DNA of 64,000 nucleotides, from contig DAHXLX010000002.1 of NCBI GenBank assembly GCA_027365775.1, positions 1 to 64,000 of the forward strand. The letters are read 5' to 3'. The DNA is from Candidatus Saccharimonadota bacterium. GTDB lineage: Bacteria; Patescibacteriota; Saccharimonadia; Saccharimonadales; UBA4665. Shown here piece by piece: positions 1-64,000 of this stretch; position 1 is the stretch's first letter; the number at the start of each line of letters is the position of its first letter. The notes under the pieces are model-generated. The model was not told the DNA's origin, did no database searches, and worked only from the letters and a program-made list of their open reading frames with translations. A program made the translations under genes and the position numbers.

Positions 1-235
1 GACCACTGAACGGCCTACGACTACGACCACTGAACGGCCTACGACTACGACCACTGAACGGCCTACGACTACGACCACTGAACGGCCTACGACTACGACC
101 ACTGAACGGCCTACGACTACGACCACAGTTGCGCCGACTACGACCACTGAACGGCCTACGACTACGACCACAGTTGCGCCGACTACGACCACAGTTGCGC
201 CGACTACGACCACAGCTGCGCCTACAACTACTACT
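1..235 (+). repeat. Tandem repeat of about 24 bp (gaccactgaacggcctacgactac) grading into variant gaccacagttgcgccgactac units; coding low-complexity stalk
   Basis: Direct reading: near-identical consecutive units. Confidence 0.95.
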
Positions 236-463
236 ATTCCCCCGACTAAAGATACAGTGCCTGGTTGTGACCCTATAAGTCCCGAACCATGTCCAACTGG
301 TAGCTACCAAACGGCTGAGTTGAGTGCTGCAAATGAGACTAACACCAACAACAAAGTAAGCAGTGACTGGGTACTAAATGCTGCATTTGCAGCAGTAGGG
401 ATAGCCGGATTATTGTGGCCAATTCGTCGTAGATTAATTAATGGTCGCATTAACCGCAAATAA
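2..463 (+). CDS. C-terminal part of a Thr/Pro-rich surface protein (5' truncated by the window) with a C-terminal TM segment and basic tail
   Basis: Frame 2 is open from base 2 through the repeats (TTERPTTT / TVAPTTT) into the track ORF at 257; ends with hydrophobic WVLNAAFAAVGIAGLLW plus RRRLINGRINRK. Confidence 0.75.
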   Translation, partial: TTERPTTTTTERPTTTTTERPTTTTTERPTTTTTERPTTTTTVAPTTTTERPTTTTTVAPTTTTVAPTTTTAAPTTTTIPPTKDTVPGCDPISPEPCPTGSYQTAELSAANETNTNNKVSSDWVLNAAFAAVGIAGLLWPIRRRLINGRINRK

Positions 464-474
464 GGAGTAGAACC

Positions 475-1392
475 ATGAGTTTCATTAACTATCGTAAATC
501 ATTCATCGCCATAATTAGTATTTTGGCATTAAGTCTCAGTACTTTAATGTTTGGCGGTACGGTCTCGGCTGCTTGTTATGAGTACAATCCAAATGGTGGC
601 ATGATAACGTCTGCCACGCCGGTGTTTAACAATTTTTGTAATGTACCATACGGCGTCGGCAATGAGGCACAATTTGTAAGAATTAGGCAAGATAGCAATG
701 GTATCGATACGGATAATCAGAACAATCCGGCTTATCAGAACAGTTTGACTACCAATTGTGTAGCCGGCGACAAGTTTGATATCTGGAACTATCTACACAA
801 CAATGCCTCCCAACAATATAATCCCGATACAAATCCAAGCAATCCATCAGCGGTTGCGCATAATGTGGTAGAAAACTTGACTGCACAAACCGGTACCGCC
901 AGCACTTTTACATTCGCTGATACGGTCAGTGCATCAAATGCAGCAAGTGTAAGTGACAGCACAACCTTAAGTTGTAATGGTCAACAGTTCAATATGTCTA
1001 TCGTACCTGGCTCAGTCAATCTGTATAGTCTAGCTTACAACAATGGGCAGGGAGAGTGGATTAATATTTCAAAATACCTAAATAGTGATACTGGTCCCAT
1101 TAACCAAGGTAATTACAAGGTTGGTAGTCCGATATTTGCAAGTGGTGATCAATGGGGATGTTGGAATTACCGAATAGCGATTGTCTATCAAGTAATGTTA
1201 GCTTCAGTACCAACCCCGACACCAACCCCAACCCCGACACCAACCCCGACCCCAACACCGACGCCAAAAACACTCGTAAACACTGGTCCCGGTACGACTG
1301 GTACGATAGTTACATTTGCAATTTCTACAGTTATTGGTGCAACTTTATATAAAAGACGACTCGCAAAGAGATTAAATGGCAGAATCGGGTAA
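475..1392 (+). CDS. Secreted surface protein with signal peptide, PT-repeat stalk and LPXTG-like C-terminal signal (LVNTGPG + TM + KRR)
   Basis: N-terminal signal MSFINYRKSFIAIISILALSLSTLMFGGTVSA; (PT)n linker; C-terminal LVNTGPGTTGTIVTFAISTVIGATLYKRR. Confidence 0.8.
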   Translation: MSFINYRKSFIAIISILALSLSTLMFGGTVSAACYEYNPNGGMITSATPVFNNFCNVPYGVGNEAQFVRIRQDSNGIDTDNQNNPAYQNSLTTNCVAGDKFDIWNYLHNNASQQYNPDTNPSNPSAVAHNVVENLTAQTGTASTFTFADTVSASNAASVSDSTTLSCNGQQFNMSIVPGSVNLYSLAYNNGQGEWINISKYLNSDTGPINQGNYKVGSPIFASGDQWGCWNYRIAIVYQVMLASVPTPTPTPTPTPTPTPTPTPKTLVNTGPGTTGTIVTFAISTVIGATLYKRRLAKRLNGRIG

Positions 1393-1494
1393 CTATTGGT
1401 GGATAAGTACTAGCCTAAAAATACTTTCTGTGATATAAAGAAATATAGTTATATTCAAAAACACAGAGCTATGACTGACCGCTCTTGGAACGAG

Positions 1495-1522
1495 AATCTC
1501 GGGGAAACCCGGGATTTTCTTT
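1495..1522 (+). terminator. Rho-independent terminator
   Basis: aatctcgggGAAAcccgggatt stem-loop followed by ttcttttct. Confidence 0.6.
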
Positions 1523-1558
1523 TCTAATCTGTTATGTTAGTATAGGCGAGACATTTTT

Positions 1559-3149
<1,591 letters not shown>

Positions 3150-3168
3150 AACTAAATAATAGCATCGT

Positions 3169-3345
3169 TTATTTACGAACCAAATATTCTCTTATAGCCT
3201 GTCTGGCAAGTAATTCATAATCTTTGATCATAGATTTTATCTCAAGATCACTAAGGCTAGAAGCCCCTTTTCCTATTAATTTCCGTGCTTCTTTAGTCGA
3301 TATAATAGGCTTCTTAGGTATTAGTGATGGTCGAACATAATTCAT
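3169..3345 (-). CDS. Small hypothetical protein (58 aa) upstream of the recombinase; below the track's length cutoff
   Basis: Manual translation: MNYVRPSLIPKKPIISTKEARKLIGKGASSLSDLEIKSMIKDYELLARQAIREYLVRK*. Confidence 0.55.
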   Translation of the reverse strand: MNYVRPSLIPKKPIISTKEARKLIGKGASSLSDLEIKSMIKDYELLARQAIREYLVRK

Positions 3346-3393
3346 TACCCCTGAATGGTAAAATGTAAGCCAATTGAACTCGAGATGGTGATT

Positions 3394-4080
3394 TTACGAT
3401 TCAATTCCATCCCATTTTGGCATATGGGTATAAAAATAACGCTTCAAGCTATCTGGTGAATTATGGGAAGGGACACCATTATATAGTGGCAAAGCTCGTT
3501 GTTCGTATAGGCTGAATATCTGAGCAAAAGTTTTTCTTTTGCCGTTTTTATCTTTTAATCTTTGTTTGTAAATCGCATAGATAAGTTTAGGGTTCTCTCC
3601 TGCTTGAGCTTGATGCTTGTTTAGTTTTAGTTTTTCGAGAAGCTGTTTTTGTTTTTCCTCAACAAGAAACCAGATAGCTTGAATATCCTTTTGAGTCGTA
3701 TAAGCTGTTATCTCTATAGCTAAAGTATCTTCACTTACAACATCTCCAGAACCTCTTACTAAAGGCTGATGTTGGGCGAATCCTCTAATCTCTTTGTTAT
3801 CTATTAAGCCTAATTCGATAATATATTCCGGCACTTCAAAATTAGTTGCTGCCTCTTTAATTAACCCTACACAACTAGTAGCACTGTCTATTGTTAACAA
3901 TCTATCAAGAAGGTCTCCTTTTTGTGCAAGCAAGAGCATAACCTGATAATGCTCTCCTAATGCATCCTTCATACAAGATAGGATTCGATTTTTGCATTCA
4001 ATAAAGTCAGGATCATCAAACAGATAAAACAAAAACCAATCTCTATCTGTTCTAGGTGATCGAAAACTTATGTCTGACAA
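3394..4080 (-). CDS. Hypothetical protein of the recombinase-associated island
   Basis: Intact 228 aa ORF, collinear with the recombinase. Confidence 0.6.
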   Translation of the reverse strand: MSDISFRSPRTDRDWFLFYLFDDPDFIECKNRILSCMKDALGEHYQVMLLLAQKGDLLDRLLTIDSATSCVGLIKEAATNFEVPEYIIELGLIDNKEIRGFAQHQPLVRGSGDVVSEDTLAIEITAYTTQKDIQAIWFLVEEKQKQLLEKLKLNKHQAQAGENPKLIYAIYKQRLKDKNGKRKTFAQIFSLYEQRALPLYNGVPSHNSPDSLKRYFYTHMPKWDGIES

Positions 4081-4090
4081 GATACCTTAA

Positions 4091-4519
4091 TTATATGCCG
4101 TACTTATCTCTTTGCCTGTTTATCAATGTCTGAGAATAAGGTCTTGGGATGTTGTTGATGAAAATAATATCTCCGCCTTCGTTTAAGGGTTTAGAATTAC
4201 GACCTATATATCCTTTAATCTCCAGTGCTGTTTCAAGGTATCGGTGTCTTATGGCATAATCTGGTATTTTATTGGACGAAGGATTCTTATTGTTTCTAAC
4301 AATAACTTTAGTGGCATTCAATCCCTCTTTTAATGTCTTAGCCAAAGCCTTATCATCCAAGCCCATATTTTCAAGAATTTCCTTAAAACCTTTTGATCTA
4401 GTCACTTTTTGAGGATTTTTAATCATAGCATCAGAATAACCGGCTTTTCTCATAGCAGAGGCCATAGTTCCACCATTTTCCACGATTTCTTTAGCTATCA
4501 TTCTTTGTCTATAAGTCAC
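4091..4519 (-). CDS. Phage terminase small subunit-like / HTH protein
   Basis: MTYRQRMIAKEIVENGGTMASAMRKAGYSDAMIKNPQKVTRSKGFKEILENMGL resembles the N-terminal HTH of terminase small subunits. Confidence 0.5.
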   Translation of the reverse strand: MTYRQRMIAKEIVENGGTMASAMRKAGYSDAMIKNPQKVTRSKGFKEILENMGLDDKALAKTLKEGLNATKVIVRNNKNPSSNKIPDYAIRHRYLETALEIKGYIGRNSKPLNEGGDIIFINNIPRPYSQTLINRQRDKYGI

Positions 4520-4605
4520 AACATTATATTATATAAAAGTGAGTATATTGCAATTATGTTATCAGTAAATACTATTGATATAAATTAATTTAATGCAAAT
4601 TTAAG

Positions 4606-5181
4606 ATGAGTAATAAATCTGCCATTTCTGATATAAAACCTGTTAAATCTCCAATCAAACTATTTTATTGCTCAAAGTGTGGCCAAAAGCAGAATAAAGT
4701 TAATCAAAAATACTGTAGTAATTGCGGCAGCCCCTTCTATATAGAACAAAAAATAAGTGATGAAAATAATATTTTAGATTCAGAACATCAAGGTGAAAAT
4801 TATACTTCTAACCTAAATAGGATTGGTGGGTGGCTGATTCTTCCTTATATAGGATTTTATTTGTTTCTTTTATACAGTGTGATTTATATAGCATACTATT
4901 TTGGGAATTATTCAGTGTCTCCAAATAAATTTTTATTAGCCAGTGCCATAGCAATCTTTGGTATGTCTTTTTCGTGTATTATACAAATCCATAAAAGAAA
5001 TAAATTATTTCGTAATTATGTCTACACACTTTATTCAATAGGAATTATTCAATCATTATATATTTCATTTTCCACACACAAAGCATCTACTTTTATAATT
5101 TATGGTGGTATTTATTTCATTTGGATGCTGTATTTCTCTAAGTCTAAACGTGTTGAAGCATTTTTGGGTAGCAAAGAATAG
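4606..5181 (+). CDS. Zinc-ribbon membrane protein
   Basis: FYCSKCGQKQNKVNQKYCSNCGSPF ribbon, then about four TM segments. Confidence 0.6.
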   Translation: MSNKSAISDIKPVKSPIKLFYCSKCGQKQNKVNQKYCSNCGSPFYIEQKISDENNILDSEHQGENYTSNLNRIGGWLILPYIGFYLFLLYSVIYIAYYFGNYSVSPNKFLLASAIAIFGMSFSCIIQIHKRNKLFRNYVYTLYSIGIIQSLYISFSTHKASTFIIYGGIYFIWMLYFSKSKRVEAFLGSKE

Positions 5182-5202
5182 TGATGAGATATGTAAATTA
5201 AT

Positions 5203-5745
5203 ATGACAAGAGTTGCTAGCATAGTTGTATCGGAAGACGAATCATATGATTTTTACGATAACAAGCTAATCGTCGGAGAGGACGAAATACCATATGAATA
5301 CATTCAGGGCTTTGGGTTTTTGTTAACACATCGTAAACAAGGAGTGGACTTTGTACCTATTGCAAACTCAACTAGTTTTACTATTTTGTTAGACCTTGGC
5401 AAAAACGGTATTTACAAATTTGGGCATCGTTCTCTTGGCGTATCAGCTTTTAGAACTAATAAGCAAAGATCTTTAGACAGAGTATATTCAGATACTATTA
5501 AATGTATTGATGAGCTACTTTCTCCATTGATATTAAAAAAAATGCTCAATACTTTATCGGAAAATGGAGAAGTATCAGTCGGTAAATTAACAATTAAGCC
5601 GGATTACTTATTTAACGTTACGTCATTTAGGACAAAACAAATACCTTTACACAAATATACATCTTATAAGTTTGCTCAAGGTAAGGTTATGCTTTATGAG
5701 TCGGGTAAATCTTTACCGTTTTTTCGACTTATTTATCTACAATAA
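5203..5745 (+). CDS. Hypothetical protein
   Basis: Intact 180 aa ORF. Confidence 0.5.
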   Translation: MTRVASIVVSEDESYDFYDNKLIVGEDEIPYEYIQGFGFLLTHRKQGVDFVPIANSTSFTILLDLGKNGIYKFGHRSLGVSAFRTNKQRSLDRVYSDTIKCIDELLSPLILKKMLNTLSENGEVSVGKLTIKPDYLFNVTSFRTKQIPLHKYTSYKFAQGKVMLYESGKSLPFFRLIYLQ

Positions 5746-5804
5746 ATGCACCTTTACTACCTGCATTCTTGGGGCATCTTTTAAGATCTAAATAAGGAGT
5801 AGCG

Positions 5805-6248
5805 ATGTATTGTCAAAATTGTGGAGCTAAAAATACGAACGATGCATCTTATTGTTTTCAATGTGGTTCAAAGTTGAATAATCAACAAGGGTCAAAAAAT
5901 GAACTAAGAATTTCTAATCATGGAAGGATACATAAAACTAGCCCAATTAGTACAGGTAATATACAAAGACAAAGACGCAATAGAAACATTTTTATATGGA
6001 TAGCTGTAATTGTGATATCCTTTGTCGGTATAGGCATTTGGTATAACGACACACACTATAATTCAACATTTAAAAATAACTTTATGAATGGTTGCGAAAA
6101 TCAAGGTGGTTCAACGAGTAGTTGTGGATGTGCATATAATGTTTTATCCAATAATTTTAGTTATTCAGAAGCGAAATCAATAAATGCAAATCCTTCCGGT
6201 AGTCCATATTCACAGAGTTATATTCGTGATGTACGTAGTACCTGTTAA
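5805..6248 (+). CDS. Zinc-ribbon protein with one TM segment and extracytoplasmic Cys-rich tail
   Basis: MYCQNCGAKNTNDASYCFQCGSKL; TM IFIWIAVIVISFVGIGIWY. Confidence 0.6.
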   Translation: MYCQNCGAKNTNDASYCFQCGSKLNNQQGSKNELRISNHGRIHKTSPISTGNIQRQRRNRNIFIWIAVIVISFVGIGIWYNDTHYNSTFKNNFMNGCENQGGSTSSCGCAYNVLSNNFSYSEAKSINANPSGSPYSQSYIRDVRSTC

Positions 6249-6329
6249 TAGTCTTTATTAATTTATATTCAGTAGTGTAATTAAGTGTTGCCTTGAACTA
6301 GAAAGATATAATTTATTTAAGAAAAGAGA

Positions 6330-7001
6330 CTAATTGGAAATAGATATGTAATCTATTAATTCCACTTCTTCAATACCAAACTTGTTAACAATAAAGCGTT
6401 TTGGTAAGCCACCAACAGCTCCTGGGTATATTGGATCATCGCATGTAATTTGGATTAAATCTAATGCTATGTCATTTGATAAGCTTTGAATATCCGAATA
6501 AACGGAATCAGCTATATCCGTCCATCCCAAGAAAGCGTGGTCATCTAATATTTCTACAGGGCTCCAATTATTATCTCTTTCTAATTTTAGGATATGCATC
6601 TGTGTGTCTATTCCTCCTATAAGTACTTGGTCTGGGTGAGGTTCAGGAGTGTTTCTTAAAATGTACACTAAAATATCAGCAATTCCAGCCGTTGTTTGAG
6701 AGATTTTAGAAAAGAGTTCAAGGGTGTTAGTTAGATTATAAAGATCGTGCTCATTGATAGCTGTTTGGCTAGAATATCCAATAACGGCCTTGTTATTAAC
6801 TCTATATACTTTCTGAAAATCACGTCTTAAGTTTCTGGGGTTACCGTCACTAGCCATGCCATCACCGGTAGCTTCGATTTTGTCCTCTTGTTTTAGAAAT
6901 ATAACTAAACTCATAGATAAGCTAATCGTTTGTTCCTTCATTATAGGCAATGATAGATCACCAATGCGCATTAATAGTATGCTTTCATTATAAAAGTTCA
7001 A
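6330..7001 (-). CDS. Possible proteasome-beta-like Ntn-hydrolase fold protein (start codon uncertain)
   Basis: MSLVIFLKQEDKIEATGDGMAS...KVYRVNNKAVIGYSSQTAINEHDL...VLIGGID resembles the beta-sheet core order of proteasome subunits. Confidence 0.35.
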   Translation of the reverse strand: MNFYNESILLMRIGDLSLPIMKEQTISLSMSLVIFLKQEDKIEATGDGMASDGNPRNLRRDFQKVYRVNNKAVIGYSSQTAINEHDLYNLTNTLELFSKISQTTAGIADILVYILRNTPEPHPDQVLIGGIDTQMHILKLERDNNWSPVEILDDHAFLGWTDIADSVYSDIQSLSNDIALDLIQITCDDPIYPGAVGGLPKRFIVNKFGIEEVELIDYISISN

Positions 7002-7123
7002 AATTCATAGGTTCCAATCCTGGTAGGAATGTTACAAACAAAACTGTTATACTTTAGAAGAGCATACCACTGGTTAATCTCTTCAAGAATATGGTTCCAA
7101 TTTGATAACAGGTGGTTCACCAT
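6998..7123 (-). repeat. Island repeat copy 1, micro-ORF MVNHLLSNWNHILEEINQWYALLKYNSFVCNIPTRIGTYEF*
   Basis: Manual minus-strand translation; member of the 13-copy family. Confidence 0.8.
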
Positions 7124-7284
7124 AACTGAATTATGCTATAAGAACCGTTTTTCTATCTGAAATTGCTGGTTATAAATATTTAGTACATTTGCAACGCAAA
7201 GTTGTCTTATGGGGTTGTAATCTGTTAATGCAAGTTCGAATCCCTTATGCTTGCAAAATATATCTCAAGATGTAATCTAATTGT

Positions 7285-7833
7285 ATGCAAGTGAGAATTG
7301 AGAGCTACAAAGACACACCTGAGCATCTTCCATTACTTGGTGAAGATGAGATTCTGGTTACCATTGATTATTTAAATATGCCAACTAGTGATTACTTTGT
7401 TATTGGTGGAGCAAATCTAGTACTACGCGGAATAAAATACTCTACGCCAGACCTAGATGTATTAGTCAGTGATAGTCTATTTGAGTCTTTACAAAGTGTT
7501 GATAGCTCACAAATTAAACAACCACCAAAGCCAGCTATTATGCGGGGAGCTTCAAATACAACCGTGTGGGTAAAGAACGATAGAACTCCAATTCCCCTAA
7601 GTGCAACCACATCATTAGGTGATGGGTATTATCCAATGAGCTTTGAAAGCCATAGAGATAGGGTAGAAACTGTACAGGGTGTTCCGTGTGTCTCACTTGA
7701 AGAAGTTATTGCAGCTAAGTCTGCCCTTCAGCGAGAAAAAGATTTACTAGACCTAGATGATATAAGTAGATTTATTGGACAAGCTATTAGTTTATGCCCA
7801 CGACCAGCTGTTGGGCCACTCTGGGAAAGCTGA
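7285..7833 (+). CDS. Nucleotidyltransferase-fold protein
   Basis: DYFVIGGANLVLRGIKYSTPDLDVLV resembles a minimal NTase motif. Confidence 0.5.
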   Translation: MQVRIESYKDTPEHLPLLGEDEILVTIDYLNMPTSDYFVIGGANLVLRGIKYSTPDLDVLVSDSLFESLQSVDSSQIKQPPKPAIMRGASNTTVWVKNDRTPIPLSATTSLGDGYYPMSFESHRDRVETVQGVPCVSLEEVIAAKSALQREKDLLDLDDISRFIGQAISLCPRPAVGPLWES

Positions 7834-7845
7834 ACCCTTTAAAAT

Positions 7846-7908
7846 TTAATACCACCCAATAACTTCAGTTACGATTTGTCTATAAATCGGACCCCTTAGG
7901 GTCACCAT
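7846..7908 (-). repeat. Island repeat copy 2, micro-ORF MVTLRGPIYRQIVTEVIGWY*
   Basis: Manual minus-strand translation; followed on the plus strand by a hairpin. Confidence 0.85.
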
Positions 7909-7915
7909 AGGAATA

Positions 7916-7979
7916 GTACAGATAAGAAATGGTTATAAAATTGAGTGTCCAAAGAATTGTTATCAATTCCCATCTGTAT
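7916..7979 (+). repeat. Hairpin partner of repeat copy 2
   Basis: tACAGAT...GGTTATAAA...cccATCTGTa inverted repeat. Confidence 0.6.
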
Positions 7980-8027
7980 AATAGTTAGATTCTCCTTTGG
8001 TTCTTGGTGTTTGATTAGTTTTTGTGG

Positions 8028-8480
8028 CTAGTTTTTAGTAAACACATCACCCTGGGCTTTACCAGAAATTATAAGATTTCGAAGATTATCAGTAATAAGC
8101 ATTTCCCAAGCGTTTGAGCAATCCCCATAACAAACAAATTTAGGGGTTAAGCCAGAGTGCGTAAAATGAACCTCGGTCTTATCACCCTTCTTAGTGATTT
8201 CAAAGATAATGCTAGTACCTTTCCATTCATCTTTTTTAGGCACAAAACTTATGTAGGCGTCAGTTACATACCAAACTATTCTTTTACCTGGTACTAATTC
8301 GGTAATTTTTTGGGTAGAACGGTGTGCGTCACTGTAGCTATAAGTAAATTCAGAGCCAATCTTATCTGTAACACCATTTATTTCACCAGACCACCAACCT
8401 CGAACATTATTGATTGCATCAAACACTTGTTGCGGAGTCTGCTCAACCAAAAAACTTGCAGTAAAGTCTTGATTTTTCAT
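8028..8480 (-). CDS. SRPBCC/AHSA1-family protein
   Basis: FLVEQTPQQVFDAINNVRGWWSGEINGVTDKIGSEFTYSY...GKRIVWYVTD...WKGTSIIFEI is the typical AHSA1 order. Confidence 0.8.
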   Translation of the reverse strand: MKNQDFTASFLVEQTPQQVFDAINNVRGWWSGEINGVTDKIGSEFTYSYSDAHRSTQKITELVPGKRIVWYVTDAYISFVPKKDEWKGTSIIFEITKKGDKTEVHFTHSGLTPKFVCYGDCSNAWEMLITDNLRNLIISGKAQGDVFTKN

Positions 8481-8482
8481 GT

Positions 8483-8572
8483 CTACGTATATTGTATCAA
8501 GGTGAGACTATTATTCCATCTAACAATTTCATTCGCTATTTGGTTATAAATCGGGGTGCTTAGGGTCACCAG
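8483..8572 (-). repeat. Island repeat copy 3, micro-ORF (CTG start) LVTLSTPIYNQIANEIVRWNNSLTLIQYT*
   Basis: Manual minus-strand translation; stop lies 2 nt before the AHSA1 start. Confidence 0.85.
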
Positions 8573-8702
8573 TATCAGTTTTATCTTTGTTTGGGCGGCA
8601 AAGGTTATTTTATTATCTGAATTGGCTAAGAAGTTAATCTTTCAATTCTCCTATGCCGCTTTATTCTAAGATTAATACAAAGTACCATAAGAACATAAGA
8701 AT

Positions 8703-9851
8703 ATGGCAAAAACTAACGAACAGGGCTTTGCACATCTTCAGCTGTTAGGAGTTCTGGCTGTAGCCATAGCATTTATTGGTTTTGTTGGTTATAAGGTAGC
8801 TAGTTATAAATCTCAGCCAACGGTACATAGCTATATCGCTCAAAAGACAGATACAGCTACCTCTTTGGATATCGAATCCTCTCCTTCCGACATAAGTATG
8901 ACAGGTTATCCAACCTGCGATAGCTCCAAGCTTCATAAAGTCACTCCCTATGTCTGTAGCAGTAATAGTGGCTCCATCGATACTGTCGTGACCGCACCAA
9001 GCCGGGTCGTATTGGACGGTCATACCTATAATTTCGTTACTTGGAGCGGCTGTTCTGCATCGAACCCAAATAAAGCTATATGCAAGGTAGTTGTAAGTTC
9101 TGGAAGAAAAAAAACATTGACGGCCAGTTATGCAGTTGTAAGCAGCAATACCTCGCCAACTAATAGACAAACCGCAGCTAATTTACAGAATGATACAGCA
9201 TGTACTGTAACAATTGTCCAAGGTAGGACCCTAGGAGGCGAAATTGGTATGGGGCTTGGTTCCTCTACAGGAAAAGACAGTATCTGTACTTTTTATGAAC
9301 GCAATCCACCAGCCGCAGGTTACGAAGTTAATTATTCTGCCTCATACAATAACGTTACTAGCGAGAGCTGCGGTAGCAATTGTGATTACTATAAGCAGTT
9401 TAATCTCTCTAGTTATTACAATTGGTTCGGCATAGTCTCCTATGACGGCTGTGAGTATATAGGCATCGATACTCACTACAACAATTCAAGTTGCAATAAC
9501 TACACGCTTTCTGGTTATCTTAATCCTTCGAGTAAGGATATATACAATAAGGCTGCAAGTTTTAGAATTGATGCTTTTCAAGTTTATGACGAGTACTATA
9601 GCAGTCAAAACAATGGATGCATTTATTACTTCTGTGAAACCAAATCAACATTTGAAGGCTGGAGTATGTCGGTTCGACCCGGTAATGCTACAACGCCCAG
9701 TACTATTAATGTCATTGGTAACTACGCGTTAGATATAATTTATAATCCAGCATATGTTTCTAATTTAAATGATAAGAATATTGCCACCTTTTCTGGCTAT
9801 GAGCTTGAAAAAGCCCTGGAGACAAGTTTCCCAAGCTACATTGGACCATAG
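8703..9851 (+). CDS. Secreted/pilin-like protein with N-terminal hydrophobic helix
   Basis: MAKTNEQGFAHLQLLGVLAVAIAFIGFVGYKV prepilin-like N-terminus; Cys-rich ectodomain. Confidence 0.6.
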   Translation: MAKTNEQGFAHLQLLGVLAVAIAFIGFVGYKVASYKSQPTVHSYIAQKTDTATSLDIESSPSDISMTGYPTCDSSKLHKVTPYVCSSNSGSIDTVVTAPSRVVLDGHTYNFVTWSGCSASNPNKAICKVVVSSGRKKTLTASYAVVSSNTSPTNRQTAANLQNDTACTVTIVQGRTLGGEIGMGLGSSTGKDSICTFYERNPPAAGYEVNYSASYNNVTSESCGSNCDYYKQFNLSSYYNWFGIVSYDGCEYIGIDTHYNNSSCNNYTLSGYLNPSSKDIYNKAASFRIDAFQVYDEYYSSQNNGCIYYFCETKSTFEGWSMSVRPGNATTPSTINVIGNYALDIIYNPAYVSNLNDKNIATFSGYELEKALETSFPSYIGP

Positions 9852-9852
9852 C

Positions 9853-9969
9853 CTAGTTTCTAATTCCTACTGGAATGTTGCCAACGTGAGAGCTACTCTT
9901 TAGTAGGTCGTACCACTAATTGATTTCCTCAAGTATATGGTTCCAATTCGATAACAGGTGGTTCACCAT
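9853..9969 (-). repeat. Island repeat copy 4, degenerate micro-ORF MVNHLLSNWNHILEEIN*WYDLLKSSSHVGNIPVGIRN*
   Basis: Manual minus-strand translation; in-frame TAG at codon 18. Confidence 0.8.
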
Positions 9970-10138
9970 GATTGAATCTTTATCTTAGTTCAATTTCTAT
10001 CACTGTAATCTATTGATTTTTACGATTCTAAAACTTGACACCTAAGTGGCGATTTATAGCCTATGCATTTTGTTATCTGTTAATTAAGTTCGATTCAATT
10101 TGTGTAACTTATTATTTTTATGTTTAACTACTATCTAT

Positions 10139-11086
10139 ATGGACTATCAACAGCAAACTTCACCCCAACACGATAGCCAAATCATAGTACCAGCCACCCA
10201 AGCATCAACCGGCAATAATCAGCTTCCCGTAGCTCCTGCAAGCAATACTCAATCACAACAACCAAAAAAGTCTAAGTTGCCAAGTAATGTTAAGCTCACG
10301 CTGCTCATATTTACCTTAGTCAGTGCCTTTGTATTGAGTGCAGTACCTCATTTAAGCAGCAAAACACCTAATATGCCTTCTTTTGGTATTTTACTGATAA
10401 GTGGATTAGTGATGGTGTTGCTTACAGTCATTTTGTTTAGCGTTCTTAATAAACTTAATCTTGGATTTGGCAAAACTGCATTAATAATGGCGCTCGGCTA
10501 CAACGCAGTAGTTGCAATTATTAAATTTGTTATCTCACCTAGAGCGCTTTATTTATCTAATCAAAATAATCCTTTCAGTACACAGGTAGGAGACCCCAAC
10601 ACAATTTTTTACTACATACTAACTGGTGTGGTGATTCTTCTATTGTACGTAGGCGTATTTAGACTTATATATGGTCATTTTCGTAAAAGAATAGAGGGGT
10701 TGTCGGGACAAGCTGTTAAATATCAACATCATTTTCATACAAAAGGAGTTGTTCTTTTTAGCATAGGAGCTGTAGGACTAGTTGCTGTCGGTGGTGGTGT
10801 TATTTTACTGCCTCTGTTCTTTGTGGGTTCCTCGGCAGCTTATTTAGGCTATGTGTTTAGCGCACTAGGGATTCCGTTGGTATTGGCAATAGTACTGGCT
10901 ATCTTTATGGCTTATAGAGGTTTTGCAGCTGTTGAAAAACAAGTCTTAGTTTCTGGTAATACAGCACTACTGGCCAGTTTTTTATGGCTAGGTGTTTCGC
11001 TGATAATCCTTTATCACATCTTGTGGATAGTTTTCATGTTAACTTTAGTTCACATTTGGCCATTTAATACGTACTCGCCTAAATGA
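10139..11086 (+). CDS. Multi-TM membrane protein, partner of the UbiA-like gene (paralogue of 19718-20674)
   Basis: Disordered N-terminus followed by about 6 TM segments; similar order and motifs to 19718-20674. Confidence 0.6.
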   Translation: MDYQQQTSPQHDSQIIVPATQASTGNNQLPVAPASNTQSQQPKKSKLPSNVKLTLLIFTLVSAFVLSAVPHLSSKTPNMPSFGILLISGLVMVLLTVILFSVLNKLNLGFGKTALIMALGYNAVVAIIKFVISPRALYLSNQNNPFSTQVGDPNTIFYYILTGVVILLLYVGVFRLIYGHFRKRIEGLSGQAVKYQHHFHTKGVVLFSIGAVGLVAVGGGVILLPLFFVGSSAAYLGYVFSALGIPLVLAIVLAIFMAYRGFAAVEKQVLVSGNTALLASFLWLGVSLIILYHILWIVFMLTLVHIWPFNTYSPK

Positions 11087-12063
11087 AAATCGCCAAATTG
11101 TTTTGGCGATTATTAAGGTACAGAGTTGCTGTGATGTTGATTTTATTCTTCCTGTTGAGCTTATCTCTGCACCAAAAGTTAACGTCAAATCCAGTGCTTA
11201 TAGTACTTGTCTGTTTGTCAATTGCTCTGAGTTATGTTAGTGCCACGAGTGTTAATGATATCGCTGATGCTAAAATAGATGCCATTAATCACGCCAACAG
11301 CATAGGCAGACCATTAATTACAGGTGAGGGCAAAAAAGAAGACTTAATTAAAGTTTTCGCAATAGCAAGTATAGCTTCAATCGCTATTGCAGCTTTCGTT
11401 AATCCTTGGGCATTATTAATTGCTTCATGCTCAATTTTGATTAATGTTTTATACTCTTTACCGCCAATCCAGTTCTCCTATAGGACTTTTCTAGCCCCTA
11501 TAGTTCTCGGTATCGCTTATGTTGGCATACCGTACAGTCTTGGCCTGGCAGTCTCTGGTTCCGTGCTCCATAAAAACGATTTGCTTTGGCTGTTTGGACT
11601 GTACGTCATGTTTATTGGACGTATTATTTTAAAAGATTTCAGAGATAGAAAAGGTGATGCAAAATTTCACAAGCCGACCTTTTTATTGCGCTTTGGCAAA
11701 AATGCAACCTGTGCGTTCAGCTATTTGAGTGTTGTGTTGGGTGGCAGTATGCTAGTGTGGCTTACGCACAGTGAAATCTGGTTAGCAACGATTACATCTT
11801 TATACCTTGTAACTATCTTAGCTATGCTTAGGAGACTACAGCTATCGTCTGAGGGACAACAGGAACAGTTAAGCATAGGAGTTGGTGCAAAGATGGGTAA
11901 TGGTCTCCTAATTACTTTGCTATGTGTATTTGCACTGAAGCAATCAAGCGCAAGTACTGAAACACAAATTTTACTAGCTGGTGTGTTAGCACTTACATTT
12001 TTTGTAAACTTTTTCAGTTTCTTACACAGACCAGAAGCTGCAATTATCGGATACAAGGGTTAG
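11083..12063 (+). CDS. UbiA-family prenyltransferase-like membrane protein
   Basis: YVSATSVNDIADAKIDAINHANSIGRPLITG (NDxxDxxxD) and KDFRDRKGD second Asp-rich motif. Confidence 0.8.
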   Translation: MKIAKLFWRLLRYRVAVMLILFFLLSLSLHQKLTSNPVLIVLVCLSIALSYVSATSVNDIADAKIDAINHANSIGRPLITGEGKKEDLIKVFAIASIASIAIAAFVNPWALLIASCSILINVLYSLPPIQFSYRTFLAPIVLGIAYVGIPYSLGLAVSGSVLHKNDLLWLFGLYVMFIGRIILKDFRDRKGDAKFHKPTFLLRFGKNATCAFSYLSVVLGGSMLVWLTHSEIWLATITSLYLVTILAMLRRLQLSSEGQQEQLSIGVGAKMGNGLLITLLCVFALKQSSASTETQILLAGVLALTFFVNFFSFLHRPEAAIIGYKG

Positions 12064-12155
12064 ACTAAAACAACATCATTGTTTACCAAAGTTTGATTCC
12101 ATCTATTAATTTCGCCCGACAACTGCTTATAAACCGAGGGCCTTAGGGTCACCAT
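12060..12155 (-). repeat. Island repeat copy 5, micro-ORF MVTLRPSVYKQLSGEINRWNQTLVNNDVVLV*
   Basis: Manual minus-strand translation; stop overlaps the UbiA stop (TTAG). Confidence 0.85.
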
Positions 12156-12184
12156 TACGCTTATGCTTATACCTGTGCTAGAAT

Positions 12185-12985
12185 GTGCTTATTAGTAAAC
12201 TAAACTCTAATATTGCTGGTTTTACTGCCGTCGAATTCTTACTAATTGTCATAACTCTAGCTGTTATTGGTGTATCAGGTTATTTTGTGGCAAAACACGT
12301 TAACAAGAAAACAATTAGTTCAACGTCGAATACCACCAGTAGTCAATTTAGTAACTTTCCTAATGGCCAACTTACATATTTACTGCCAAGTGGCTGGACA
12401 GAGGCAGCCATAGCCGACAACGGAGATGGTAGTAATGGACTAGAAACGACAAAACAGACACAAAACTATGGCTACGCAGAGTATGCTATTACTTTGACGG
12501 CTCCCACTACCATAACTATTCCTGCAAGTGGCATTTGTGGTTTGGAATGCTCAACACCGACCAAACAAAAAGACTTTATTATTACTATTGCTGACTTTGG
12601 TACAAATGGCTATACAAGTGCTGGCCAATGGTATCAATCTTTGCTGGGTCAAAAGTTTAATGACCCGGGAGTATCGGCGGCTTTGGTTCAAAGCGGTGCT
12701 AATTATACCAGAGAAGATACCCCAGACACTGTTTACCAGAACACGACATTTGCTAAACAGTCAGCATATTGTATTAATTATGCTGCTGTAGCTAACAATA
12801 GCCTTACGTTTCCTAGTACTATACCAAAAAATATAGCTTCAGGTGGTTGCTACATTCTTCGAGGAGACCGTATATACTACATTCACATTTTAGACAATAC
12901 ATCTGGCGTTTCCAATCTTCCGTCAACCGTAGCTAAAGACAGAGCGAGTGCTATAAATATACTTAGCAGCATTTCTTTCAAATAG
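12185..12985 (+). CDS. Type IV pilin-like protein
   Basis: NIAGFTAVEFLLIVITLAVIGVSGYFVAKHV class III prepilin-like N-terminus. Confidence 0.7.
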   Translation: MLISKLNSNIAGFTAVEFLLIVITLAVIGVSGYFVAKHVNKKTISSTSNTTSSQFSNFPNGQLTYLLPSGWTEAAIADNGDGSNGLETTKQTQNYGYAEYAITLTAPTTITIPASGICGLECSTPTKQKDFIITIADFGTNGYTSAGQWYQSLLGQKFNDPGVSAALVQSGANYTREDTPDTVYQNTTFAKQSAYCINYAAVANNSLTFPSTIPKNIASGGCYILRGDRIYYIHILDNTSGVSNLPSTVAKDRASAINILSSISFK

Positions 12986-13080
12986 CCTTAGGCTATAGAG
13001 CTAAAACCGTGCTCCACCTTATTATTTCTTGAGCCATAAATACATCTTATCATGCAGTTTAGTCCTTATAGACTAGTATC

Positions 13081-13142
13081 TCGCTCCACATAATATTCTC
13101 ACCTACAATTCTTCATAAATCGAGTGCCTTAGGGCCAACAAT
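13081..13142 (-). repeat. Island repeat copy 6, degenerate/frameshifted (LLALRHSIYEEL...)
   Basis: ccacataat...cataaatcgagtgccttagggccaaca matches the family; frame is interrupted. Confidence 0.7.
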
Positions 13143-13185
13143 CTACTTATGCGCCCATAGTAAATTATTGCTATAATAGTTACCT

Positions 13186-13473
13186 ATGGCAGACTATGTT
13201 ACAAGCTCTGACCTTACACTTGCCCTTGGTGAAGGTTTTAACGATATATATAAAAAACTAACAAAACATTTTGATGTACGTTTTGACAAATTAGAGAAAG
13301 ATATAGCCGAAATTAATGAAAAGTACGAACACCTTATTAGTACTCTTGATACATTCCTAAAAAGACTAGATGATATTGAAGCTAATAATGCTGCTCGAGA
13401 TGCTCAGCTTGCTAGGTTAGAACGATGGATTGAGCAAGTGGCTGCAAAAACAGGCGTAAAATTAGAATATTAG
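13186..13473 (+). CDS. Coiled-coil hypothetical protein
   Basis: 95 aa ORF with heptad-like FDKLEKDIAEINEKYEHLISTLDTFLKRLDDIE. Confidence 0.6.
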   Translation: MADYVTSSDLTLALGEGFNDIYKKLTKHFDVRFDKLEKDIAEINEKYEHLISTLDTFLKRLDDIEANNAARDAQLARLERWIEQVAAKTGVKLEY

Positions 13474-13586
13474 GTTCTATTCGCCACAGGAATGTTAGTC
13501 GTACTGTAGCTATACTTTAGCAAGGCGTAGTATTGATTTATCTCTTCAAGGATATGGTTCCAATTCGATATTAGGTGGTTCACCAT
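13470..13586 (-). repeat. Island repeat copy 7, micro-ORF MVNHLISNWNHILEEINQYYALLKYSYSTTNIPVANRT*
   Basis: Manual minus-strand translation; stop overlaps the stop of 13186-13473 (TTAG). Confidence 0.85.
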
Positions 13587-13593
13587 GAGAGAG

Positions 13594-13658
13594 TTACAGA
13601 TAAATATTTGTTATAAATGTTTATGACTGAAGATTTATAGCTAAACCTTATCTGTTAA
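13594..13658 (+). repeat. Hairpin partner of repeat copy 7
   Basis: TTACAGATAA ... TTATCTGTTAA near-perfect inverted repeat enclosing TTGTTATAAAT. Confidence 0.65.
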
Positions 13659-13742
13659 GTAATTCGATTTTCTTAACCACTATCTTTATTGACATTATTG
13701 TACATTTAACTGTACAATAATAATGTAATAAAGGATTATATT

Positions 13743-14000
13743 ATGAGTACTAAAACAATTGATACAACTGACCTGCGTAATAATTTATCAGCTACATTAA
13801 ATACAGTCGGAAAAGATGACATACTCTTTATCAAGAGTCGAGGTAAACTTACTGGCAAAGTTATTATTGACGACGAATTACTAGAGGATTTACTTCTACT
13901 GCAAGACGCTGGCTATGTTGCAGAAATTGCCCAGGCTCGTAAAGAAATAAAGCAAGGTGACGTCTATAGTTTTGATGAGGTATTTGGAGACGTACTCTAA
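13743..14000 (+). CDS. Phd/YefM-like antitoxin
   Basis: 85 aa, TKTIDTTDLRNNLSATLNTVGKDDILFIKSRGK; immediately upstream of a RelE/ParE-like toxin. Confidence 0.75.
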   Translation: MSTKTIDTTDLRNNLSATLNTVGKDDILFIKSRGKLTGKVIIDDELLEDLLLLQDAGYVAEIAQARKEIKQGDVYSFDEVFGDVL

Positions 14001-14264
14001 GTGGTTAAGTACCGCATGGTATTTGCTGGTAGTAGCAAAAAAGATTTAGACAAACTAGACCATACTACTAGAAAGAGAATTGCCAAAAAGCTTACATTTT
14101 TCTTAGAGCAAGAAGACCCGCTATCCTATGCTCGTCAACTAGTACACTCCAATATAGGAAGTTATCGTTTTCGTGTTGGCCACTACCGTATAGTGTTTGA
14201 TGTTGATGGTGATAAATTGTATGTAGTGAGCATAAAACATCGCAAGGACGTTTATAAAGGTTGA
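14001..14264 (+). CDS. RelE/ParE-superfamily toxin
   Basis: YRFRVGHYRIVFDVDGDKLYVVSIKHRKDVYKG motif. Confidence 0.85.
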   Translation: MVKYRMVFAGSSKKDLDKLDHTTRKRIAKKLTFFLEQEDPLSYARQLVHSNIGSYRFRVGHYRIVFDVDGDKLYVVSIKHRKDVYKG

Positions 14265-14273
14265 GTTATTGTT

Positions 14274-14729
14274 ATGAGTGAAACTTTGCATAATACTCCA
14301 GAAAAAGACCTTTACTATGTTGCAGTTAAGTTATTATTGCGTGACGGACAAAAGCTATTGGTAACACATGATATTTACGGAGACTGGGATTTGCCAGGCG
14401 GAAGAATTCGTAAAGATGAATTTAATAGTACTTTGGAGTCTGTAATAGAGCGAAAGATTAACGAAGAACTTGGCGGTGATGTCTCTTATGAATTAGGACA
14501 ACCGGCGGTTTTCTTTAGGGTTGAAAGACAGGAGCATAATCTTAACGGTCGGACTGTACGTATTTTTGGCGTTGGCTATGAAGCAAAGTACATAACCGGA
14601 GAAATAACTCTAGGTGAACATCATGACCAAATGGAGTGGGTTGATATACCAACATTCAAGCCAGAGGATTACTTCACTGGCGGTTGGCTTACTGGCGTTA
14701 ATGAATATTTATCAAAAGTGGGGACTTGA
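14274..14729 (+). CDS. NUDIX hydrolase
   Basis: WDLPGGRIRKDEFNSTLESVIERKINEELGG, NUDIX-box like. Confidence 0.75.
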   Translation: MSETLHNTPEKDLYYVAVKLLLRDGQKLLVTHDIYGDWDLPGGRIRKDEFNSTLESVIERKINEELGGDVSYELGQPAVFFRVERQEHNLNGRTVRIFGVGYEAKYITGEITLGEHHDQMEWVDIPTFKPEDYFTGGWLTGVNEYLSKVGT

Positions 14730-14788
14730 TTCCACCTGACTATCTCGTTGGCTATGACCTTATAAATCGGACTTCTTAGGGTCACCAT
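14669..14788 (-). repeat. Island repeat copy 8, micro-ORF MVTLRSPIYKVIANEIVRWNQVPTFDKYSLTPVSQPPVK*, 3' part antisense to NUDIX
   Basis: Manual minus-strand translation. Confidence 0.85.
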
Positions 14789-14794
14789 AGAAAA

Positions 14795-14857
14795 TTACAG
14801 ATGAGATTTGATTATAAATTTCTGTAGTTAAAATTTAGGGCTAGTACTTATCTGTTA
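14795..14857 (+). repeat. Hairpin partner of repeat copy 8
   Basis: TTACAGAT...GATTATAAAT...ATCTGTTA, then tagttcgattcccc. Confidence 0.6.
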
Positions 14858-14897
14858 CTTAGTTCGATTCCCCGATGCTTTTTGTTAGTATTAAAAT

Positions 14898-15313
14898 ATG
14901 CCACCGAAATTCTTTTTTATTACTCTTGGTGTAGATGACATTCAAAGAAGCTTATCTTTCTACAGAGATGGCTTAAGCTGGAAAACTGATGGGTTATAGG
15001 CCAAGAATTTCATGATGAAGTTACGGGTGCAGACGGTACAATAGCCTTTTTTACATTTGATAACGGTATTATTTTAGGCCTATATGAGCGTAGTAATCTT
15101 ACGAAAGATGCCCAAATTAAACAAGACAGCAGAAGTTCTACTGAGTTTAATATTGGTTATCCAGCAAAATCTAAAGAGGAAGTTGATAGTCTGTTAAAAA
15201 TAGCCGAAACTGCTGGCGCAGAACTTACAGCACCGCCCCATATGCGACCCTTTGGCGTTTATTCGGGCTATTTCAAAGACCCGGGACGGGCATTTATGGG
15301 AAGTAGCCCATAA
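14898..15313 (+). pseudogene. VOC/glyoxalase-family protein, frameshifted near 14985-15000
   Basis: MPPKFFFITLGVDDIQRSLSFYRDGLSWKTDG | IGQEFHDEVTGADGTIAFFTFDNGIILGLYERS...AHMRPFGVYSGYFKDPGRAF-type VOC order split across two frames. Confidence 0.7.
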
Positions 15314-15409
15314 TGAGCCTAAAGGATAATATTTCAATCCCAACAACTCATTCAATCTAATAATTTCATTAGCAATTTGCCTATAAACCGAGTGGTCCAG
15401 GGTCACCAA
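15194..15409 (-). repeat. Island repeat copy 9; track ORF MVTLDHSVYRQIANEIIRLNELLGLKYY..., 3' part antisense to the VOC gene
   Basis: N-terminal 23 aa match the micro-ORF family. Confidence 0.85.
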
Positions 15410-15410
15410 A

Positions 15411-15701
15411 TCAGTTTCTGTTTTCTCTGCTGTGCCAGACCCTGAGTATTACTACTGTATTTTCGTCCTCCAGCTTATATCTAATAACATAAGCTCCTGC
15501 CCCAAAAGCCATAAATAGTTCACGTCTGTTTCCATCATCTGGCATTGGACGACCAATTCTTGGCGTCAGTTTAAGTATTTCAGAACCGCTAAGGATGTTT
15601 GATGCAGCTCTTTTAGCAGCTTCGCTATCTTTATCCAATAAGAAGAAATAGAGCCGTTCAAAATCTTGTATGGCTTCTGGAAGCCATTTTATTCTTGCCA
15701 T
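15411..15701 (-). CDS. ParE/RelE-like toxin
   Basis: ARIKWLPEAIQDFERLYFFLLDKDSEAAKRAASNIL...IGRPMPDDGNRRELFMAFGAGAYVIRYKLE..VVILRVWHSRE. Confidence 0.85.
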   Translation of the reverse strand: MARIKWLPEAIQDFERLYFFLLDKDSEAAKRAASNILSGSEILKLTPRIGRPMPDDGNRRELFMAFGAGAYVIRYKLEDENTVVILRVWHSRENRN

Positions 15702-15958
15702 TTGCGTGGTTTACCCTGGCCTAAGTCTTTTAGCCAAGTCTCTACCTTTTCGTGCTCAATAGCTTTACCAGTTATAAGATACTGCTCCCACCTTGCATTA
15801 TCTTCGGCTTTTTCTTTTTCATATTGTTCTTCTCTCTCAAGATAGATTTCTATAGCAGTTCGCATAATCCAGTGAGGCGAGTGCTGTTTTTTCTTAGCCA
15901 AGACTTTTAGTCGTTCACGGGTGTTGTCGTCTAATTTTATACCTTGAGTAGTTGCCAT
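15689..15958 (-). CDS. RHH/CopG-like antitoxin
   Basis: TTQGIKLDDNTRERLKVLAKKKQHSPHWIMRTAIEIYLEREEQ ribbon-helix-helix; overlaps the toxin start. Confidence 0.85.
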   Translation of the reverse strand: MATTQGIKLDDNTRERLKVLAKKKQHSPHWIMRTAIEIYLEREEQYEKEKAEDNARWEQYLITGKAIEHEKVETWLKDLGQGKPRKWQE

Positions 15959-15962
15959 ATCA

Positions 15963-16070
15963 TTAGGGTAGCACTAGTTGCGAATTATAGCAACTATAAT
16001 TTAATAATTGGTTCCACCGAAGTATTTCGGCGACAATTTCCTTATAAATCGAGTGCCTTAGGGTAACCAT
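15963..16070 (-). repeat. Island repeat copy 10, micro-ORF MVTLRHSIYKEIVAEILRWNQLLNYSCYNSQLVLP*
   Basis: Manual minus-strand translation; stop is 4 nt before the antitoxin ATG. Confidence 0.88.
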
Positions 16071-16075
16071 AGGAA

Positions 16076-16142
16076 ATTTACAGATGAGATTTGGTTATAA
16101 AGTTCAGTTTGTAAATAATTGTTTTTAATCCCATCTGTTAAA
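16076..16142 (+). repeat. Hairpin partner of repeat copy 10
   Basis: ATTTACAGATGAGATT ... AATCCCATCTGTTAAAT inverted repeat enclosing TTGGTTATAAAG. Confidence 0.65.
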
Positions 16143-16226
16143 TAGTTCGATTTTCTTTTAAATCTTCGCTACCGAAATAACTTGTCTACGAATACGGTAA
16201 TCGCTAGTTAAGCTATAATACGTATT

Positions 16227-16607
16227 ATGCTAAATATCCAATCATCATTTAGCGGTTTTTCTGTAGACGATATTAGTAAGGCTAAAGAATTTTATGGAAA
16301 CGCATTAGGCTTTGAATTAGAGGATAAAGTTGGAGGAACGACTATACATCTACCTAACAAAGCTTCTGCCTGGATGTATCAAAAAAAGACCATAAACCTG
16401 CAGACTATACCATGCTTGACTTTGTAGTTAGTGATATAGATGAAGCTTATGAGACTCTCGTCAACAATGGGGGTAGAATTTATACATTATCCTGGTTTTC
16501 CCCAAGACGATAAAGGTATTATGCGAGGTAAAGAAAAAGATATGGGTCCAAATATCGCATGGTTCAAAGACCCAGCAGGCGATACGCTTGCTATTATTGA
16601 AAACTGA
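16227..16607 (+). pseudogene. VOC/glyoxalase-family protein with two apparent frameshifts
   Basis: SSFSGFSVDDISKAKEFYGNALGFELED... then ...YTMLDFVVSDIDEAYETLVNNGG and VEFIHYPGFPQDDKGIMRGKEKDMGPNIAWFKDPAGDTLAIIEN in other frames. Confidence 0.75.
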
Positions 16608-16666
16608 CTTTCTCGGTTAATATCAAATGCAATGTTTTAATGAGCAGCAATACTTAATCGTAAAAT

Positions 16667-16729
16667 TTAGTTCCAGCGTATAATTTCTCCTACAATTAAC
16701 TTATAAATCGAGTGGCCTAGGGTCACCAG
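16667..16729 (-). repeat. Island repeat copy 11, micro-ORF (CTG start) LVTLGHSIYKLIVGEIIRWN*
   Basis: Manual minus-strand translation. Confidence 0.85.
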
Positions 16730-17035
16730 AATAGAATTTGAATGTCTGAATTTTTTCAATAACAACTTATTTATTAAAAACTACACATTTTATTAAGCTA
16801 TTAGAGAATTATTTAATAATTTATCTACTAAACCACTACCAAGGTATTCTCTAGCCATATCTACTTCACGAGCTAGTAGAACAATTGACTGGTAATAGTT
16901 CTTCCTAAATATATTAGGTGAGTGGCACCAGTTATTATGAATTTTCATTAAGTTTATATTAAAATTTAAGTACAGCTATTTGACTTTATTTCGGCAAAAA
17001 ATTAAAATTTATGTATAAATTAAGAGGGGGAAATT

Positions 17036-17242
17036 ATGAGTGTAGAAACTATTTCAAAAGAGCAAGAAGTAAGCGATAAAATATGTGAAGAAACAATAGC
17101 AAGGCTTGGAATAACTGTTTTTGAAAAGTTGGCTGAAGAGAGCAAAAACCAAACAGATTCAATTGAATCCACTACAACTCTTGAAATCAGGAATTCTCTG
17201 ACACGTCTTCCTGATGGGCAAACAGTGCCCGATGAGAGATAA
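17036..17242 (+). CDS. Putative RiPP (graspetide-like) precursor peptide, 68 aa
   Basis: Short ORF directly upstream of an ATP-grasp maturase-like gene; C-terminus STTTLEIRNSLTRLPDGQTVPDER is rich in Ser/Thr and Asp/Glu. Confidence 0.5.
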   Translation: MSVETISKEQEVSDKICEETIARLGITVFEKLAEESKNQTDSIESTTTLEIRNSLTRLPDGQTVPDER

Positions 17243-17272
17243 AATAAAACCTATTACTAAATGTTAATATAG

Positions 17273-18236
17273 ATGTCAGAAATTGGAGTATTTTCCACTA
17301 GTATTGATTATCCTACATACAGACCAGTAGTAGATAATCTTAACACTAGAGGGTATTCAACCTGGGTATATAATGCGGATAGAGTCGCAAGTGGTTCGGA
17401 TAGCCTAGACCTTCAAGTTAACGATAATGAAAACTTTAAAATTGTTTATAATGGCATAGTTCATCAGCCAGAACATATACGTTCTGCTTGGTATAGACAC
17501 CCATATTTATTAAATCTGCAAATTTCTGATAAAGCTAGAGAGCTTTGCTTAGAAAAAGAAATAGATTTACTTCAGGAATCGATTTGGTTACAAATTTCGG
17601 ATAAGTCTTGGTTGAATCATCCAAAAGTTATGGACAAGTGGCGAGCTAAACTAGCTCAGCTATCTTTGGCTAAAACAATAGGGTTTAATATACCTAGGAC
17701 TGTAGTAGCTAATAATTGGCAAACTATTGACGAATCTTTACCAGATGAAAACATTATAATTAAGATGCCTAAGGGGCTAAGTTATGAAAATAATAAAGCC
17801 AAGATTTTATATACCACTAGGCTTAATAAAAATCTAAGAGAAAGTTTATCTACTAACAATCCATTTCCTGGAATATATCAAGGAGTTCTTAGATAAAAAA
17901 CGTGAATGGCGTATAACAATAGTAGGCGATGATGTTTTTGAAGCAGCTATATATACGACAGGAGATGCTAAAGATGATTGGAGAAAGCATCAATTAACCG
18001 AGAGTGTGGCCTTTAAGAAAGAATCATTACAGCAAAGCGAAGTAAGTAAATGTTTAGCGTATCTAGGACATCTAGGTTTAAATTATGGAGCTTTCGATTT
18101 AGTAGAAAACTCTGAAGGAAAAGTTACTTTCCTTGAATGTAATACCAATGGCCAATATAGGTGGCTGGAAGATATTCTTGGGTTGCCCATTTCTAACGCT
18201 ATTGCCGACCAGCTTATCAAGATATATAAAAGATAA
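17273..18236 (+). pseudogene. MvdD/MvdC-like ATP-grasp ribosomal peptide maturase, split by a frameshift near 17885
   Basis: SAWYRHPYLLN..., SWLNHPKVMDKWRAKLAQLSLAKTIGFNIPRTVVANNW, then YQ|(E)FLDKKREWRITIVGDDVFEAAIYT...LGLNYGAFDLVENSEGKVTFLECNTNGQYRWLE in the next frame. Confidence 0.7.
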
Positions 18237-18713
18237 TTAGGGTAAATACTTATTTAAAGCCTTGACCATACTGTCCTGTTTTGGATTTAAGATTAGTTTA
18301 TTAAACGTATCACTATCTACAAAATATATACTTATATTTTCGCTGATTAGTTTTTGAGTTACACTTTCATAATCATCTTCGCTCAAGGGAACAACAGCCT
18401 CTTTGCTGACCATTTCATATTCATTTAATTCTTTCTGAGGGCTTTGACTAAATAGATTACCAGGCAGTAAATATAAAGTACCCCCTTTATCTCTTTTAAG
18501 GATTTCTTCTACGCTAGCACATATAACTACATAAGGATTTTTTGACCGCACATTCATTAATGTAGGAAAGCCTTTAGGCAACAAATACATTAATGCCAAC
18601 TTTTTATACTTGGTAGCGAAAACAAAATTTCCAATATATTTATCATGACTAATCGTTCGTTGTGGCTTAATTACTTTAAGATTTTTGATAGGTGAAGCAT
18701 GATACAATTTCAT
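18237..18713 (-). CDS. Hypothetical protein
   Basis: ORF starting MKLYHASPIKNLKVIKPQ. Confidence 0.5.
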   Translation of the reverse strand: MKLYHASPIKNLKVIKPQRTISHDKYIGNFVFATKYKKLALMYLLPKGFPTLMNVRSKNPYVVICASVEEILKRDKGGTLYLLPGNLFSQSPQKELNEYEMVSKEAVVPLSEDDYESVTQKLISENISIYFVDSDTFNKLILNPKQDSMVKALNKYLP

Positions 18714-18973
18714 GCAGTTTATTATTGCATATTTTATTGGAATCATTTTGGCTAAGATTAAGATAATGAATAATTTTTAAGATTAAACTGTACTTATAAA
18801 AGCCTCCAATACGGGCCTTCAACAAAGCAAGTGATGCCTAATCACCAAAATTACTGACGCTAGCGACGCTACTGACGTTAAAGAAGATAAAAGTTCATCT
18901 GTAAACGACGCTACGACAGTAACGACAGTAAAATGAGGAAACTATTTAATAAAAATTTAATGTTTTATTTCTT

Positions 18974-19078
18974 TTAGGCTATTATTGGCTTAAACTCATA
19001 AACGCCACGCATTATCTCGTTCCACCTAATAATTTCACTGACAATTTCCTTATAGTTAGTTAGTAGATGGTTCACCAT
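18974..19078 (-). repeat. Island repeat copy 12, hybrid micro-ORF MVNHLLTNYKEIVSEIIRWNEIMRGVYEFKPIIA*
   Basis: Subtype-2 N-terminus (MVNHLL) with subtype-1 core (YKEIVSEIIRWN). Confidence 0.85.
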
Positions 19079-19217
19079 TTCGCCCATGTTGATAGACTAG
19101 AGTTGTTCTTAAAATTCCTTTTTCTAATGGTAGCGTAAGAGAATTCAAGTATAAAATGCCAAGCACAAAAAGCTATTCATCAATCGACAAGTTTAAGACA
19201 AAGTCAGAACCCCAGTA

Positions 19218-19451
19218 CTATACCGAGTGTTCTAATGTAGCAACTCGAGTATCTAAACTAATAATATCTTGATTGGTGTCAGCTACAGCTTTTTGAATAG
19301 TATCTACTTTGGTCTCTATCGCTTTAAGGTCTTCTTTAGTTGCAAGTGTTTTGACGGTATCTTGTATTTGTACTACTGATTCTAATACTGCTTTATTTTG
19401 GTCACGAATATCTTCTAATAGTACAGCAACATAGTCATCTTCTTTGCCCAT
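19218..19451 (-). CDS. Coiled-coil hypothetical protein
   Basis: 77 aa, heptad-like KAVLESVVQIQDTVKTLATKEDLKAIETKVDTIQKAV. Confidence 0.5.
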   Translation of the reverse strand: MGKEDDYVAVLLEDIRDQNKAVLESVVQIQDTVKTLATKEDLKAIETKVDTIQKAVADTNQDIISLDTRVATLEHSV

Positions 19452-19560
19452 GTTCTTAATTATAGCCGGTTAGTAGAGCAATTTTCTAGAGTTTATCTTA
19501 AGGACGTCGGTCCATGGTTGGTAACCATGCTAATTTAGATAGCTGTACTTTTCTGTTGCT

Positions 19561-19677
19561 CTAGGTTCTACTCCATAAAGGAATAGTATGTAACGGATGC
19601 ATACCTCTCAATAACTCATACCACTGATTGATTTCAGAACAGATTTGATGCCAATTCGATAACAGATGGTTCATCAA
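19561..19677 (-). repeat. Island repeat copy 13, micro-ORF (L)MNHLLSNWHQICSEINQWYELLRGMHPLHTIPLWSRT*
   Basis: Manual minus-strand translation. Confidence 0.8.
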
Positions 19678-19717
19678 ACTAGTTAGGTTTATTCATGCGT
19701 GGGTTGATTTATGTTTA

Positions 19718-20674
19718 ATGACTATTTATAGTTTCAATAAAGTGGAAGATCTTCAAAGACCGGTTGACAGTGATTATAATGGGACAGCTCCTGACCAGCA
19801 GCCAAACACAACCATATTAGCTGGTCAATCTCAAGCGGCTAATACCACGCCATTACCACCACCAAGCTTAAAAACAAAGTTTAAGATACCCAGCAAGTTG
19901 ATTGCGGCGTTATTAGTTTTTGGCTCCGTTGGTAGTATCGTGGTTTTCTTGTTGCCCCGTCATACTTTACACAATTCTGCTGCCCCTCCACTTTCGCTAC
20001 TTCTGTCAACCGGCTTAATACTTATTGCACTGACAGGATTATTGTTGGCTGTTGCTCCTTCACTGGGTTTAACAATTCAACGGAAAGCTTTAATATATGC
20101 ATTTGCGGTAAATATTGTAATAATAATTGTAAAATTCATCCTTATGCCGCTAGGATTGTATAATCGAAATAGCCACAGTGCATTTCTGTCGGGTTCGCCG
20201 CTTACGGGAGGCTCTTCAGCGACACCTTTCTCGGTGGCTGCCTGTGCCTTCGTTTTGTACATATCATTTCTTTGGTTTATCAGACAACATTACCAGACCA
20301 AGTTTTATAGAGAAGTAAACAATAACTTGGTACCCAAGAAGACTGCTTTTAGAAATATAGTAGTAGGACTTATATTGTTACCAGCTATATACATATTTGT
20401 TACTGGCGTATTTGGCGTAGTCGGCTACTTGGGCGAAGCGGGCAACTTTGGTGTGGTCTTCGGCTTGTTGGCGGTGGGCTTTTTATTGGCAATATTAATG
20501 TTTAGATTTTCATTTAAGCAGGCAAAAGAAACCAGAGATATAATTGCCATTACTAGTGTATATTGGGTAATGTTTTCAATTATTTTGCTCTATCACATCA
20601 TGTGGATTATTTTTACTGGAGCGTTGATTACGATATGGCCTTTCAAAACCTTATTACCCACCCCAACAAAGTAA
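19718..20674 (+). CDS. Multi-TM membrane protein, paralogue of 10139-11086
   Basis: Similar length, TM layout and position upstream of a UbiA-like gene. Confidence 0.6.
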   Translation: MTIYSFNKVEDLQRPVDSDYNGTAPDQQPNTTILAGQSQAANTTPLPPPSLKTKFKIPSKLIAALLVFGSVGSIVVFLLPRHTLHNSAAPPLSLLLSTGLILIALTGLLLAVAPSLGLTIQRKALIYAFAVNIVIIIVKFILMPLGLYNRNSHSAFLSGSPLTGGSSATPFSVAACAFVLYISFLWFIRQHYQTKFYREVNNNLVPKKTAFRNIVVGLILLPAIYIFVTGVFGVVGYLGEAGNFGVVFGLLAVGFLLAILMFRFSFKQAKETRDIIAITSVYWVMFSIILLYHIMWIIFTGALITIWPFKTLLPTPTK

Positions 20675-21654
20675 CCAGAGCTTTCTGGCTATTTTGGCAG
20701 TTATTACGTTATAGGGTTGCGGTAATGCTTGTAATTTTTATGCTGGTTGGGGTAGCTTTTCATGGGCAGCTTTCTGTTTGGCACTGGAAATATATTCTGG
20801 CAGTAGTTGGTCTAATCTTCAGTTATGTTTCAGCTACGAGCTTCAATGACCTTGCCGATGAAGAAATCGATAAAATAAATCATAAAGGCAAGAAAGGCCG
20901 GCTACTTGTAACCAAAGAAGCGACTAGAATCGAATTAGCGAGACTTGGTATTGGTGCAAGTTTGGGTATGTTACTTTGCGGGTTATTGATAAATAAATGG
21001 GCATTAGCAGTAATGGCTCTAGGTTTGTTCGTCAATATCAATTACTCACTTAGGCCGTTAATCATCTCTTATCGAACGTTTGTAGCACCGCTTTTTTTAA
21101 CGATTGGCTATGTGATTGTGCCTTATTTATTAGGGTTATCGGTGTTAAACTATGCGCCTACTCATTTAGATTGGTTGCTGCTGAGTGCGATAACCTTATT
21201 GTTTTTAGCTCGTATAAATCTTAAAGATTTCCGGGATAGAGAAGGCGATTCGCGTTATGGAAAACCGACTCTACTGCTTAAATATGGTAAAAAGGTCACT
21301 GTTTTGGTCAGCTTGATTGCTTTAAGTGCGGGGATCGTTTTGTTGTTGAGGCTCTTTACGGGTAACATCGGCGAACAAGTACTGATAGTTGTTGGTTGGT
21401 TAGTTATTTCATTACTATTTGTATTGCTCTGGCGTTCACCAATAGGTACCAAAGAACAGTTGTTAATCGCTTTATCGGCAATGGTAGGCAACGGGTTGCT
21501 TTTTACGGTTCTAGCTGCGTTTACTCTAACTCATATGTTAATCCCGAAATCGACAGCAGTTATTGTCGAAGTCTTTTTTATGGTTCTAGCTTTAGCGAAC
21601 TTACATTTTTTGAAACGCGATCCGGATGTGGTCTTGGGTACATACCGGGGCTGA
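20635..21654 (+). CDS. UbiA-family prenyltransferase-like protein, paralogue of 11083-12063
   Basis: LLRYRVAVMLVIF...YVSATSFNDLADEEIDKINHKGKKGRLLVT...NLKDFRDREGD; start likely MAFQNL at 20635. Confidence 0.8.
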   Translation: MAFQNLITHPNKVTRAFWLFWQLLRYRVAVMLVIFMLVGVAFHGQLSVWHWKYILAVVGLIFSYVSATSFNDLADEEIDKINHKGKKGRLLVTKEATRIELARLGIGASLGMLLCGLLINKWALAVMALGLFVNINYSLRPLIISYRTFVAPLFLTIGYVIVPYLLGLSVLNYAPTHLDWLLLSAITLLFLARINLKDFRDREGDSRYGKPTLLLKYGKKVTVLVSLIALSAGIVLLLRLFTGNIGEQVLIVVGWLVISLLFVLLWRSPIGTKEQLLIALSAMVGNGLLFTVLAAFTLTHMLIPKSTAVIVEVFFMVLALANLHFLKRDPDVVLGTYRG

Positions 21655-21957
21655 CAGGTCAAGTTTTCCAAGAAGAATGCCGGTAAACTGTGATTAACTG
21701 CCTAAGCGCCTTACAACACTGATGGCTTCCAATTAAGATGTACCGCCAATCCGGTAATAGTTGGCATACTTAGCACATTTCCAGACTTGCCATGCTGCCA
21801 TTGAGTGTCTTTTAGATGTTCTGTTTTTGGTGCTGGATTTGCCGTTGTATGCCTGTATTACGCCTGTAATCTAAGGACAGTAGATTACTTAAGCTATAAT
21901 TTACTTAAAGAGTCTTGAGGCTAATATATGGCTTTTATAGGCTAAGAAAGGTAATGC

Positions 21958-22527
21958 GTGATTGAATATACTCCAAGGCTAGATAAAGCTATCCGGGTGG
22001 CAGCTATGGCCCATAGGAATCAGAAAAGAAAAGGCACCGAGCTGCCGTATATAGTCCATCCATTTGGAGTAATGACGATAGCATCTGAGGCTACAGATAA
22101 TGAAGATATATTAATTGCGTGCTTATTCCATGACATCTTAGAAGATGTACCGGACGAGTACTCTAAAGATCAAATGGAGCAAGACTTCGGCAAGAAAGTG
22201 GTCTCTATCGTAGAAGGTGTAACCAAGGATTCAAGCTTGGCTTCATGGCAAGACAGAGCGGATGCTTATTTAGATCATCTTGAGCATGAAGCTTCAGATG
22301 AATCGGTGATTGTTAGCTGTGCCGATAAAATACACAACCTAATGTCTATTTTGGAAGACTATAAAGAAGTTGGTGATGATATCTGGCAAAGGTTTAGTAC
22401 CGGCAAGAAAGGTCAGCAGTGGTGGTACCGGGCGGTTTATGAAGTAATTGCGAAGAGATTGCCGGAGCTTACTCTAAACAGGCAGCTTTTTAATTTGGTT
22501 GATCAACTTGTTGCTCTCAAGGATTAA
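21958..22527 (+). CDS. HD-domain phosphohydrolase (RelA/SpoT HD-like)
   Basis: AHRNQKRKGTELPYIVHPFGVMTIASEATDNEDILIACLFHDILEDVPD. Confidence 0.8.
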   Translation: MIEYTPRLDKAIRVAAMAHRNQKRKGTELPYIVHPFGVMTIASEATDNEDILIACLFHDILEDVPDEYSKDQMEQDFGKKVVSIVEGVTKDSSLASWQDRADAYLDHLEHEASDESVIVSCADKIHNLMSILEDYKEVGDDIWQRFSTGKKGQQWWYRAVYEVIAKRLPELTLNRQLFNLVDQLVALKD

Positions 22528-22823
22528 TAGAGAAGTCGCCGATATTATGATTAAAACGACCAATAACCAGTACTCAACCAAGTTAAGTTTCGGATTGGCC
22601 AGGATAGTTAATTACAAATTCCGGCCAATGATCTAGATGACAATCGCTTACAAGATGGCGTGTATATGGTTCGGCATATTTTTTCAATCCGGGAGGATTA
22701 TTGCTACTTACAAACCGTAAATTTTTTAAAACCTAAAATTTGATACCCAAACAAACGATTGACCTCTGGTAATCTTATTCGTTAAATGTATCTATTCGGT
22801 TTTGGTACTGGTATTATTGGGGA

Positions 22824-23549
22824 GTGGAACTATCGGTAAAAATAAACAACTTATCAATTACGCTCGGCGGACATTTTAAAGCGCTTAAAAGTATTAATCT
22901 CGAGTTGCCTGTCGGTAAAACAATTGGTTTTATCGGTCCATCGGGCGCCGGTAAAACTACTCTCATACGCGGCATAGTCGGTAGTTTACGCATCAGCTCA
23001 GGCGAGATTAGCGTATTTGGTCAAGCAGCCGGTTCCCCGATCTTGAGAGAACAAATAACCTACATGACTCAAGAATTATCCTTGTATCCTGACCTGACAG
23101 TTAAAGAGAATCTAAAATACTTTATAACTATGGCTGGACATTCTAGAAAATCATCAGTGGATATATTAAACAATATACTTGAGTTGGTCGATATGACCAA
23201 CAGGTCTGAGAGCTTAGTGAGCAACCTTTCAACTGGTCAAAAGCAAAGAGTGTCGCTTGCAGTTGCTCTAATTGGTTCGCCGAAACTAATGGTTCTCGAC
23301 GAACCGACAGTCGGATTGGATCCGGTACTTAGAGAAAAACTTTGGCACTTATTTGCTAAGTTAGCTAGCCAAGGAACGACATTGATTATTTCAAGTCATT
23401 CAATGGACGAGGCAGGCAGATGTGACGATTTAGTACTGATTAGAGACGGTAAATTAGTTGCTCACAGCTCACCGGAAGAACTGCTTCAAAGAACCGGTAC
23501 AAAAACCGTAGAAGAAAGTTTTTTAAAGCTCGTTGGAGGTAAAGATTGA
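22824..23549 (+). CDS. ABC transporter ATP-binding protein
   Basis: Walker A GPSGAGKTT, signature LSTGQKQRVSLA, Walker B LMVLDEPT. Confidence 0.95.
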   Translation: MELSVKINNLSITLGGHFKALKSINLELPVGKTIGFIGPSGAGKTTLIRGIVGSLRISSGEISVFGQAAGSPILREQITYMTQELSLYPDLTVKENLKYFITMAGHSRKSSVDILNNILELVDMTNRSESLVSNLSTGQKQRVSLAVALIGSPKLMVLDEPTVGLDPVLREKLWHLFAKLASQGTTLIISSHSMDEAGRCDDLVLIRDGKLVAHSSPEELLQRTGTKTVEESFLKLVGGKD

Positions 23550-24280
23550 GTATTCAGAAAACTGTTGCTACTGCTATACGGGTTTTGAGCCAATTACGCC
23601 ATGACCGCCGAACTTTAGCCTTAATTCTTATAGTGCCACCGGTTCTTCTAACGATTCTAAAATATGTTTTTCAAGGTGAAACAAGTATTTTTGACAGGAT
23701 TGCTCCGATGTTACTAGGCATATTCCCGATGATAATGATGTTTTTAATAACGTCTATAGTTACTTTGCGGGAACGTTCCAGTGGCACATTAAACAGATTG
23801 ATGACGATGCCGATATCTAAATCCGACTTTATCTTTGGCTATGCTATAGCTTTTTGTTTATTGGGTTTTATTCAGGCGCTTATTTCCGGTGGAGTGATGC
23901 TCGGGTTATTGCATGTTACGGTACTTGGCGGAACGATACCGACTATGATAGTAGCCGTTCTGGCCGCTTTCTTGGGGGCGGCCCTGGGTCTGTTTACCAG
24001 TGCTTTTGCCAGAAGTGAGTTTCAGGCAGTACAATTCATGCCGGCATTCCTTTTCCCCCAGTTGTTAGTTTGCGGGTTGTTTGTAGCCCGAACTGAAATG
24101 GCTAAACCTTTGCAATGGTTTGCCGACGTTATGCCTTTAACCTATAGTGTGGAGGCAATGAAACAGGTAACGATTAATTCATCATGGACGCACAATCTTA
24201 GTCGGGATTTAATCGTGGTTGCCGGTTTTGCCGTTGTTGCGCTGCTTCTGGGCTCTGTCACTATACGACGGCAGGAATAA
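23546..24280 (+). CDS. ABC-2 type transporter permease
   Basis: Multi-TM, ITSIVTLRERSSGTLNRLMTMPISKSDFIFGYAIAF; overlaps the ATPase gene. Confidence 0.9.
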   Translation: MSIQKTVATAIRVLSQLRHDRRTLALILIVPPVLLTILKYVFQGETSIFDRIAPMLLGIFPMIMMFLITSIVTLRERSSGTLNRLMTMPISKSDFIFGYAIAFCLLGFIQALISGGVMLGLLHVTVLGGTIPTMIVAVLAAFLGAALGLFTSAFARSEFQAVQFMPAFLFPQLLVCGLFVARTEMAKPLQWFADVMPLTYSVEAMKQVTINSSWTHNLSRDLIVVAGFAVVALLLGSVTIRRQE

Positions 24281-24377
24281 GACCATCTTCTAGATGATTG
24301 CTTCTACAATTCCCTAATATTTGAGTTGTCTTGGAATGCCGGTGGGAAATAATTGAACGTTTGGCCCGCGGACTATA

Positions 24378-24788
24378 ATGAGAAGTATGGATGCCAAAGG
24401 TCAGCAGACCAACCAGTCTATACCGCCTGCCAATCCGGTATCAACACCGCCAATTAATCAGGGCGTCGGTAATGATCAACCGGGGTCAGTTATAACCGAC
24501 AGTCAAGCCCAGGCGATTCTGGAAATAAATAATCTTCAAGCCCGGCAACAACCAAAAAATAAGTTTCCTATCAAGTATCTAATAATTACTGCGTTTGTAA
24601 TTGTTCTAACGATCATCGCCAGCTTTTTTATGGGGTCGTTTAATTCAACTAAAAAGACCAATTCTTCTGGCCTAACTATCGGGTTGCCAAAACAATCTAA
24701 TGCCACCAGCGGCAGGGGCGTGTCCAACCAAATCAATCAAGATGTCAAAGCATGCTCTAATCCGGTTAATGCAGCATTAATCTGTTAA
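24378..24788 (+). CDS. Small single-TM hypothetical protein
   Basis: 136 aa ORF with TM KYLIITAFVIVLTIIASFFMG. Confidence 0.5.
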   Translation: MRSMDAKGQQTNQSIPPANPVSTPPINQGVGNDQPGSVITDSQAQAILEINNLQARQQPKNKFPIKYLIITAFVIVLTIIASFFMGSFNSTKKTNSSGLTIGLPKQSNATSGRGVSNQINQDVKACSNPVNAALIC

Positions 24789-24829
24789 TAGTCATGGCTA
24801 CCGCTTATCAGGGAACTGGTTTTATTCAG

Positions 24830-25453
24830 TTAAATTAGATGGTAGACCAGCCCACCCATGAGCAAGACTAATCCGGTCCCGATACCGCCAATTATTAATC
24901 CGACCAGATTGATTATAAAATCTTCAAATATTATGCCGAGTGACATAACAACCACGCCTAAAGCCGGCAAGGTATCAAGCCCACTAAACGGCGGGGCGAA
25001 AAACGCGACTAATGAAAATATTAGAATTGTGCCGCCGATAAAGCTGGTAAACAGTTTATTGTTTTGCAATTTAACCAGTCTCGGATGAGATAATCTTTCA
25101 ACCCGGTTAATAAAGCTGACTAGTTTGGGTAACGCACTAAACTGCAGACTGTCAGGCAGCTTTTTATTCAACCAACGGTTCGGTAGCCACACGGTTCTTC
25201 TTCCGGCCATAAGTTCGCTTGCCAATAGCATAGCGATGATTTCTAATACATGGGTTACGCCACCGGTCGGCAGGGGCAGTGCCGGTATGGCGAGCAAAAC
25301 TAAAAACAAGACGGCGAAACTTTTTTCGCCAAAACTGTTAATTAAAGCTTGCACAGTAATTGGTTTATTACTGTTTAATAGCTGTTTTAACTGTTCGCTA
25401 AAGCTGGTCATGGAATCAGTATAACTATAAGGATCCGGCTTGACGGTAAGCAT
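24830..25453 (-). CDS. ExoD-family membrane protein
   Basis: FAVLFLVLLAIPALPLPTGGVTHVLEIIAMLLASELMAGRRTVWLPNRW. Confidence 0.8.
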   Translation of the reverse strand: MLTVKPDPYSYTDSMTSFSEQLKQLLNSNKPITVQALINSFGEKSFAVLFLVLLAIPALPLPTGGVTHVLEIIAMLLASELMAGRRTVWLPNRWLNKKLPDSLQFSALPKLVSFINRVERLSHPRLVKLQNNKLFTSFIGGTILIFSLVAFFAPPFSGLDTLPALGVVVMSLGIIFEDFIINLVGLIIGGIGTGLVLLMGGLVYHLI

Positions 25454-25497
25454 TCATGGACTTGCAAAGCCAAGCTAGTAGCGGATAATTATCCATA

Positions 25498-25923
25498 ATG
25501 AGGATAGACGCAATAAAGGGTGGCGTAGCTGTCCATGAACTGCCGATCAGCGTGTTGGGCGAAGGCGACAGGGTGTGCTTCAAAACATTAAGCGGTAGTT
25601 TCTACCAACTGGCTGTCCAAGCTGTGGTCAAGACTGAAACTACGGGACAACCTCATGTGTTTGCGCTGCTTACGAGATTAAGCGATCATCCGATATTGTC
25701 AACCGATGATCGATATCCAGGCTTTGATAACGATACGCTGTTTGAAATAATGGGCACCTTGTGGGAGACGAATCGTATCAATTACACGACGTATATTGAC
25801 ATAGACGCACCTCCGTCAATAAAGGTTTATGGTAGTGCCATGTTGAGATATGCCAACGAAATTGACAGAGCAATTACCACATCACCGGTTACGGCCATTG
25901 TTTACCAAAAATCAAATCAATGA
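25498..25923 (+). CDS. Hypothetical protein
   Basis: Intact 141 aa ORF. Confidence 0.5.
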   Translation: MRIDAIKGGVAVHELPISVLGEGDRVCFKTLSGSFYQLAVQAVVKTETTGQPHVFALLTRLSDHPILSTDDRYPGFDNDTLFEIMGTLWETNRINYTTYIDIDAPPSIKVYGSAMLRYANEIDRAITTSPVTAIVYQKSNQ

Positions 25924-25976
25924 CTTATCGTCAAGTCAGACTATCAGAATAAACAATTGCGCGTTGGGGTCGTTGT

Positions 25977-27149
25977 TTAAGACTTGACGTGGAGTCGATG
26001 GGCGTACCAGAACAAAGGTATGGCGCATAGCTGTAAAACAACAGAAAAATATACCAGCGTATGCACACTAATGCCGTACAGAATTCCCATTAACCAGCTG
26101 CCGAGGAACCAGGCAACTCCAAACCCGGTATCAAATAAACCGAAGGCGGTTGCCCGTTTCGTGGCAATGATAACTTTGCTTACCAACGGCTTGATTAAAG
26201 ACTCCTGGGCCGCGGCGCCGATTCCCCATAACACCATACCGATCAAAATCACCGAACCGTGTCCCAGGAATACCAACGGTGCAAAAAATGCTGCCGCCAG
26301 GAAACATATAATTACCGTTGCCAGATTGTGCTTATCGAACAGCTTGCCCAACACCGGGGCGCCGATTGCGCCGATGGCCATCGCCAATGAGTAATAGATT
26401 GGGATCATCTCAACCGAAACAATTCTTTTTTGCTGGAGGTGGAAACCGATTAAGGCAAAATCAGCGAAACCGGCAGCAATGCAAGCGGCGGCAGCCATAT
26501 ACCACCAGTAAGGCTTGGTGAAACCATCAACCGGTGGCGACAGACTCGGCTTTTCCAACGCGCTGGGGTTAGTGAAAGTATAGCGTGCCACTATCACCGT
26601 AGCGAGCGATAATAATGCCGGTATCAGCAGTAACGCATAACCGTGTTTATAGCCGTCTTTCAAGAACAAAACCAGAGCCATCATTAACGGCCCCAGCGTA
26701 GCACCGGTTTGATCGAGCGCCTCGTGTAATCCGAATGCCCAGCCTTGGCCGGTCTGCGAGCCGGCGTTAGACAGCATCGACTCGACCGCCGGTTTACGGA
26801 TTGCCCTGCCGGTCCTCTCGGCAATAATCAGTACGGCCGCCACCTGCCAGCTGCCTGCTAAGGTCAGCGCCGGCACAGCCAGTAAGTTAAGCGAATATCC
26901 AATAATGGCGTTTAACCAATAACGCTTTGATCTGTCGGCTAAATAACCGGACAGGTAACGAAGCGTGTAACCGATCAGTTCTCCGAATCCGGCAATAAAA
27001 CCAATCGCTGCCGCCGACGCACCGAGGGCACCTAAAAATTGGCCGTTTACGCTTCTGGCGCCTTCGTAAGTAAAATCGGCGAATAAGCTAACTAACCCGA
27101 TTAAGATAACAAAACGCAATGCGGCCTTAGCTGTATGTTGTTCTCTCAT
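25977..27149 (-). CDS. MFS transporter
   Basis: 12-TM-like 390 aa with MFS N-terminal pattern YLSGYLADRSKRYWLNAIIGY. Confidence 0.85.
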   Translation of the reverse strand: MREQHTAKAALRFVILIGLVSLFADFTYEGARSVNGQFLGALGASAAAIGFIAGFGELIGYTLRYLSGYLADRSKRYWLNAIIGYSLNLLAVPALTLAGSWQVAAVLIIAERTGRAIRKPAVESMLSNAGSQTGQGWAFGLHEALDQTGATLGPLMMALVLFLKDGYKHGYALLLIPALLSLATVIVARYTFTNPSALEKPSLSPPVDGFTKPYWWYMAAAACIAAGFADFALIGFHLQQKRIVSVEMIPIYYSLAMAIGAIGAPVLGKLFDKHNLATVIICFLAAAFFAPLVFLGHGSVILIGMVLWGIGAAAQESLIKPLVSKVIIATKRATAFGLFDTGFGVAWFLGSWLMGILYGISVHTLVYFSVVLQLCAIPLFWYAHRLHVKS

Positions 27150-27198
27150 TTGATTATTAAACGGTTAGATTGTTTGGTCCATCATCAAGCGCAGTCGG

Positions 27199-28362
27199 TC
27201 AGTTAATAAGATGAGACTCTGGCGGTTTAGTGTTGTCGGTGGATGGATTTGAGTTGATGATTTTTGTCGATGATTGGCTGGTTGGCTTGGCAATACCGGG
27301 ACTAAATACGTTCCGATTGCCGGCATGATTGGTGTTTTTCCGATTGCCGCCCGGTCTTTTTCTTAAAAATATAAAATATATAACCGCCAGGGCCAGCACT
27401 ATGATTACTAACGCAATGTATATGCCTATGCTGGAGGATGCGTCTTTAACGGTTATTGATCGGGTTGCATTCTGATTTTTACCTACGAACAGCGTTTGGC
27501 TAATTGGCTTAATACCCTTACCGCTGATTGTTATACGATAAGATCCGCTGCTCAAGTTACTGAAGAAAGCTACACCTTGGGTATTGGTGCCAACGGTCGT
27601 ACCATTGCTCAATTTGACGCTGGCGCCTATGACCGGCTTACCGTTTGAACCGATAACTTTTATTGACAAACTACTGAAACTATTGGATGCAGCAATAACC
27701 GGTGTCGATGATGTAGGCGGGGTCGTAGTCGGCGACGAAGTCTTTTTGGAAGAGGATGATGTGCTGGTCGTTGATGTTGATGTGGTAGTGCTTTTAGTTG
27801 TAGTAGTTGACGATGCGCCTGAGCTGCCGCTATTTGAAGCGGTTGGTGCCGATAAGTTAAAGCTGGCCGATGTGTCAACGCCGTTCCACACGCTGACGGT
27901 GTTTGAATTTTGAATATCCGAGCCGCTGGCAATGCTAACGGTCGTCGGATTGGGCGAACTTGTACCTATTACCGTAAAACTAATAAACGCTATCGGTTGT
28001 GTACCGCTAACCGGCGAGCCGGAAGCTTCAGCTATGGTCACCGATCCACCGCCTCCCTTATTTTCTCCGGTATAAGTAAACGGTGTGCCGGTTAGAGAAG
28101 AGCTGTTAAACTGTAAATCAGCGGGATTATAGGTTAAGTCAACCTGAACACCCTCTACGTTATCACTCACTGACGAGTTTTCGGATACTTCCAGATTGAA
28201 ACTGCTGCCGGTGGTGTAACTACCGCTGTCGGGGGAGAGGATAAAATAGGCGTCGCCCGCAGCTTGGGCAGATGTCGGCGCCGGATATGACATCAAACCC
28301 GATAAGGCCATTGATAGGCCGGTAATAATGGCAATGAAACGCTTGACGGTTCTTGGCGTCAT
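27199..28362 (-). CDS. Cohesin-like-domain surface protein with Ser/Thr linker, carboxypeptidase-regulatory-like domain and C-terminal TM
   Basis: FILSPDSGSYTTGSSFNLEVSENSSVSDNVEGVQVDLTYNPADLQF...; GKPVIGASVKLSNGTTVGTNTQGVAFFSNLSSGSYRITISG; TM IGIYIALVIIVLALAVIYFIFL. Confidence 0.65.
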   Translation of the reverse strand: MTPRTVKRFIAIITGLSMALSGLMSYPAPTSAQAAGDAYFILSPDSGSYTTGSSFNLEVSENSSVSDNVEGVQVDLTYNPADLQFNSSSLTGTPFTYTGENKGGGGSVTIAEASGSPVSGTQPIAFISFTVIGTSSPNPTTVSIASGSDIQNSNTVSVWNGVDTSASFNLSAPTASNSGSSGASSTTTTKSTTTSTSTTSTSSSSKKTSSPTTTPPTSSTPVIAASNSFSSLSIKVIGSNGKPVIGASVKLSNGTTVGTNTQGVAFFSNLSSGSYRITISGKGIKPISQTLFVGKNQNATRSITVKDASSSIGIYIALVIIVLALAVIYFIFLRKRPGGNRKNTNHAGNRNVFSPGIAKPTSQSSTKIINSNPSTDNTKPPESHLIN

Positions 28363-28637
28363 AGGTTCTGGTATCCTGGCTGCTCCTGCATAAATAATGT
28401 TAATGCTTAGTCTAATACTAAATTATGTCACCCAAACTGTCAAAAATCTATTTTAATAAACAGTGCCGTTTCAGGCCATCGACCAACCGTGTCGATCAAT
28501 CGCGCTTGCAACTTCGACTTAACGACCCGTAGTCGAGAGTAGTACATTAGCCGACGGCGCCGGACTCTTAATAAACTAAACTGAGCTGACAATTGTTGCG
28601 ACGCAATTTGAACGGATTGTTATTTTTTGGTTAAATT

Positions 28638-29072
28638 TTAAGCTACTGTGGCATGATCCGGCCGCACCGCTAACCGTACGGCTGATTGGGCTAACTTAGA
28701 AACATTATTTCTCTGTAGGCATTCGTCGGCAGAAAATGTTGTTATAGCCGTGATTTCGCTGTTTTCGGGAATCGACAATTCAGCTGAAGGCACTATTAAC
28801 GCTGCCCGAAAAACGACCCACCGGGCTAGCAAGCTTACGTCATTGTCTGAGGTAACTTGGCCCTCGATGGTGAATGCATTGACCGGTGAGGTTGAAATAT
28901 TACTAAAATTAGCTATCTCTTCGTTTGCTTCTCTGATAAAAGCCATATCGGCTGTTTCGCCGCTGTTGATTCCTCCCCCCGGAAGATTCCACATTCCCCG
29001 TCTACCGGCTACAAAGACAAAACTTTGATCGCCGCAGCTAACCAGACCTTTGGCTGAAACCCGTATTTCCAT
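28638..29072 (-). CDS. NUDIX hydrolase
   Basis: MWNLPGGGINSGETADMAFIREANEEIANF. Confidence 0.85.
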   Translation of the reverse strand: MEIRVSAKGLVSCGDQSFVFVAGRRGMWNLPGGGINSGETADMAFIREANEEIANFSNISTSPVNAFTIEGQVTSDNDVSLLARWVVFRAALIVPSAELSIPENSEITAITTFSADECLQRNNVSKLAQSAVRLAVRPDHATVA

Positions 29073-29198
29073 ATAATATTAAATAACACGAAACACTAAA
29101 AATAGCAAGTTAATCAGTTGCGTACCTGATGAATGAGAGTTGTGATAAATCTAATTCACCCAAATGAATTTAGACACTGATATAATTCAAGCTGCTTT

Positions 29199-30971
29199 AT
29201 GAGACAGCTGGGCAAGATATTACTATCCGCGAAAGAACTTTGGCGATTTTATGTCGGTATTGGCATATTCACCATTCTGGTGAGTGCTTCGGCGCTGCTG
29301 CAGCCATTATTTTCCGGCTGGGCGATCGCCGATATTGCCAAAGGTAGATCGGCGAGCTTGAAAATAGCGATTTTCCTGGCGATCGGTATTTTCGTGTTGG
29401 ACCTGTTGCAGAATTTATTTAACAACCTCGGTGGATATTTGGGTGACTTGATGTCAAACAGGCTTAATTTTATTCTCAGTCGCCGTTATTATGAGCATCT
29501 GCTGGATTTACCGCAAAGTTTTTTCGATAAGGAACTTTCGGGCAAGATTATCAATCGTCTGAACCGGTCAATCAATCAAATCACTAACTTTATCCAGATG
29601 ATGAGCAATAACTTCTTGCAGTTCCTGTTTACGACGGTATTCGCTCTTGTTATCGTGGCTTATTACAGTTGGCAGGTAGCATTGATGTTGTTTGCGCTGT
29701 ACCCGATCTATATCTTCATGACCGTACGTACTTCCGGCAAATGGAGTGACTATCAATCTAAGAAGAACCAGCATTACGACATTGCCTACGGCCGTTTTGC
29801 TGAAACCATTACTCAGATAAAAGTAGTCAAAAGTTATTTGCAAGAGAAACGTGAGCTCGGTATTTTCAACCATCACTACCGACAAGTAAATGAACTCAAC
29901 AAACCGCAAAGCCGCTACTGGCACAAACAGGACGTTTACCGACGGCTATTCCTGAATGTGATCTTTTTTGCCGTCTACCTGTTTATATTCGTTGAAGGCG
30001 TCCGTGGTGCCATGAGTCCGGGCGAAGCCGTGGCGTTAATCCTCTACGGAATGCAGATCCGCACGCCAATTTTTACCATTAGTATGCTGGTACAGAGTAC
30101 CCAGCGCGCCATTAGTGACAGTCGGGATTATTTTGCAATTATGAATACTCTGCCGGACATTGTCGACCACAAGGGGGCAAGCAGATTAATGGTTACAAAT
30201 GGAAAAATAACATTCGATAATGTGACATTCGGTTACGACCGCAAGCATCCGGTTCTAAAAGGAGTCAGTTTGACGATTGATCCCGACAGCAAAATCGCGC
30301 TGGTAGGGGAATCGGGTGAAGGTAAGACTACACTGACCAGTCTGCTACTTAGGTTATATGATTTGACTGCAGGCAAGATACTGATTGATGGCCAAAATAT
30401 CGCAACAGTCACCCAAGCCAGTTTGCGCGCCAACATCGGCGTTGTGTTCCAGGAACCGGCTTTGTTCAGCGGCACTATCAAAGAGAACATAGCTTACGCT
30501 AATCAGCATGCCAGCTTAGATGAAATTATTCAGGCCGCTAAAGCCGCTAATGCCGACGAATTCATTGCTAAATTTGATGACGGTTACGATACGGAAATCG
30601 GCGAACGCGGTCTAAAACTAAGCGGCGGTCAGAAGCAGCGGATTGCAATCGCCCGGGCCTTACTTAAGAATCCGCCAATCTTAATTCTTGACGAGGCAAC
30701 TTCCAGTCTTGATAGTCGCAGCGAGCATATGGTCCAGGAAGCGCTTGAACGACTGATGCGCGGCCGAACGACGCTGATTATTGCGCACCGCTTGAGTACC
30801 ATCAGCCGTGTCGATAAAATCATTACGCTTAAGGACGGTAAAGTTGACGAAACCGGGACACCGCTGGAGCTGGCTAAAAGCGGCGGCATCTACGATCAAC
30901 TGCTAAGATTGCAGCGGCATACCACTGAAGCCAACGAGAAGAAGCTGAAGAGCTATGAAATTGCACTATAG
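29199..30971 (+). CDS. ABC exporter (TMD-NBD fusion)
   Basis: Six-TM N-terminus, Walker A GESGEGKTT, signature LSGGQKQRIAIARAL, LILDEATSSLD. Confidence 0.95.
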   Translation: MRQLGKILLSAKELWRFYVGIGIFTILVSASALLQPLFSGWAIADIAKGRSASLKIAIFLAIGIFVLDLLQNLFNNLGGYLGDLMSNRLNFILSRRYYEHLLDLPQSFFDKELSGKIINRLNRSINQITNFIQMMSNNFLQFLFTTVFALVIVAYYSWQVALMLFALYPIYIFMTVRTSGKWSDYQSKKNQHYDIAYGRFAETITQIKVVKSYLQEKRELGIFNHHYRQVNELNKPQSRYWHKQDVYRRLFLNVIFFAVYLFIFVEGVRGAMSPGEAVALILYGMQIRTPIFTISMLVQSTQRAISDSRDYFAIMNTLPDIVDHKGASRLMVTNGKITFDNVTFGYDRKHPVLKGVSLTIDPDSKIALVGESGEGKTTLTSLLLRLYDLTAGKILIDGQNIATVTQASLRANIGVVFQEPALFSGTIKENIAYANQHASLDEIIQAAKAANADEFIAKFDDGYDTEIGERGLKLSGGQKQRIAIARALLKNPPILILDEATSSLDSRSEHMVQEALERLMRGRTTLIIAHRLSTISRVDKIITLKDGKVDETGTPLELAKSGGIYDQLLRLQRHTTEANEKKLKSYEIAL

Positions 30972-30998
30972 TAAAATAGAGGGTAGTGAGGAATAATC

Positions 30999-31301
30999 AT
31001 GAAAGCGATATGGAACGATCAGATAATCGCCGAAGCTAATCACGCCGACCTGATATATATAGAGGGGAATTGGTATTTTCCGCCCAAGTCCGTCAAAAGC
31101 GAATTCTTAAGCAAGAGTACGACGCCGTATACCTGTCCCTGGAAAGGTGTTTGTCAGTATTTTAATGTTGGCAAGGATAAGAATATCAGTCGGGACAGTG
31201 CCTGGAGCTATCCTAAGCCCAAACCGAGCGCAATCGATACAGTTAAAAAAGACTTTTCCAACTATGTTGCTTTTTGGCGCGATGTCAAAGTGGTAGAGTG
31301 A
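30999..31301 (+). CDS. DUF427-family protein
   Basis: GNWYFPPKSVKSEFLSKSTTPYTCPWKGVCQYFNV. Confidence 0.8.
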   Translation: MKAIWNDQIIAEANHADLIYIEGNWYFPPKSVKSEFLSKSTTPYTCPWKGVCQYFNVGKDKNISRDSAWSYPKPKPSAIDTVKKDFSNYVAFWRDVKVVE

Positions 31302-31351
31302 CTAGCATTGGCAATCGGTCACAAATTCAATATTAGCTAAAAACCCTTGAG

Positions 31352-31579
31352 TTGCATTATTATAGATTTGTGACTAATTATAAGAAGCTCTATTTATCAG
31401 CTGACGACAAAAAGCTGTTCGGCGTCTGCGGCGGTATCGGCGAATATTTTAACATCGACTCGACCCTAATCCGTTTGGTCTGGGTGGTCGCCACGCTGTT
31501 TACCGCGCTGGTTCCCGGATTGATAGCTTATATCATTGCCGCGGCGGTAATGCCGGCACGTCCGGAACATACAGCTTAA
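31352..31579 (+). CDS. PspC-domain protein
   Basis: KKLYLSADDKKLFGVCGGIGEYFNIDSTLIRLVWVVATLFTALVPGLIAYIIAAAVMP. Confidence 0.9.
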   Translation: MHYYRFVTNYKKLYLSADDKKLFGVCGGIGEYFNIDSTLIRLVWVVATLFTALVPGLIAYIIAAAVMPARPEHTA

Positions 31580-32547
31580 GCTGCTGATTTGAGCGCTAAT
31601 AACCCAAGTGATTTAGCGGTTTTTTTAGCTAATTCGCCGGCTATTTGCTCCAGCTCGGCCAACTCATATGGCAGAGGGCTTCCGCCAAGCATAGCGTGTA
31701 GTAATTGGTGATTGACCAAGTCAGGAAAACGTCTTAATGGTGATGTGAAATGAGTGTAAGGCTTAAAATTTAACCCTTCATGTCTGAGTGGAGCGGTTGA
31801 ATATTGTGCCAATCCGATATGGTCTAGCAAATCCCGCTCTGCTTCGACGTAGCTATTAACATCCAAGTTCCTCCGCGCTAAAGGAGCCCTTGTTTGATGA
31901 TAGCGGTAAAGCCACGGCACGGAACGCTTGCTCATTGTCTCGGCTATTATTCGATTGGCTAATAGCATGTATTCGCCAATAGCTTGATGACAGTAACTGT
32001 TGGGCAGATTTGACGGTCTGCCGATGTCTTTATTAAGAAGTCTTGATATGTCAATGATCATCCTGGCCTTGCTGTCGCCGCCGACGTATCGCTTGGCAAG
32101 CTCTCGATAACTAATCGCATCGCAGCTTACCAGTCTTGATTGGTAGATGTCCAGATCGTTTACCTGGCGCGTTACCGGATCTAACCGCATGCATAAAGTT
32201 ACCGCTGGAGCCCCCAGTCCGTGGTGGTTGGAATTTAAACTTAATTTATCCTTTGAGATCGACAAAGGCAGCATCGGGTCAAGTCCATTGACCGATGATC
32301 CGTAAAAACTCCAGCCTTTTTGTCTGGCTTGATCGACAAGCGGTGTGTCCTTTTCAAGTAATCCGGCATCCGATATATGTATCGCCACTCTGTATGTTCC
32401 ATCTGAATTGCCGGTGACATCAATGGCGTCATCGATTTCGGCCGGGTTTTCCGGGTCGACAGCTACTCCTGTTTCCTTCGGGCGGCGCAATAGTTCATCG
32501 GACGATATATACCATTCAGCTGCTTGCTTTTCAGCGGCTGAATGCAT
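31576..32547 (-). CDS. RNB-domain (RNase II/R-like) exoribonuclease
   Basis: DPENPAEIDDAIDV..GTYRVAIHISDAGLL and HFTSPLRRFPDLVNHQLL. Confidence 0.85.
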   Translation of the reverse strand: MHSAAEKQAAEWYISSDELLRRPKETGVAVDPENPAEIDDAIDVTGNSDGTYRVAIHISDAGLLEKDTPLVDQARQKGWSFYGSSVNGLDPMLPLSISKDKLSLNSNHHGLGAPAVTLCMRLDPVTRQVNDLDIYQSRLVSCDAISYRELAKRYVGGDSKARMIIDISRLLNKDIGRPSNLPNSYCHQAIGEYMLLANRIIAETMSKRSVPWLYRYHQTRAPLARRNLDVNSYVEAERDLLDHIGLAQYSTAPLRHEGLNFKPYTHFTSPLRRFPDLVNHQLLHAMLGGSPLPYELAELEQIAGELAKKTAKSLGLLALKSAA

Positions 32548-32619
32548 ACTTTCTACCCGACGTCATAAGCCTATTTAAGCATAAACGTTAACATTAGCAA
32601 GTGATATGTATCACAATAA

Positions 32620-33783
32620 TCAATTAACCAACTCCCGCCTTACAGTTTCAGCTATCCCGGTCAATAGACTGTAGGCGAATAAGCCGTATCTACCGGCGAT
32701 GTTGGTTATCGAATTCGGCATTGAATTATCGGTACTAATAACGGTTACCCGATCCCCGGTTTTTAATTTAGTCTTCGTTAAGTCAATCATCACGTGGTTC
32801 ATACAGACCCGTCCGCGGATAGGCAGGATCTGTTTGCCGGTGCTAACAACGCCAACGTTACTTAACTCCCGCGGCAGCCACTCGTAATAACCTAGCGGCA
32901 GCACGCCTATCCGCGTTTCAGCCTTGGTTTCAAATATGCCGTTGTAGCTAACCTTTTCGCCGGCAGCAAGATTTCGCACCCTGATAATTGTGCTGCTCAA
33001 TTCTAATACCGGTTTCAGCTGGTCGAGTTTCTTGAAATCGCTATCTTCGGGTTTGAGCGGGTTGATACCGTAAAGCCCGATACCTACTCTGATAGCATTG
33101 GCAGTCTTGCTGCTGCACTTAGTGCTACCGGCCGACTGGGCTATGTGGATGTATTTGGGGTTGAATCCCTTGGAGCGGATCTTTTTTACGATCGTGTCGA
33201 ATTTTTCAGTCTGCATATCGGTAAAATCGTTAGCCGGATTATCCGCGTCGGCCAGATGTGTCATAATGCCTTCAAGCTGGATATTCGGATGCGATTTTAA
33301 CTCGTCGAGATAGCTATCGAGTTCGTCCGGATCGATACCCAATCGATTCATGCCGGTGTTTATTTCTAGATGGACGTTAAACCGTCGATTTATGCTGCCG
33401 AGAGCCGCTAATCCATCGATATCCTGGACAACATAAGAACATTTAGACGAGTCCAGCAACCTGGCATTTTCCGGCAGAATATATCCCATGACTAATATCC
33501 GTTGACCGGCGTAGGGCAGTATTCGATGCGCTTCAAAATAGCCGTCGACAGCGATAAATTCGACATCGGTGCCGATTAACGCTTCCGTTATTTGTTTTAG
33601 GCCATGTCCGTAGGCGTTGGCCTTTAGTACGGCAATAATATATTTGTTTTGATTGATCGACTGAAAGACCCTGACATTGTGGGCCAGGCTCTGCTTATGA
33701 ATATAGACGGTGTTGAGTGTTTTGTACTTATTCCGGCTAAGCGAATCAAGCTTGTTTTTCAAATAATTCTTTAGCATATGCAT
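32620..33783 (-). CDS. alr: Alanine racemase
   Basis: AVLKANAYGHGL, LEINTGMNRLGI, RVGIGLYGINP, GRVCMNHVMIDLT. Confidence 0.93.
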   Translation of the reverse strand: MHMLKNYLKNKLDSLSRNKYKTLNTVYIHKQSLAHNVRVFQSINQNKYIIAVLKANAYGHGLKQITEALIGTDVEFIAVDGYFEAHRILPYAGQRILVMGYILPENARLLDSSKCSYVVQDIDGLAALGSINRRFNVHLEINTGMNRLGIDPDELDSYLDELKSHPNIQLEGIMTHLADADNPANDFTDMQTEKFDTIVKKIRSKGFNPKYIHIAQSAGSTKCSSKTANAIRVGIGLYGINPLKPEDSDFKKLDQLKPVLELSSTIIRVRNLAAGEKVSYNGIFETKAETRIGVLPLGYYEWLPRELSNVGVVSTGKQILPIRGRVCMNHVMIDLTKTKLKTGDRVTVISTDNSMPNSITNIAGRYGLFAYSLLTGIAETVRRELVN

Positions 33784-33887
33784 AGGGGTTGTTAATACCG
33801 CCGCTATAGCTTAATCATACGATAAAAGGATAACTAAAATTCAATATATTTATGGAATGGACAAAAAACGCTAAGATAGATGTATAG

Positions 33888-34364
33888 ATGAAGTTGGAGA
33901 CTGAAGAAGGTTACACTACTTTTGAGCTAGCGTTTATACTAGTTGTCGTCGTGGTTTTGGGCGCAACGATATATTTGCTCAGCCGGACGCCTGGCGATAC
34001 CAGTAATCTGACCCCCTCACCTACAACGCCACCGACGACATTAACGATAACCCACAACATCCAACTTAATCATAACGACAGCGGTTATACGGTCCAGTTG
34101 GATAACAGCGTTCTGGCCAATGCGGTTCTAACGGACATAAACGAGTTGCCACTGCTTAAAAATCAGCATAACTGTAGTTTGGATACAGACGATAGTTATA
34201 CTTTGCATTTTACCGATCCGGACACAACCTTTACCGCTGACTATGGCGGCTGTTATTTAATCAGTCAAAGTAACAATAAGACCACATATACCGCCTATCC
34301 GTCGAGCGGCTCCGGCAGCCGTTTCTGGTCGGCGTTGTCAAAGGCGACCGGCAGGAAACCGTAA
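33888..34364 (+). CDS. Prepilin-like small protein
   Basis: EEGYTTFELAFILVVVVVLGATIYLLSRT. Confidence 0.6.
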   Translation: MKLETEEGYTTFELAFILVVVVVLGATIYLLSRTPGDTSNLTPSPTTPPTTLTITHNIQLNHNDSGYTVQLDNSVLANAVLTDINELPLLKNQHNCSLDTDDSYTLHFTDPDTTFTADYGGCYLISQSNNKTTYTAYPSSGSGSRFWSALSKATGRKP

Positions 34365-34526
34365 ACGGCAAATCGGCTATGGTTATGTTACCGATCACAA
34401 CATAAGATCACCGGTCCATTGCTGTCAATCATCACTGCTGCAGCTAGCACTAAACTGGCTTCAACGACTACTAAATCACGATCAAATATTAGTCCGATGA
34501 TTTAGCTTATGCTATATTGATGTTAA

Positions 34527-37500
34527 ATGGAAGACGGCGCACCAAAGGAATCGGCCAACCGGGACCATAGCACGCACAACCTTCCTGAAGTAAATGAACC
34601 GGCCGAACCTGAACATAACGCAGATCAAGATATTCAAAGCCGGCAACCGGCGACTACATCTAAACCTGACGACGATATTGATACGATAGAATACGATAAT
34701 CAGTTGTCCGAACATCAACCATCCGATCAATCGGCAGGTTTAGTTGTTTCATCAGAAGGGAGAAAGCATCATTTCTTGCGGCCGGAATCCATCTTTCCGC
34801 GGGTGATAAGATCTAAACTCGGCCATAGTGCCAGGCCGCTGTCGTTATTAATCATATTAGTTGTGCTAGCCGGAGCGGCCTTCGGTTATTTGCATTACGG
34901 TTTTAGTACTACTGCCAAGCACCAACCTCAAGTGAGATTTAAGGCTAAGACGGTGGCTTTTGCCGTTGTATCAACCACCCCGGCTAAGAATCAATCGAAT
35001 GTCAACCCGGCGTCGCCGATAAAAGTTATCTTCAATCAGCCGGTCAATCCGAAGAAGCTTGCGACTTCATTTTTCGTATCGCCAGCAATTGCCGGTAAAT
35101 ATACCCAAGGGAATAATAAAGACGCGGTAACTTTTACGCCATCGACCGCATTCGCCCAAGGGACTAAGGTGCAGATTATGATCAATGGGACATTTCAAAG
35201 TAACCAAGGCAGTCAGCTCGGCGCAGATTATTTCTATGGCTTTACCACCTCCATACCGGACAACGGTGTTTTATTTCAGGACAGCAATGGCTTGATCGAT
35301 ACATTAAGTAATGCTGCGTCCGGCCAGTCATTATCCTATAGCTTACTTGTCGGTAACGGAGTCGATCAGGGTATAACCGTAACCTTGTACAAAGGCAATA
35401 TTAATAGCTTACTCACCTCGCTGGTGTATACAAATGTCACGTCATACGGATCAACTGTGCCACAATTCGTAAATCAATATGTCGACACCGCAGGGCTAAC
35501 CGCTATATCCACCAAAACCGGTATCGCCAACAACCAGACATATACTGTCAACCAGGCAGACGGCATCTATCTGGCTGTAGCCACCGGCAGCGGCGGTAGA
35601 CAACTCGGCTATGTCTGGATAGATATAAGTAATTTCGGGGTTCTCTTGAGGGAGGATGATCAAAAAATAGTGTTGGATGCGCAGAGCTACTCGGCCACAA
35701 CCAATATTAGTACCAACGCATCGTTTTACAACCTCGACAACGGCATTAACTTATTAGACCAGCAGCAGTTAAACGGACTTACCACTGTCAATCTGCCGCT
35801 TAATCCGAGCGTTGATGTGGTGGTGGCTACTGACGGTAACGAACAGGCAATTGTTCCGGTATCGATCATCGAAAGCCAGGGAGACATCCGGGCGGACAGC
35901 AATCTATCGGCTGCCCAGGATTTTTACGCCTTAACAGATAAACCTACCTACGAAGCGGGAGATGTAGTCCACCTCGCCGGATTTGTCCGTCAGGACAATG
36001 ATGCCCAATATACTGTTCCGTCCGGCATAACCGTCAAGATGTACGTTGCTAATCCGAATGATAGCAGCAACCTTTACGACTTTACAGCCGTGATCAATAG
36101 TAACGGCAGCTTTTCGGCAAGCATCCCGACCAGTCCGAGCTGGTTAAGTCAGGGAGATAGTTTAAGTAACTTCCAGATATATGCCCAACCTGCCGGTACG
36201 ATTATTCCGAGTAATCCTTTGCCGGATGTTAATGTCGCCAGCTTTAATCTAACCAACCAGCCGGCATCGACATCTAATGTAACCGTTCAATTCTCAAGTA
36301 GCTCGTATCTGCCAACCCAGCCAATACAGGCAACGATCACCGCCACTGATAGCAACGGTAATCCATTAGCCAATGCCACGGTCGACGTTCATACTTTTAG
36401 TAAAGATTATTATGAAAATAATCCTGGTGAGAATTTCCAGTCATTCGGAGATGTCGGGATTGAAGTAAACGGCAGCCCGGTAACCGTTAAGCTTAATGCA
36501 AACGGTCAAGCTAGTTATATCGTGCCGGTTAGTTCGTTACCGAATGACGGTTACAGTCAAGACATAACCCTACAGGCAAACGTCCAAGGAGCTAGCGGCG
36601 CCGGAGCGGCCGGTGGCGCCTCGGCAATCGTGCACCAGGGTAACGGTCTGTTGGTTTTTGGTATGGGACGCACGGTGGTTGCACCCGGCGGCAAGCTGGT
36701 CGGCAGAATATACGCTGAACAACTAGACGGCTCACCGTTACCTGATGCAATGATTCGATACAGCTTGGTTTCCGGATATAGCGGTAGTAATCAGACAAAA
36801 CTGGCATCCGGCAGCGTAACCGCGGACGGTAATGGATACGCCGAAATTGATATTAACTTGCCAAGCAATATCCAGGCGGGAGCCAACCTGACGCTTAATG
36901 CGACAACTAGCGATACCTACAATAATCAGATCCAGGCGAGCAATTACTATTACGTTGCTGATCCTAGTGGCGCAGAAGACTATAGCGGGGCCCAGTTAGG
37001 TGAACTTGATGTGTCCGGTTCCTCCGGTAATGTTAAGGTCGGTGACCAGCTAAATTTGGTGATTAACTCGCCCCAGACAATGCAGGTTATGGTCACTATG
37101 GATAGAGGACGGATTTATTATCCGGAAATGTTGAGCCTCAATGCGGGCAATAATAATTTCAGCTTTAGCGTAACCAAACAACTGGCACCGTCGTTTACGC
37201 TGACATTCGGTTACTTCCAGAATGGCACATACCATTCGGAAGGCACTTCGTTTAATGTTAGCGAGCCGGCCCAGAAGGCCACAATTACCCTAAGCGGTAT
37301 TAATCAGACGGTAGTCGCCAATCAACCGGTTAGCTTGAACATTAACGCTAAGGATTACCAAGGTAACCCGTTGCCGACGGATGTAATAGTAGACGTCGTC
37401 GATACTAATGCTTTCGATCTGTTCAATCCTGCCGTGCCATCGATGTATGATTCACTCTATTCGCCACGGGTACTTATGACCAGTTCTTCCTCGTCACTTA

Positions 37501-37730
37501 CCAATATCGGCAGTGGCGGCGGAAGATGTGGTGGCGGTTTTGGTAGCTTGTCTAATTTTGCCAATGCTTTAGGCACAACGCTGTATTGGCAACCCGACCT
37601 GACTACTGACGCGAACGGTAACGCAACGGTGTCATTTAGCCCGCCCAAGGGCAAGTGGACAGTAAATGTTTATACGATGAATGCCAACAGCATAGTCGGT
37701 AGTGCCAGTACTACTTTTACTGCTCAATAA
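34527..37730 (+). CDS. Large membrane-anchored protein with Ig-like (Big_5) and alpha-2-macroglobulin MG-like domains, no thioester region
   Basis: NPASPIKVIFNQPVNPKKL...; DFYALTDKPTYEAGDVVHLAGFVRQ; DLTTDANGNATVSFSPPKGKWTVNVYTM; one N-terminal TM. Confidence 0.65.
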   Translation: MEDGAPKESANRDHSTHNLPEVNEPAEPEHNADQDIQSRQPATTSKPDDDIDTIEYDNQLSEHQPSDQSAGLVVSSEGRKHHFLRPESIFPRVIRSKLGHSARPLSLLIILVVLAGAAFGYLHYGFSTTAKHQPQVRFKAKTVAFAVVSTTPAKNQSNVNPASPIKVIFNQPVNPKKLATSFFVSPAIAGKYTQGNNKDAVTFTPSTAFAQGTKVQIMINGTFQSNQGSQLGADYFYGFTTSIPDNGVLFQDSNGLIDTLSNAASGQSLSYSLLVGNGVDQGITVTLYKGNINSLLTSLVYTNVTSYGSTVPQFVNQYVDTAGLTAISTKTGIANNQTYTVNQADGIYLAVATGSGGRQLGYVWIDISNFGVLLREDDQKIVLDAQSYSATTNISTNASFYNLDNGINLLDQQQLNGLTTVNLPLNPSVDVVVATDGNEQAIVPVSIIESQGDIRADSNLSAAQDFYALTDKPTYEAGDVVHLAGFVRQDNDAQYTVPSGITVKMYVANPNDSSNLYDFTAVINSNGSFSASIPTSPSWLSQGDSLSNFQIYAQPAGTIIPSNPLPDVNVASFNLTNQPASTSNVTVQFSSSSYLPTQPIQATITATDSNGNPLANATVDVHTFSKDYYENNPGENFQSFGDVGIEVNGSPVTVKLNANGQASYIVPVSSLPNDGYSQDITLQANVQGASGAGAAGGASAIVHQGNGLLVFGMGRTVVAPGGKLVGRIYAEQLDGSPLPDAMIRYSLVSGYSGSNQTKLASGSVTADGNGYAEIDINLPSNIQAGANLTLNATTSDTYNNQIQASNYYYVADPSGAEDYSGAQLGELDVSGSSGNVKVGDQLNLVINSPQTMQVMVTMDRGRIYYPEMLSLNAGNNNFSFSVTKQLAPSFTLTFGYFQNGTYHSEGTSFNVSEPAQKATITLSGINQTVVANQPVSLNINAKDYQGNPLPTDVIVDVVDTNAFDLFNPAVPSMYDSLYSPRVLMTSSSSSLTNIGSGGGRCGGGFGSLSNFANALGTTLYWQPDLTTDANGNATVSFSPPKGKWTVNVYTMNANSIVGSASTTFTAQ

Positions 37731-38424
37731 ATACTACAACCGATAAAACACAGGCGATAAATCTTATCGTGTTACTGATTCAGCAGCTAATTTGCCATGG
37801 CAAAAACCGCGTTATAAATGATCATAAATCGGCACAGGATCATTGACGGGGGCATTCGTCGATGGCACTGTAGTTGGGATATAGCGGCATTGTTTACGCT
37901 ACCAAATGGCGGCAGTCGATACGCAAGAAGAAATCAATGACAGTCGCGACCCCAATAATACAAACCTTTCCGCGGACTGGACCATTTCAACCCCGCAACT
38001 GGTTAGATATTATGAGGCCTTGGTCGACAGGGAATTCATGATTATAAATAATTGTTAGATGATTAGTCATCTGCAGGGTTGTTAAAACGGTTAATAAGTA
38101 AAACCGGCCGCCGCACTGAAGATGACATTGATGCATGTAGCAACAGGCCATTGACAGGTAAACGCCCGATTAAGCCGCTTGAGGAACTTGTTTTATTATT
38201 AACCTTCAAGTCTGAGCATACTTAAAAGTCAACTTTTAGAATTATTTAATGCATTATTTTACGCAAATAAAATAGCTGTTGGAACATATTTTGGTTATCA
38301 ATAAGGGGTACCAACCGGTTAGCTAAAATATACTAATCATTTATAGATCTTATGGTTATGACAATTGGCGTTGCGGCCAATTTTCTTGAATTCATATAAT
38401 CGCCTCCGAACCCAAGGAGGATTG

Positions 38425-38766
38425 GTGAAAAATAATAAATTAATACGCGCGATCATATTTTGGTTTGCGTTTATGCTGCCGTTAATAGTTTCGCCGCCAG
38501 CATTGGCCGCCAGCAGCAATATGGGGCAGGTAGATACTTTTATTCGCAGCATCATTACCGCATTAACCGGAATATCCGGTCTGGTAGCCACCGGTTTTTT
38601 TGTATTAGGTGGATTTAAATATATCACTAGCTCGGGTAATCCGCATAACTTAGAACATGCCAAACGGACAATTATTTTCTCGGCTTTAGGTCTTGCAATA
38701 GCACTGGCCGCATTTGTTTTAAGCAACATTGTCTCAACGCTTGCTAAAACCGCGTTTAACGGCTAA
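38425..38766 (+). CDS. TrbC/VirB2-like pilin subunit of a T4SS-like system
   Basis: GISGLVATGFFVLGGFKYITSSGNPHNLEHAKRTIIFSALGLAIALAAFVLSNIV; SD aaggagg before GTG. Confidence 0.75.
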   Translation: MKNNKLIRAIIFWFAFMLPLIVSPPALAASSNMGQVDTFIRSIITALTGISGLVATGFFVLGGFKYITSSGNPHNLEHAKRTIIFSALGLAIALAAFVLSNIVSTLAKTAFNG

Positions 38767-38770
38767 TCCG

Positions 38771-40066
38771 ATGTCCTACGTTTTCGCTTCTTCAATCGGC
38801 GGCTTCATCCAAACGACTTTGTCCGGCATGGGCATATTGGCTGGATTGGTTGCTACATTTTTATTGGTTTGGTCTGGACTTAGGTACATAACGAGTAGCG
38901 GCAATGTAAACAAAATGGAGGCGGCAAAACGCAGCATAATCAGGTCGTTTATCGGCTTGATCATTGTAATATCCGCCATCGCCTTAAGTCTGGTGATAAA
39001 ACATGCTTATGGACCGGTGACGATTCACGCCAATCAGCATCTACCATCTTTAAAAGGGATTAAAGCCGTGAATTCGTCGGGAGGCCTAGTCAGCATATTG
39101 TTGCAGGCTATCAGCGGCCTGCTGGTGGCAATTATACGATCGGCATCAAAGCCGTTTATCGACGCACTTCAATATTTCACCAAATCAACTCCTTTGCTGG
39201 TGCACAATGGCAGTGTGCTGCATCTTTGGTTGGTATCTACCGGAATCGCCGATGCGCTGCTTGCGTTAGTAATCGGCCTGCTTGGTTTTAATGTTATGGG
39301 TGCCGAGTATTTCGGTTTTCACGATATCGATCTTAAATCATTGCTGCCCCAGGTTATCATGATTTTTCTACTGCTCAACACCTCTATCTATATATTGGAT
39401 GGTTTTATCGAATTATCCAATGTCATGATCAGTGCAATCAGATCAGGAACGGGTGGGGTGACACCATGGAACAGCCTGATCAGTATTGTGACCAATGTCG
39501 GCAGTTATAGTCTTGCCGCATTATTCATTTATCTTGTTTTCTTGGTTCTGAGCGTGATACTTCTGGTCTACTATATCGGTAGGATAGTCGTATTATATGT
39601 CGGTGCCGTACTGGCGCCTCTGGTTTTGCTGTTATGGTTGGTGCCGATGTTTCGTGATTTTGCCGAGAATGCTTTTAAGACGTATATTGCGACAATATTT
39701 GTGCTGTTTATCCATGTCATAATTCTTGCTTTGGCCGGTTCGTTGTTTTCAAGCGTGGCCGTAATCAACGGTACAAAAGACCCGATAATGACCCTACTGC
39801 TTGGCATGGCAACGCTTATCTCTCTAATTAAGACCCAAGGCGTTTTGATGCAACTAAATTATGCCAGTCTTGGACCTAAAGCCGTCCGCCGTATCGGTGG
39901 CAGTTTTATCAACGGAGTCGGGCATTTAACCGGTGCGGCAAAATATGCCTTTTCCGATATCGTGCCGCCGGCAGCCGTACTTGCCGATTCAATTAAAAGT
40001 TATGTTCCGGCGGGCAAACCGAAAAAATCGGCTGCAAGTAAGACTAATAAGGCGGACACTAAATGA
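38771..40066 (+). CDS. VirB2-like module fused to a VirB6/TrbL-like multi-TM protein
   Basis: N-terminal LVATFLLVWSGLRYITSSGNVNKMEAAKRSIIRSFIGL repeats the preceding gene's motif; polytopic remainder. Confidence 0.65.
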   Translation: MSYVFASSIGGFIQTTLSGMGILAGLVATFLLVWSGLRYITSSGNVNKMEAAKRSIIRSFIGLIIVISAIALSLVIKHAYGPVTIHANQHLPSLKGIKAVNSSGGLVSILLQAISGLLVAIIRSASKPFIDALQYFTKSTPLLVHNGSVLHLWLVSTGIADALLALVIGLLGFNVMGAEYFGFHDIDLKSLLPQVIMIFLLLNTSIYILDGFIELSNVMISAIRSGTGGVTPWNSLISIVTNVGSYSLAALFIYLVFLVLSVILLVYYIGRIVVLYVGAVLAPLVLLLWLVPMFRDFAENAFKTYIATIFVLFIHVIILALAGSLFSSVAVINGTKDPIMTLLLGMATLISLIKTQGVLMQLNYASLGPKAVRRIGGSFINGVGHLTGAAKYAFSDIVPPAAVLADSIKSYVPAGKPKKSAASKTNKADTK

Positions 40067-40548
40067 TTATATCCGTCGTGCCGGCGCAAGTGACTTCAAT
40101 TGAAGACAAGATTGCCGGCAACCTGACATTTAGTCAAATAGTACTGCTAATTTTACCGGTTTTCGTTTCGACTGGCTTGATAATCTTTCTGCCGCCTGTC
40201 GTTAAACTGGCGGCATACAAGGTTATTCTAATCATAATACTGGGCATTCCGCCGCTAGTCATGGCTGTGCGGATCAACGGCGAATTAGTATTGGCGCGCT
40301 TATTGGTATTATTTTCCTATTATCGAAGACCGAAACTGTACCTGTCCACCATAGCCGGTGATTGTAATTGCACCCCGGTCAAGCTGGCCGTCGACAACTC
40401 AACCGTGCCAACCAAAATACATAAGCAGCAAAATAAAACTGTAATTGATCCCTCGGAGGTAAAACTAGTTGAGGATTGTCTTGGTCAGAGAAACTTCTAT
40501 TTCGTAACCGATAAGGACGGGCGAATTAATGTGGTTGTATATCAATAA
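40063..40548 (+). CDS. PrgI-family (VirB3-like) protein
   Basis: VPAQVTSIEDKIAGNLTFSQIVLLILPVFVSTGLIIF. Confidence 0.8.
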   Translation: MIISVVPAQVTSIEDKIAGNLTFSQIVLLILPVFVSTGLIIFLPPVVKLAAYKVILIIILGIPPLVMAVRINGELVLARLLVLFSYYRRPKLYLSTIAGDCNCTPVKLAVDNSTVPTKIHKQQNKTVIDPSEVKLVEDCLGQRNFYFVTDKDGRINVVVYQ

Positions 40549-41152
40549 GCCTAGATTTGGCTCGGCGGCAAGCCAGCTTGGCATAAAAGAAGTTCATGAC
40601 GGCATTGTCTCTCTTGTCGGAAACCGATACCGGACGATTATTGAAACTTCGTCAGTCAATTTCCACTTGCGGAGTGACACCGAACAGGACGCGCTCATTG
40701 AAAATTTTCGCGGGTTTCTCAACGGTCTCAATTGTTCACTGCAAATAGTTATCCGTACGAGGGAAGTGGATATCGACAGTTTCACTAGTGCAGTTGATGA
40801 AAGGCTTAAGCAAGAGACAAATCCGATCTTTCGCAATCAACTTAAAAGTTATGTCAAATTTATCCAGACTCTGGTTAAAGACAATCGTATTCTTAGCCGA
40901 CGTTTCTATATCGTGGTTCCATACGACGGGAACGAAAAGACTGAATTCCGGCTTGCCAAGGAACAATTAGCCATCCAATCGGACATTGTAATTAAGGGTC
41001 TGCAGCGTATGGGTATGACAGCGAAGCTGCTTAATGACATTGAAATCCTTAATCTATTTTATTCTTTTTATAATCCTGATTCTTCTAAGACTAAGCCGCT
41101 GACTTACGACTTGCTCAGGGCGCTGAAGCCGATAGTTTCGGGGGCTAGATGA
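40529..41152 (+). CDS. TraC/VirB4 N-terminal-domain-like protein
   Basis: LGIKEVHDGIVSLVGNRYRTIIETSSVNFHLRSDTEQDALIENFRGFLNGL; precedes VirB4. Confidence 0.65.
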   Translation: MWLYINKPRFGSAASQLGIKEVHDGIVSLVGNRYRTIIETSSVNFHLRSDTEQDALIENFRGFLNGLNCSLQIVIRTREVDIDSFTSAVDERLKQETNPIFRNQLKSYVKFIQTLVKDNRILSRRFYIVVPYDGNEKTEFRLAKEQLAIQSDIVIKGLQRMGMTAKLLNDIEILNLFYSFYNPDSSKTKPLTYDLLRALKPIVSGAR

Positions 41153-42855
41153 TGTTTGGACCGGCTAAACAGTCAGCGGTGCATGCCCTATGCAGCGGCG
41201 ACCAGACTGCAGTCAAGCTGATCAGTTATGACAGCCTGGAAGAAAATAAAGACCATATAATTATTGACGCTACTTACATCCGCAGTCTGTATGTATCCGC
41301 ATTTCCATTTAGTGCTCATTCCGGATGGCTCGACGGACTTGTCGGTTTCAATCACGACATAGATATTTCACTGCAAATTGACGAAGTCGATTCGTCATTA
41401 TCTTTACCCAGACTGCAGCGTAAAATAACCGAACTGGAATCTACAAAAAGAGCCATGATCAAAGCCGGTAAAATCGTTGGCTCAGATATTACTGATCCGC
41501 TGGACTCGGCGATCGATTTAAAAAATAAGATCCAAAGAGGCCAAGAAAAACTATTCCAGGTATCGGCAACAATGGTGATTCGAGCCGACTGTTTGGCGGA
41601 GTTGGACCGATTAACAAAACTCATCATCTCTGCAATGTCGTCAAGAATGTTTTTTATCGGTATCGCTAGATATAGACAGATCGACGGTCTGCAGACGGTA
41701 CTCCCCAGGGCGGAAGACGTGCTTGCTCAAAAACGTAATATGGACAGCACTACCGCATCATTATGTTTTCCGTTCACGTCTTCAGAACTGGTTCAGGAAA
41801 CGGGTATCTTATACGGTGTGAATAAGTCCAATAACTCTTTGGTAATGCTTGACCGGTTTAGCCTTAACAATGCCAACAGCATTACGTTCGCCCAATCCGG
41901 CAGCGGTAAAAGTTATGCCAGTAAGGTTGAGATTATCCGCCAATTGGCTCAGGGTACGGATGTAATTGTTATTGATCCGGAGCGGGAATATCAAAAATTA
42001 TCCGATTCGGTAGGTGGTACGACCATTAAATTGTCGGCAAACTCCGGCGAACATATTAACCCGTTCGACGATGACTTAGCCGACAAAAACGATATCGGCC
42101 TGGCTAACCGTATCCAGGATTTGACAGCGCTAATCTCTTTAATGGCCGACGGGCTGAGTCCGGAAGAAAAAGCCTTAGTTGACGGCGCAATCATCAAGAC
42201 GTACGCCGAATCCAAACATCACCAACCGACACTGAAAGATTTTTATAACCAGGTTAAAGCGCTGGGCGGCCACGGTCTGGTCGTCCGTCTAGAAAAATAT
42301 GTTACCGGCTCACTAGCGGGTGTGTTTACCAGTCGGACTAACATTAATTTAGCCAACCGATTAATTGTGTTTGACATCAAAGACATGCCGGAGGGACTGA
42401 GGGAAATAATGATGATGGTAATTGCTAGTTATATACAGACCAAAGTTAAAACAGAAATCAAAAAACGATTGTTGGTAATCGATGAGGGCTGGATGCTGCT
42501 TGAACATGATCAGAGCGCTAAATTCATTGCCGGTTTAGTCAGGCGCGCCCGTAAGTATTGGCTCGGCGTATCGATTATATCTCAACAGGCAAACGATTTT
42601 CTATCAAATGAATATGGTCGGGCAATAGCCTCCCAAAGCTCATTACGCTTGCTTATGCGTCAAGATACGACATCGATCGCAAATGTAACCGACGAGTTCT
42701 TATTAAGCGAATTTGAAGAAGAGTTTTTGCTGACGTGTGGTAGGGGTGACGGTTTAATTATCGCCGACGGCAATCACGTTGCCTTGAGCATTGTGGCGTC
42801 AAAGGGAGAGCACCCGCTTATAACGACTAATCCGCTTGAACTGCATGGGGGTTAA
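41149..42855 (+). CDS. VirB4-family ATPase
   Basis: AQSGSGKSYASKVEIIRQ (Walker A), DVIVIDPEREYQKL, RLLVIDEGWMLL (Walker B). Confidence 0.92.
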   Translation: MMFGPAKQSAVHALCSGDQTAVKLISYDSLEENKDHIIIDATYIRSLYVSAFPFSAHSGWLDGLVGFNHDIDISLQIDEVDSSLSLPRLQRKITELESTKRAMIKAGKIVGSDITDPLDSAIDLKNKIQRGQEKLFQVSATMVIRADCLAELDRLTKLIISAMSSRMFFIGIARYRQIDGLQTVLPRAEDVLAQKRNMDSTTASLCFPFTSSELVQETGILYGVNKSNNSLVMLDRFSLNNANSITFAQSGSGKSYASKVEIIRQLAQGTDVIVIDPEREYQKLSDSVGGTTIKLSANSGEHINPFDDDLADKNDIGLANRIQDLTALISLMADGLSPEEKALVDGAIIKTYAESKHHQPTLKDFYNQVKALGGHGLVVRLEKYVTGSLAGVFTSRTNINLANRLIVFDIKDMPEGLREIMMMVIASYIQTKVKTEIKKRLLVIDEGWMLLEHDQSAKFIAGLVRRARKYWLGVSIISQQANDFLSNEYGRAIASQSSLRLLMRQDTTSIANVTDEFLLSEFEEEFLLTCGRGDGLIIADGNHVALSIVASKGEHPLITTNPLELHGG

Positions 42856-42856
42856 A

Positions 42857-43327
42857 ATGAAAAGGCTGGTATGGTTGTGCGGTTCGATCGTTGCTCTGAT
42901 GATTATTCTTCCGGCGATGGTACTCTTTGCATCAACAAACATCCGGGCATTAGCATCTAATGCCGTCAGCATGTTTACCGGTTCCAGAGTGGAAGCGGAC
43001 GGCTATGATTACGGCTATTGTACTTATTGGGTGGCGTTACGGCGTATCCAAATCGGTGAACCGATACCTAATAGCTGGGGCAATGCCATTACTTGGGCGA
43101 TTCGCGCCGAAAGAGACGGTTATTTAGTTGATCATACGCCGGCATTTGGCTCGATCATGCAGGACCCCAATGCGCCCGGCGGCGAAGGGCATGTGGCTTT
43201 TGTCGAACATGTCAATCAGATAACCGGTTACTGGACGATTTCCGAAATGAACCGGGTGGGTTGGGACGAAATCGACACCCGAACCCTTAGCCCGGCAAGT
43301 GCGCTGGCCTATAACTTTATCCATTAA
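42857..43327 (+). CDS. CHAP-domain cell-wall hydrolase/amidase
   Basis: YGYCTYWVALRR...WGNAITWA...GSIMQDPNAPGGEGHVAFVEHVN. Confidence 0.85.
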   Translation: MKRLVWLCGSIVALMIILPAMVLFASTNIRALASNAVSMFTGSRVEADGYDYGYCTYWVALRRIQIGEPIPNSWGNAITWAIRAERDGYLVDHTPAFGSIMQDPNAPGGEGHVAFVEHVNQITGYWTISEMNRVGWDEIDTRTLSPASALAYNFIH

Positions 43328-43432
43328 ACATAATTAGTCTAATTATGTTAGAGTAAAGGATAAGCTAGTGCTGCGGCACAAAAACATCACTTTCAATTTA
43401 TCGGGTATCTAAATATACTTAAGTTTAATCAT

Positions 43433-44869
43433 ATGGTGGGCAACAAAGCACAGATACATCTAAAACATAATCTTGAAACCTGGCGACGTACAAAAATTAT
43501 CACGACCGTTGGAAGATCCGACGATAATTATGAGAATATCGAATCGCTGGTTACCGCCGGTGTTGATGGTTTCAAGCTTAATGTCAGCCGTAGCGGTAAC
43601 GAACTCGTGGCCGATCAAGTCAAATGGATAAAATCCGCCGCCGCTGATGCCGGCAAGCAGGTTGCAATCATACTGGATCTATCAGGCCCCAGATTAACTA
43701 TCGGTGATTTTGACGGGATTATTAATATTGAGCGCGGCCAGTCGATACGGCTCGAGTACAATGCGGACTATGGCGAAACCGGACACGTTCCGACACGCTA
43801 TGACCTGAGTGATAAAGTTAAACGCGGCGAACGGATCTTGTTATTTAACGGTAGGCTTCATGCTGTAGTAACATCAGTAAAAGGCAAAGTAGTATACATC
43901 GAAGCAGTAAACAGCTCAATCCTGTTGCCGAATAAAAGCATTCATCTTCCGGACACCGATTTAGCCGGGGACATCATCACGCCCAAAGACAGGCAAGATC
44001 TGCTTCTAGGCTCGATGCTGGATATTGATTATGTGACTCTGAACTGTATTCAGTCGGCGGACGATATTAAGAACTTTAAGAAGCTGTTGCGGGGAATGAA
44101 TTTTCGAACACACATCATTGCCAAAATAGAAACCAGGGCAGCTTTGAATGATCTGGAATCAATTTTGTCTGAAACGGATGTCGTGGAGATTTCTGCTGAC
44201 GATTTAATACGATATCATGTAGCCGAAGAAATGACGTTGATACAGCGGCAGATTATCGGACTGGGGCGGCAGCATATGGTACCAACTATTATTGATGCGC
44301 AATTACTAATGAGCATGGGCGGAGAAAAACATGCCACAACGATCGAACTGAGTGAAGCAGCAAATGCCGTTTTGCTCGGATCGGACGCCTTGACATTGGG
44401 TGAAGCGGTTGCCGCCGGCCAGTATCATACGGAGTCTGTTAAAACTCTGCAGCGTGTCATTAAGCATGCGCAAGACATTATCCAAATTGGCGCTGCCGGT
44501 TGTACGGGCAAATTGTCGATCCAGTCCGCCATAACTGAAGCCATCGTCGGACTGGCGCTATCACTTGAGGCCAAAGCAATTGTAGCTGAAACTAAAACCG
44601 GTGCGACAGCCAAGAATATTGCCGCCAAAAGAGAGACTATCCGGCTGATTGCGGTAACTAATAATGCCAAAACTGCATCGCAACTGGCAATCGTGTTCGC
44701 TGTGGAACCTTATTACCGCCCAACCAATAAGCTTTCGGTAACTTCGACAACCGATTGGCTAAAAGACAACCATGTGCTTAATCGTGGCGATATGGTGGTG
44801 GTTGCTTCTGGTAAGTATCCGGGTGTGGTCGGTACCACCGACACGATTAAAGTCAGGTTATTGGAGTAG
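43433..44869 (+). CDS. pyk: Pyruvate kinase
   Basis: RRTKIITTVGRSDDNYENIESLVTAGVDGFKLNVSR; DLSGPRLTIG; HIIAKIETRAAL. Confidence 0.9.
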   Translation: MVGNKAQIHLKHNLETWRRTKIITTVGRSDDNYENIESLVTAGVDGFKLNVSRSGNELVADQVKWIKSAAADAGKQVAIILDLSGPRLTIGDFDGIINIERGQSIRLEYNADYGETGHVPTRYDLSDKVKRGERILLFNGRLHAVVTSVKGKVVYIEAVNSSILLPNKSIHLPDTDLAGDIITPKDRQDLLLGSMLDIDYVTLNCIQSADDIKNFKKLLRGMNFRTHIIAKIETRAALNDLESILSETDVVEISADDLIRYHVAEEMTLIQRQIIGLGRQHMVPTIIDAQLLMSMGGEKHATTIELSEAANAVLLGSDALTLGEAVAAGQYHTESVKTLQRVIKHAQDIIQIGAAGCTGKLSIQSAITEAIVGLALSLEAKAIVAETKTGATAKNIAAKRETIRLIAVTNNAKTASQLAIVFAVEPYYRPTNKLSVTSTTDWLKDNHVLNRGDMVVVASGKYPGVVGTTDTIKVRLLE

Positions 44870-44872
44870 ATC

Positions 44873-46159
44873 ATGTTTACTAAAAAAACTGTTGAAGACA
44901 TCGATTGCGAAGCTAAGACTATACTATTGCGAGTCGACTATAACGTGCCACTGGATAACGGCAGGGTAACCGATAATTACCGGATCAAGCAATCCTTGAA
45001 GACGATTGAATATCTGTTGGCTAAGCATGCAAAATTAATCCTCATTTCGCATCTGGGACGACCCGATGGCAAAGTTGTTCCCGAATTGTCGCTGAAACCA
45101 GTAGCCGATGTGCTTAGGGGAATGGTCAACTGCGAAGTGTTGTTTGCCGAAGATTGTATCGGTGAGGCCGTAGCGGCAAAAGTAAAAGCGATGCCTAGCG
45201 GACAGATCCTGTTATGCGAAAATCTTAGATTTCATCCCGAAGAAGAACAAAACGACGAAACTTTTGCCGGGCAGTTAGCTGCCACGGCCGAACTGTTTGT
45301 GCAGGATGGGTTCGGGGTGGTGCACCGTGCTCACGCCTCAACCGAAGCGGTAACTCATTTTCTGCCAAGCGTATCCGGCTTTTTGTTAAAGAACGAAGTC
45401 GACACCATAACTAACGTTATGGCTAATCCGGACCGACCCTTAATGGCGGTACTTGGTGGTGCGAAAATTGCCGACAAGCTCGATCTGATTAAGAAATTTA
45501 TTTCCATAGCGGACGTTGTTGCGGTAGGTGGAGCGATGGCCAATACTTTTCTTATGGCATCGGATAAACCGATCGGCGACAGTCTGGTGGATAAAAATGA
45601 AATACCACTGGCAAAAGACATTATGGACTTAGCTGAAAAGGAATCCAAAAACCGCCGTTTCGTTTTCAATCTACCGTTCGATGCGGTTGTGGCAAGCAAA
45701 GTTGACTCCAATGCTGCTACCAGGATCGTCGATTGGGGCAGTCACGTGATCGCCGATGTTGAGAACTATCCCAAACGGGTTCCGTTATCCGATTACCAGA
45801 TACGCCCCGACGAGAAGATATTGGATATCGGCCCATTCAGCGGTTCGTTCATTGCCGGTTGTATGCAGTCGGTTAACAGCGTGGTTTGGAACGGCACTAT
45901 GGGTGTGACGGAAACGGCATCCATTCAAGGGCCGATCGGACCTTATGCCCATGGCACCGAACTGATCATCGAAGCCCTGCTCGGCCAATTCGGCCACCGT
46001 CCGTTTAGTCTGATTGGTGGCGGAGATACCGTAGGCTACATTGAAAACCGAGGACTAATCGGCCAGTTTAACCACGTATCAACCGGTGGCGGTGCTAGCC
46101 TGGAGCTAATGGCCGGCCGGAAGTTGCCGGGAGTTGAGGCGCTTGAGGACAAGGAATAG
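44873..46159 (+). CDS. pgk: Phosphoglycerate kinase
   Basis: LLRVDYNVPLDNGRVTDNYRI; LISHLGRPDG; VLGGAKIADKLDLI; GGGDTVGYI. Confidence 0.97.
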   Translation: MFTKKTVEDIDCEAKTILLRVDYNVPLDNGRVTDNYRIKQSLKTIEYLLAKHAKLILISHLGRPDGKVVPELSLKPVADVLRGMVNCEVLFAEDCIGEAVAAKVKAMPSGQILLCENLRFHPEEEQNDETFAGQLAATAELFVQDGFGVVHRAHASTEAVTHFLPSVSGFLLKNEVDTITNVMANPDRPLMAVLGGAKIADKLDLIKKFISIADVVAVGGAMANTFLMASDKPIGDSLVDKNEIPLAKDIMDLAEKESKNRRFVFNLPFDAVVASKVDSNAATRIVDWGSHVIADVENYPKRVPLSDYQIRPDEKILDIGPFSGSFIAGCMQSVNSVVWNGTMGVTETASIQGPIGPYAHGTELIIEALLGQFGHRPFSLIGGGDTVGYIENRGLIGQFNHVSTGGGASLELMAGRKLPGVEALEDKE

Positions 46160-46180
46160 GGTACAATAAGGTTAAGCGGT

Positions 46181-46957
46181 ATGAAGAAACCTAGAATAGT
46201 TGTCGCAAACTGGAAAATGAACCTCGATGTCCATCAGGCCAGCTTATTGACCCATAAATTGGCTGATCGGATCCATGTTTATCGAGATGTAGAAGTTGTT
46301 CTTGCTCCTAACTATTTATGCCTGCAGCCGTTAAGCATGGAGATTGACCGGCGCAAGTTCAGGCTGGCGGCTCAGGACGGATATTTCATAGACGAAGGGT
46401 CTTATACCGGGGCCGTATCATTCAGCCAACTAAGAAACCTGGTCCACTATGCCATTGTTGGCCATTCCGAACGACGACGCTATTTTAGCGAGAGTCTGGA
46501 GATTGTAAGAGATAAAGTGACGGCCGCGGTCAGGAACGGTATCGTACCCATTCTGTGTGTCGGCGAAACCAGAGAAGAACGGAATCTTAAGGAGACGCGG
46601 CAGGTTTTACACGATCAGATTGTCAGCGCGCTCAGTGATCTGACTGGCGAAGACGTCGAGCAAATGGTTATAGCTTATGAACCAGTATGGGCAATCGGCG
46701 GTCATGCACCGGCGACACCGGAAGACATCGAACAAGCTGTAAATTGGCTCAGGTATCAGGTTAGCGAGCTTTACGGAGAAAAGGTTGAAAACCGTTTGCG
46801 GGTTTTATATGGTGGCAGCGACGAACCGGAATTTGTCTCCGGAATCATGGGTGTAGAGGGTGTCGACGGGTTATTGGTTGGTCACGCCAGTCTGAATGCT
46901 GAGCAATTCGCCGACATAGTCGAAGGCGTGCATATTGCCAGTTTGAGCGAGGATTAA
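46181..46957 (+). CDS. tpiA: Triosephosphate isomerase
   Basis: VVANWKMN; AIVGHSERRRYF; VIAYEPVWAIGG; VLYGGS. Confidence 0.97.
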   Translation: MKKPRIVVANWKMNLDVHQASLLTHKLADRIHVYRDVEVVLAPNYLCLQPLSMEIDRRKFRLAAQDGYFIDEGSYTGAVSFSQLRNLVHYAIVGHSERRRYFSESLEIVRDKVTAAVRNGIVPILCVGETREERNLKETRQVLHDQIVSALSDLTGEDVEQMVIAYEPVWAIGGHAPATPEDIEQAVNWLRYQVSELYGEKVENRLRVLYGGSDEPEFVSGIMGVEGVDGLLVGHASLNAEQFADIVEGVHIASLSED

Positions 46958-46984
46958 CATGCATTTAAATAAGGATGACTAACA

Positions 46985-47605
46985 ATGGCTGCAGCTAGAG
47001 GATCGTTACCGGCTAAAAAAGTATTTGATGTCGCCAAACCGTTGACTACCCCGGCGGACACTACCTCCAAACCGGTAATCGTATCTCAAGGACCAATGGT
47101 AAAAGACAGCTCGGTTATAAATGAGCCGGATAGTGAAGCGCAGCCGGAACCGGCAATACTGTCCGGTCACACGGTACTCCAGCCGCTTGACCATTCGCTG
47201 GAGCAACCGGCAGCACATAATCCCGAGCCCCAACCCCAAGAGCAATCTCCCAAAGTCGAATCTGAAAATGAACCCGACACGGCGCCTGCCAATGATAGTA
47301 AGGAACTGACAGAGACCGGTGAAGCCGGTTCCAAGTCGGACGAAGCAGCCCAGCATAAACTGGAAGAGGAAGCGCTCAAGAAACAGGCTGAACATGAAGC
47401 GGCCATGAACTCGCTAATCGAAAGCGGCAAATACTTTCTACCGATTAATGCAGTCGAAAAGCGCAAGAGCCGGCATATAGCTGTTGCCGGCATTATATTG
47501 TCTGTCGTCTTGGCTTTGGTCTGGTATGATGTGGCCTTGGATGCCGGTTTGCTGTCTAATACTTTGCATTTACCGCATACGCATTTTTTTGCCCTGAAAT
47601 CCTAA
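46985..47605 (+). CDS. Hypothetical protein, Pro/Glu-rich with C-terminal TM
   Basis: 206 aa; TM HIAVAGIILSVVLALVWYDVAL. Confidence 0.55.
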   Translation: MAAARGSLPAKKVFDVAKPLTTPADTTSKPVIVSQGPMVKDSSVINEPDSEAQPEPAILSGHTVLQPLDHSLEQPAAHNPEPQPQEQSPKVESENEPDTAPANDSKELTETGEAGSKSDEAAQHKLEEEALKKQAEHEAAMNSLIESGKYFLPINAVEKRKSRHIAVAGIILSVVLALVWYDVALDAGLLSNTLHLPHTHFFALKS

Positions 47606-47640
47606 CAATTACTATAAAATAGTTCTAACAGGAGGAATTA

Positions 47641-49806
47641 ATGGCCAGTGAGGTTAGTGAGAGCTTGCCGACCGAATTGTCGCAACTGCTTAGCGAATTA
47701 AACGATGAACAGCGGCGGGCAGTAGTCACCACTGAAGGGCCGTTGCTGATTCAGGCCGGTGCTGGTAGCGGTAAAACTAAGACGCTTACTCATCGGATTG
47801 CCTATATTCTAGCGACCAACAAAGCCACTCCGACGGAAATACTGGCGGTGACGTTTACTAATAAGGCTGCCCAGGAAATGAGACATCGGGTAGCCCGACT
47901 CTTAGGTTATAGTGCGGATAACCGTTATTTCATGCCGTTTATGGGTACCTTCCATTCTATCTGTGTCCGGTTGCTTCGTGCCGATGCCGATGCGATCGGC
48001 TTGCCTAAATCGTTCGTGATCTTTGATGAGTCCGACCGGTTGGCGGCAGTCAGACGGGTATGCCGGCAAATCATGGTCGACGAAAAGGCGTTTTCGCCGA
48101 AAGCCATCGCTAATCTAATCTCTAGTGCCAAGAACGAACTAATGGATCCCGACGAATACCGGTCGTTTGCCAGCCGACCGTTAGTCGAGGTGGCAGCCAG
48201 AGTGTATCCGCTTTATCAGCAAGAATTGCGCCAAGCCGGCGGATTGGACTTCGACGATCTGATAAACGAGACTGCCCGGTTGTTAAAAACCGATTCAAAC
48301 GTGCGTCAGCGCCTACACCGACAATTCAAATACGTGATGGTCGATGAATACCAGGATACGAATGCGGCGCAATATCAACTGGTGAGATTGCTGACCAACG
48401 ATCAAAAGAATCTGGCGGTAATCGGCGACGATTGGCAGACTATATTTTCCTGGCGCGGCGCGGATTATCGGAATATTTTGAACTTTGAACGGGATTATCC
48501 GAATTGCACGGTGATTAAACTGGAGCAGAATTACCGGTCTACCCGCAACATACTTGCCGCCGGTCAGGCGATTATTACCAAGAATACTGAACGCAGCGAT
48601 AAGGAGCTCTGGACCGCTGAAGCTGAGGGCTTGCCGGTGCAGGTTTTGCAGGTTAGGGATGAACGGTCGGAGGGGGAAGCAATCTGTATGCGTGTCCAAT
48701 CGGCCGTATCAACGGTTAGACGTGGTTACCGGGACTTTGCGGTATTGTTTAGAACCAATGCCCAAAGCCGTTCAATCGAAGAAGCATTCATGCGTTACGG
48801 CATACCGTACCGGGTGGTCGGCGGTCAGAAATTTTATGACCGTAAGGAGATCAAAGACATACTCGCTTACTTGCGGCTGATATTCCAGCCGGAAGACCGG
48901 ATTAGTTTTGAACGTATAGTTAATGTTCCAACCAGAGGAATCGGAGCCACCAGTTATTCGAGGTTTATGTTATGGCTTAAGGATAGCGGTCTGCCGTTAA
49001 TTGAAGCGCTGGCTCAAGCCGGCAACTGTCCCGGTTTGACTGCCAAAACCGTCAACGGACTAATCGACTTGGCCGATGTAATTGTTAGCTTCCAGAAACA
49101 GCTGGACTCAGCCCAGCCATACGCGCTGATTGATGGTTTGATTCGCCGGTTGGATTATCTTGAATACTTGGCGGACGGCACGCCACAGGGTGAGGCCCGG
49201 CAGGAAAACGTGCGTGAACTGTTAAGCGTCGCGAAAGAATACCAGGATCTGTCTTTAGCTGATTTTCTTGAAGAAGTCAGCCTGGTCAGCGATATCGATT
49301 CGGTTGATTTTAACGGGGATGCGGTCACCTTGATGACTCTGCATTCGGCAAAGGGCTTGGAATTTCCTGTGGTGTTCATGTCGGGGATGGAAGAAACCAT
49401 TTTCCCGCATTCACGGGCTTTATATGATCAGAAGCAAATGGAAGAAGAAAGGCGTTTATGTTATGTCGGCATTACTCGTGCCCGGCAGGAACTGTATCTA
49501 ATTGCGGCTGGTTCACGCTTGCTTTACGGTGGCGTCCAGCATAACCCGCCCAGCCGATTCTTAAATGAGATTGACGCCAAAGTGTATTCCGATTGGGGCG
49601 AGACGGTTATGAACGCACCGGTGGCTGAATCAGACACCAGCGAACCGCGATATGTACCGGATCTCAACGAGGGAGACAGTGTCAGACATAAACAATTCGG
49701 TGTCGGTACGGTTTTGGATATGGAAGGTGATGTGGCGACGATTTATTTTAAGGGCAAAGGCACCCGCAAACTGGATATCGGCTATGCACCGCTCGAAAAA
49801 CTATAA
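47641..49806 (+). CDS. pcrA: UvrD/PcrA-family DNA helicase
   Basis: IQAGAGSGKTKTLTHRIAYIL; VDEYQDTN; LTLHSAKGLEFPVVF-like motif VTLMTLHSAKGLEF. Confidence 0.95.
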   Translation: MASEVSESLPTELSQLLSELNDEQRRAVVTTEGPLLIQAGAGSGKTKTLTHRIAYILATNKATPTEILAVTFTNKAAQEMRHRVARLLGYSADNRYFMPFMGTFHSICVRLLRADADAIGLPKSFVIFDESDRLAAVRRVCRQIMVDEKAFSPKAIANLISSAKNELMDPDEYRSFASRPLVEVAARVYPLYQQELRQAGGLDFDDLINETARLLKTDSNVRQRLHRQFKYVMVDEYQDTNAAQYQLVRLLTNDQKNLAVIGDDWQTIFSWRGADYRNILNFERDYPNCTVIKLEQNYRSTRNILAAGQAIITKNTERSDKELWTAEAEGLPVQVLQVRDERSEGEAICMRVQSAVSTVRRGYRDFAVLFRTNAQSRSIEEAFMRYGIPYRVVGGQKFYDRKEIKDILAYLRLIFQPEDRISFERIVNVPTRGIGATSYSRFMLWLKDSGLPLIEALAQAGNCPGLTAKTVNGLIDLADVIVSFQKQLDSAQPYALIDGLIRRLDYLEYLADGTPQGEARQENVRELLSVAKEYQDLSLADFLEEVSLVSDIDSVDFNGDAVTLMTLHSAKGLEFPVVFMSGMEETIFPHSRALYDQKQMEEERRLCYVGITRARQELYLIAAGSRLLYGGVQHNPPSRFLNEIDAKVYSDWGETVMNAPVAESDTSEPRYVPDLNEGDSVRHKQFGVGTVLDMEGDVATIYFKGKGTRKLDIGYAPLEKL

Positions 49807-49873
49807 CACCTATCTGATACAATAATTGCTAGCAGGTTATGACCGTATGTGTCCTTGAAAGATCTGCGGCAAT

Positions 49874-51157
49874 ATGCACAGAAAGTTCCGTTTATTTAAA
49901 AGGCGGATGCTGAAATTCAGAACCCGCCAGCTCAGGCTGGTGAGAACCGCCAGCCGCCACCCCTATGCAATACCGGTGTTTGTAGTGTTGTGTTTGTCGC
50001 TGTTGACTTTGCTCGGCTTCTGGATATTTAAACCCATATCGGCACAAAACCAACCGGTGCCGAAAGTCGTAATTATCAGTCATGACGGAGTACAGCAGGT
50101 CGTGCCATCTATCGAACCGACTGTCGGTAAGTTGCTGTCCAAACTTCATATCACATTGAATCAAGGCGACGTGGTCGAACCAAGTCTGACTACTGCGATT
50201 AACCAGGATGATTTTCGGATCAATATCTATCGGGCAGTACCGGTGGAGATAGTCGATGGATCGAAGCATACATTTACCTTCAGTGCGGCCACTACACCAA
50301 GAGCCATTGTTACCCAAACCGGGCATACGATATATCCCCAGGACTATGTGTCAACCGTACCGACAACCAACTTCTTAAAACAAGGAGCGATTGGTGAAGA
50401 AGTGGTAATTAACCGGGCAACGCCAGTCAATTTAAATCTTTATGGTACACCGATCTTGATTCGTACTCACGCTAAGACAGTTGGCGAGCTGATCAGCCAA
50501 GAAAAAATAAATATCAACCAAAATGACCAGGTAGAGCCTTCATTGGACACGCCGATTAGTGCTAATCTGCCGGTTTTTGTTATCCGTAACGGCGAAAAAC
50601 TGCAAAATGTAACTCAAACCATACCAATGCCTATCGATACCATTTACGACAATAGCCTGGCCTATGGCACCAGCGCTATCAGGCAGTATGGTTCGGCCGG
50701 TCAAGAAGTTATCACCTACCAGGACGTCTTACAGAACGGGGTAGTGGTTGAGCGTAATCCAATCCAGAGCGTTATTACAGTACCGCCGGTGACCGAAATT
50801 GTCGCGGAAGGAACCAACTTATCCGGTATCAAAGGCGATATGGCCCTGGCCGGTATCGCGCCGAGTGATTACCAGTATGCCGATTACATAATCAGCAACG
50901 AGTCCGGATGGTGCACTACCAAATGGCAGGGTGAATATGGTGGCTGTCCGCCGTTGTTCACACCGCTTTACGCCAATGACGCCTTCGTCGGTTATGGGCT
51001 GTGTCAGTCTACCCCTCCGGATAAAATGGCTGCTTTCGGTGCGGATTGGCAGACTAATCCGATCACTCAGCTGGAATGGTGCAACTGGTATGCCACCACC
51101 AGGTATGGCAGCTGGTATGCGGCTTATGAACACTGGGTGGCATATCGAAACTGGTAA
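49874..51157 (+). CDS. DUF348/ubiquitin-like repeat protein with lytic-transglycosylase-like C-terminus (YabE/Rpf-like)
   Basis: Repeated KVVIISHDGVQQVVPSIEPTVGKLLSKLHITLNQGD and ILIRTHAKTVGELISQEKININQND; C-terminal YIISNESGWCTTKWQGEYG. Confidence 0.75.
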   Translation: MHRKFRLFKRRMLKFRTRQLRLVRTASRHPYAIPVFVVLCLSLLTLLGFWIFKPISAQNQPVPKVVIISHDGVQQVVPSIEPTVGKLLSKLHITLNQGDVVEPSLTTAINQDDFRINIYRAVPVEIVDGSKHTFTFSAATTPRAIVTQTGHTIYPQDYVSTVPTTNFLKQGAIGEEVVINRATPVNLNLYGTPILIRTHAKTVGELISQEKININQNDQVEPSLDTPISANLPVFVIRNGEKLQNVTQTIPMPIDTIYDNSLAYGTSAIRQYGSAGQEVITYQDVLQNGVVVERNPIQSVITVPPVTEIVAEGTNLSGIKGDMALAGIAPSDYQYADYIISNESGWCTTKWQGEYGGCPPLFTPLYANDAFVGYGLCQSTPPDKMAAFGADWQTNPITQLEWCNWYATTRYGSWYAAYEHWVAYRNW

Positions 51158-51963
51158 TGTATATGGACGAATTACTCGGCCCTAAGAAAAGTCTTGGACA
51201 GCACTGGCTAACCGATAGCCGGACGCTCGAATCAATCGCTAATCTGGCGGACATTCAGTCAACTGATACAATACTGGAGATCGGCCCCGGTTTGGGCTAT
51301 CTTAGTGAAGTATTACTGCGGCAGGCTGAAAATGTGGTTGCGGTTGAGCTGGACAGCAGTTTAGCGGAATCGATGAATAAAACTTTTGCTAAACAGTCTA
51401 AGTTATCGGTTGTCAATCAGGACATACGCCGCTACGATCTGACGAAATTGCCGAAAAGTTATAAAGTCGTCGCAAACATACCGTACTATCTCACCAGCTA
51501 CCTGATCCGTTTATTCAGTCAAACAGCTAATCCGCCGTCTATCGCAGTACTTTTGGTCCAGCGAGAGGTTGCTGAGCGCCTTGCCGCACCTCCCGGCAAA
51601 CTATCTCTTTTAGGGGTAACCGCACAAATTTACTGGGACATCAGCTTAGGTCTTATAGTTCCGCCGTCAATGTTTACCCCACCGCCGAAAGTCAACTCGC
51701 AGGTAGTAAAATTATCCCGTAAACCGACTACCAATTTGCCGGCAGGCAGAGAGCGTGAGTTTTTTAAAACCGTCAAAATCGGCTTCAGTCAAAAGCGAAA
51801 GACGTTAGCGAACAGCTTAACTGCCGGCTTTCGCCTGAGTAAAACGGACGTCAATGATCTGATAATAGCTTCCGGCTTAGCCGTTCAGGTTCGACCGCAA
51901 CAACTAAGTATCGACGACTGGTTCAAATTAGCTGCGAACATTCAAAAACTACTCGGTAAGTGA
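51157..51963 (+). CDS. rsmA: 16S rRNA dimethyladenosine transferase (RsmA/KsgA)
   Basis: KSLGQHWLTDSRTLESI; ILEIGPGLGYLSEVLL; VVANIPYYLTSYLI. Confidence 0.95.
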   Translation: MYMDELLGPKKSLGQHWLTDSRTLESIANLADIQSTDTILEIGPGLGYLSEVLLRQAENVVAVELDSSLAESMNKTFAKQSKLSVVNQDIRRYDLTKLPKSYKVVANIPYYLTSYLIRLFSQTANPPSIAVLLVQREVAERLAAPPGKLSLLGVTAQIYWDISLGLIVPPSMFTPPPKVNSQVVKLSRKPTTNLPAGREREFFKTVKIGFSQKRKTLANSLTAGFRLSKTDVNDLIIASGLAVQVRPQQLSIDDWFKLAANIQKLLGK

Positions 51964-52006
51964 TATAATAGTAACCAGTGCGATGTTTTAATTCGCATGT
52001 GAAGAC

Positions 52007-52400
52007 GGGGCTGAACTTAGCTCGACGTTGGATTTATAGGTTGGATCAGCGGGTCGCTTGTCAGCGTTATAGGCAAACTACTTTTAAATGCAACACGCAT
52101 TAAGAACGCTGTAGCTACTTTACGTGATTCGTTCCGTACTTTGGCTCCAGCACCAGCTTTAGTTTAATCTAGAGCGACGCCTAGCCTGACGCCAGATAGA
52201 GCAAATGGTGTCTTATATTATCTGGTTGCGGCAATTAATCGAAGTCTAGGATTTATTGCTAAAGATATACTAGACTGCAATGGCAGAATGTTTGATCATT
52301 TAGATAACTGTCGTTAAAGATATGCAAAATGATCTATACCCGTAGAAGGTCAACCAGATTAAACCAGCGGACCCGGTTGCAATAACCGGCAGCTCCACCA
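52007..52400 (+). ncRNA. ssrA: tmRNA (ssrA)
   Basis: 5' GGGGCTGAACTTAGCTCGACG pairs with 3' CAGCTCC ACCA (one G:U); internal tag-like frame; terminator immediately downstream. Confidence 0.8.
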
Positions 52401-52414
52401 ATTATAGCTACTAT

Positions 52415-52439
52415 AACCTCTGTAAAAAGGAGGTTTTTT
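52415..52439 (+). terminator. Rho-independent terminator after tmRNA
   Basis: AACCTC-tgtaaaaag-GAGGTT followed by TTTT. Confidence 0.75.
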
Positions 52440-52568
52440 AGATTCCGGTAATCTGCTAAACCGCGGCCGACGTTTTCTGATACGATCATTAGTCATATCC
52501 GGACTTTGGTATGGTAACGGTAGTGTATCTTATTATTGTCCAGGCCAGGATTATGAAATAATAAATTT

Positions 52569-53237
52569 ATGCCATCGGAGAAGTTCTCGACTACGATAAC
52601 CAGTTTGGCGCCGGGCACGATTATTAGTTTTGGTGACGCTACCGAGCTGTCGGCCTTTGAAGATTTACTGGTAGCTGAAATAGACCCTAATCAGTCGGAG
52701 CGGAGCTTAGAGCTATGGGCGGGCAGGGTTGCGCTTAAGGACCTGATAAAGCCGCCAAAATTCAACGGTACAATCAAAGATATCCGTCTTGAAGTCATGG
52801 CCGACGCCGGCAATCGGTTAATGGATGCTCGTGATAGGGGTATTGCTTTTGGGCGTAGTGGCGGCTGGGCAAAACAAAACCTCGACTCATTAGCACGAAC
52901 TAATAGCGAAGAGACCAAGGGCTTCTTGTTCACGGCCGTTGCCCACAGCACAGGCAGGGGTAATATCGGGACTATAGGCGCTGAAATGTGGTATTGGAAA
53001 ATAAAAGAAACGCCGTTTAGAATAACTTATCAAAGAAAAACCGGAGAAACGGTAGAAAAAGAATATAGGCGGAGTGCCGATCAAGCGAACGGCGGCATAA
53101 GCGTGAGAGGGGTCGTTTCCAAGCCGATAATCATAGAGGCTGTATTTACGGCGTTAGATATCGAAGCTAAAACTATTGGCTTCGAGGTGCTGAGACGCTC
53201 GTTGATGCACCCGATTATCACTCCCATAACTCAATAA
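52569..53237 (+). CDS. Hypothetical protein
   Basis: Intact 222 aa ORF. Confidence 0.55.
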   Translation: MPSEKFSTTITSLAPGTIISFGDATELSAFEDLLVAEIDPNQSERSLELWAGRVALKDLIKPPKFNGTIKDIRLEVMADAGNRLMDARDRGIAFGRSGGWAKQNLDSLARTNSEETKGFLFTAVAHSTGRGNIGTIGAEMWYWKIKETPFRITYQRKTGETVEKEYRRSADQANGGISVRGVVSKPIIIEAVFTALDIEAKTIGFEVLRRSLMHPIITPITQ

Positions 53238-53397
53238 TCCGGTCCCGGGTTTAGCTGAATGTTGAATTTTAGATCTATCTTTTTGGATAGCCAGCCAAAC
53301 AAAACTAATATCTAATATATTATTTAGCCTGTGTGATTTCGTTTGGGCAATGCTGTCAGGGTGTTGATTAACAATTCCAGGTTTCTGCTTAAACATA

Positions 53398-54309
53398 GTG
53401 TTGCCTGAATCAGATACGTTTGCGGATCTAGGGAATAATAGTTATGATTTAAAAATGGATGATACTGGCAATAAGCTAACGTCTGTAGACAATCCGTCCA
53501 GTAGTCAAAACCATAATCGACCCAAGTTTATGCCGTCTCAGGAATTGTTGAACGAATTGAACAACAATCAAGCTAATCCGGTCGGCAATCAACCTGTACC
53601 AATTGACGCAGCAGCCAACAATACTTCAACTACAACCGACCAAAGTCCTGTACCCGAACCGTCAAATAGCATATATCCCGTTCCTTCCAAAGGTATCGGC
53701 AACTCCCTGGCCTCGCCAGCCCAAACGACTATAGCTAACGATAGCCCGGCTCAACCGAGCCAAAAGAAGACGATTATTGCCAAGTTAATAGTAGCCTTCG
53801 GTATATTAATAACCTTGATTGCCTTATCCGGTCTAATTGTTGGCGTTAGGAGTGCATCGGTGGACATGACTGTCGACAGTGATCTTGTTATCGCAAGCTA
53901 TATTTTATATCTTCTTCTAGGGATAGGCATTATCTTCAAAAAGGAAATTGCCAGACAAATCTATATCATACTGGCAGTTTTGGGTCTTTTACTGACAATC
54001 TACACTACATACAATTATTTTTCAGTAGGCCGGCATGTCAGTAACGGCTATGCCAACCAGGTGGCCGGCGATAAACAAGCGATAAGTAATTATCAACACA
54101 ATAGCTTGATGAGCTCATCACAAAAACAATCAGTTATTCAGGGTTTGCGGAACCAGTTAAGTCAGGACGAGAAGTATCAGCAGACGTTTAATAATACGTA
54201 CAATAAAGCCCAAAATCATCTGGTATTCATCCTTATCGGCGATTATGCACTGGCTATATTGCCACTTATCTTCCTGACCAGACCAAGTGTAGTAGAGCAG
54301 TTTAATTAG
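53398..54309 (+). CDS. Membrane protein with disordered N-terminus
   Basis: Low-complexity N-terminus then several TM segments. Confidence 0.55.
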   Translation: MLPESDTFADLGNNSYDLKMDDTGNKLTSVDNPSSSQNHNRPKFMPSQELLNELNNNQANPVGNQPVPIDAAANNTSTTTDQSPVPEPSNSIYPVPSKGIGNSLASPAQTTIANDSPAQPSQKKTIIAKLIVAFGILITLIALSGLIVGVRSASVDMTVDSDLVIASYILYLLLGIGIIFKKEIARQIYIILAVLGLLLTIYTTYNYFSVGRHVSNGYANQVAGDKQAISNYQHNSLMSSSQKQSVIQGLRNQLSQDEKYQQTFNNTYNKAQNHLVFILIGDYALAILPLIFLTRPSVVEQFN

Positions 54310-54321
54310 TCATCGTCGTCA

Positions 54322-54744
54322 ATGCAGTTACCGGCCAAGCAACAACACAAGGAACTCAATCGATTCCTTAAGTACTGGATTGGTGGCGGTATCTATTTCT
54401 GGCTTGGTTATGGTGTGTTTGCGATCGGCTACAGCGGTTTACACTGGGGCTGGTTTCCGGCAAAAGTATTAGCCGACGCTATTGGCTGGACAAGCAATTA
54501 TCTGGTTCAAAGATTCTGGGCTTTTTCGGACCGGATCCACCTAAGCGAAATAAAACATGTAGGCAGGTATATCACGATCGAAAGTATCGGCTTCGTACTT
54601 GACTACCTGATTATATGGGGACTCAAGTCAATCGGAATCACACCGTATATCGGATTTTTTATTTCCTCAGCTTTTTTTACAGTCTGGAGTTACCTATGGT
54701 ACAAGTACTGGGTGTTTCCGGAAGGTAAGCAAACCGTCCGCTAA
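54322..54744 (+). CDS. GtrA-like membrane protein
   Basis: Four-TM 140 aa; SNYLVQRFWAFSD and WSYLWYKYWVF. Confidence 0.7.
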   Translation: MQLPAKQQHKELNRFLKYWIGGGIYFWLGYGVFAIGYSGLHWGWFPAKVLADAIGWTSNYLVQRFWAFSDRIHLSEIKHVGRYITIESIGFVLDYLIIWGLKSIGITPYIGFFISSAFFTVWSYLWYKYWVFPEGKQTVR

Positions 54745-54824
54745 CCCGCTTGGTATTATTGTAAAAAATTTTTGCTATTGACCCTTGAGCGGTGCAAGCA
54801 TACGCTTAACATTAGGTAGATAAA

Positions 54825-56096
54825 ATGTCGCCATTTGAAAAAGCAAAAACATATGTTACCGGAACGATCCGACACAAAAGCGTAAGCTTAAGTCAACACG
54901 ATGTTCAACCGGCCAGAGACTACATTAAAGATTACTGGAGCCATCTTGTTCGCAATCATCCGCACGACCAGGGCAGCTTGATCGGTTTGCCCCATCCATA
55001 CTTGGTGCCATCGTATGCCGAGGGCGTGGAATTCGATTATGACGAGCTGTATTATTGGGACAGTTACTTTATGGTCCAGGGATTGTGGGATGCCGAGCAC
55101 AAAGACTTAATCACCGGTATACTAGACGATCTGATCTTCTTGTATAAACGATTCAAGATAATTCCCAACTCGTCACAGTACTATATGACCGGACGATCAC
55201 AGCCGCCGTTTTTGACTTCGTTTATCTTTGACGTTTGGAACTATTATCACAAGGACATTAACTGGTTGGCGGAACGGATAGATATTGCCAAACAGGAATA
55301 CGAAACCGTCTGGATGGGTACACGTAAGCCTAATGTCCGTCAGGTTTATCAAGGATTGAGTCGTTACTATGACTACAATTATTTAAACGATATCGCCGAA
55401 ACTGAAAGCGGTTGGGACATGACCCCGCGTTTTAACCGTAAGGCGCTTAACTATCTGCCGGTCGATTTAAATGCCTTGCTCTATAAGTATGAAACAGATT
55501 TTGCTCGGTATGCCAAGATGACAGGCGACCGCTCGGAGGCGGATAAATGGGATGCTGCCGCCGAAACCAGAAAGCAGACGATGAACAGCCTGATGTGGGA
55601 TAAAGCAAAAGGTTTGTTCTACGACTATGACTTTGTCCGCCAAAAACGCGGATCGGTGGCCAGTCTGGCCAGCTATTATCCAATGTGGGCAGGCATGGTT
55701 GACAGCCGACAGGCGGCGCTGTTAGCCCGTTCAATCGGTCGATTTAATAATAAAGGCGGTCTAGCGACAACTGACAGTCTTCCCATAAGCCAGATGGTAT
55801 TGGGCAGTTCTCCTACCCAATGGGCCTATCCGAACGGATGGGCACCGCTTCATTTCCTGGTGGTCAAGGGATTGGAGCGCTATGGTTATCACGATGAAGC
55901 TAAGTCGATCGCCTTGAAATGGATTAAAACCAATCTGAGCTGGTTTAATCAACACCATATTTTTCTTGAGAAATACAATGTGGTATCGCCGGATAAACCA
56001 CCGCAGAAAGGTCTGTATCCGTCGCAAACCGGTTTCGGCTGGACAAACGCCGTTTTCGAAAGGTTCTGCCAGGATTACATTGACAATCAACTGTAA
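54825..56096 (+). CDS. Trehalase-like glycoside hydrolase (GH37)
   Basis: EFDYDELYYWDSYFMVQGL; SGWDMTPRF; YPNGWAPLHFLVVKGL; QTGFGWTNAVF. Confidence 0.88.
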   Translation: MSPFEKAKTYVTGTIRHKSVSLSQHDVQPARDYIKDYWSHLVRNHPHDQGSLIGLPHPYLVPSYAEGVEFDYDELYYWDSYFMVQGLWDAEHKDLITGILDDLIFLYKRFKIIPNSSQYYMTGRSQPPFLTSFIFDVWNYYHKDINWLAERIDIAKQEYETVWMGTRKPNVRQVYQGLSRYYDYNYLNDIAETESGWDMTPRFNRKALNYLPVDLNALLYKYETDFARYAKMTGDRSEADKWDAAAETRKQTMNSLMWDKAKGLFYDYDFVRQKRGSVASLASYYPMWAGMVDSRQAALLARSIGRFNNKGGLATTDSLPISQMVLGSSPTQWAYPNGWAPLHFLVVKGLERYGYHDEAKSIALKWIKTNLSWFNQHHIFLEKYNVVSPDKPPQKGLYPSQTGFGWTNAVFERFCQDYIDNQL

Positions 56097-56117
56097 GCTA
56101 TAATTATTGGGATTAGA

Positions 56118-56194
56118 GGGGCTATAGCTCAGTCGGCTAGAGCGCAGCATTCACATTGCTGAGGTCCATGGTTCGAGCCCATGTAGCCCCACCA
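56118..56194 (+). tRNA. tRNA-Val (anticodon CAC), CCA encoded
   Basis: GGGGCTA/TAGCCCC acceptor, anticodon loop TTCACAT, T arm CATGGTTCGAGCCCATG, ACCA. Confidence 0.95.
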
Positions 56195-56220
56195 ATCGGC
56201 ACAAACGAAAGGAGCTGAGA

Positions 56221-56643
56221 ATGACCGACAGCAATTGTCCGTTCTGCATACTGAACGACCGGGTGTTAAAGGAGAATAAACAGGCGCGGGCGTTTCTTAG
56301 TAATCCCCGTAAAGTACCCGGTCATTTTTTGGTAGTACCGAAGCGGCACATTGAAAAACCGTGGGAACTAACTACCGAAGAGCTCCAAGACATCTTTGAG
56401 CTAGTCTTCTTTATCGAACAAAGATTGGTAGATAAATTAGGCCAAGGCGCCGATATCCGTCAAAATTACCGCCCGTACTTGAAACAGGGTCGAATAAAAG
56501 TCGATCATGTCCATTTTCATGTCTATCCCCGTTATAAGGATGATTATTTGGAGCAGGTATCGGAGAAGTATGAAACTGATCTGTTCACCGACCTTGATCC
56601 TGAGGAAAACGACGACTTCAGCCGGATGTTAAACGATGATTAG
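56221..56643 (+). CDS. HIT-family protein
   Basis: CPFCILNDRVLKENKQARAFLSNPRKVPGHFLVVPKRH; VHFHVYPR. Confidence 0.9.
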   Translation: MTDSNCPFCILNDRVLKENKQARAFLSNPRKVPGHFLVVPKRHIEKPWELTTEELQDIFELVFFIEQRLVDKLGQGADIRQNYRPYLKQGRIKVDHVHFHVYPRYKDDYLEQVSEKYETDLFTDLDPEENDDFSRMLNDD

Positions 56644-57097
56644 ATTAAGTGCCGGAATTCTATTGTACCGTCGCCGCGGCAAAGACGTTGAGGTACTGCT
56701 GCTGCACCCCGGCGGGCCACTCTGGTCGGCCAAAGACAGTTGGACCATCCCAAAGGGTGAAATTGAACCGGGTGAGGATATTATCTCCGCCGCTAAACGC
56801 GAATTCTATGAGGAAGTCGGCGTCGTGGCGCCGGAAGGCAAATTAACCGACCTCGGCAGCGAGAAACAATCGCCGGTAAAAATTAATCATATCTGGGGCC
56901 TGGAAGGAGATATCGATATCAGCAAGTTTTCGAGCAATGAGTTCACTATGGAATGGCCGCCGCACTCCGGCAATAAGGCCAGTTTCCCCGAATGCGACAA
57001 AGCCGGATGGTTCAGTCTGGACGCAGCCGAAAAAAAACTTTTTGCTTCCCAGGCCGGATTTATCCATACTCTTAGACAAAATATTGATAATATATAG
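56636..57097 (+). CDS. NUDIX hydrolase
   Basis: WTIPKGEIEPGEDIISAAKREFYEEVGV. Confidence 0.92.
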   Translation: MIRLSAGILLYRRRGKDVEVLLLHPGGPLWSAKDSWTIPKGEIEPGEDIISAAKREFYEEVGVVAPEGKLTDLGSEKQSPVKINHIWGLEGDIDISKFSSNEFTMEWPPHSGNKASFPECDKAGWFSLDAAEKKLFASQAGFIHTLRQNIDNI

Positions 57098-57135
57098 GTT
57101 ACTAATCACTAAACGGATCGGCCTTGCCGCCACCA

Positions 57136-58578
57136 ATGCTTATGACCAAATTCTACGTTACCACTTCTATCCCCTACGTTAATGCTGATCCGCATATCGG
57201 TTTCGCTATGGAACTAATATATGCGGACGTGTTAGCCAGAACGGCGCGTGCCCGTGGCGACGAAGTGATATTCTCGACCGGTACTGACGAGCACGGCGGA
57301 AAAATTGCCGAAAAAGCCAGAGAAAATAATGTCGATGTCAAAACTTATGTCGATAATGTGTCCAGCCACTTCCGAGAGTTAACCAAAGCGTTGGCTATCA
57401 GCAATAACCGTTTCATCAGGACGACCGATACCGGTCACGAACAACGGGCTGCATTGATCTGGAAAAACTTAAAAAAAGATATTTACAAAAGTAAGTACCA
57501 GGGTTGGTATTGTACCGGTGACGAAGCTTTCTTTACTGAAACCGAAGTGAAGGCGAATAACGGTGTTTGTCCGGCGCATAATCGGCCATATGAAAAAATA
57601 GAGGAGGAAAACTACTTCTTCAAACTGAGTGCCTACAACGAACAGATAAGACAAGCCATTGAATCGGATGGCTTCCGTATCGTTCCTGAAACCCGCAAAA
57701 ACGAGATCCTGTCAACCTTAGAACAGGGACTGGAAGACATTTCAATCAGTCGTCCGAAGGATAAGATTGGCTGGGGCATACCCGTTCCAGGCGATAAATC
57801 TCAGGTAATGTATGTCTGGTTCGAGGCGCTGATGAATTACATAACGGTGCTTGGCTACCCTGAACATGATGATTTTAAACAATACTGGCCGGCTGATGTC
57901 CAGGTGATTGGTAAGGATATACTCCGATTTCACGCTGCAATTTGGCCGGCGATGTTATTGTCTTTAGATTTACCGCTGCCTAAACTGCTTTATGTCCATG
58001 GTTTTGTGACTGCAGACGGTAAAAAGATGAGCAAATCTTTGGGCAATGTAATCGACCCGTTCGCAGTGGTTAAGGAGTACGGTGTCGACGCCTTCCGCTA
58101 TTACATGCTTCGTCACATCCCGAGCTACGATGACGGGGATTTTAATTGGCAGCATCTGAACGATGCGTACAACGCTGAATTAGCCAACGAACTAGGTAAT
58201 CTGGTGCAACGTTCGATAGCTATGACAATCCGTTATGTTGACGGCAAACTAAGCGATGTACCGCCGGCGCAACACGATATAAGCGCCTATAACGCGGCGC
58301 TTACTGAATGCAAATTTGACCGGGCCCTGGATGCGGTCTGGGACCAGATCCGTGGTTTAAACCAGTATATTGACGAGGAGAAACCATGGGAGGTGGCTAA
58401 AACGACAGACCGGGATCATTTAAAAGAAATACTTGCCTACCTGATCAGCAGCATTAACGAAATTGCCGATTTACTGATGCCGTTTTTGCCGGCCAGTGCC
58501 AGTAAAATCAAACAGTCGTTAAATGGCGAGACGGTAACAGCGATCGAGGGTACGCTGTTTCCCAAACGCGAAGACTGA
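57136..58578 (+). CDS. metG: Methionyl-tRNA synthetase
   Basis: FYVTTSIPYVNADPHIGFAMELIYADVLAR; HGFVTADGKKMSKSLGNVIDP. Confidence 0.97.
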   Translation: MLMTKFYVTTSIPYVNADPHIGFAMELIYADVLARTARARGDEVIFSTGTDEHGGKIAEKARENNVDVKTYVDNVSSHFRELTKALAISNNRFIRTTDTGHEQRAALIWKNLKKDIYKSKYQGWYCTGDEAFFTETEVKANNGVCPAHNRPYEKIEEENYFFKLSAYNEQIRQAIESDGFRIVPETRKNEILSTLEQGLEDISISRPKDKIGWGIPVPGDKSQVMYVWFEALMNYITVLGYPEHDDFKQYWPADVQVIGKDILRFHAAIWPAMLLSLDLPLPKLLYVHGFVTADGKKMSKSLGNVIDPFAVVKEYGVDAFRYYMLRHIPSYDDGDFNWQHLNDAYNAELANELGNLVQRSIAMTIRYVDGKLSDVPPAQHDISAYNAALTECKFDRALDAVWDQIRGLNQYIDEEKPWEVAKTTDRDHLKEILAYLISSINEIADLLMPFLPASASKIKQSLNGETVTAIEGTLFPKRED

Positions 58579-58584
58579 TCCGAG

Positions 58585-59397
58585 ATGGAACTTGTCGACA
58601 CCCACTGTCATATCCAATCGATTGGTGACGATACCGGTGAATACCATACCCGTGAACTATGGCGGAAATTGGACGCTGACTTAAATAATGTTATAGTCGG
58701 CGCAAACTCCGCATCGGTGACATCACTTATATGTGTTGGCTGCGATCCAATCGACAGCCGCTTGGCAATTAGTTGTGCCCACGACCGCGTCGGCTGTTAT
58801 GCGTCGATAGGTATTCACCCACATGAAGCAAAGCGGTTCGTGGACAACGAACCGGCAAAAACCAGTTTTGCCGATTTGATCAATTCCGATAAAGTTGTCG
58901 CCGTCGGCGAATGCGGTCTGGATTACTACTATAACCATTCAAGAGCAGATGACCAGGCGTCTATACTGCGTTTTCAGCTTGATTTGGCGGCTGAAACCGG
59001 CCTGCCGGTAATCTTCCATGTCCGGCAGGCATTCGCGGATTTCTGGCCAATATTTGATAGTTACAAGGGCAAACTAACAGGAGTTTTACACAGTTTTACA
59101 GATAGTCAAGATACACTTCAGGCGGCACTTGACCGTGGGCTGTTCATTGGCGTGAATGGAATTGTTACTTTTGCCAAGGATCCGCACCAACTATCGATGT
59201 ACACATCGATTCCCTTGAATCAATTACTGCTTGAAACCGACGCCCCATATTTGACTCCGGTGCCTTATCGTGGTAATATAAATGAACCAAAACACATACT
59301 GACGATAGCCGAGTTTCTGGCTGATCTAAGGGGTAATGAAGTTGAGGCAATAGCTAAAGCCAGCACGGCTAATGCGAAGTTGCTGTTTGGTCTATAA
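58585..59397 (+). CDS. tatD: TatD-family metal-dependent hydrolase
   Basis: LVDTHCHI; GIHPHEAK; VGECGLDYY; LLLETDAPYLTPVPYRG. Confidence 0.93.
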   Translation: MELVDTHCHIQSIGDDTGEYHTRELWRKLDADLNNVIVGANSASVTSLICVGCDPIDSRLAISCAHDRVGCYASIGIHPHEAKRFVDNEPAKTSFADLINSDKVVAVGECGLDYYYNHSRADDQASILRFQLDLAAETGLPVIFHVRQAFADFWPIFDSYKGKLTGVLHSFTDSQDTLQAALDRGLFIGVNGIVTFAKDPHQLSMYTSIPLNQLLLETDAPYLTPVPYRGNINEPKHILTIAEFLADLRGNEVEAIAKASTANAKLLFGL

Positions 59398-59416
59398 TAG
59401 GTATTTGGTGTTACTT

Positions 59417-59842
59417 ATGACGAGAAATTCAGACTATAGTCTAGAGAAGTTAAAGACCGGGAGACGCGAACGTATACCGGCCAGGATAGCTATCGTGGAT
59501 GCTGCCGTGAGGCAAAGCTTACGTGCTGCTCAGGCCGAATGGATGGCTCGGCTGCCGATGGATTACGGCCAACTTCAGCGAGGTAAGGTTATGGATGCAG
59601 CATCCGGATTTGCTGCAAGCCGGCCAGGCGAACAACCGGCCGAAGCCATGGAATCAGTCAAGCCGGTATCCGAGTCAAAAGCTTCGGTTACGGCAATACG
59701 GCCAGATATTGAATCGATGATTAATGATGACGGTACTACTGCTTTGGAACAGGCTGACCAGCGGCTAAATGATTTAGACAAAGCACGTAAGGCAGTAAAC
59801 GACGCATATGAGAATCAGCAAAGCTCTGAGAAAGCAGCGTAA
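59417..59842 (+). CDS. Hypothetical protein
   Basis: ORF starting MTRNSDYSLEKLKTGRRERI. Confidence 0.5.
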   Translation: MTRNSDYSLEKLKTGRRERIPARIAIVDAAVRQSLRAAQAEWMARLPMDYGQLQRGKVMDAASGFAASRPGEQPAEAMESVKPVSESKASVTAIRPDIESMINDDGTTALEQADQRLNDLDKARKAVNDAYENQQSSEKAA

Positions 59843-59847
59843 TTCAA

Positions 59848-60222
59848 GTGGCCTCGATGTTTAATCACATTAAGAAGGTTTTAAGCGTTCCGGCTGATGA
59901 GCAGGAGATTGATAAAGACATAATTCACTTTGAAGCCAAGATCGGTGGCGGTCTGTTTGGTCCGGTGCCGCCCAGGCATCGTCGGGAATTTTTTTGCCTG
60001 GATGAGAACACCTGGGTTTGGCATGAGGAATGGACCGATAATTTAGGCCGACGGCAAAGTGTAACCACCCGTTACGATGTTCGGCCGCATGGTATATTTA
60101 AGATCCAAGGCAATATGCCGCACCGGCGTCTGAGCGACCAGGAGTTGCAGAACTTTTATCAGGCAGTTAGTTTATATGGCAAGAAGGTCATACCCGCATT
60201 GCAACGCCTGGTGGATGTCTAG
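59848..60222 (+). CDS. Hypothetical protein
   Basis: 124 aa ORF, compact spacing with neighbours. Confidence 0.55.
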   Translation: MASMFNHIKKVLSVPADEQEIDKDIIHFEAKIGGGLFGPVPPRHRREFFCLDENTWVWHEEWTDNLGRRQSVTTRYDVRPHGIFKIQGNMPHRRLSDQELQNFYQAVSLYGKKVIPALQRLVDV

Positions 60223-60236
60223 ACGCCATCTTAACT

Positions 60237-61382
60237 TTGATGAAGACTAAAATTTATCTGGACTATGCGGCGGCAACACCGTTAGACAAACAAGTCTTGG
60301 CGGTTATGAAGCCCTATTTTATAAAATATTTTTATAATCCATCGGCAGATTATGATGCAGCCCGGCAGATCCGACAGCAAATCAATCAGGCACGCTCCAA
60401 AGTCGCTTACTGGTTGGGTTGCAAGCCGGCTGAAATCGTCTTTACTGCCGGCGGCACGGAAGCCAACAATTTGGCAATCCACGGCGTTATGCGCCGATAT
60501 CCGTCAGGCAATCTGGTCATCAGCGCCGTCGAACACGAATCGGTTACGGCGCCGGCACATAATTACCAATATAAGGAGCTACCGGTCACACAAGACGGCC
60601 GGATCGATTTAAACAAAGTTGAAACGGCAATTGATGATCAAACGGTTTTGGTTAGCGTCATGTATGCCAATAACGAGATAGGTACGGTTCAACCGATCAA
60701 GCAGCTAGCCGCAAAATTGGCGGCAATCCGGCAGTCTCGTCAAGCCAGTGGCAATCAATTGCCATTGATCCTGCATACCGATGCCTGTCAGGCGGGGAAT
60801 TACCTTGATCTGCATGTTGCCCGGTTGGGGGTTGACCTGATGACCATAAATGGCGGCAAAGTTTACGGTCCGAAACAAAGCGGGGCGTTATTCGTCAGCC
60901 GTAGCGTCAGCTTAAAACCGCTAGTCGACGGCGGAGGACAAGAAAGAAACTTAAGATCGGGCACAGAGAACGTGGTTAACGACATCGGTCTGTCAACGGC
61001 TTTGGATCTGGCTCAACAGCGGCGGGAAGTCGAAACAGTTAGAACGGCATTACTGTCAAAACAATTCATAGACCTTGCTTTAAGGGAACTGAAACAGGTA
61101 CGGATAAACGGATCAAGCAAATACCGGTTACCAAATAATGTCCACCTGACATTTCCCGGTCATGATAACGAAAGACTAATCATCGGCCTTGATCAGTCAG
61201 GCATAATGGCCGCCGCCGGTTCGGCTTGCAGCGCTGCCAAGGAAGAGCCATCGCATGTACTTGCCGCGATCGGTCTAAGCGGCGCCGACGCCCGGTCATC
61301 GTTACGTTTCAGCTTGGGCCGAGAGACAAGTGTGGACGATATCGTTCTTACTGTCAAGGCGTTAAAAAAGCTGCTTGGCTAA
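60237..61382 (+). CDS. Cysteine desulfurase (NifS/IscS-like)
   Basis: KIYLDYAAATPLDKQVLAVMKPYF; FTAGGTEANNLAIHGV; HTDACQAGNYLDL; GKVYGPKQSGALFV; GSACSAAKEEPSHVL. Confidence 0.93.
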   Translation: MMKTKIYLDYAAATPLDKQVLAVMKPYFIKYFYNPSADYDAARQIRQQINQARSKVAYWLGCKPAEIVFTAGGTEANNLAIHGVMRRYPSGNLVISAVEHESVTAPAHNYQYKELPVTQDGRIDLNKVETAIDDQTVLVSVMYANNEIGTVQPIKQLAAKLAAIRQSRQASGNQLPLILHTDACQAGNYLDLHVARLGVDLMTINGGKVYGPKQSGALFVSRSVSLKPLVDGGGQERNLRSGTENVVNDIGLSTALDLAQQRREVETVRTALLSKQFIDLALRELKQVRINGSSKYRLPNNVHLTFPGHDNERLIIGLDQSGIMAAAGSACSAAKEEPSHVLAAIGLSGADARSSLRFSLGRETSVDDIVLTVKALKKLLG

Positions 61383-61481
61383 TATCTCTACCGGTGAAGG
61401 ATAACTTTGCTAATTAACGGTTTCTACGCTATATTAAGGCTAAAGCTATAGCGCTATTAATAAAACAATGGGTGGACAAAA

Positions 61482-62102
61482 ATGACAATCTGGTGGCTGG
61501 CCGTAATTCTGGTAGGCGTAGTCTCTTTTGGACTAGGTTTCATCTGGCTGGCAGTCAAGCTTGGCGGGCTTAGCCGTTACCAGAAAGGCGGCCTTAATCA
61601 GGTATTGGATGCCGCAGATAATGATGTTGAGCATATCTTTGACGATGAATTCCGCGAGGAGCTCAGGAACCGCGGGCGGTTACACTTCGAGAAGATTATT
61701 GGTGAGAATGCGATGTTCTTGCAGCAGGATTTAAGGCTGACAACGTCCCAACTCAACGAATACATGAAACAGGAGCTCACCAGCAAACTACGTGAAGAAT
61801 TCGGTAAATACGAGGAGTCAATTACCGATGCCAAACAAATGGCAATTGATTCAATTGAAAAGACCAAAGAAACCATCGAGGAGGAACGACAACAACTGCG
61901 ACAGCAGCTGCAGGTCGAATTACAGACCGAAGAGAGCCGGCTAATCAAACGATTCGAAGACAATATGGCGGACATAGTCAATCATTACGTTTTAGCAGCG
62001 ATCGGTCAGCAAATTGATCTAAGCGATCAGCTGGAATATATCATCAGCGAACTGGAAGCTAATAAACAGGCAATTGCCGAGGACATAAAGTATGGCACTT
62101 GA
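61482..62102 (+). CDS. Putative ATP synthase b-like subunit (N-terminal TM, long coiled coil)
   Basis: TM WWLAVILVGVVSFGLGFIWLAVKL then a long charged helix; directly upstream of delta/alpha-like genes. Confidence 0.55.
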   Translation: MTIWWLAVILVGVVSFGLGFIWLAVKLGGLSRYQKGGLNQVLDAADNDVEHIFDDEFREELRNRGRLHFEKIIGENAMFLQQDLRLTTSQLNEYMKQELTSKLREEFGKYEESITDAKQMAIDSIEKTKETIEEERQQLRQQLQVELQTEESRLIKRFEDNMADIVNHYVLAAIGQQIDLSDQLEYIISELEANKQAIAEDIKYGT

Positions 62103-62592
62103 TAAGTTCTCGCTACCGAACCGCATAGTCAGCCAAGGTGATGTAGCCAGGGTGAAGCGTGAGCTACACAGTTTAAATGACTATCTCGATCAAGCTCAGC
62201 TGCGGAAAACCGGTAGCGCCATGGAAAGGCTACCAAAGACCAGTCGCGGACTGGATGACTTCGTCACCGACAACACGTTAAATCTAGTCAATGAGCAGGA
62301 CCGCTACGCGGCAATTAGTTTCTTTGACGAATTGGCTGACAAAGCGCCGGTGGTCCATGTCAGTTTTGCGGTCGATCCCTCGGCTAACTTTATTATCAAG
62401 ATTACCGGTTGGTTCAGGGAAAACATCGACCGGCTGGTATTGGTCAATATCGGTTTGGAACCGACTATTGCCGCCGGCTGTACGGTGCGTACTGACAATC
62501 ATTTATACGATTTCAGTTTACGTTCACATTTCGACAAACAACGTCAGCTGCTGATCAGTAAAATAAAAGGTGAACCAACCAAAGCGCCATGA
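62092..62592 (+). CDS. Putative ATP synthase delta-like subunit
   Basis: C-terminal [39 protein letters not shown] resembles the delta C-terminus ([15 protein letters not shown]); precedes atpA. Confidence 0.6.
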
Positions 62593-64000
62593 GCGACAAC
62601 CGACATTTCGACCATCTGTTGGAACATGATAGCCCGGTAGGCGAGATTATCGCGATTGAAGATTTCCTAATCAAGATAAAAGGCATGCAACCGGTGAATA
62701 CTCAAGCGTTGGTGATGTTCGAAGACGGGTCTAAAGGTTATGTCCATGAGGTACTGGATGATTATGTATCGGTTCTTTACCTGGGCACTAACCAGCTGTA
62801 TATCGGTATGAAAGTAGTTATCCAGCATTCGGAACTGGTCACTAAAGTCGGCAAGGATTATATCGGCCGGGTAGTCAATGTTTTTGGCGAACCGATTGAC
62901 GGCAAGGGTCCGATTGCCGCGGATAGTACTTGGCCGGTGTTCAATAACGCACCGATGTTGTACGAGAGGGAAGGTCTGAATGAACTGTTACCGACCGGTA
63001 TAACGGTGTTGGACGGTATGCTGCCGATAGTTAAAGGGCAGCGGTTGGCGATTCTCGGAGACAGCAAATCGGGCAAAACCAGTATGGCCATGCAGATCGC
63101 GACCAATCAGAAAAAAGGCGAGGTGGTTGTAATTTACGTGTTGATCGCCAAACGGCGGACCGATATCAGCACTTTGTTGGCCCGGCTTGAGGCGGCCCGG
63201 GCACTGGATAATTGCGTTGTTATAGTTTCGACTATTTTTGAATCACTGATTGTCGGTTATCTGGCGCCGTACGTTGGTTGTGCGATTGGTGAATACCTGT
63301 GGCAGAAGTGCGATCAGGATGTTCTGGTTGTTTATGACGATTTGACCAGTCATGCCCATATTTATCGCGAAATTTCACTTCTCAGCCGAGCTAGTCCGGG
63401 AAGAGATTCCTATCCGGGAGATATGTTCTATGCCCACTCTTCCCTGCTTGAGAGGGCGGGGAAGCTGGTCGGCAATCATAAAACTCTCACTGCCCTACCG
63501 GTGGTCCTGGCGGATGGCGGTGACATTACCGCCTATCTGCCGACCAACATTATGTCGATTACCGACGGCCAATGGATTTTGGATATGAAAATTTTTAAAG
63601 ATGTAATGCGCCCGGCGGTAAATATCGGACTGAGCGTGACTCGTGTCGGAGGAGCCGGGCATACGAATAAACAAAAAGCACTGAACAGCGAGGCGATGAA
63701 ATTGTTGGCCGATTATAACGAGGCGCAAGAGTTTGCCCATTTCGGGTCGGAATTGGCACTCGAGTCACAGAATGCGCTTATTCGCGGACGCCAGCTGTAT
63801 CAGCTCATGAACCAGTCGCCGAACGAACGATTCTCAGTTATGGCCCAGGTATTAATGATGGATATTGTGCTTCATGTGTCCCAGGACACGCCGCTAGACG
63901 TGGTGACGCTGAAATCTAAAGCAGAAGCGGCAGCGGCAAAAATAAAAGCTGACAGTGACTACGAGCCAGTTCGCGACCAGCTGCAACGGGAATGCCAGGT
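62589..64000 (+). CDS. atpA: ATP synthase F1 alpha-like subunit, 3' truncated by the window (absent from the ORF track)
   Basis: Manual translation: [47 protein letters not shown]...[23 protein letters not shown]...[29 protein letters not shown]...[17 protein letters not shown] overlap with the previous gene. Confidence 0.9.

Follow-up and report, generated by a model that had tools for sequence, protein, structure and literature searches.

A candidate two-gene graspetide pathway with an interrupted ATP-grasp maturase in a Saccharibacteria genome

Genes and features of the locus

The window analyzed here is a 64,000-nucleotide stretch of DNA from a Candidatus Saccharimonadota bacterium (contig DAHXLX010000002.1, positions 1 to 64,000). 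Its plus strand carries a 68-aa ORF at positions 17036 to 17242, which we propose to encode a graspetide precursor and which is conserved at eight other loci. The ORF ends 30 nt before the ATG (position 17273) of the single ATP-grasp ligase gene of the locus. A preliminary description of this DNA had given the spacing and the peptide correctly; the MvdD-like ATP-grasp motifs that it quoted are likewise all present, though spread over two frames. A Shine-Dalgarno-like AAGAGGGGG (17022 to 17030, plus strand) lies ahead of the precursor ATG, and a purine-rich AGGAG or AGGGGG, matching the precursor ribosome-binding site, occupies the same place in six relatives. Farther 5', a promoter-like TTGACT-N17-TAAAAT (16980 to 17008, plus strand) was retrieved by a consensus scan whose matches overall did not exceed the shuffle expectation, such that a match of this kind can arise by chance; its TTGACT is kept at the same position in a related locus, L014. 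Within the peptide, the leader recognition segment comprises about residues 24 to 33 (LGITVFEKLA) and the core about residues 50 to 68 (EIRNSLTRLPDGQTVPDER). No known precursor model or family in Pfam or NCBIfam was matched.

The ATP-grasp gene, a putative graspetide synthetase (maturase), is interrupted. An N-terminal fragment of 207 aa (17273 to 17896, plus strand) contains the pre-ATP-grasp and central parts and stops right after GIYQGVLR. The C-terminal fragment (17880 to 18236, plus strand; KEFLDKKREWRIT...ECNTNGQY) contains R213, DWR, D275, and ECN (L014 numbering). By comparison with the intact frame of relatives (L014, L015, L018, L019, L020, and L044), a net frameshift falls within positions 17870 to 17905 of the plus strand, in line with the broken gene implied by the preliminary description, which spoke of a repaired maturase. 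Owing to the break, the catalytic C-terminal part is missing from the first ORF. As sequenced, the window gene could not yield a full-length maturase, and if the sequence is correct, the pathway would be disabled at this step in the window genome.

On the minus strand, a convergent gene (YHASPIKNLK..., weakly DUF6886-like; 18237 to 18746) abuts the maturase, the two stop codons facing each other. Relatives, in which the ORF is 158 aa long, share a start that corresponds to position 18713.

Family assignment of the ATP-grasp enzyme

In profile searches, the N-terminal fragment matched the MvdC model (TIGR04185) at 3e-18, and the C-terminal fragment matched the SAV_5884 model (TIGR04187) at 7.5e-25 and MvdD at 6.8e-24, compared with 3e-4 for RimK. 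The intact L014 enzyme retrieved TIGR04187 at 5.8e-44, MvdC at 1.4e-42, and MvdD at 3.7e-39 versus RimK at 1.4e-8; for the L014 and L015 enzymes together, the three maturase models ranged from 4e-39 to 7e-48 and RimK from 1e-7 to 1e-8. All three models (MvdC, MvdD, and SAV_5884) were matched by every aligned member of the enzyme family (29/29), with scores that lie far under the equivalog cutoffs of the named models (e.g., 150 versus 350 bits). The maturase thus appears to be a divergent relative and not MvdC or MvdD proper.

The best sequence matches in the PDB were MdnB (2e-25), CdnC, AMdnB, MdnC, and PruB (PDB 9bou), and the DWR segment of MdnB, MdnC, and CdnC is also found in the maturase. 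For the L014 enzyme, an AlphaFold model derived from a 29-row alignment (pLDDT of 91.7) retrieved MdnC (5e-23), CdnC, AMdnB, MdnB, PruB, and PsnB before RimK (1.5e-14); only graspetide macrocyclases ranked ahead of RimK. The enzyme clade is monophyletic (support of 100/100). Taken together, profiles, PDB sequence matches, and fold place the enzyme in the graspetide synthetase subfamily of ATP-grasp proteins, distinct from RimK, and a ligase of the RimK, LysX, or glutathione synthetase type was rejected. A grouping with RimK or glutathione synthetase ligases, which would have spoken against the preliminary description, was therefore not observed, with the maturase models and macrocyclase folds far ahead.

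Conservation of the pair and its interpretation

A genome scan retrieved the pair in L014, whose enzyme is 81% identical across the N part, and in L015 (66%; named Candidatus Saccharibacteria); the peptides at the same position there are 78% and 68% identical, respectively, to the window precursor. Because of this identity, and because the core is more conserved than the leader, the pairing lies far beyond chance. As the preliminary description had suggested looking for, the same precursor-maturase pair recurs in related genomes, namely, at eight further loci spread over two genera from a single Saccharibacteria family. Within the genus (19 genomes), the core-motif DNA gave eight matches, all directly upstream of the maturase clade (8/8), while a reversed control pattern gave none. 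The enzyme is present in 8 of these 19 genomes and the core motif in 6; across the order, the enzyme family was found in 28/393 genomes (20/317 of those of good quality).

A small conserved precursor thus adjoins the ligase, as expected for a graspetide. The leader helix reads TVFE[KR]L in this family, and the core S-x-T-x3-D-G-Q-T-[VI]-P-D-E is invariant across both genera: S54, T56, D60, G61, Q62, T63, P65, D66, and E67 are unchanged in all nine precursors despite many synonymous changes. In eight precursors of identical register, E50 and I51 beside these residues are likewise fixed while their codons vary. The conserved tail, whose absence from homologues would have counted against the preliminary description, includes three hydroxyl residues (S54, T56, and T63) and three carboxyl residues (D60, D66, and E67), which are candidate ring donors and acceptors, respectively. 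The Thr/Ser and Asp/Glu residues put forward there for these roles are upheld at these positions but not at Thr 46 to 48, which open the tail as it was quoted; these are lost in L019, L020, and L044 and were rejected as ring donors. When the window is compared with L014, the final 25 precursor codons show 12 synonymous and 2 nonsynonymous changes (dN/dS of about 0.03), compared with 0.31 for the precursor leader and 0.12 and 0.17 for the enzyme before and after the frame break, respectively. The core is thus under very strong purifying selection.

More distant relatives show how the precursor varies. The pair from the other genus of the family (G617, L065 6738 to 6947) keeps SLTRLADGQTIPDER, and at one further locus (G431, L066), from a different family within the order, a recognizable cousin reads VTLFEKLA...LTRVNGGGTVPDA. 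The L046 and L074 precursors share only the leader, T[VI]LEALA, and have different cores, so leaders are steadier than cores between enzyme subclades. This is consistent with the published pattern in which precursor leaders track enzyme phylogeny (PMC8939145).

On the basis of the pair and its co-conservation, the family and fold of the enzyme, and the selection on the tail, we consider it highly likely that the locus represents a two-gene graspetide pathway of Saccharibacteria, in which docking, chemistry, and the number and connectivity of rings are inferred. Profiles, PDB sequence matches, fold, and the conserved tail all support the earlier proposal of a graspetide locus in a CPR genome. 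The N-terminal helix of the precursor (T-V-F-E-K-L-A) would dock on the ATP-grasp enzyme, which with ATP would activate the side-chain carboxylates of D60, D66, and/or E67 in the C-terminal tail. Condensation of these with the S54, T56, and/or T63 hydroxyls would close two or three omega-ester rings, each with a loss of 18 Da; the invariant donors and acceptors would allow up to three ester rings within a 14-residue segment. Leader docking and ATP-driven carboxylate activation with hydroxyl capture presumably proceed as in MdnC, CdnC, and PsnB. The leader would then be cut off by an unlinked protease, since no GG site is conserved in the precursor family and no C39 peptidase exceeded the Pfam cutoff in the 19 genus genomes. 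A C39-type partner was rejected on the same grounds, and no dedicated leader peptidase was seen.

Other accounts of the pair agree less well with these data. The enzyme might alter the 68-aa peptide differently, by adding amino acids to its acidic C-terminus in RimK fashion or by tying it through an iso-peptide or amide bond to a second molecule, in which case no ring peptide would form. An ATP-grasp fold is common to both types of enzyme, the weak RimK match of the L014 enzyme (1.4e-8) points the same way, and the tails have an acidic end, a feature of the RimK substrate (PDER in eight of nine precursors; PDEC in L044). We nevertheless regard this account as improbable, as maturase models and macrocyclase structures all score far above RimK, the DWR segment of MdnB, MdnC, and CdnC is present, and tail ligation would have no need for three invariant hydroxyl and three invariant carboxyl residues. 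Even less credible is that the ORF encodes an unmodified small regulator or antitoxin placed beside the ATP-grasp gene by accident. Toxin-antitoxin genes do occur in the area (ParE and RHH, 15411 to 15958), but the strict pairing across two genera, a core that is conserved more than the leader, and the lack of a Pfam or NCBIfam match for the ORF argue strongly against this account.

A further reading concerns the window copy alone and does not compete with the graspetide assignment of the family: the locus may be a decayed remnant, with a maturase that is a true pseudogene, a precursor soon to decay, and no product made. We give this an even chance. In addition to the frame break, related copies are damaged, with an in-frame stop in G617 (within about eight codons of the window break position) and a degraded fragment in L049, and the family is patchy among the genus genomes. 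Losses of the maturase thus seem to occur, each case being in a draft genome. Two nearby glyoxalase/VOC-like genes (14898 to 15330 and 16227 to 16607; named by eye, not by model) each shift reading frame and then return, which would fit decay of the region as well as poor sequence quality there. Arguing against decay, dN/dS is 0.06 to 0.17 in both enzyme halves, including the part past the break, and nonsynonymous changes relative to L014 are few in the core (2 versus 12 synonymous); a sequencing or assembly indel is also possible in this draft genome, which is 70% complete. Because purifying selection persists past the break and in the core, either the sequence is in error or any loss happened recently. 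The interruption of the G617 copy near the same place raised the idea of a programmed split of the maturase. This was rejected, as the lesions differ (an in-frame stop in G617, a frame break in the window) and the second half has no early restart codon that would give it its conserved strands; an accident is the more likely origin of the interruption.

Relation to known graspetides and genomic context

The microviridin synthetases MdnC, MdnB, and AMdnB (TIGR04185/TIGR04184; PDB 5ig9, 5ig8, and 7m4s) resemble the present system in enzyme fold and profile and in a precursor whose leader helix precedes a C-terminal core with Thr/Ser and Asp/Glu. Unlike microviridin loci, which combine a TxKxPSD core with two ligases, the present loci have one enzyme and the core S-x-T-x3-DGQT-x-PDE; they also have no conserved Lys for a lactam, and the leader reads TVFEKLA instead of PFFARFL. 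PsnB (plesiocin), PruB, and SAV_5884-type (TIGR04187) enzymes are likewise single maturases with matching fold and profile, but their core motif is different, and no isoaspartyl methyltransferase gene was seen beside the pair. The graspetides characterized up to 2022 are protease inhibitors (PMC8939145).

Graspetide loci in candidate-phyla bacteria were described by Makarova et al. 2022 (branches 1 and 2; PMC8939145) and again by Carter et al. 2026 (groups 27 and 42; PMC13097080); they share with the present locus the host radiation and a small precursor with a single ATP-grasp enzyme. The expectation that RiPP pathways are rare in such genomes therefore holds as a matter of frequency (20/317 good-quality genomes of the order), but graspetides of CPR bacteria were already published. 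In a comparison by published signatures, the precursor family differs from those of Makarova et al.: the branch-1 core TxxxTx(6-10)Dx(1-4)D is absent from the core region (one chance match falls across the L062 leader), and the leader motif Phhx(1,2)h is absent, with T in place of P (TVFEKL). As the leader motif occurs in about half of known precursors, it is not strictly defining (PMC8939145). As reported for group 42 (PMC13097080), a DUF6624 gene neighbors relatives of the enzyme in further genomes from the order. DUF6624 genes adjoin other graspetide-type ligases of the order at L068 6548 to 7126, L070 4433 to 5047, and L074 5269 to 5757; such neighbors were reported for groups 18, 20, 23, and 42 (PMC13097080). 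The locus is very probably a real pathway for a peptide natural product whose class is already on record from such bacteria but whose peptide family is uncharacterized. This family falls outside the published leader and branch-1 core signatures and would extend candidate-phyla graspetides accordingly.

Saccharibacteria live on other bacteria with about 0.7 to 1 Mb of DNA, and to our knowledge, only a few of their biosynthetic pathways have been described. With two genes and a near-invariant core of 14 residues recurring in several genomes, the present pathway is small enough for one-step expression in E. coli, and its product would be a tangible candidate for a molecule acting between episymbionts and their hosts or among episymbionts. 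Any role towards hosts or rivals is inferred, as are the maturation and export of the peptide. A more far-reaching proposal, which we hold to be unlikely, is that the new core and proline-less leader mark a graspetide family specific to Saccharibacteria. Under this proposal, the pair and the convergent gene would travel together as a mobile module of three genes, the convergent gene would protect the producer and persist alone once the pair is lost, and the peptide would serve in competition among episymbionts or against the host bacterium.

The convergent gene is present at all pair loci with flank sequence (8/8) and occurs without the pair in G527, G578, G535, G508:C27, G402, and G407. In G578, the DNA match extends about 55 bases beyond this gene into sequence that elsewhere forms the ligase gene end, which looks like a deletion scar. 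Speculatively, the gene might be a protection gene retained once the pair is lost. Its fold model (pLDDT of 94.3) gave no PDB match at an E value of ≤0.001 and, in BFVD, matched only uncharacterized viral proteins. An ADP-ribosyltransferase identity was not supported, as the AcrIF11 model reached only an E value of 0.1 and fold searches gave no such match. A member of this family also adjoins a RimK-type ATP-grasp gene in G627 (L100 1459 to 2818), a second ATP-grasp association.

Since the pair is patchy within the genus, it may be a mobile accessory gene set; its upstream neighbors include a DDE transposase (L020) and an integrase-core fragment (L014). Viral or phage carriage was rejected, as viral contigs contained neither the core motif nor a relative of the maturase. 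Further candidate precursors with different cores were observed in the order, upstream of related ligases at L046 1946 to 2110, L074 4901 to 5074, and L066 4177 to 4398 and also at L068 5319 to 5546 and L071 5165 to 5530; the leader T-[VIL]-[FL]-E-x-L-A is common to several of them.

Finally, the window contains about 13 dispersed repeats of 70 to 85 nt between positions 7052 and 19679 (12.6 kb), located between small accessory genes in the manner of cassette-array spacers. They had no Rfam match and do not resemble integron attC sites. Copies lie on the minus strand near 7123, 7913, 8572, 9969, 12155, 13140, 13586, 14788, 15409, 16070, 16729, 19078, and 19677, and most read, on that strand, as variants of a peptide of ~23 aa, MV[NT][HL]L..(Y/W)..I..EI.RWNE.L. 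Third codon positions vary most, in a test biased by the retrieval of copies through the peptide pattern. Intergenic copies also occur in further genomes from the genus.
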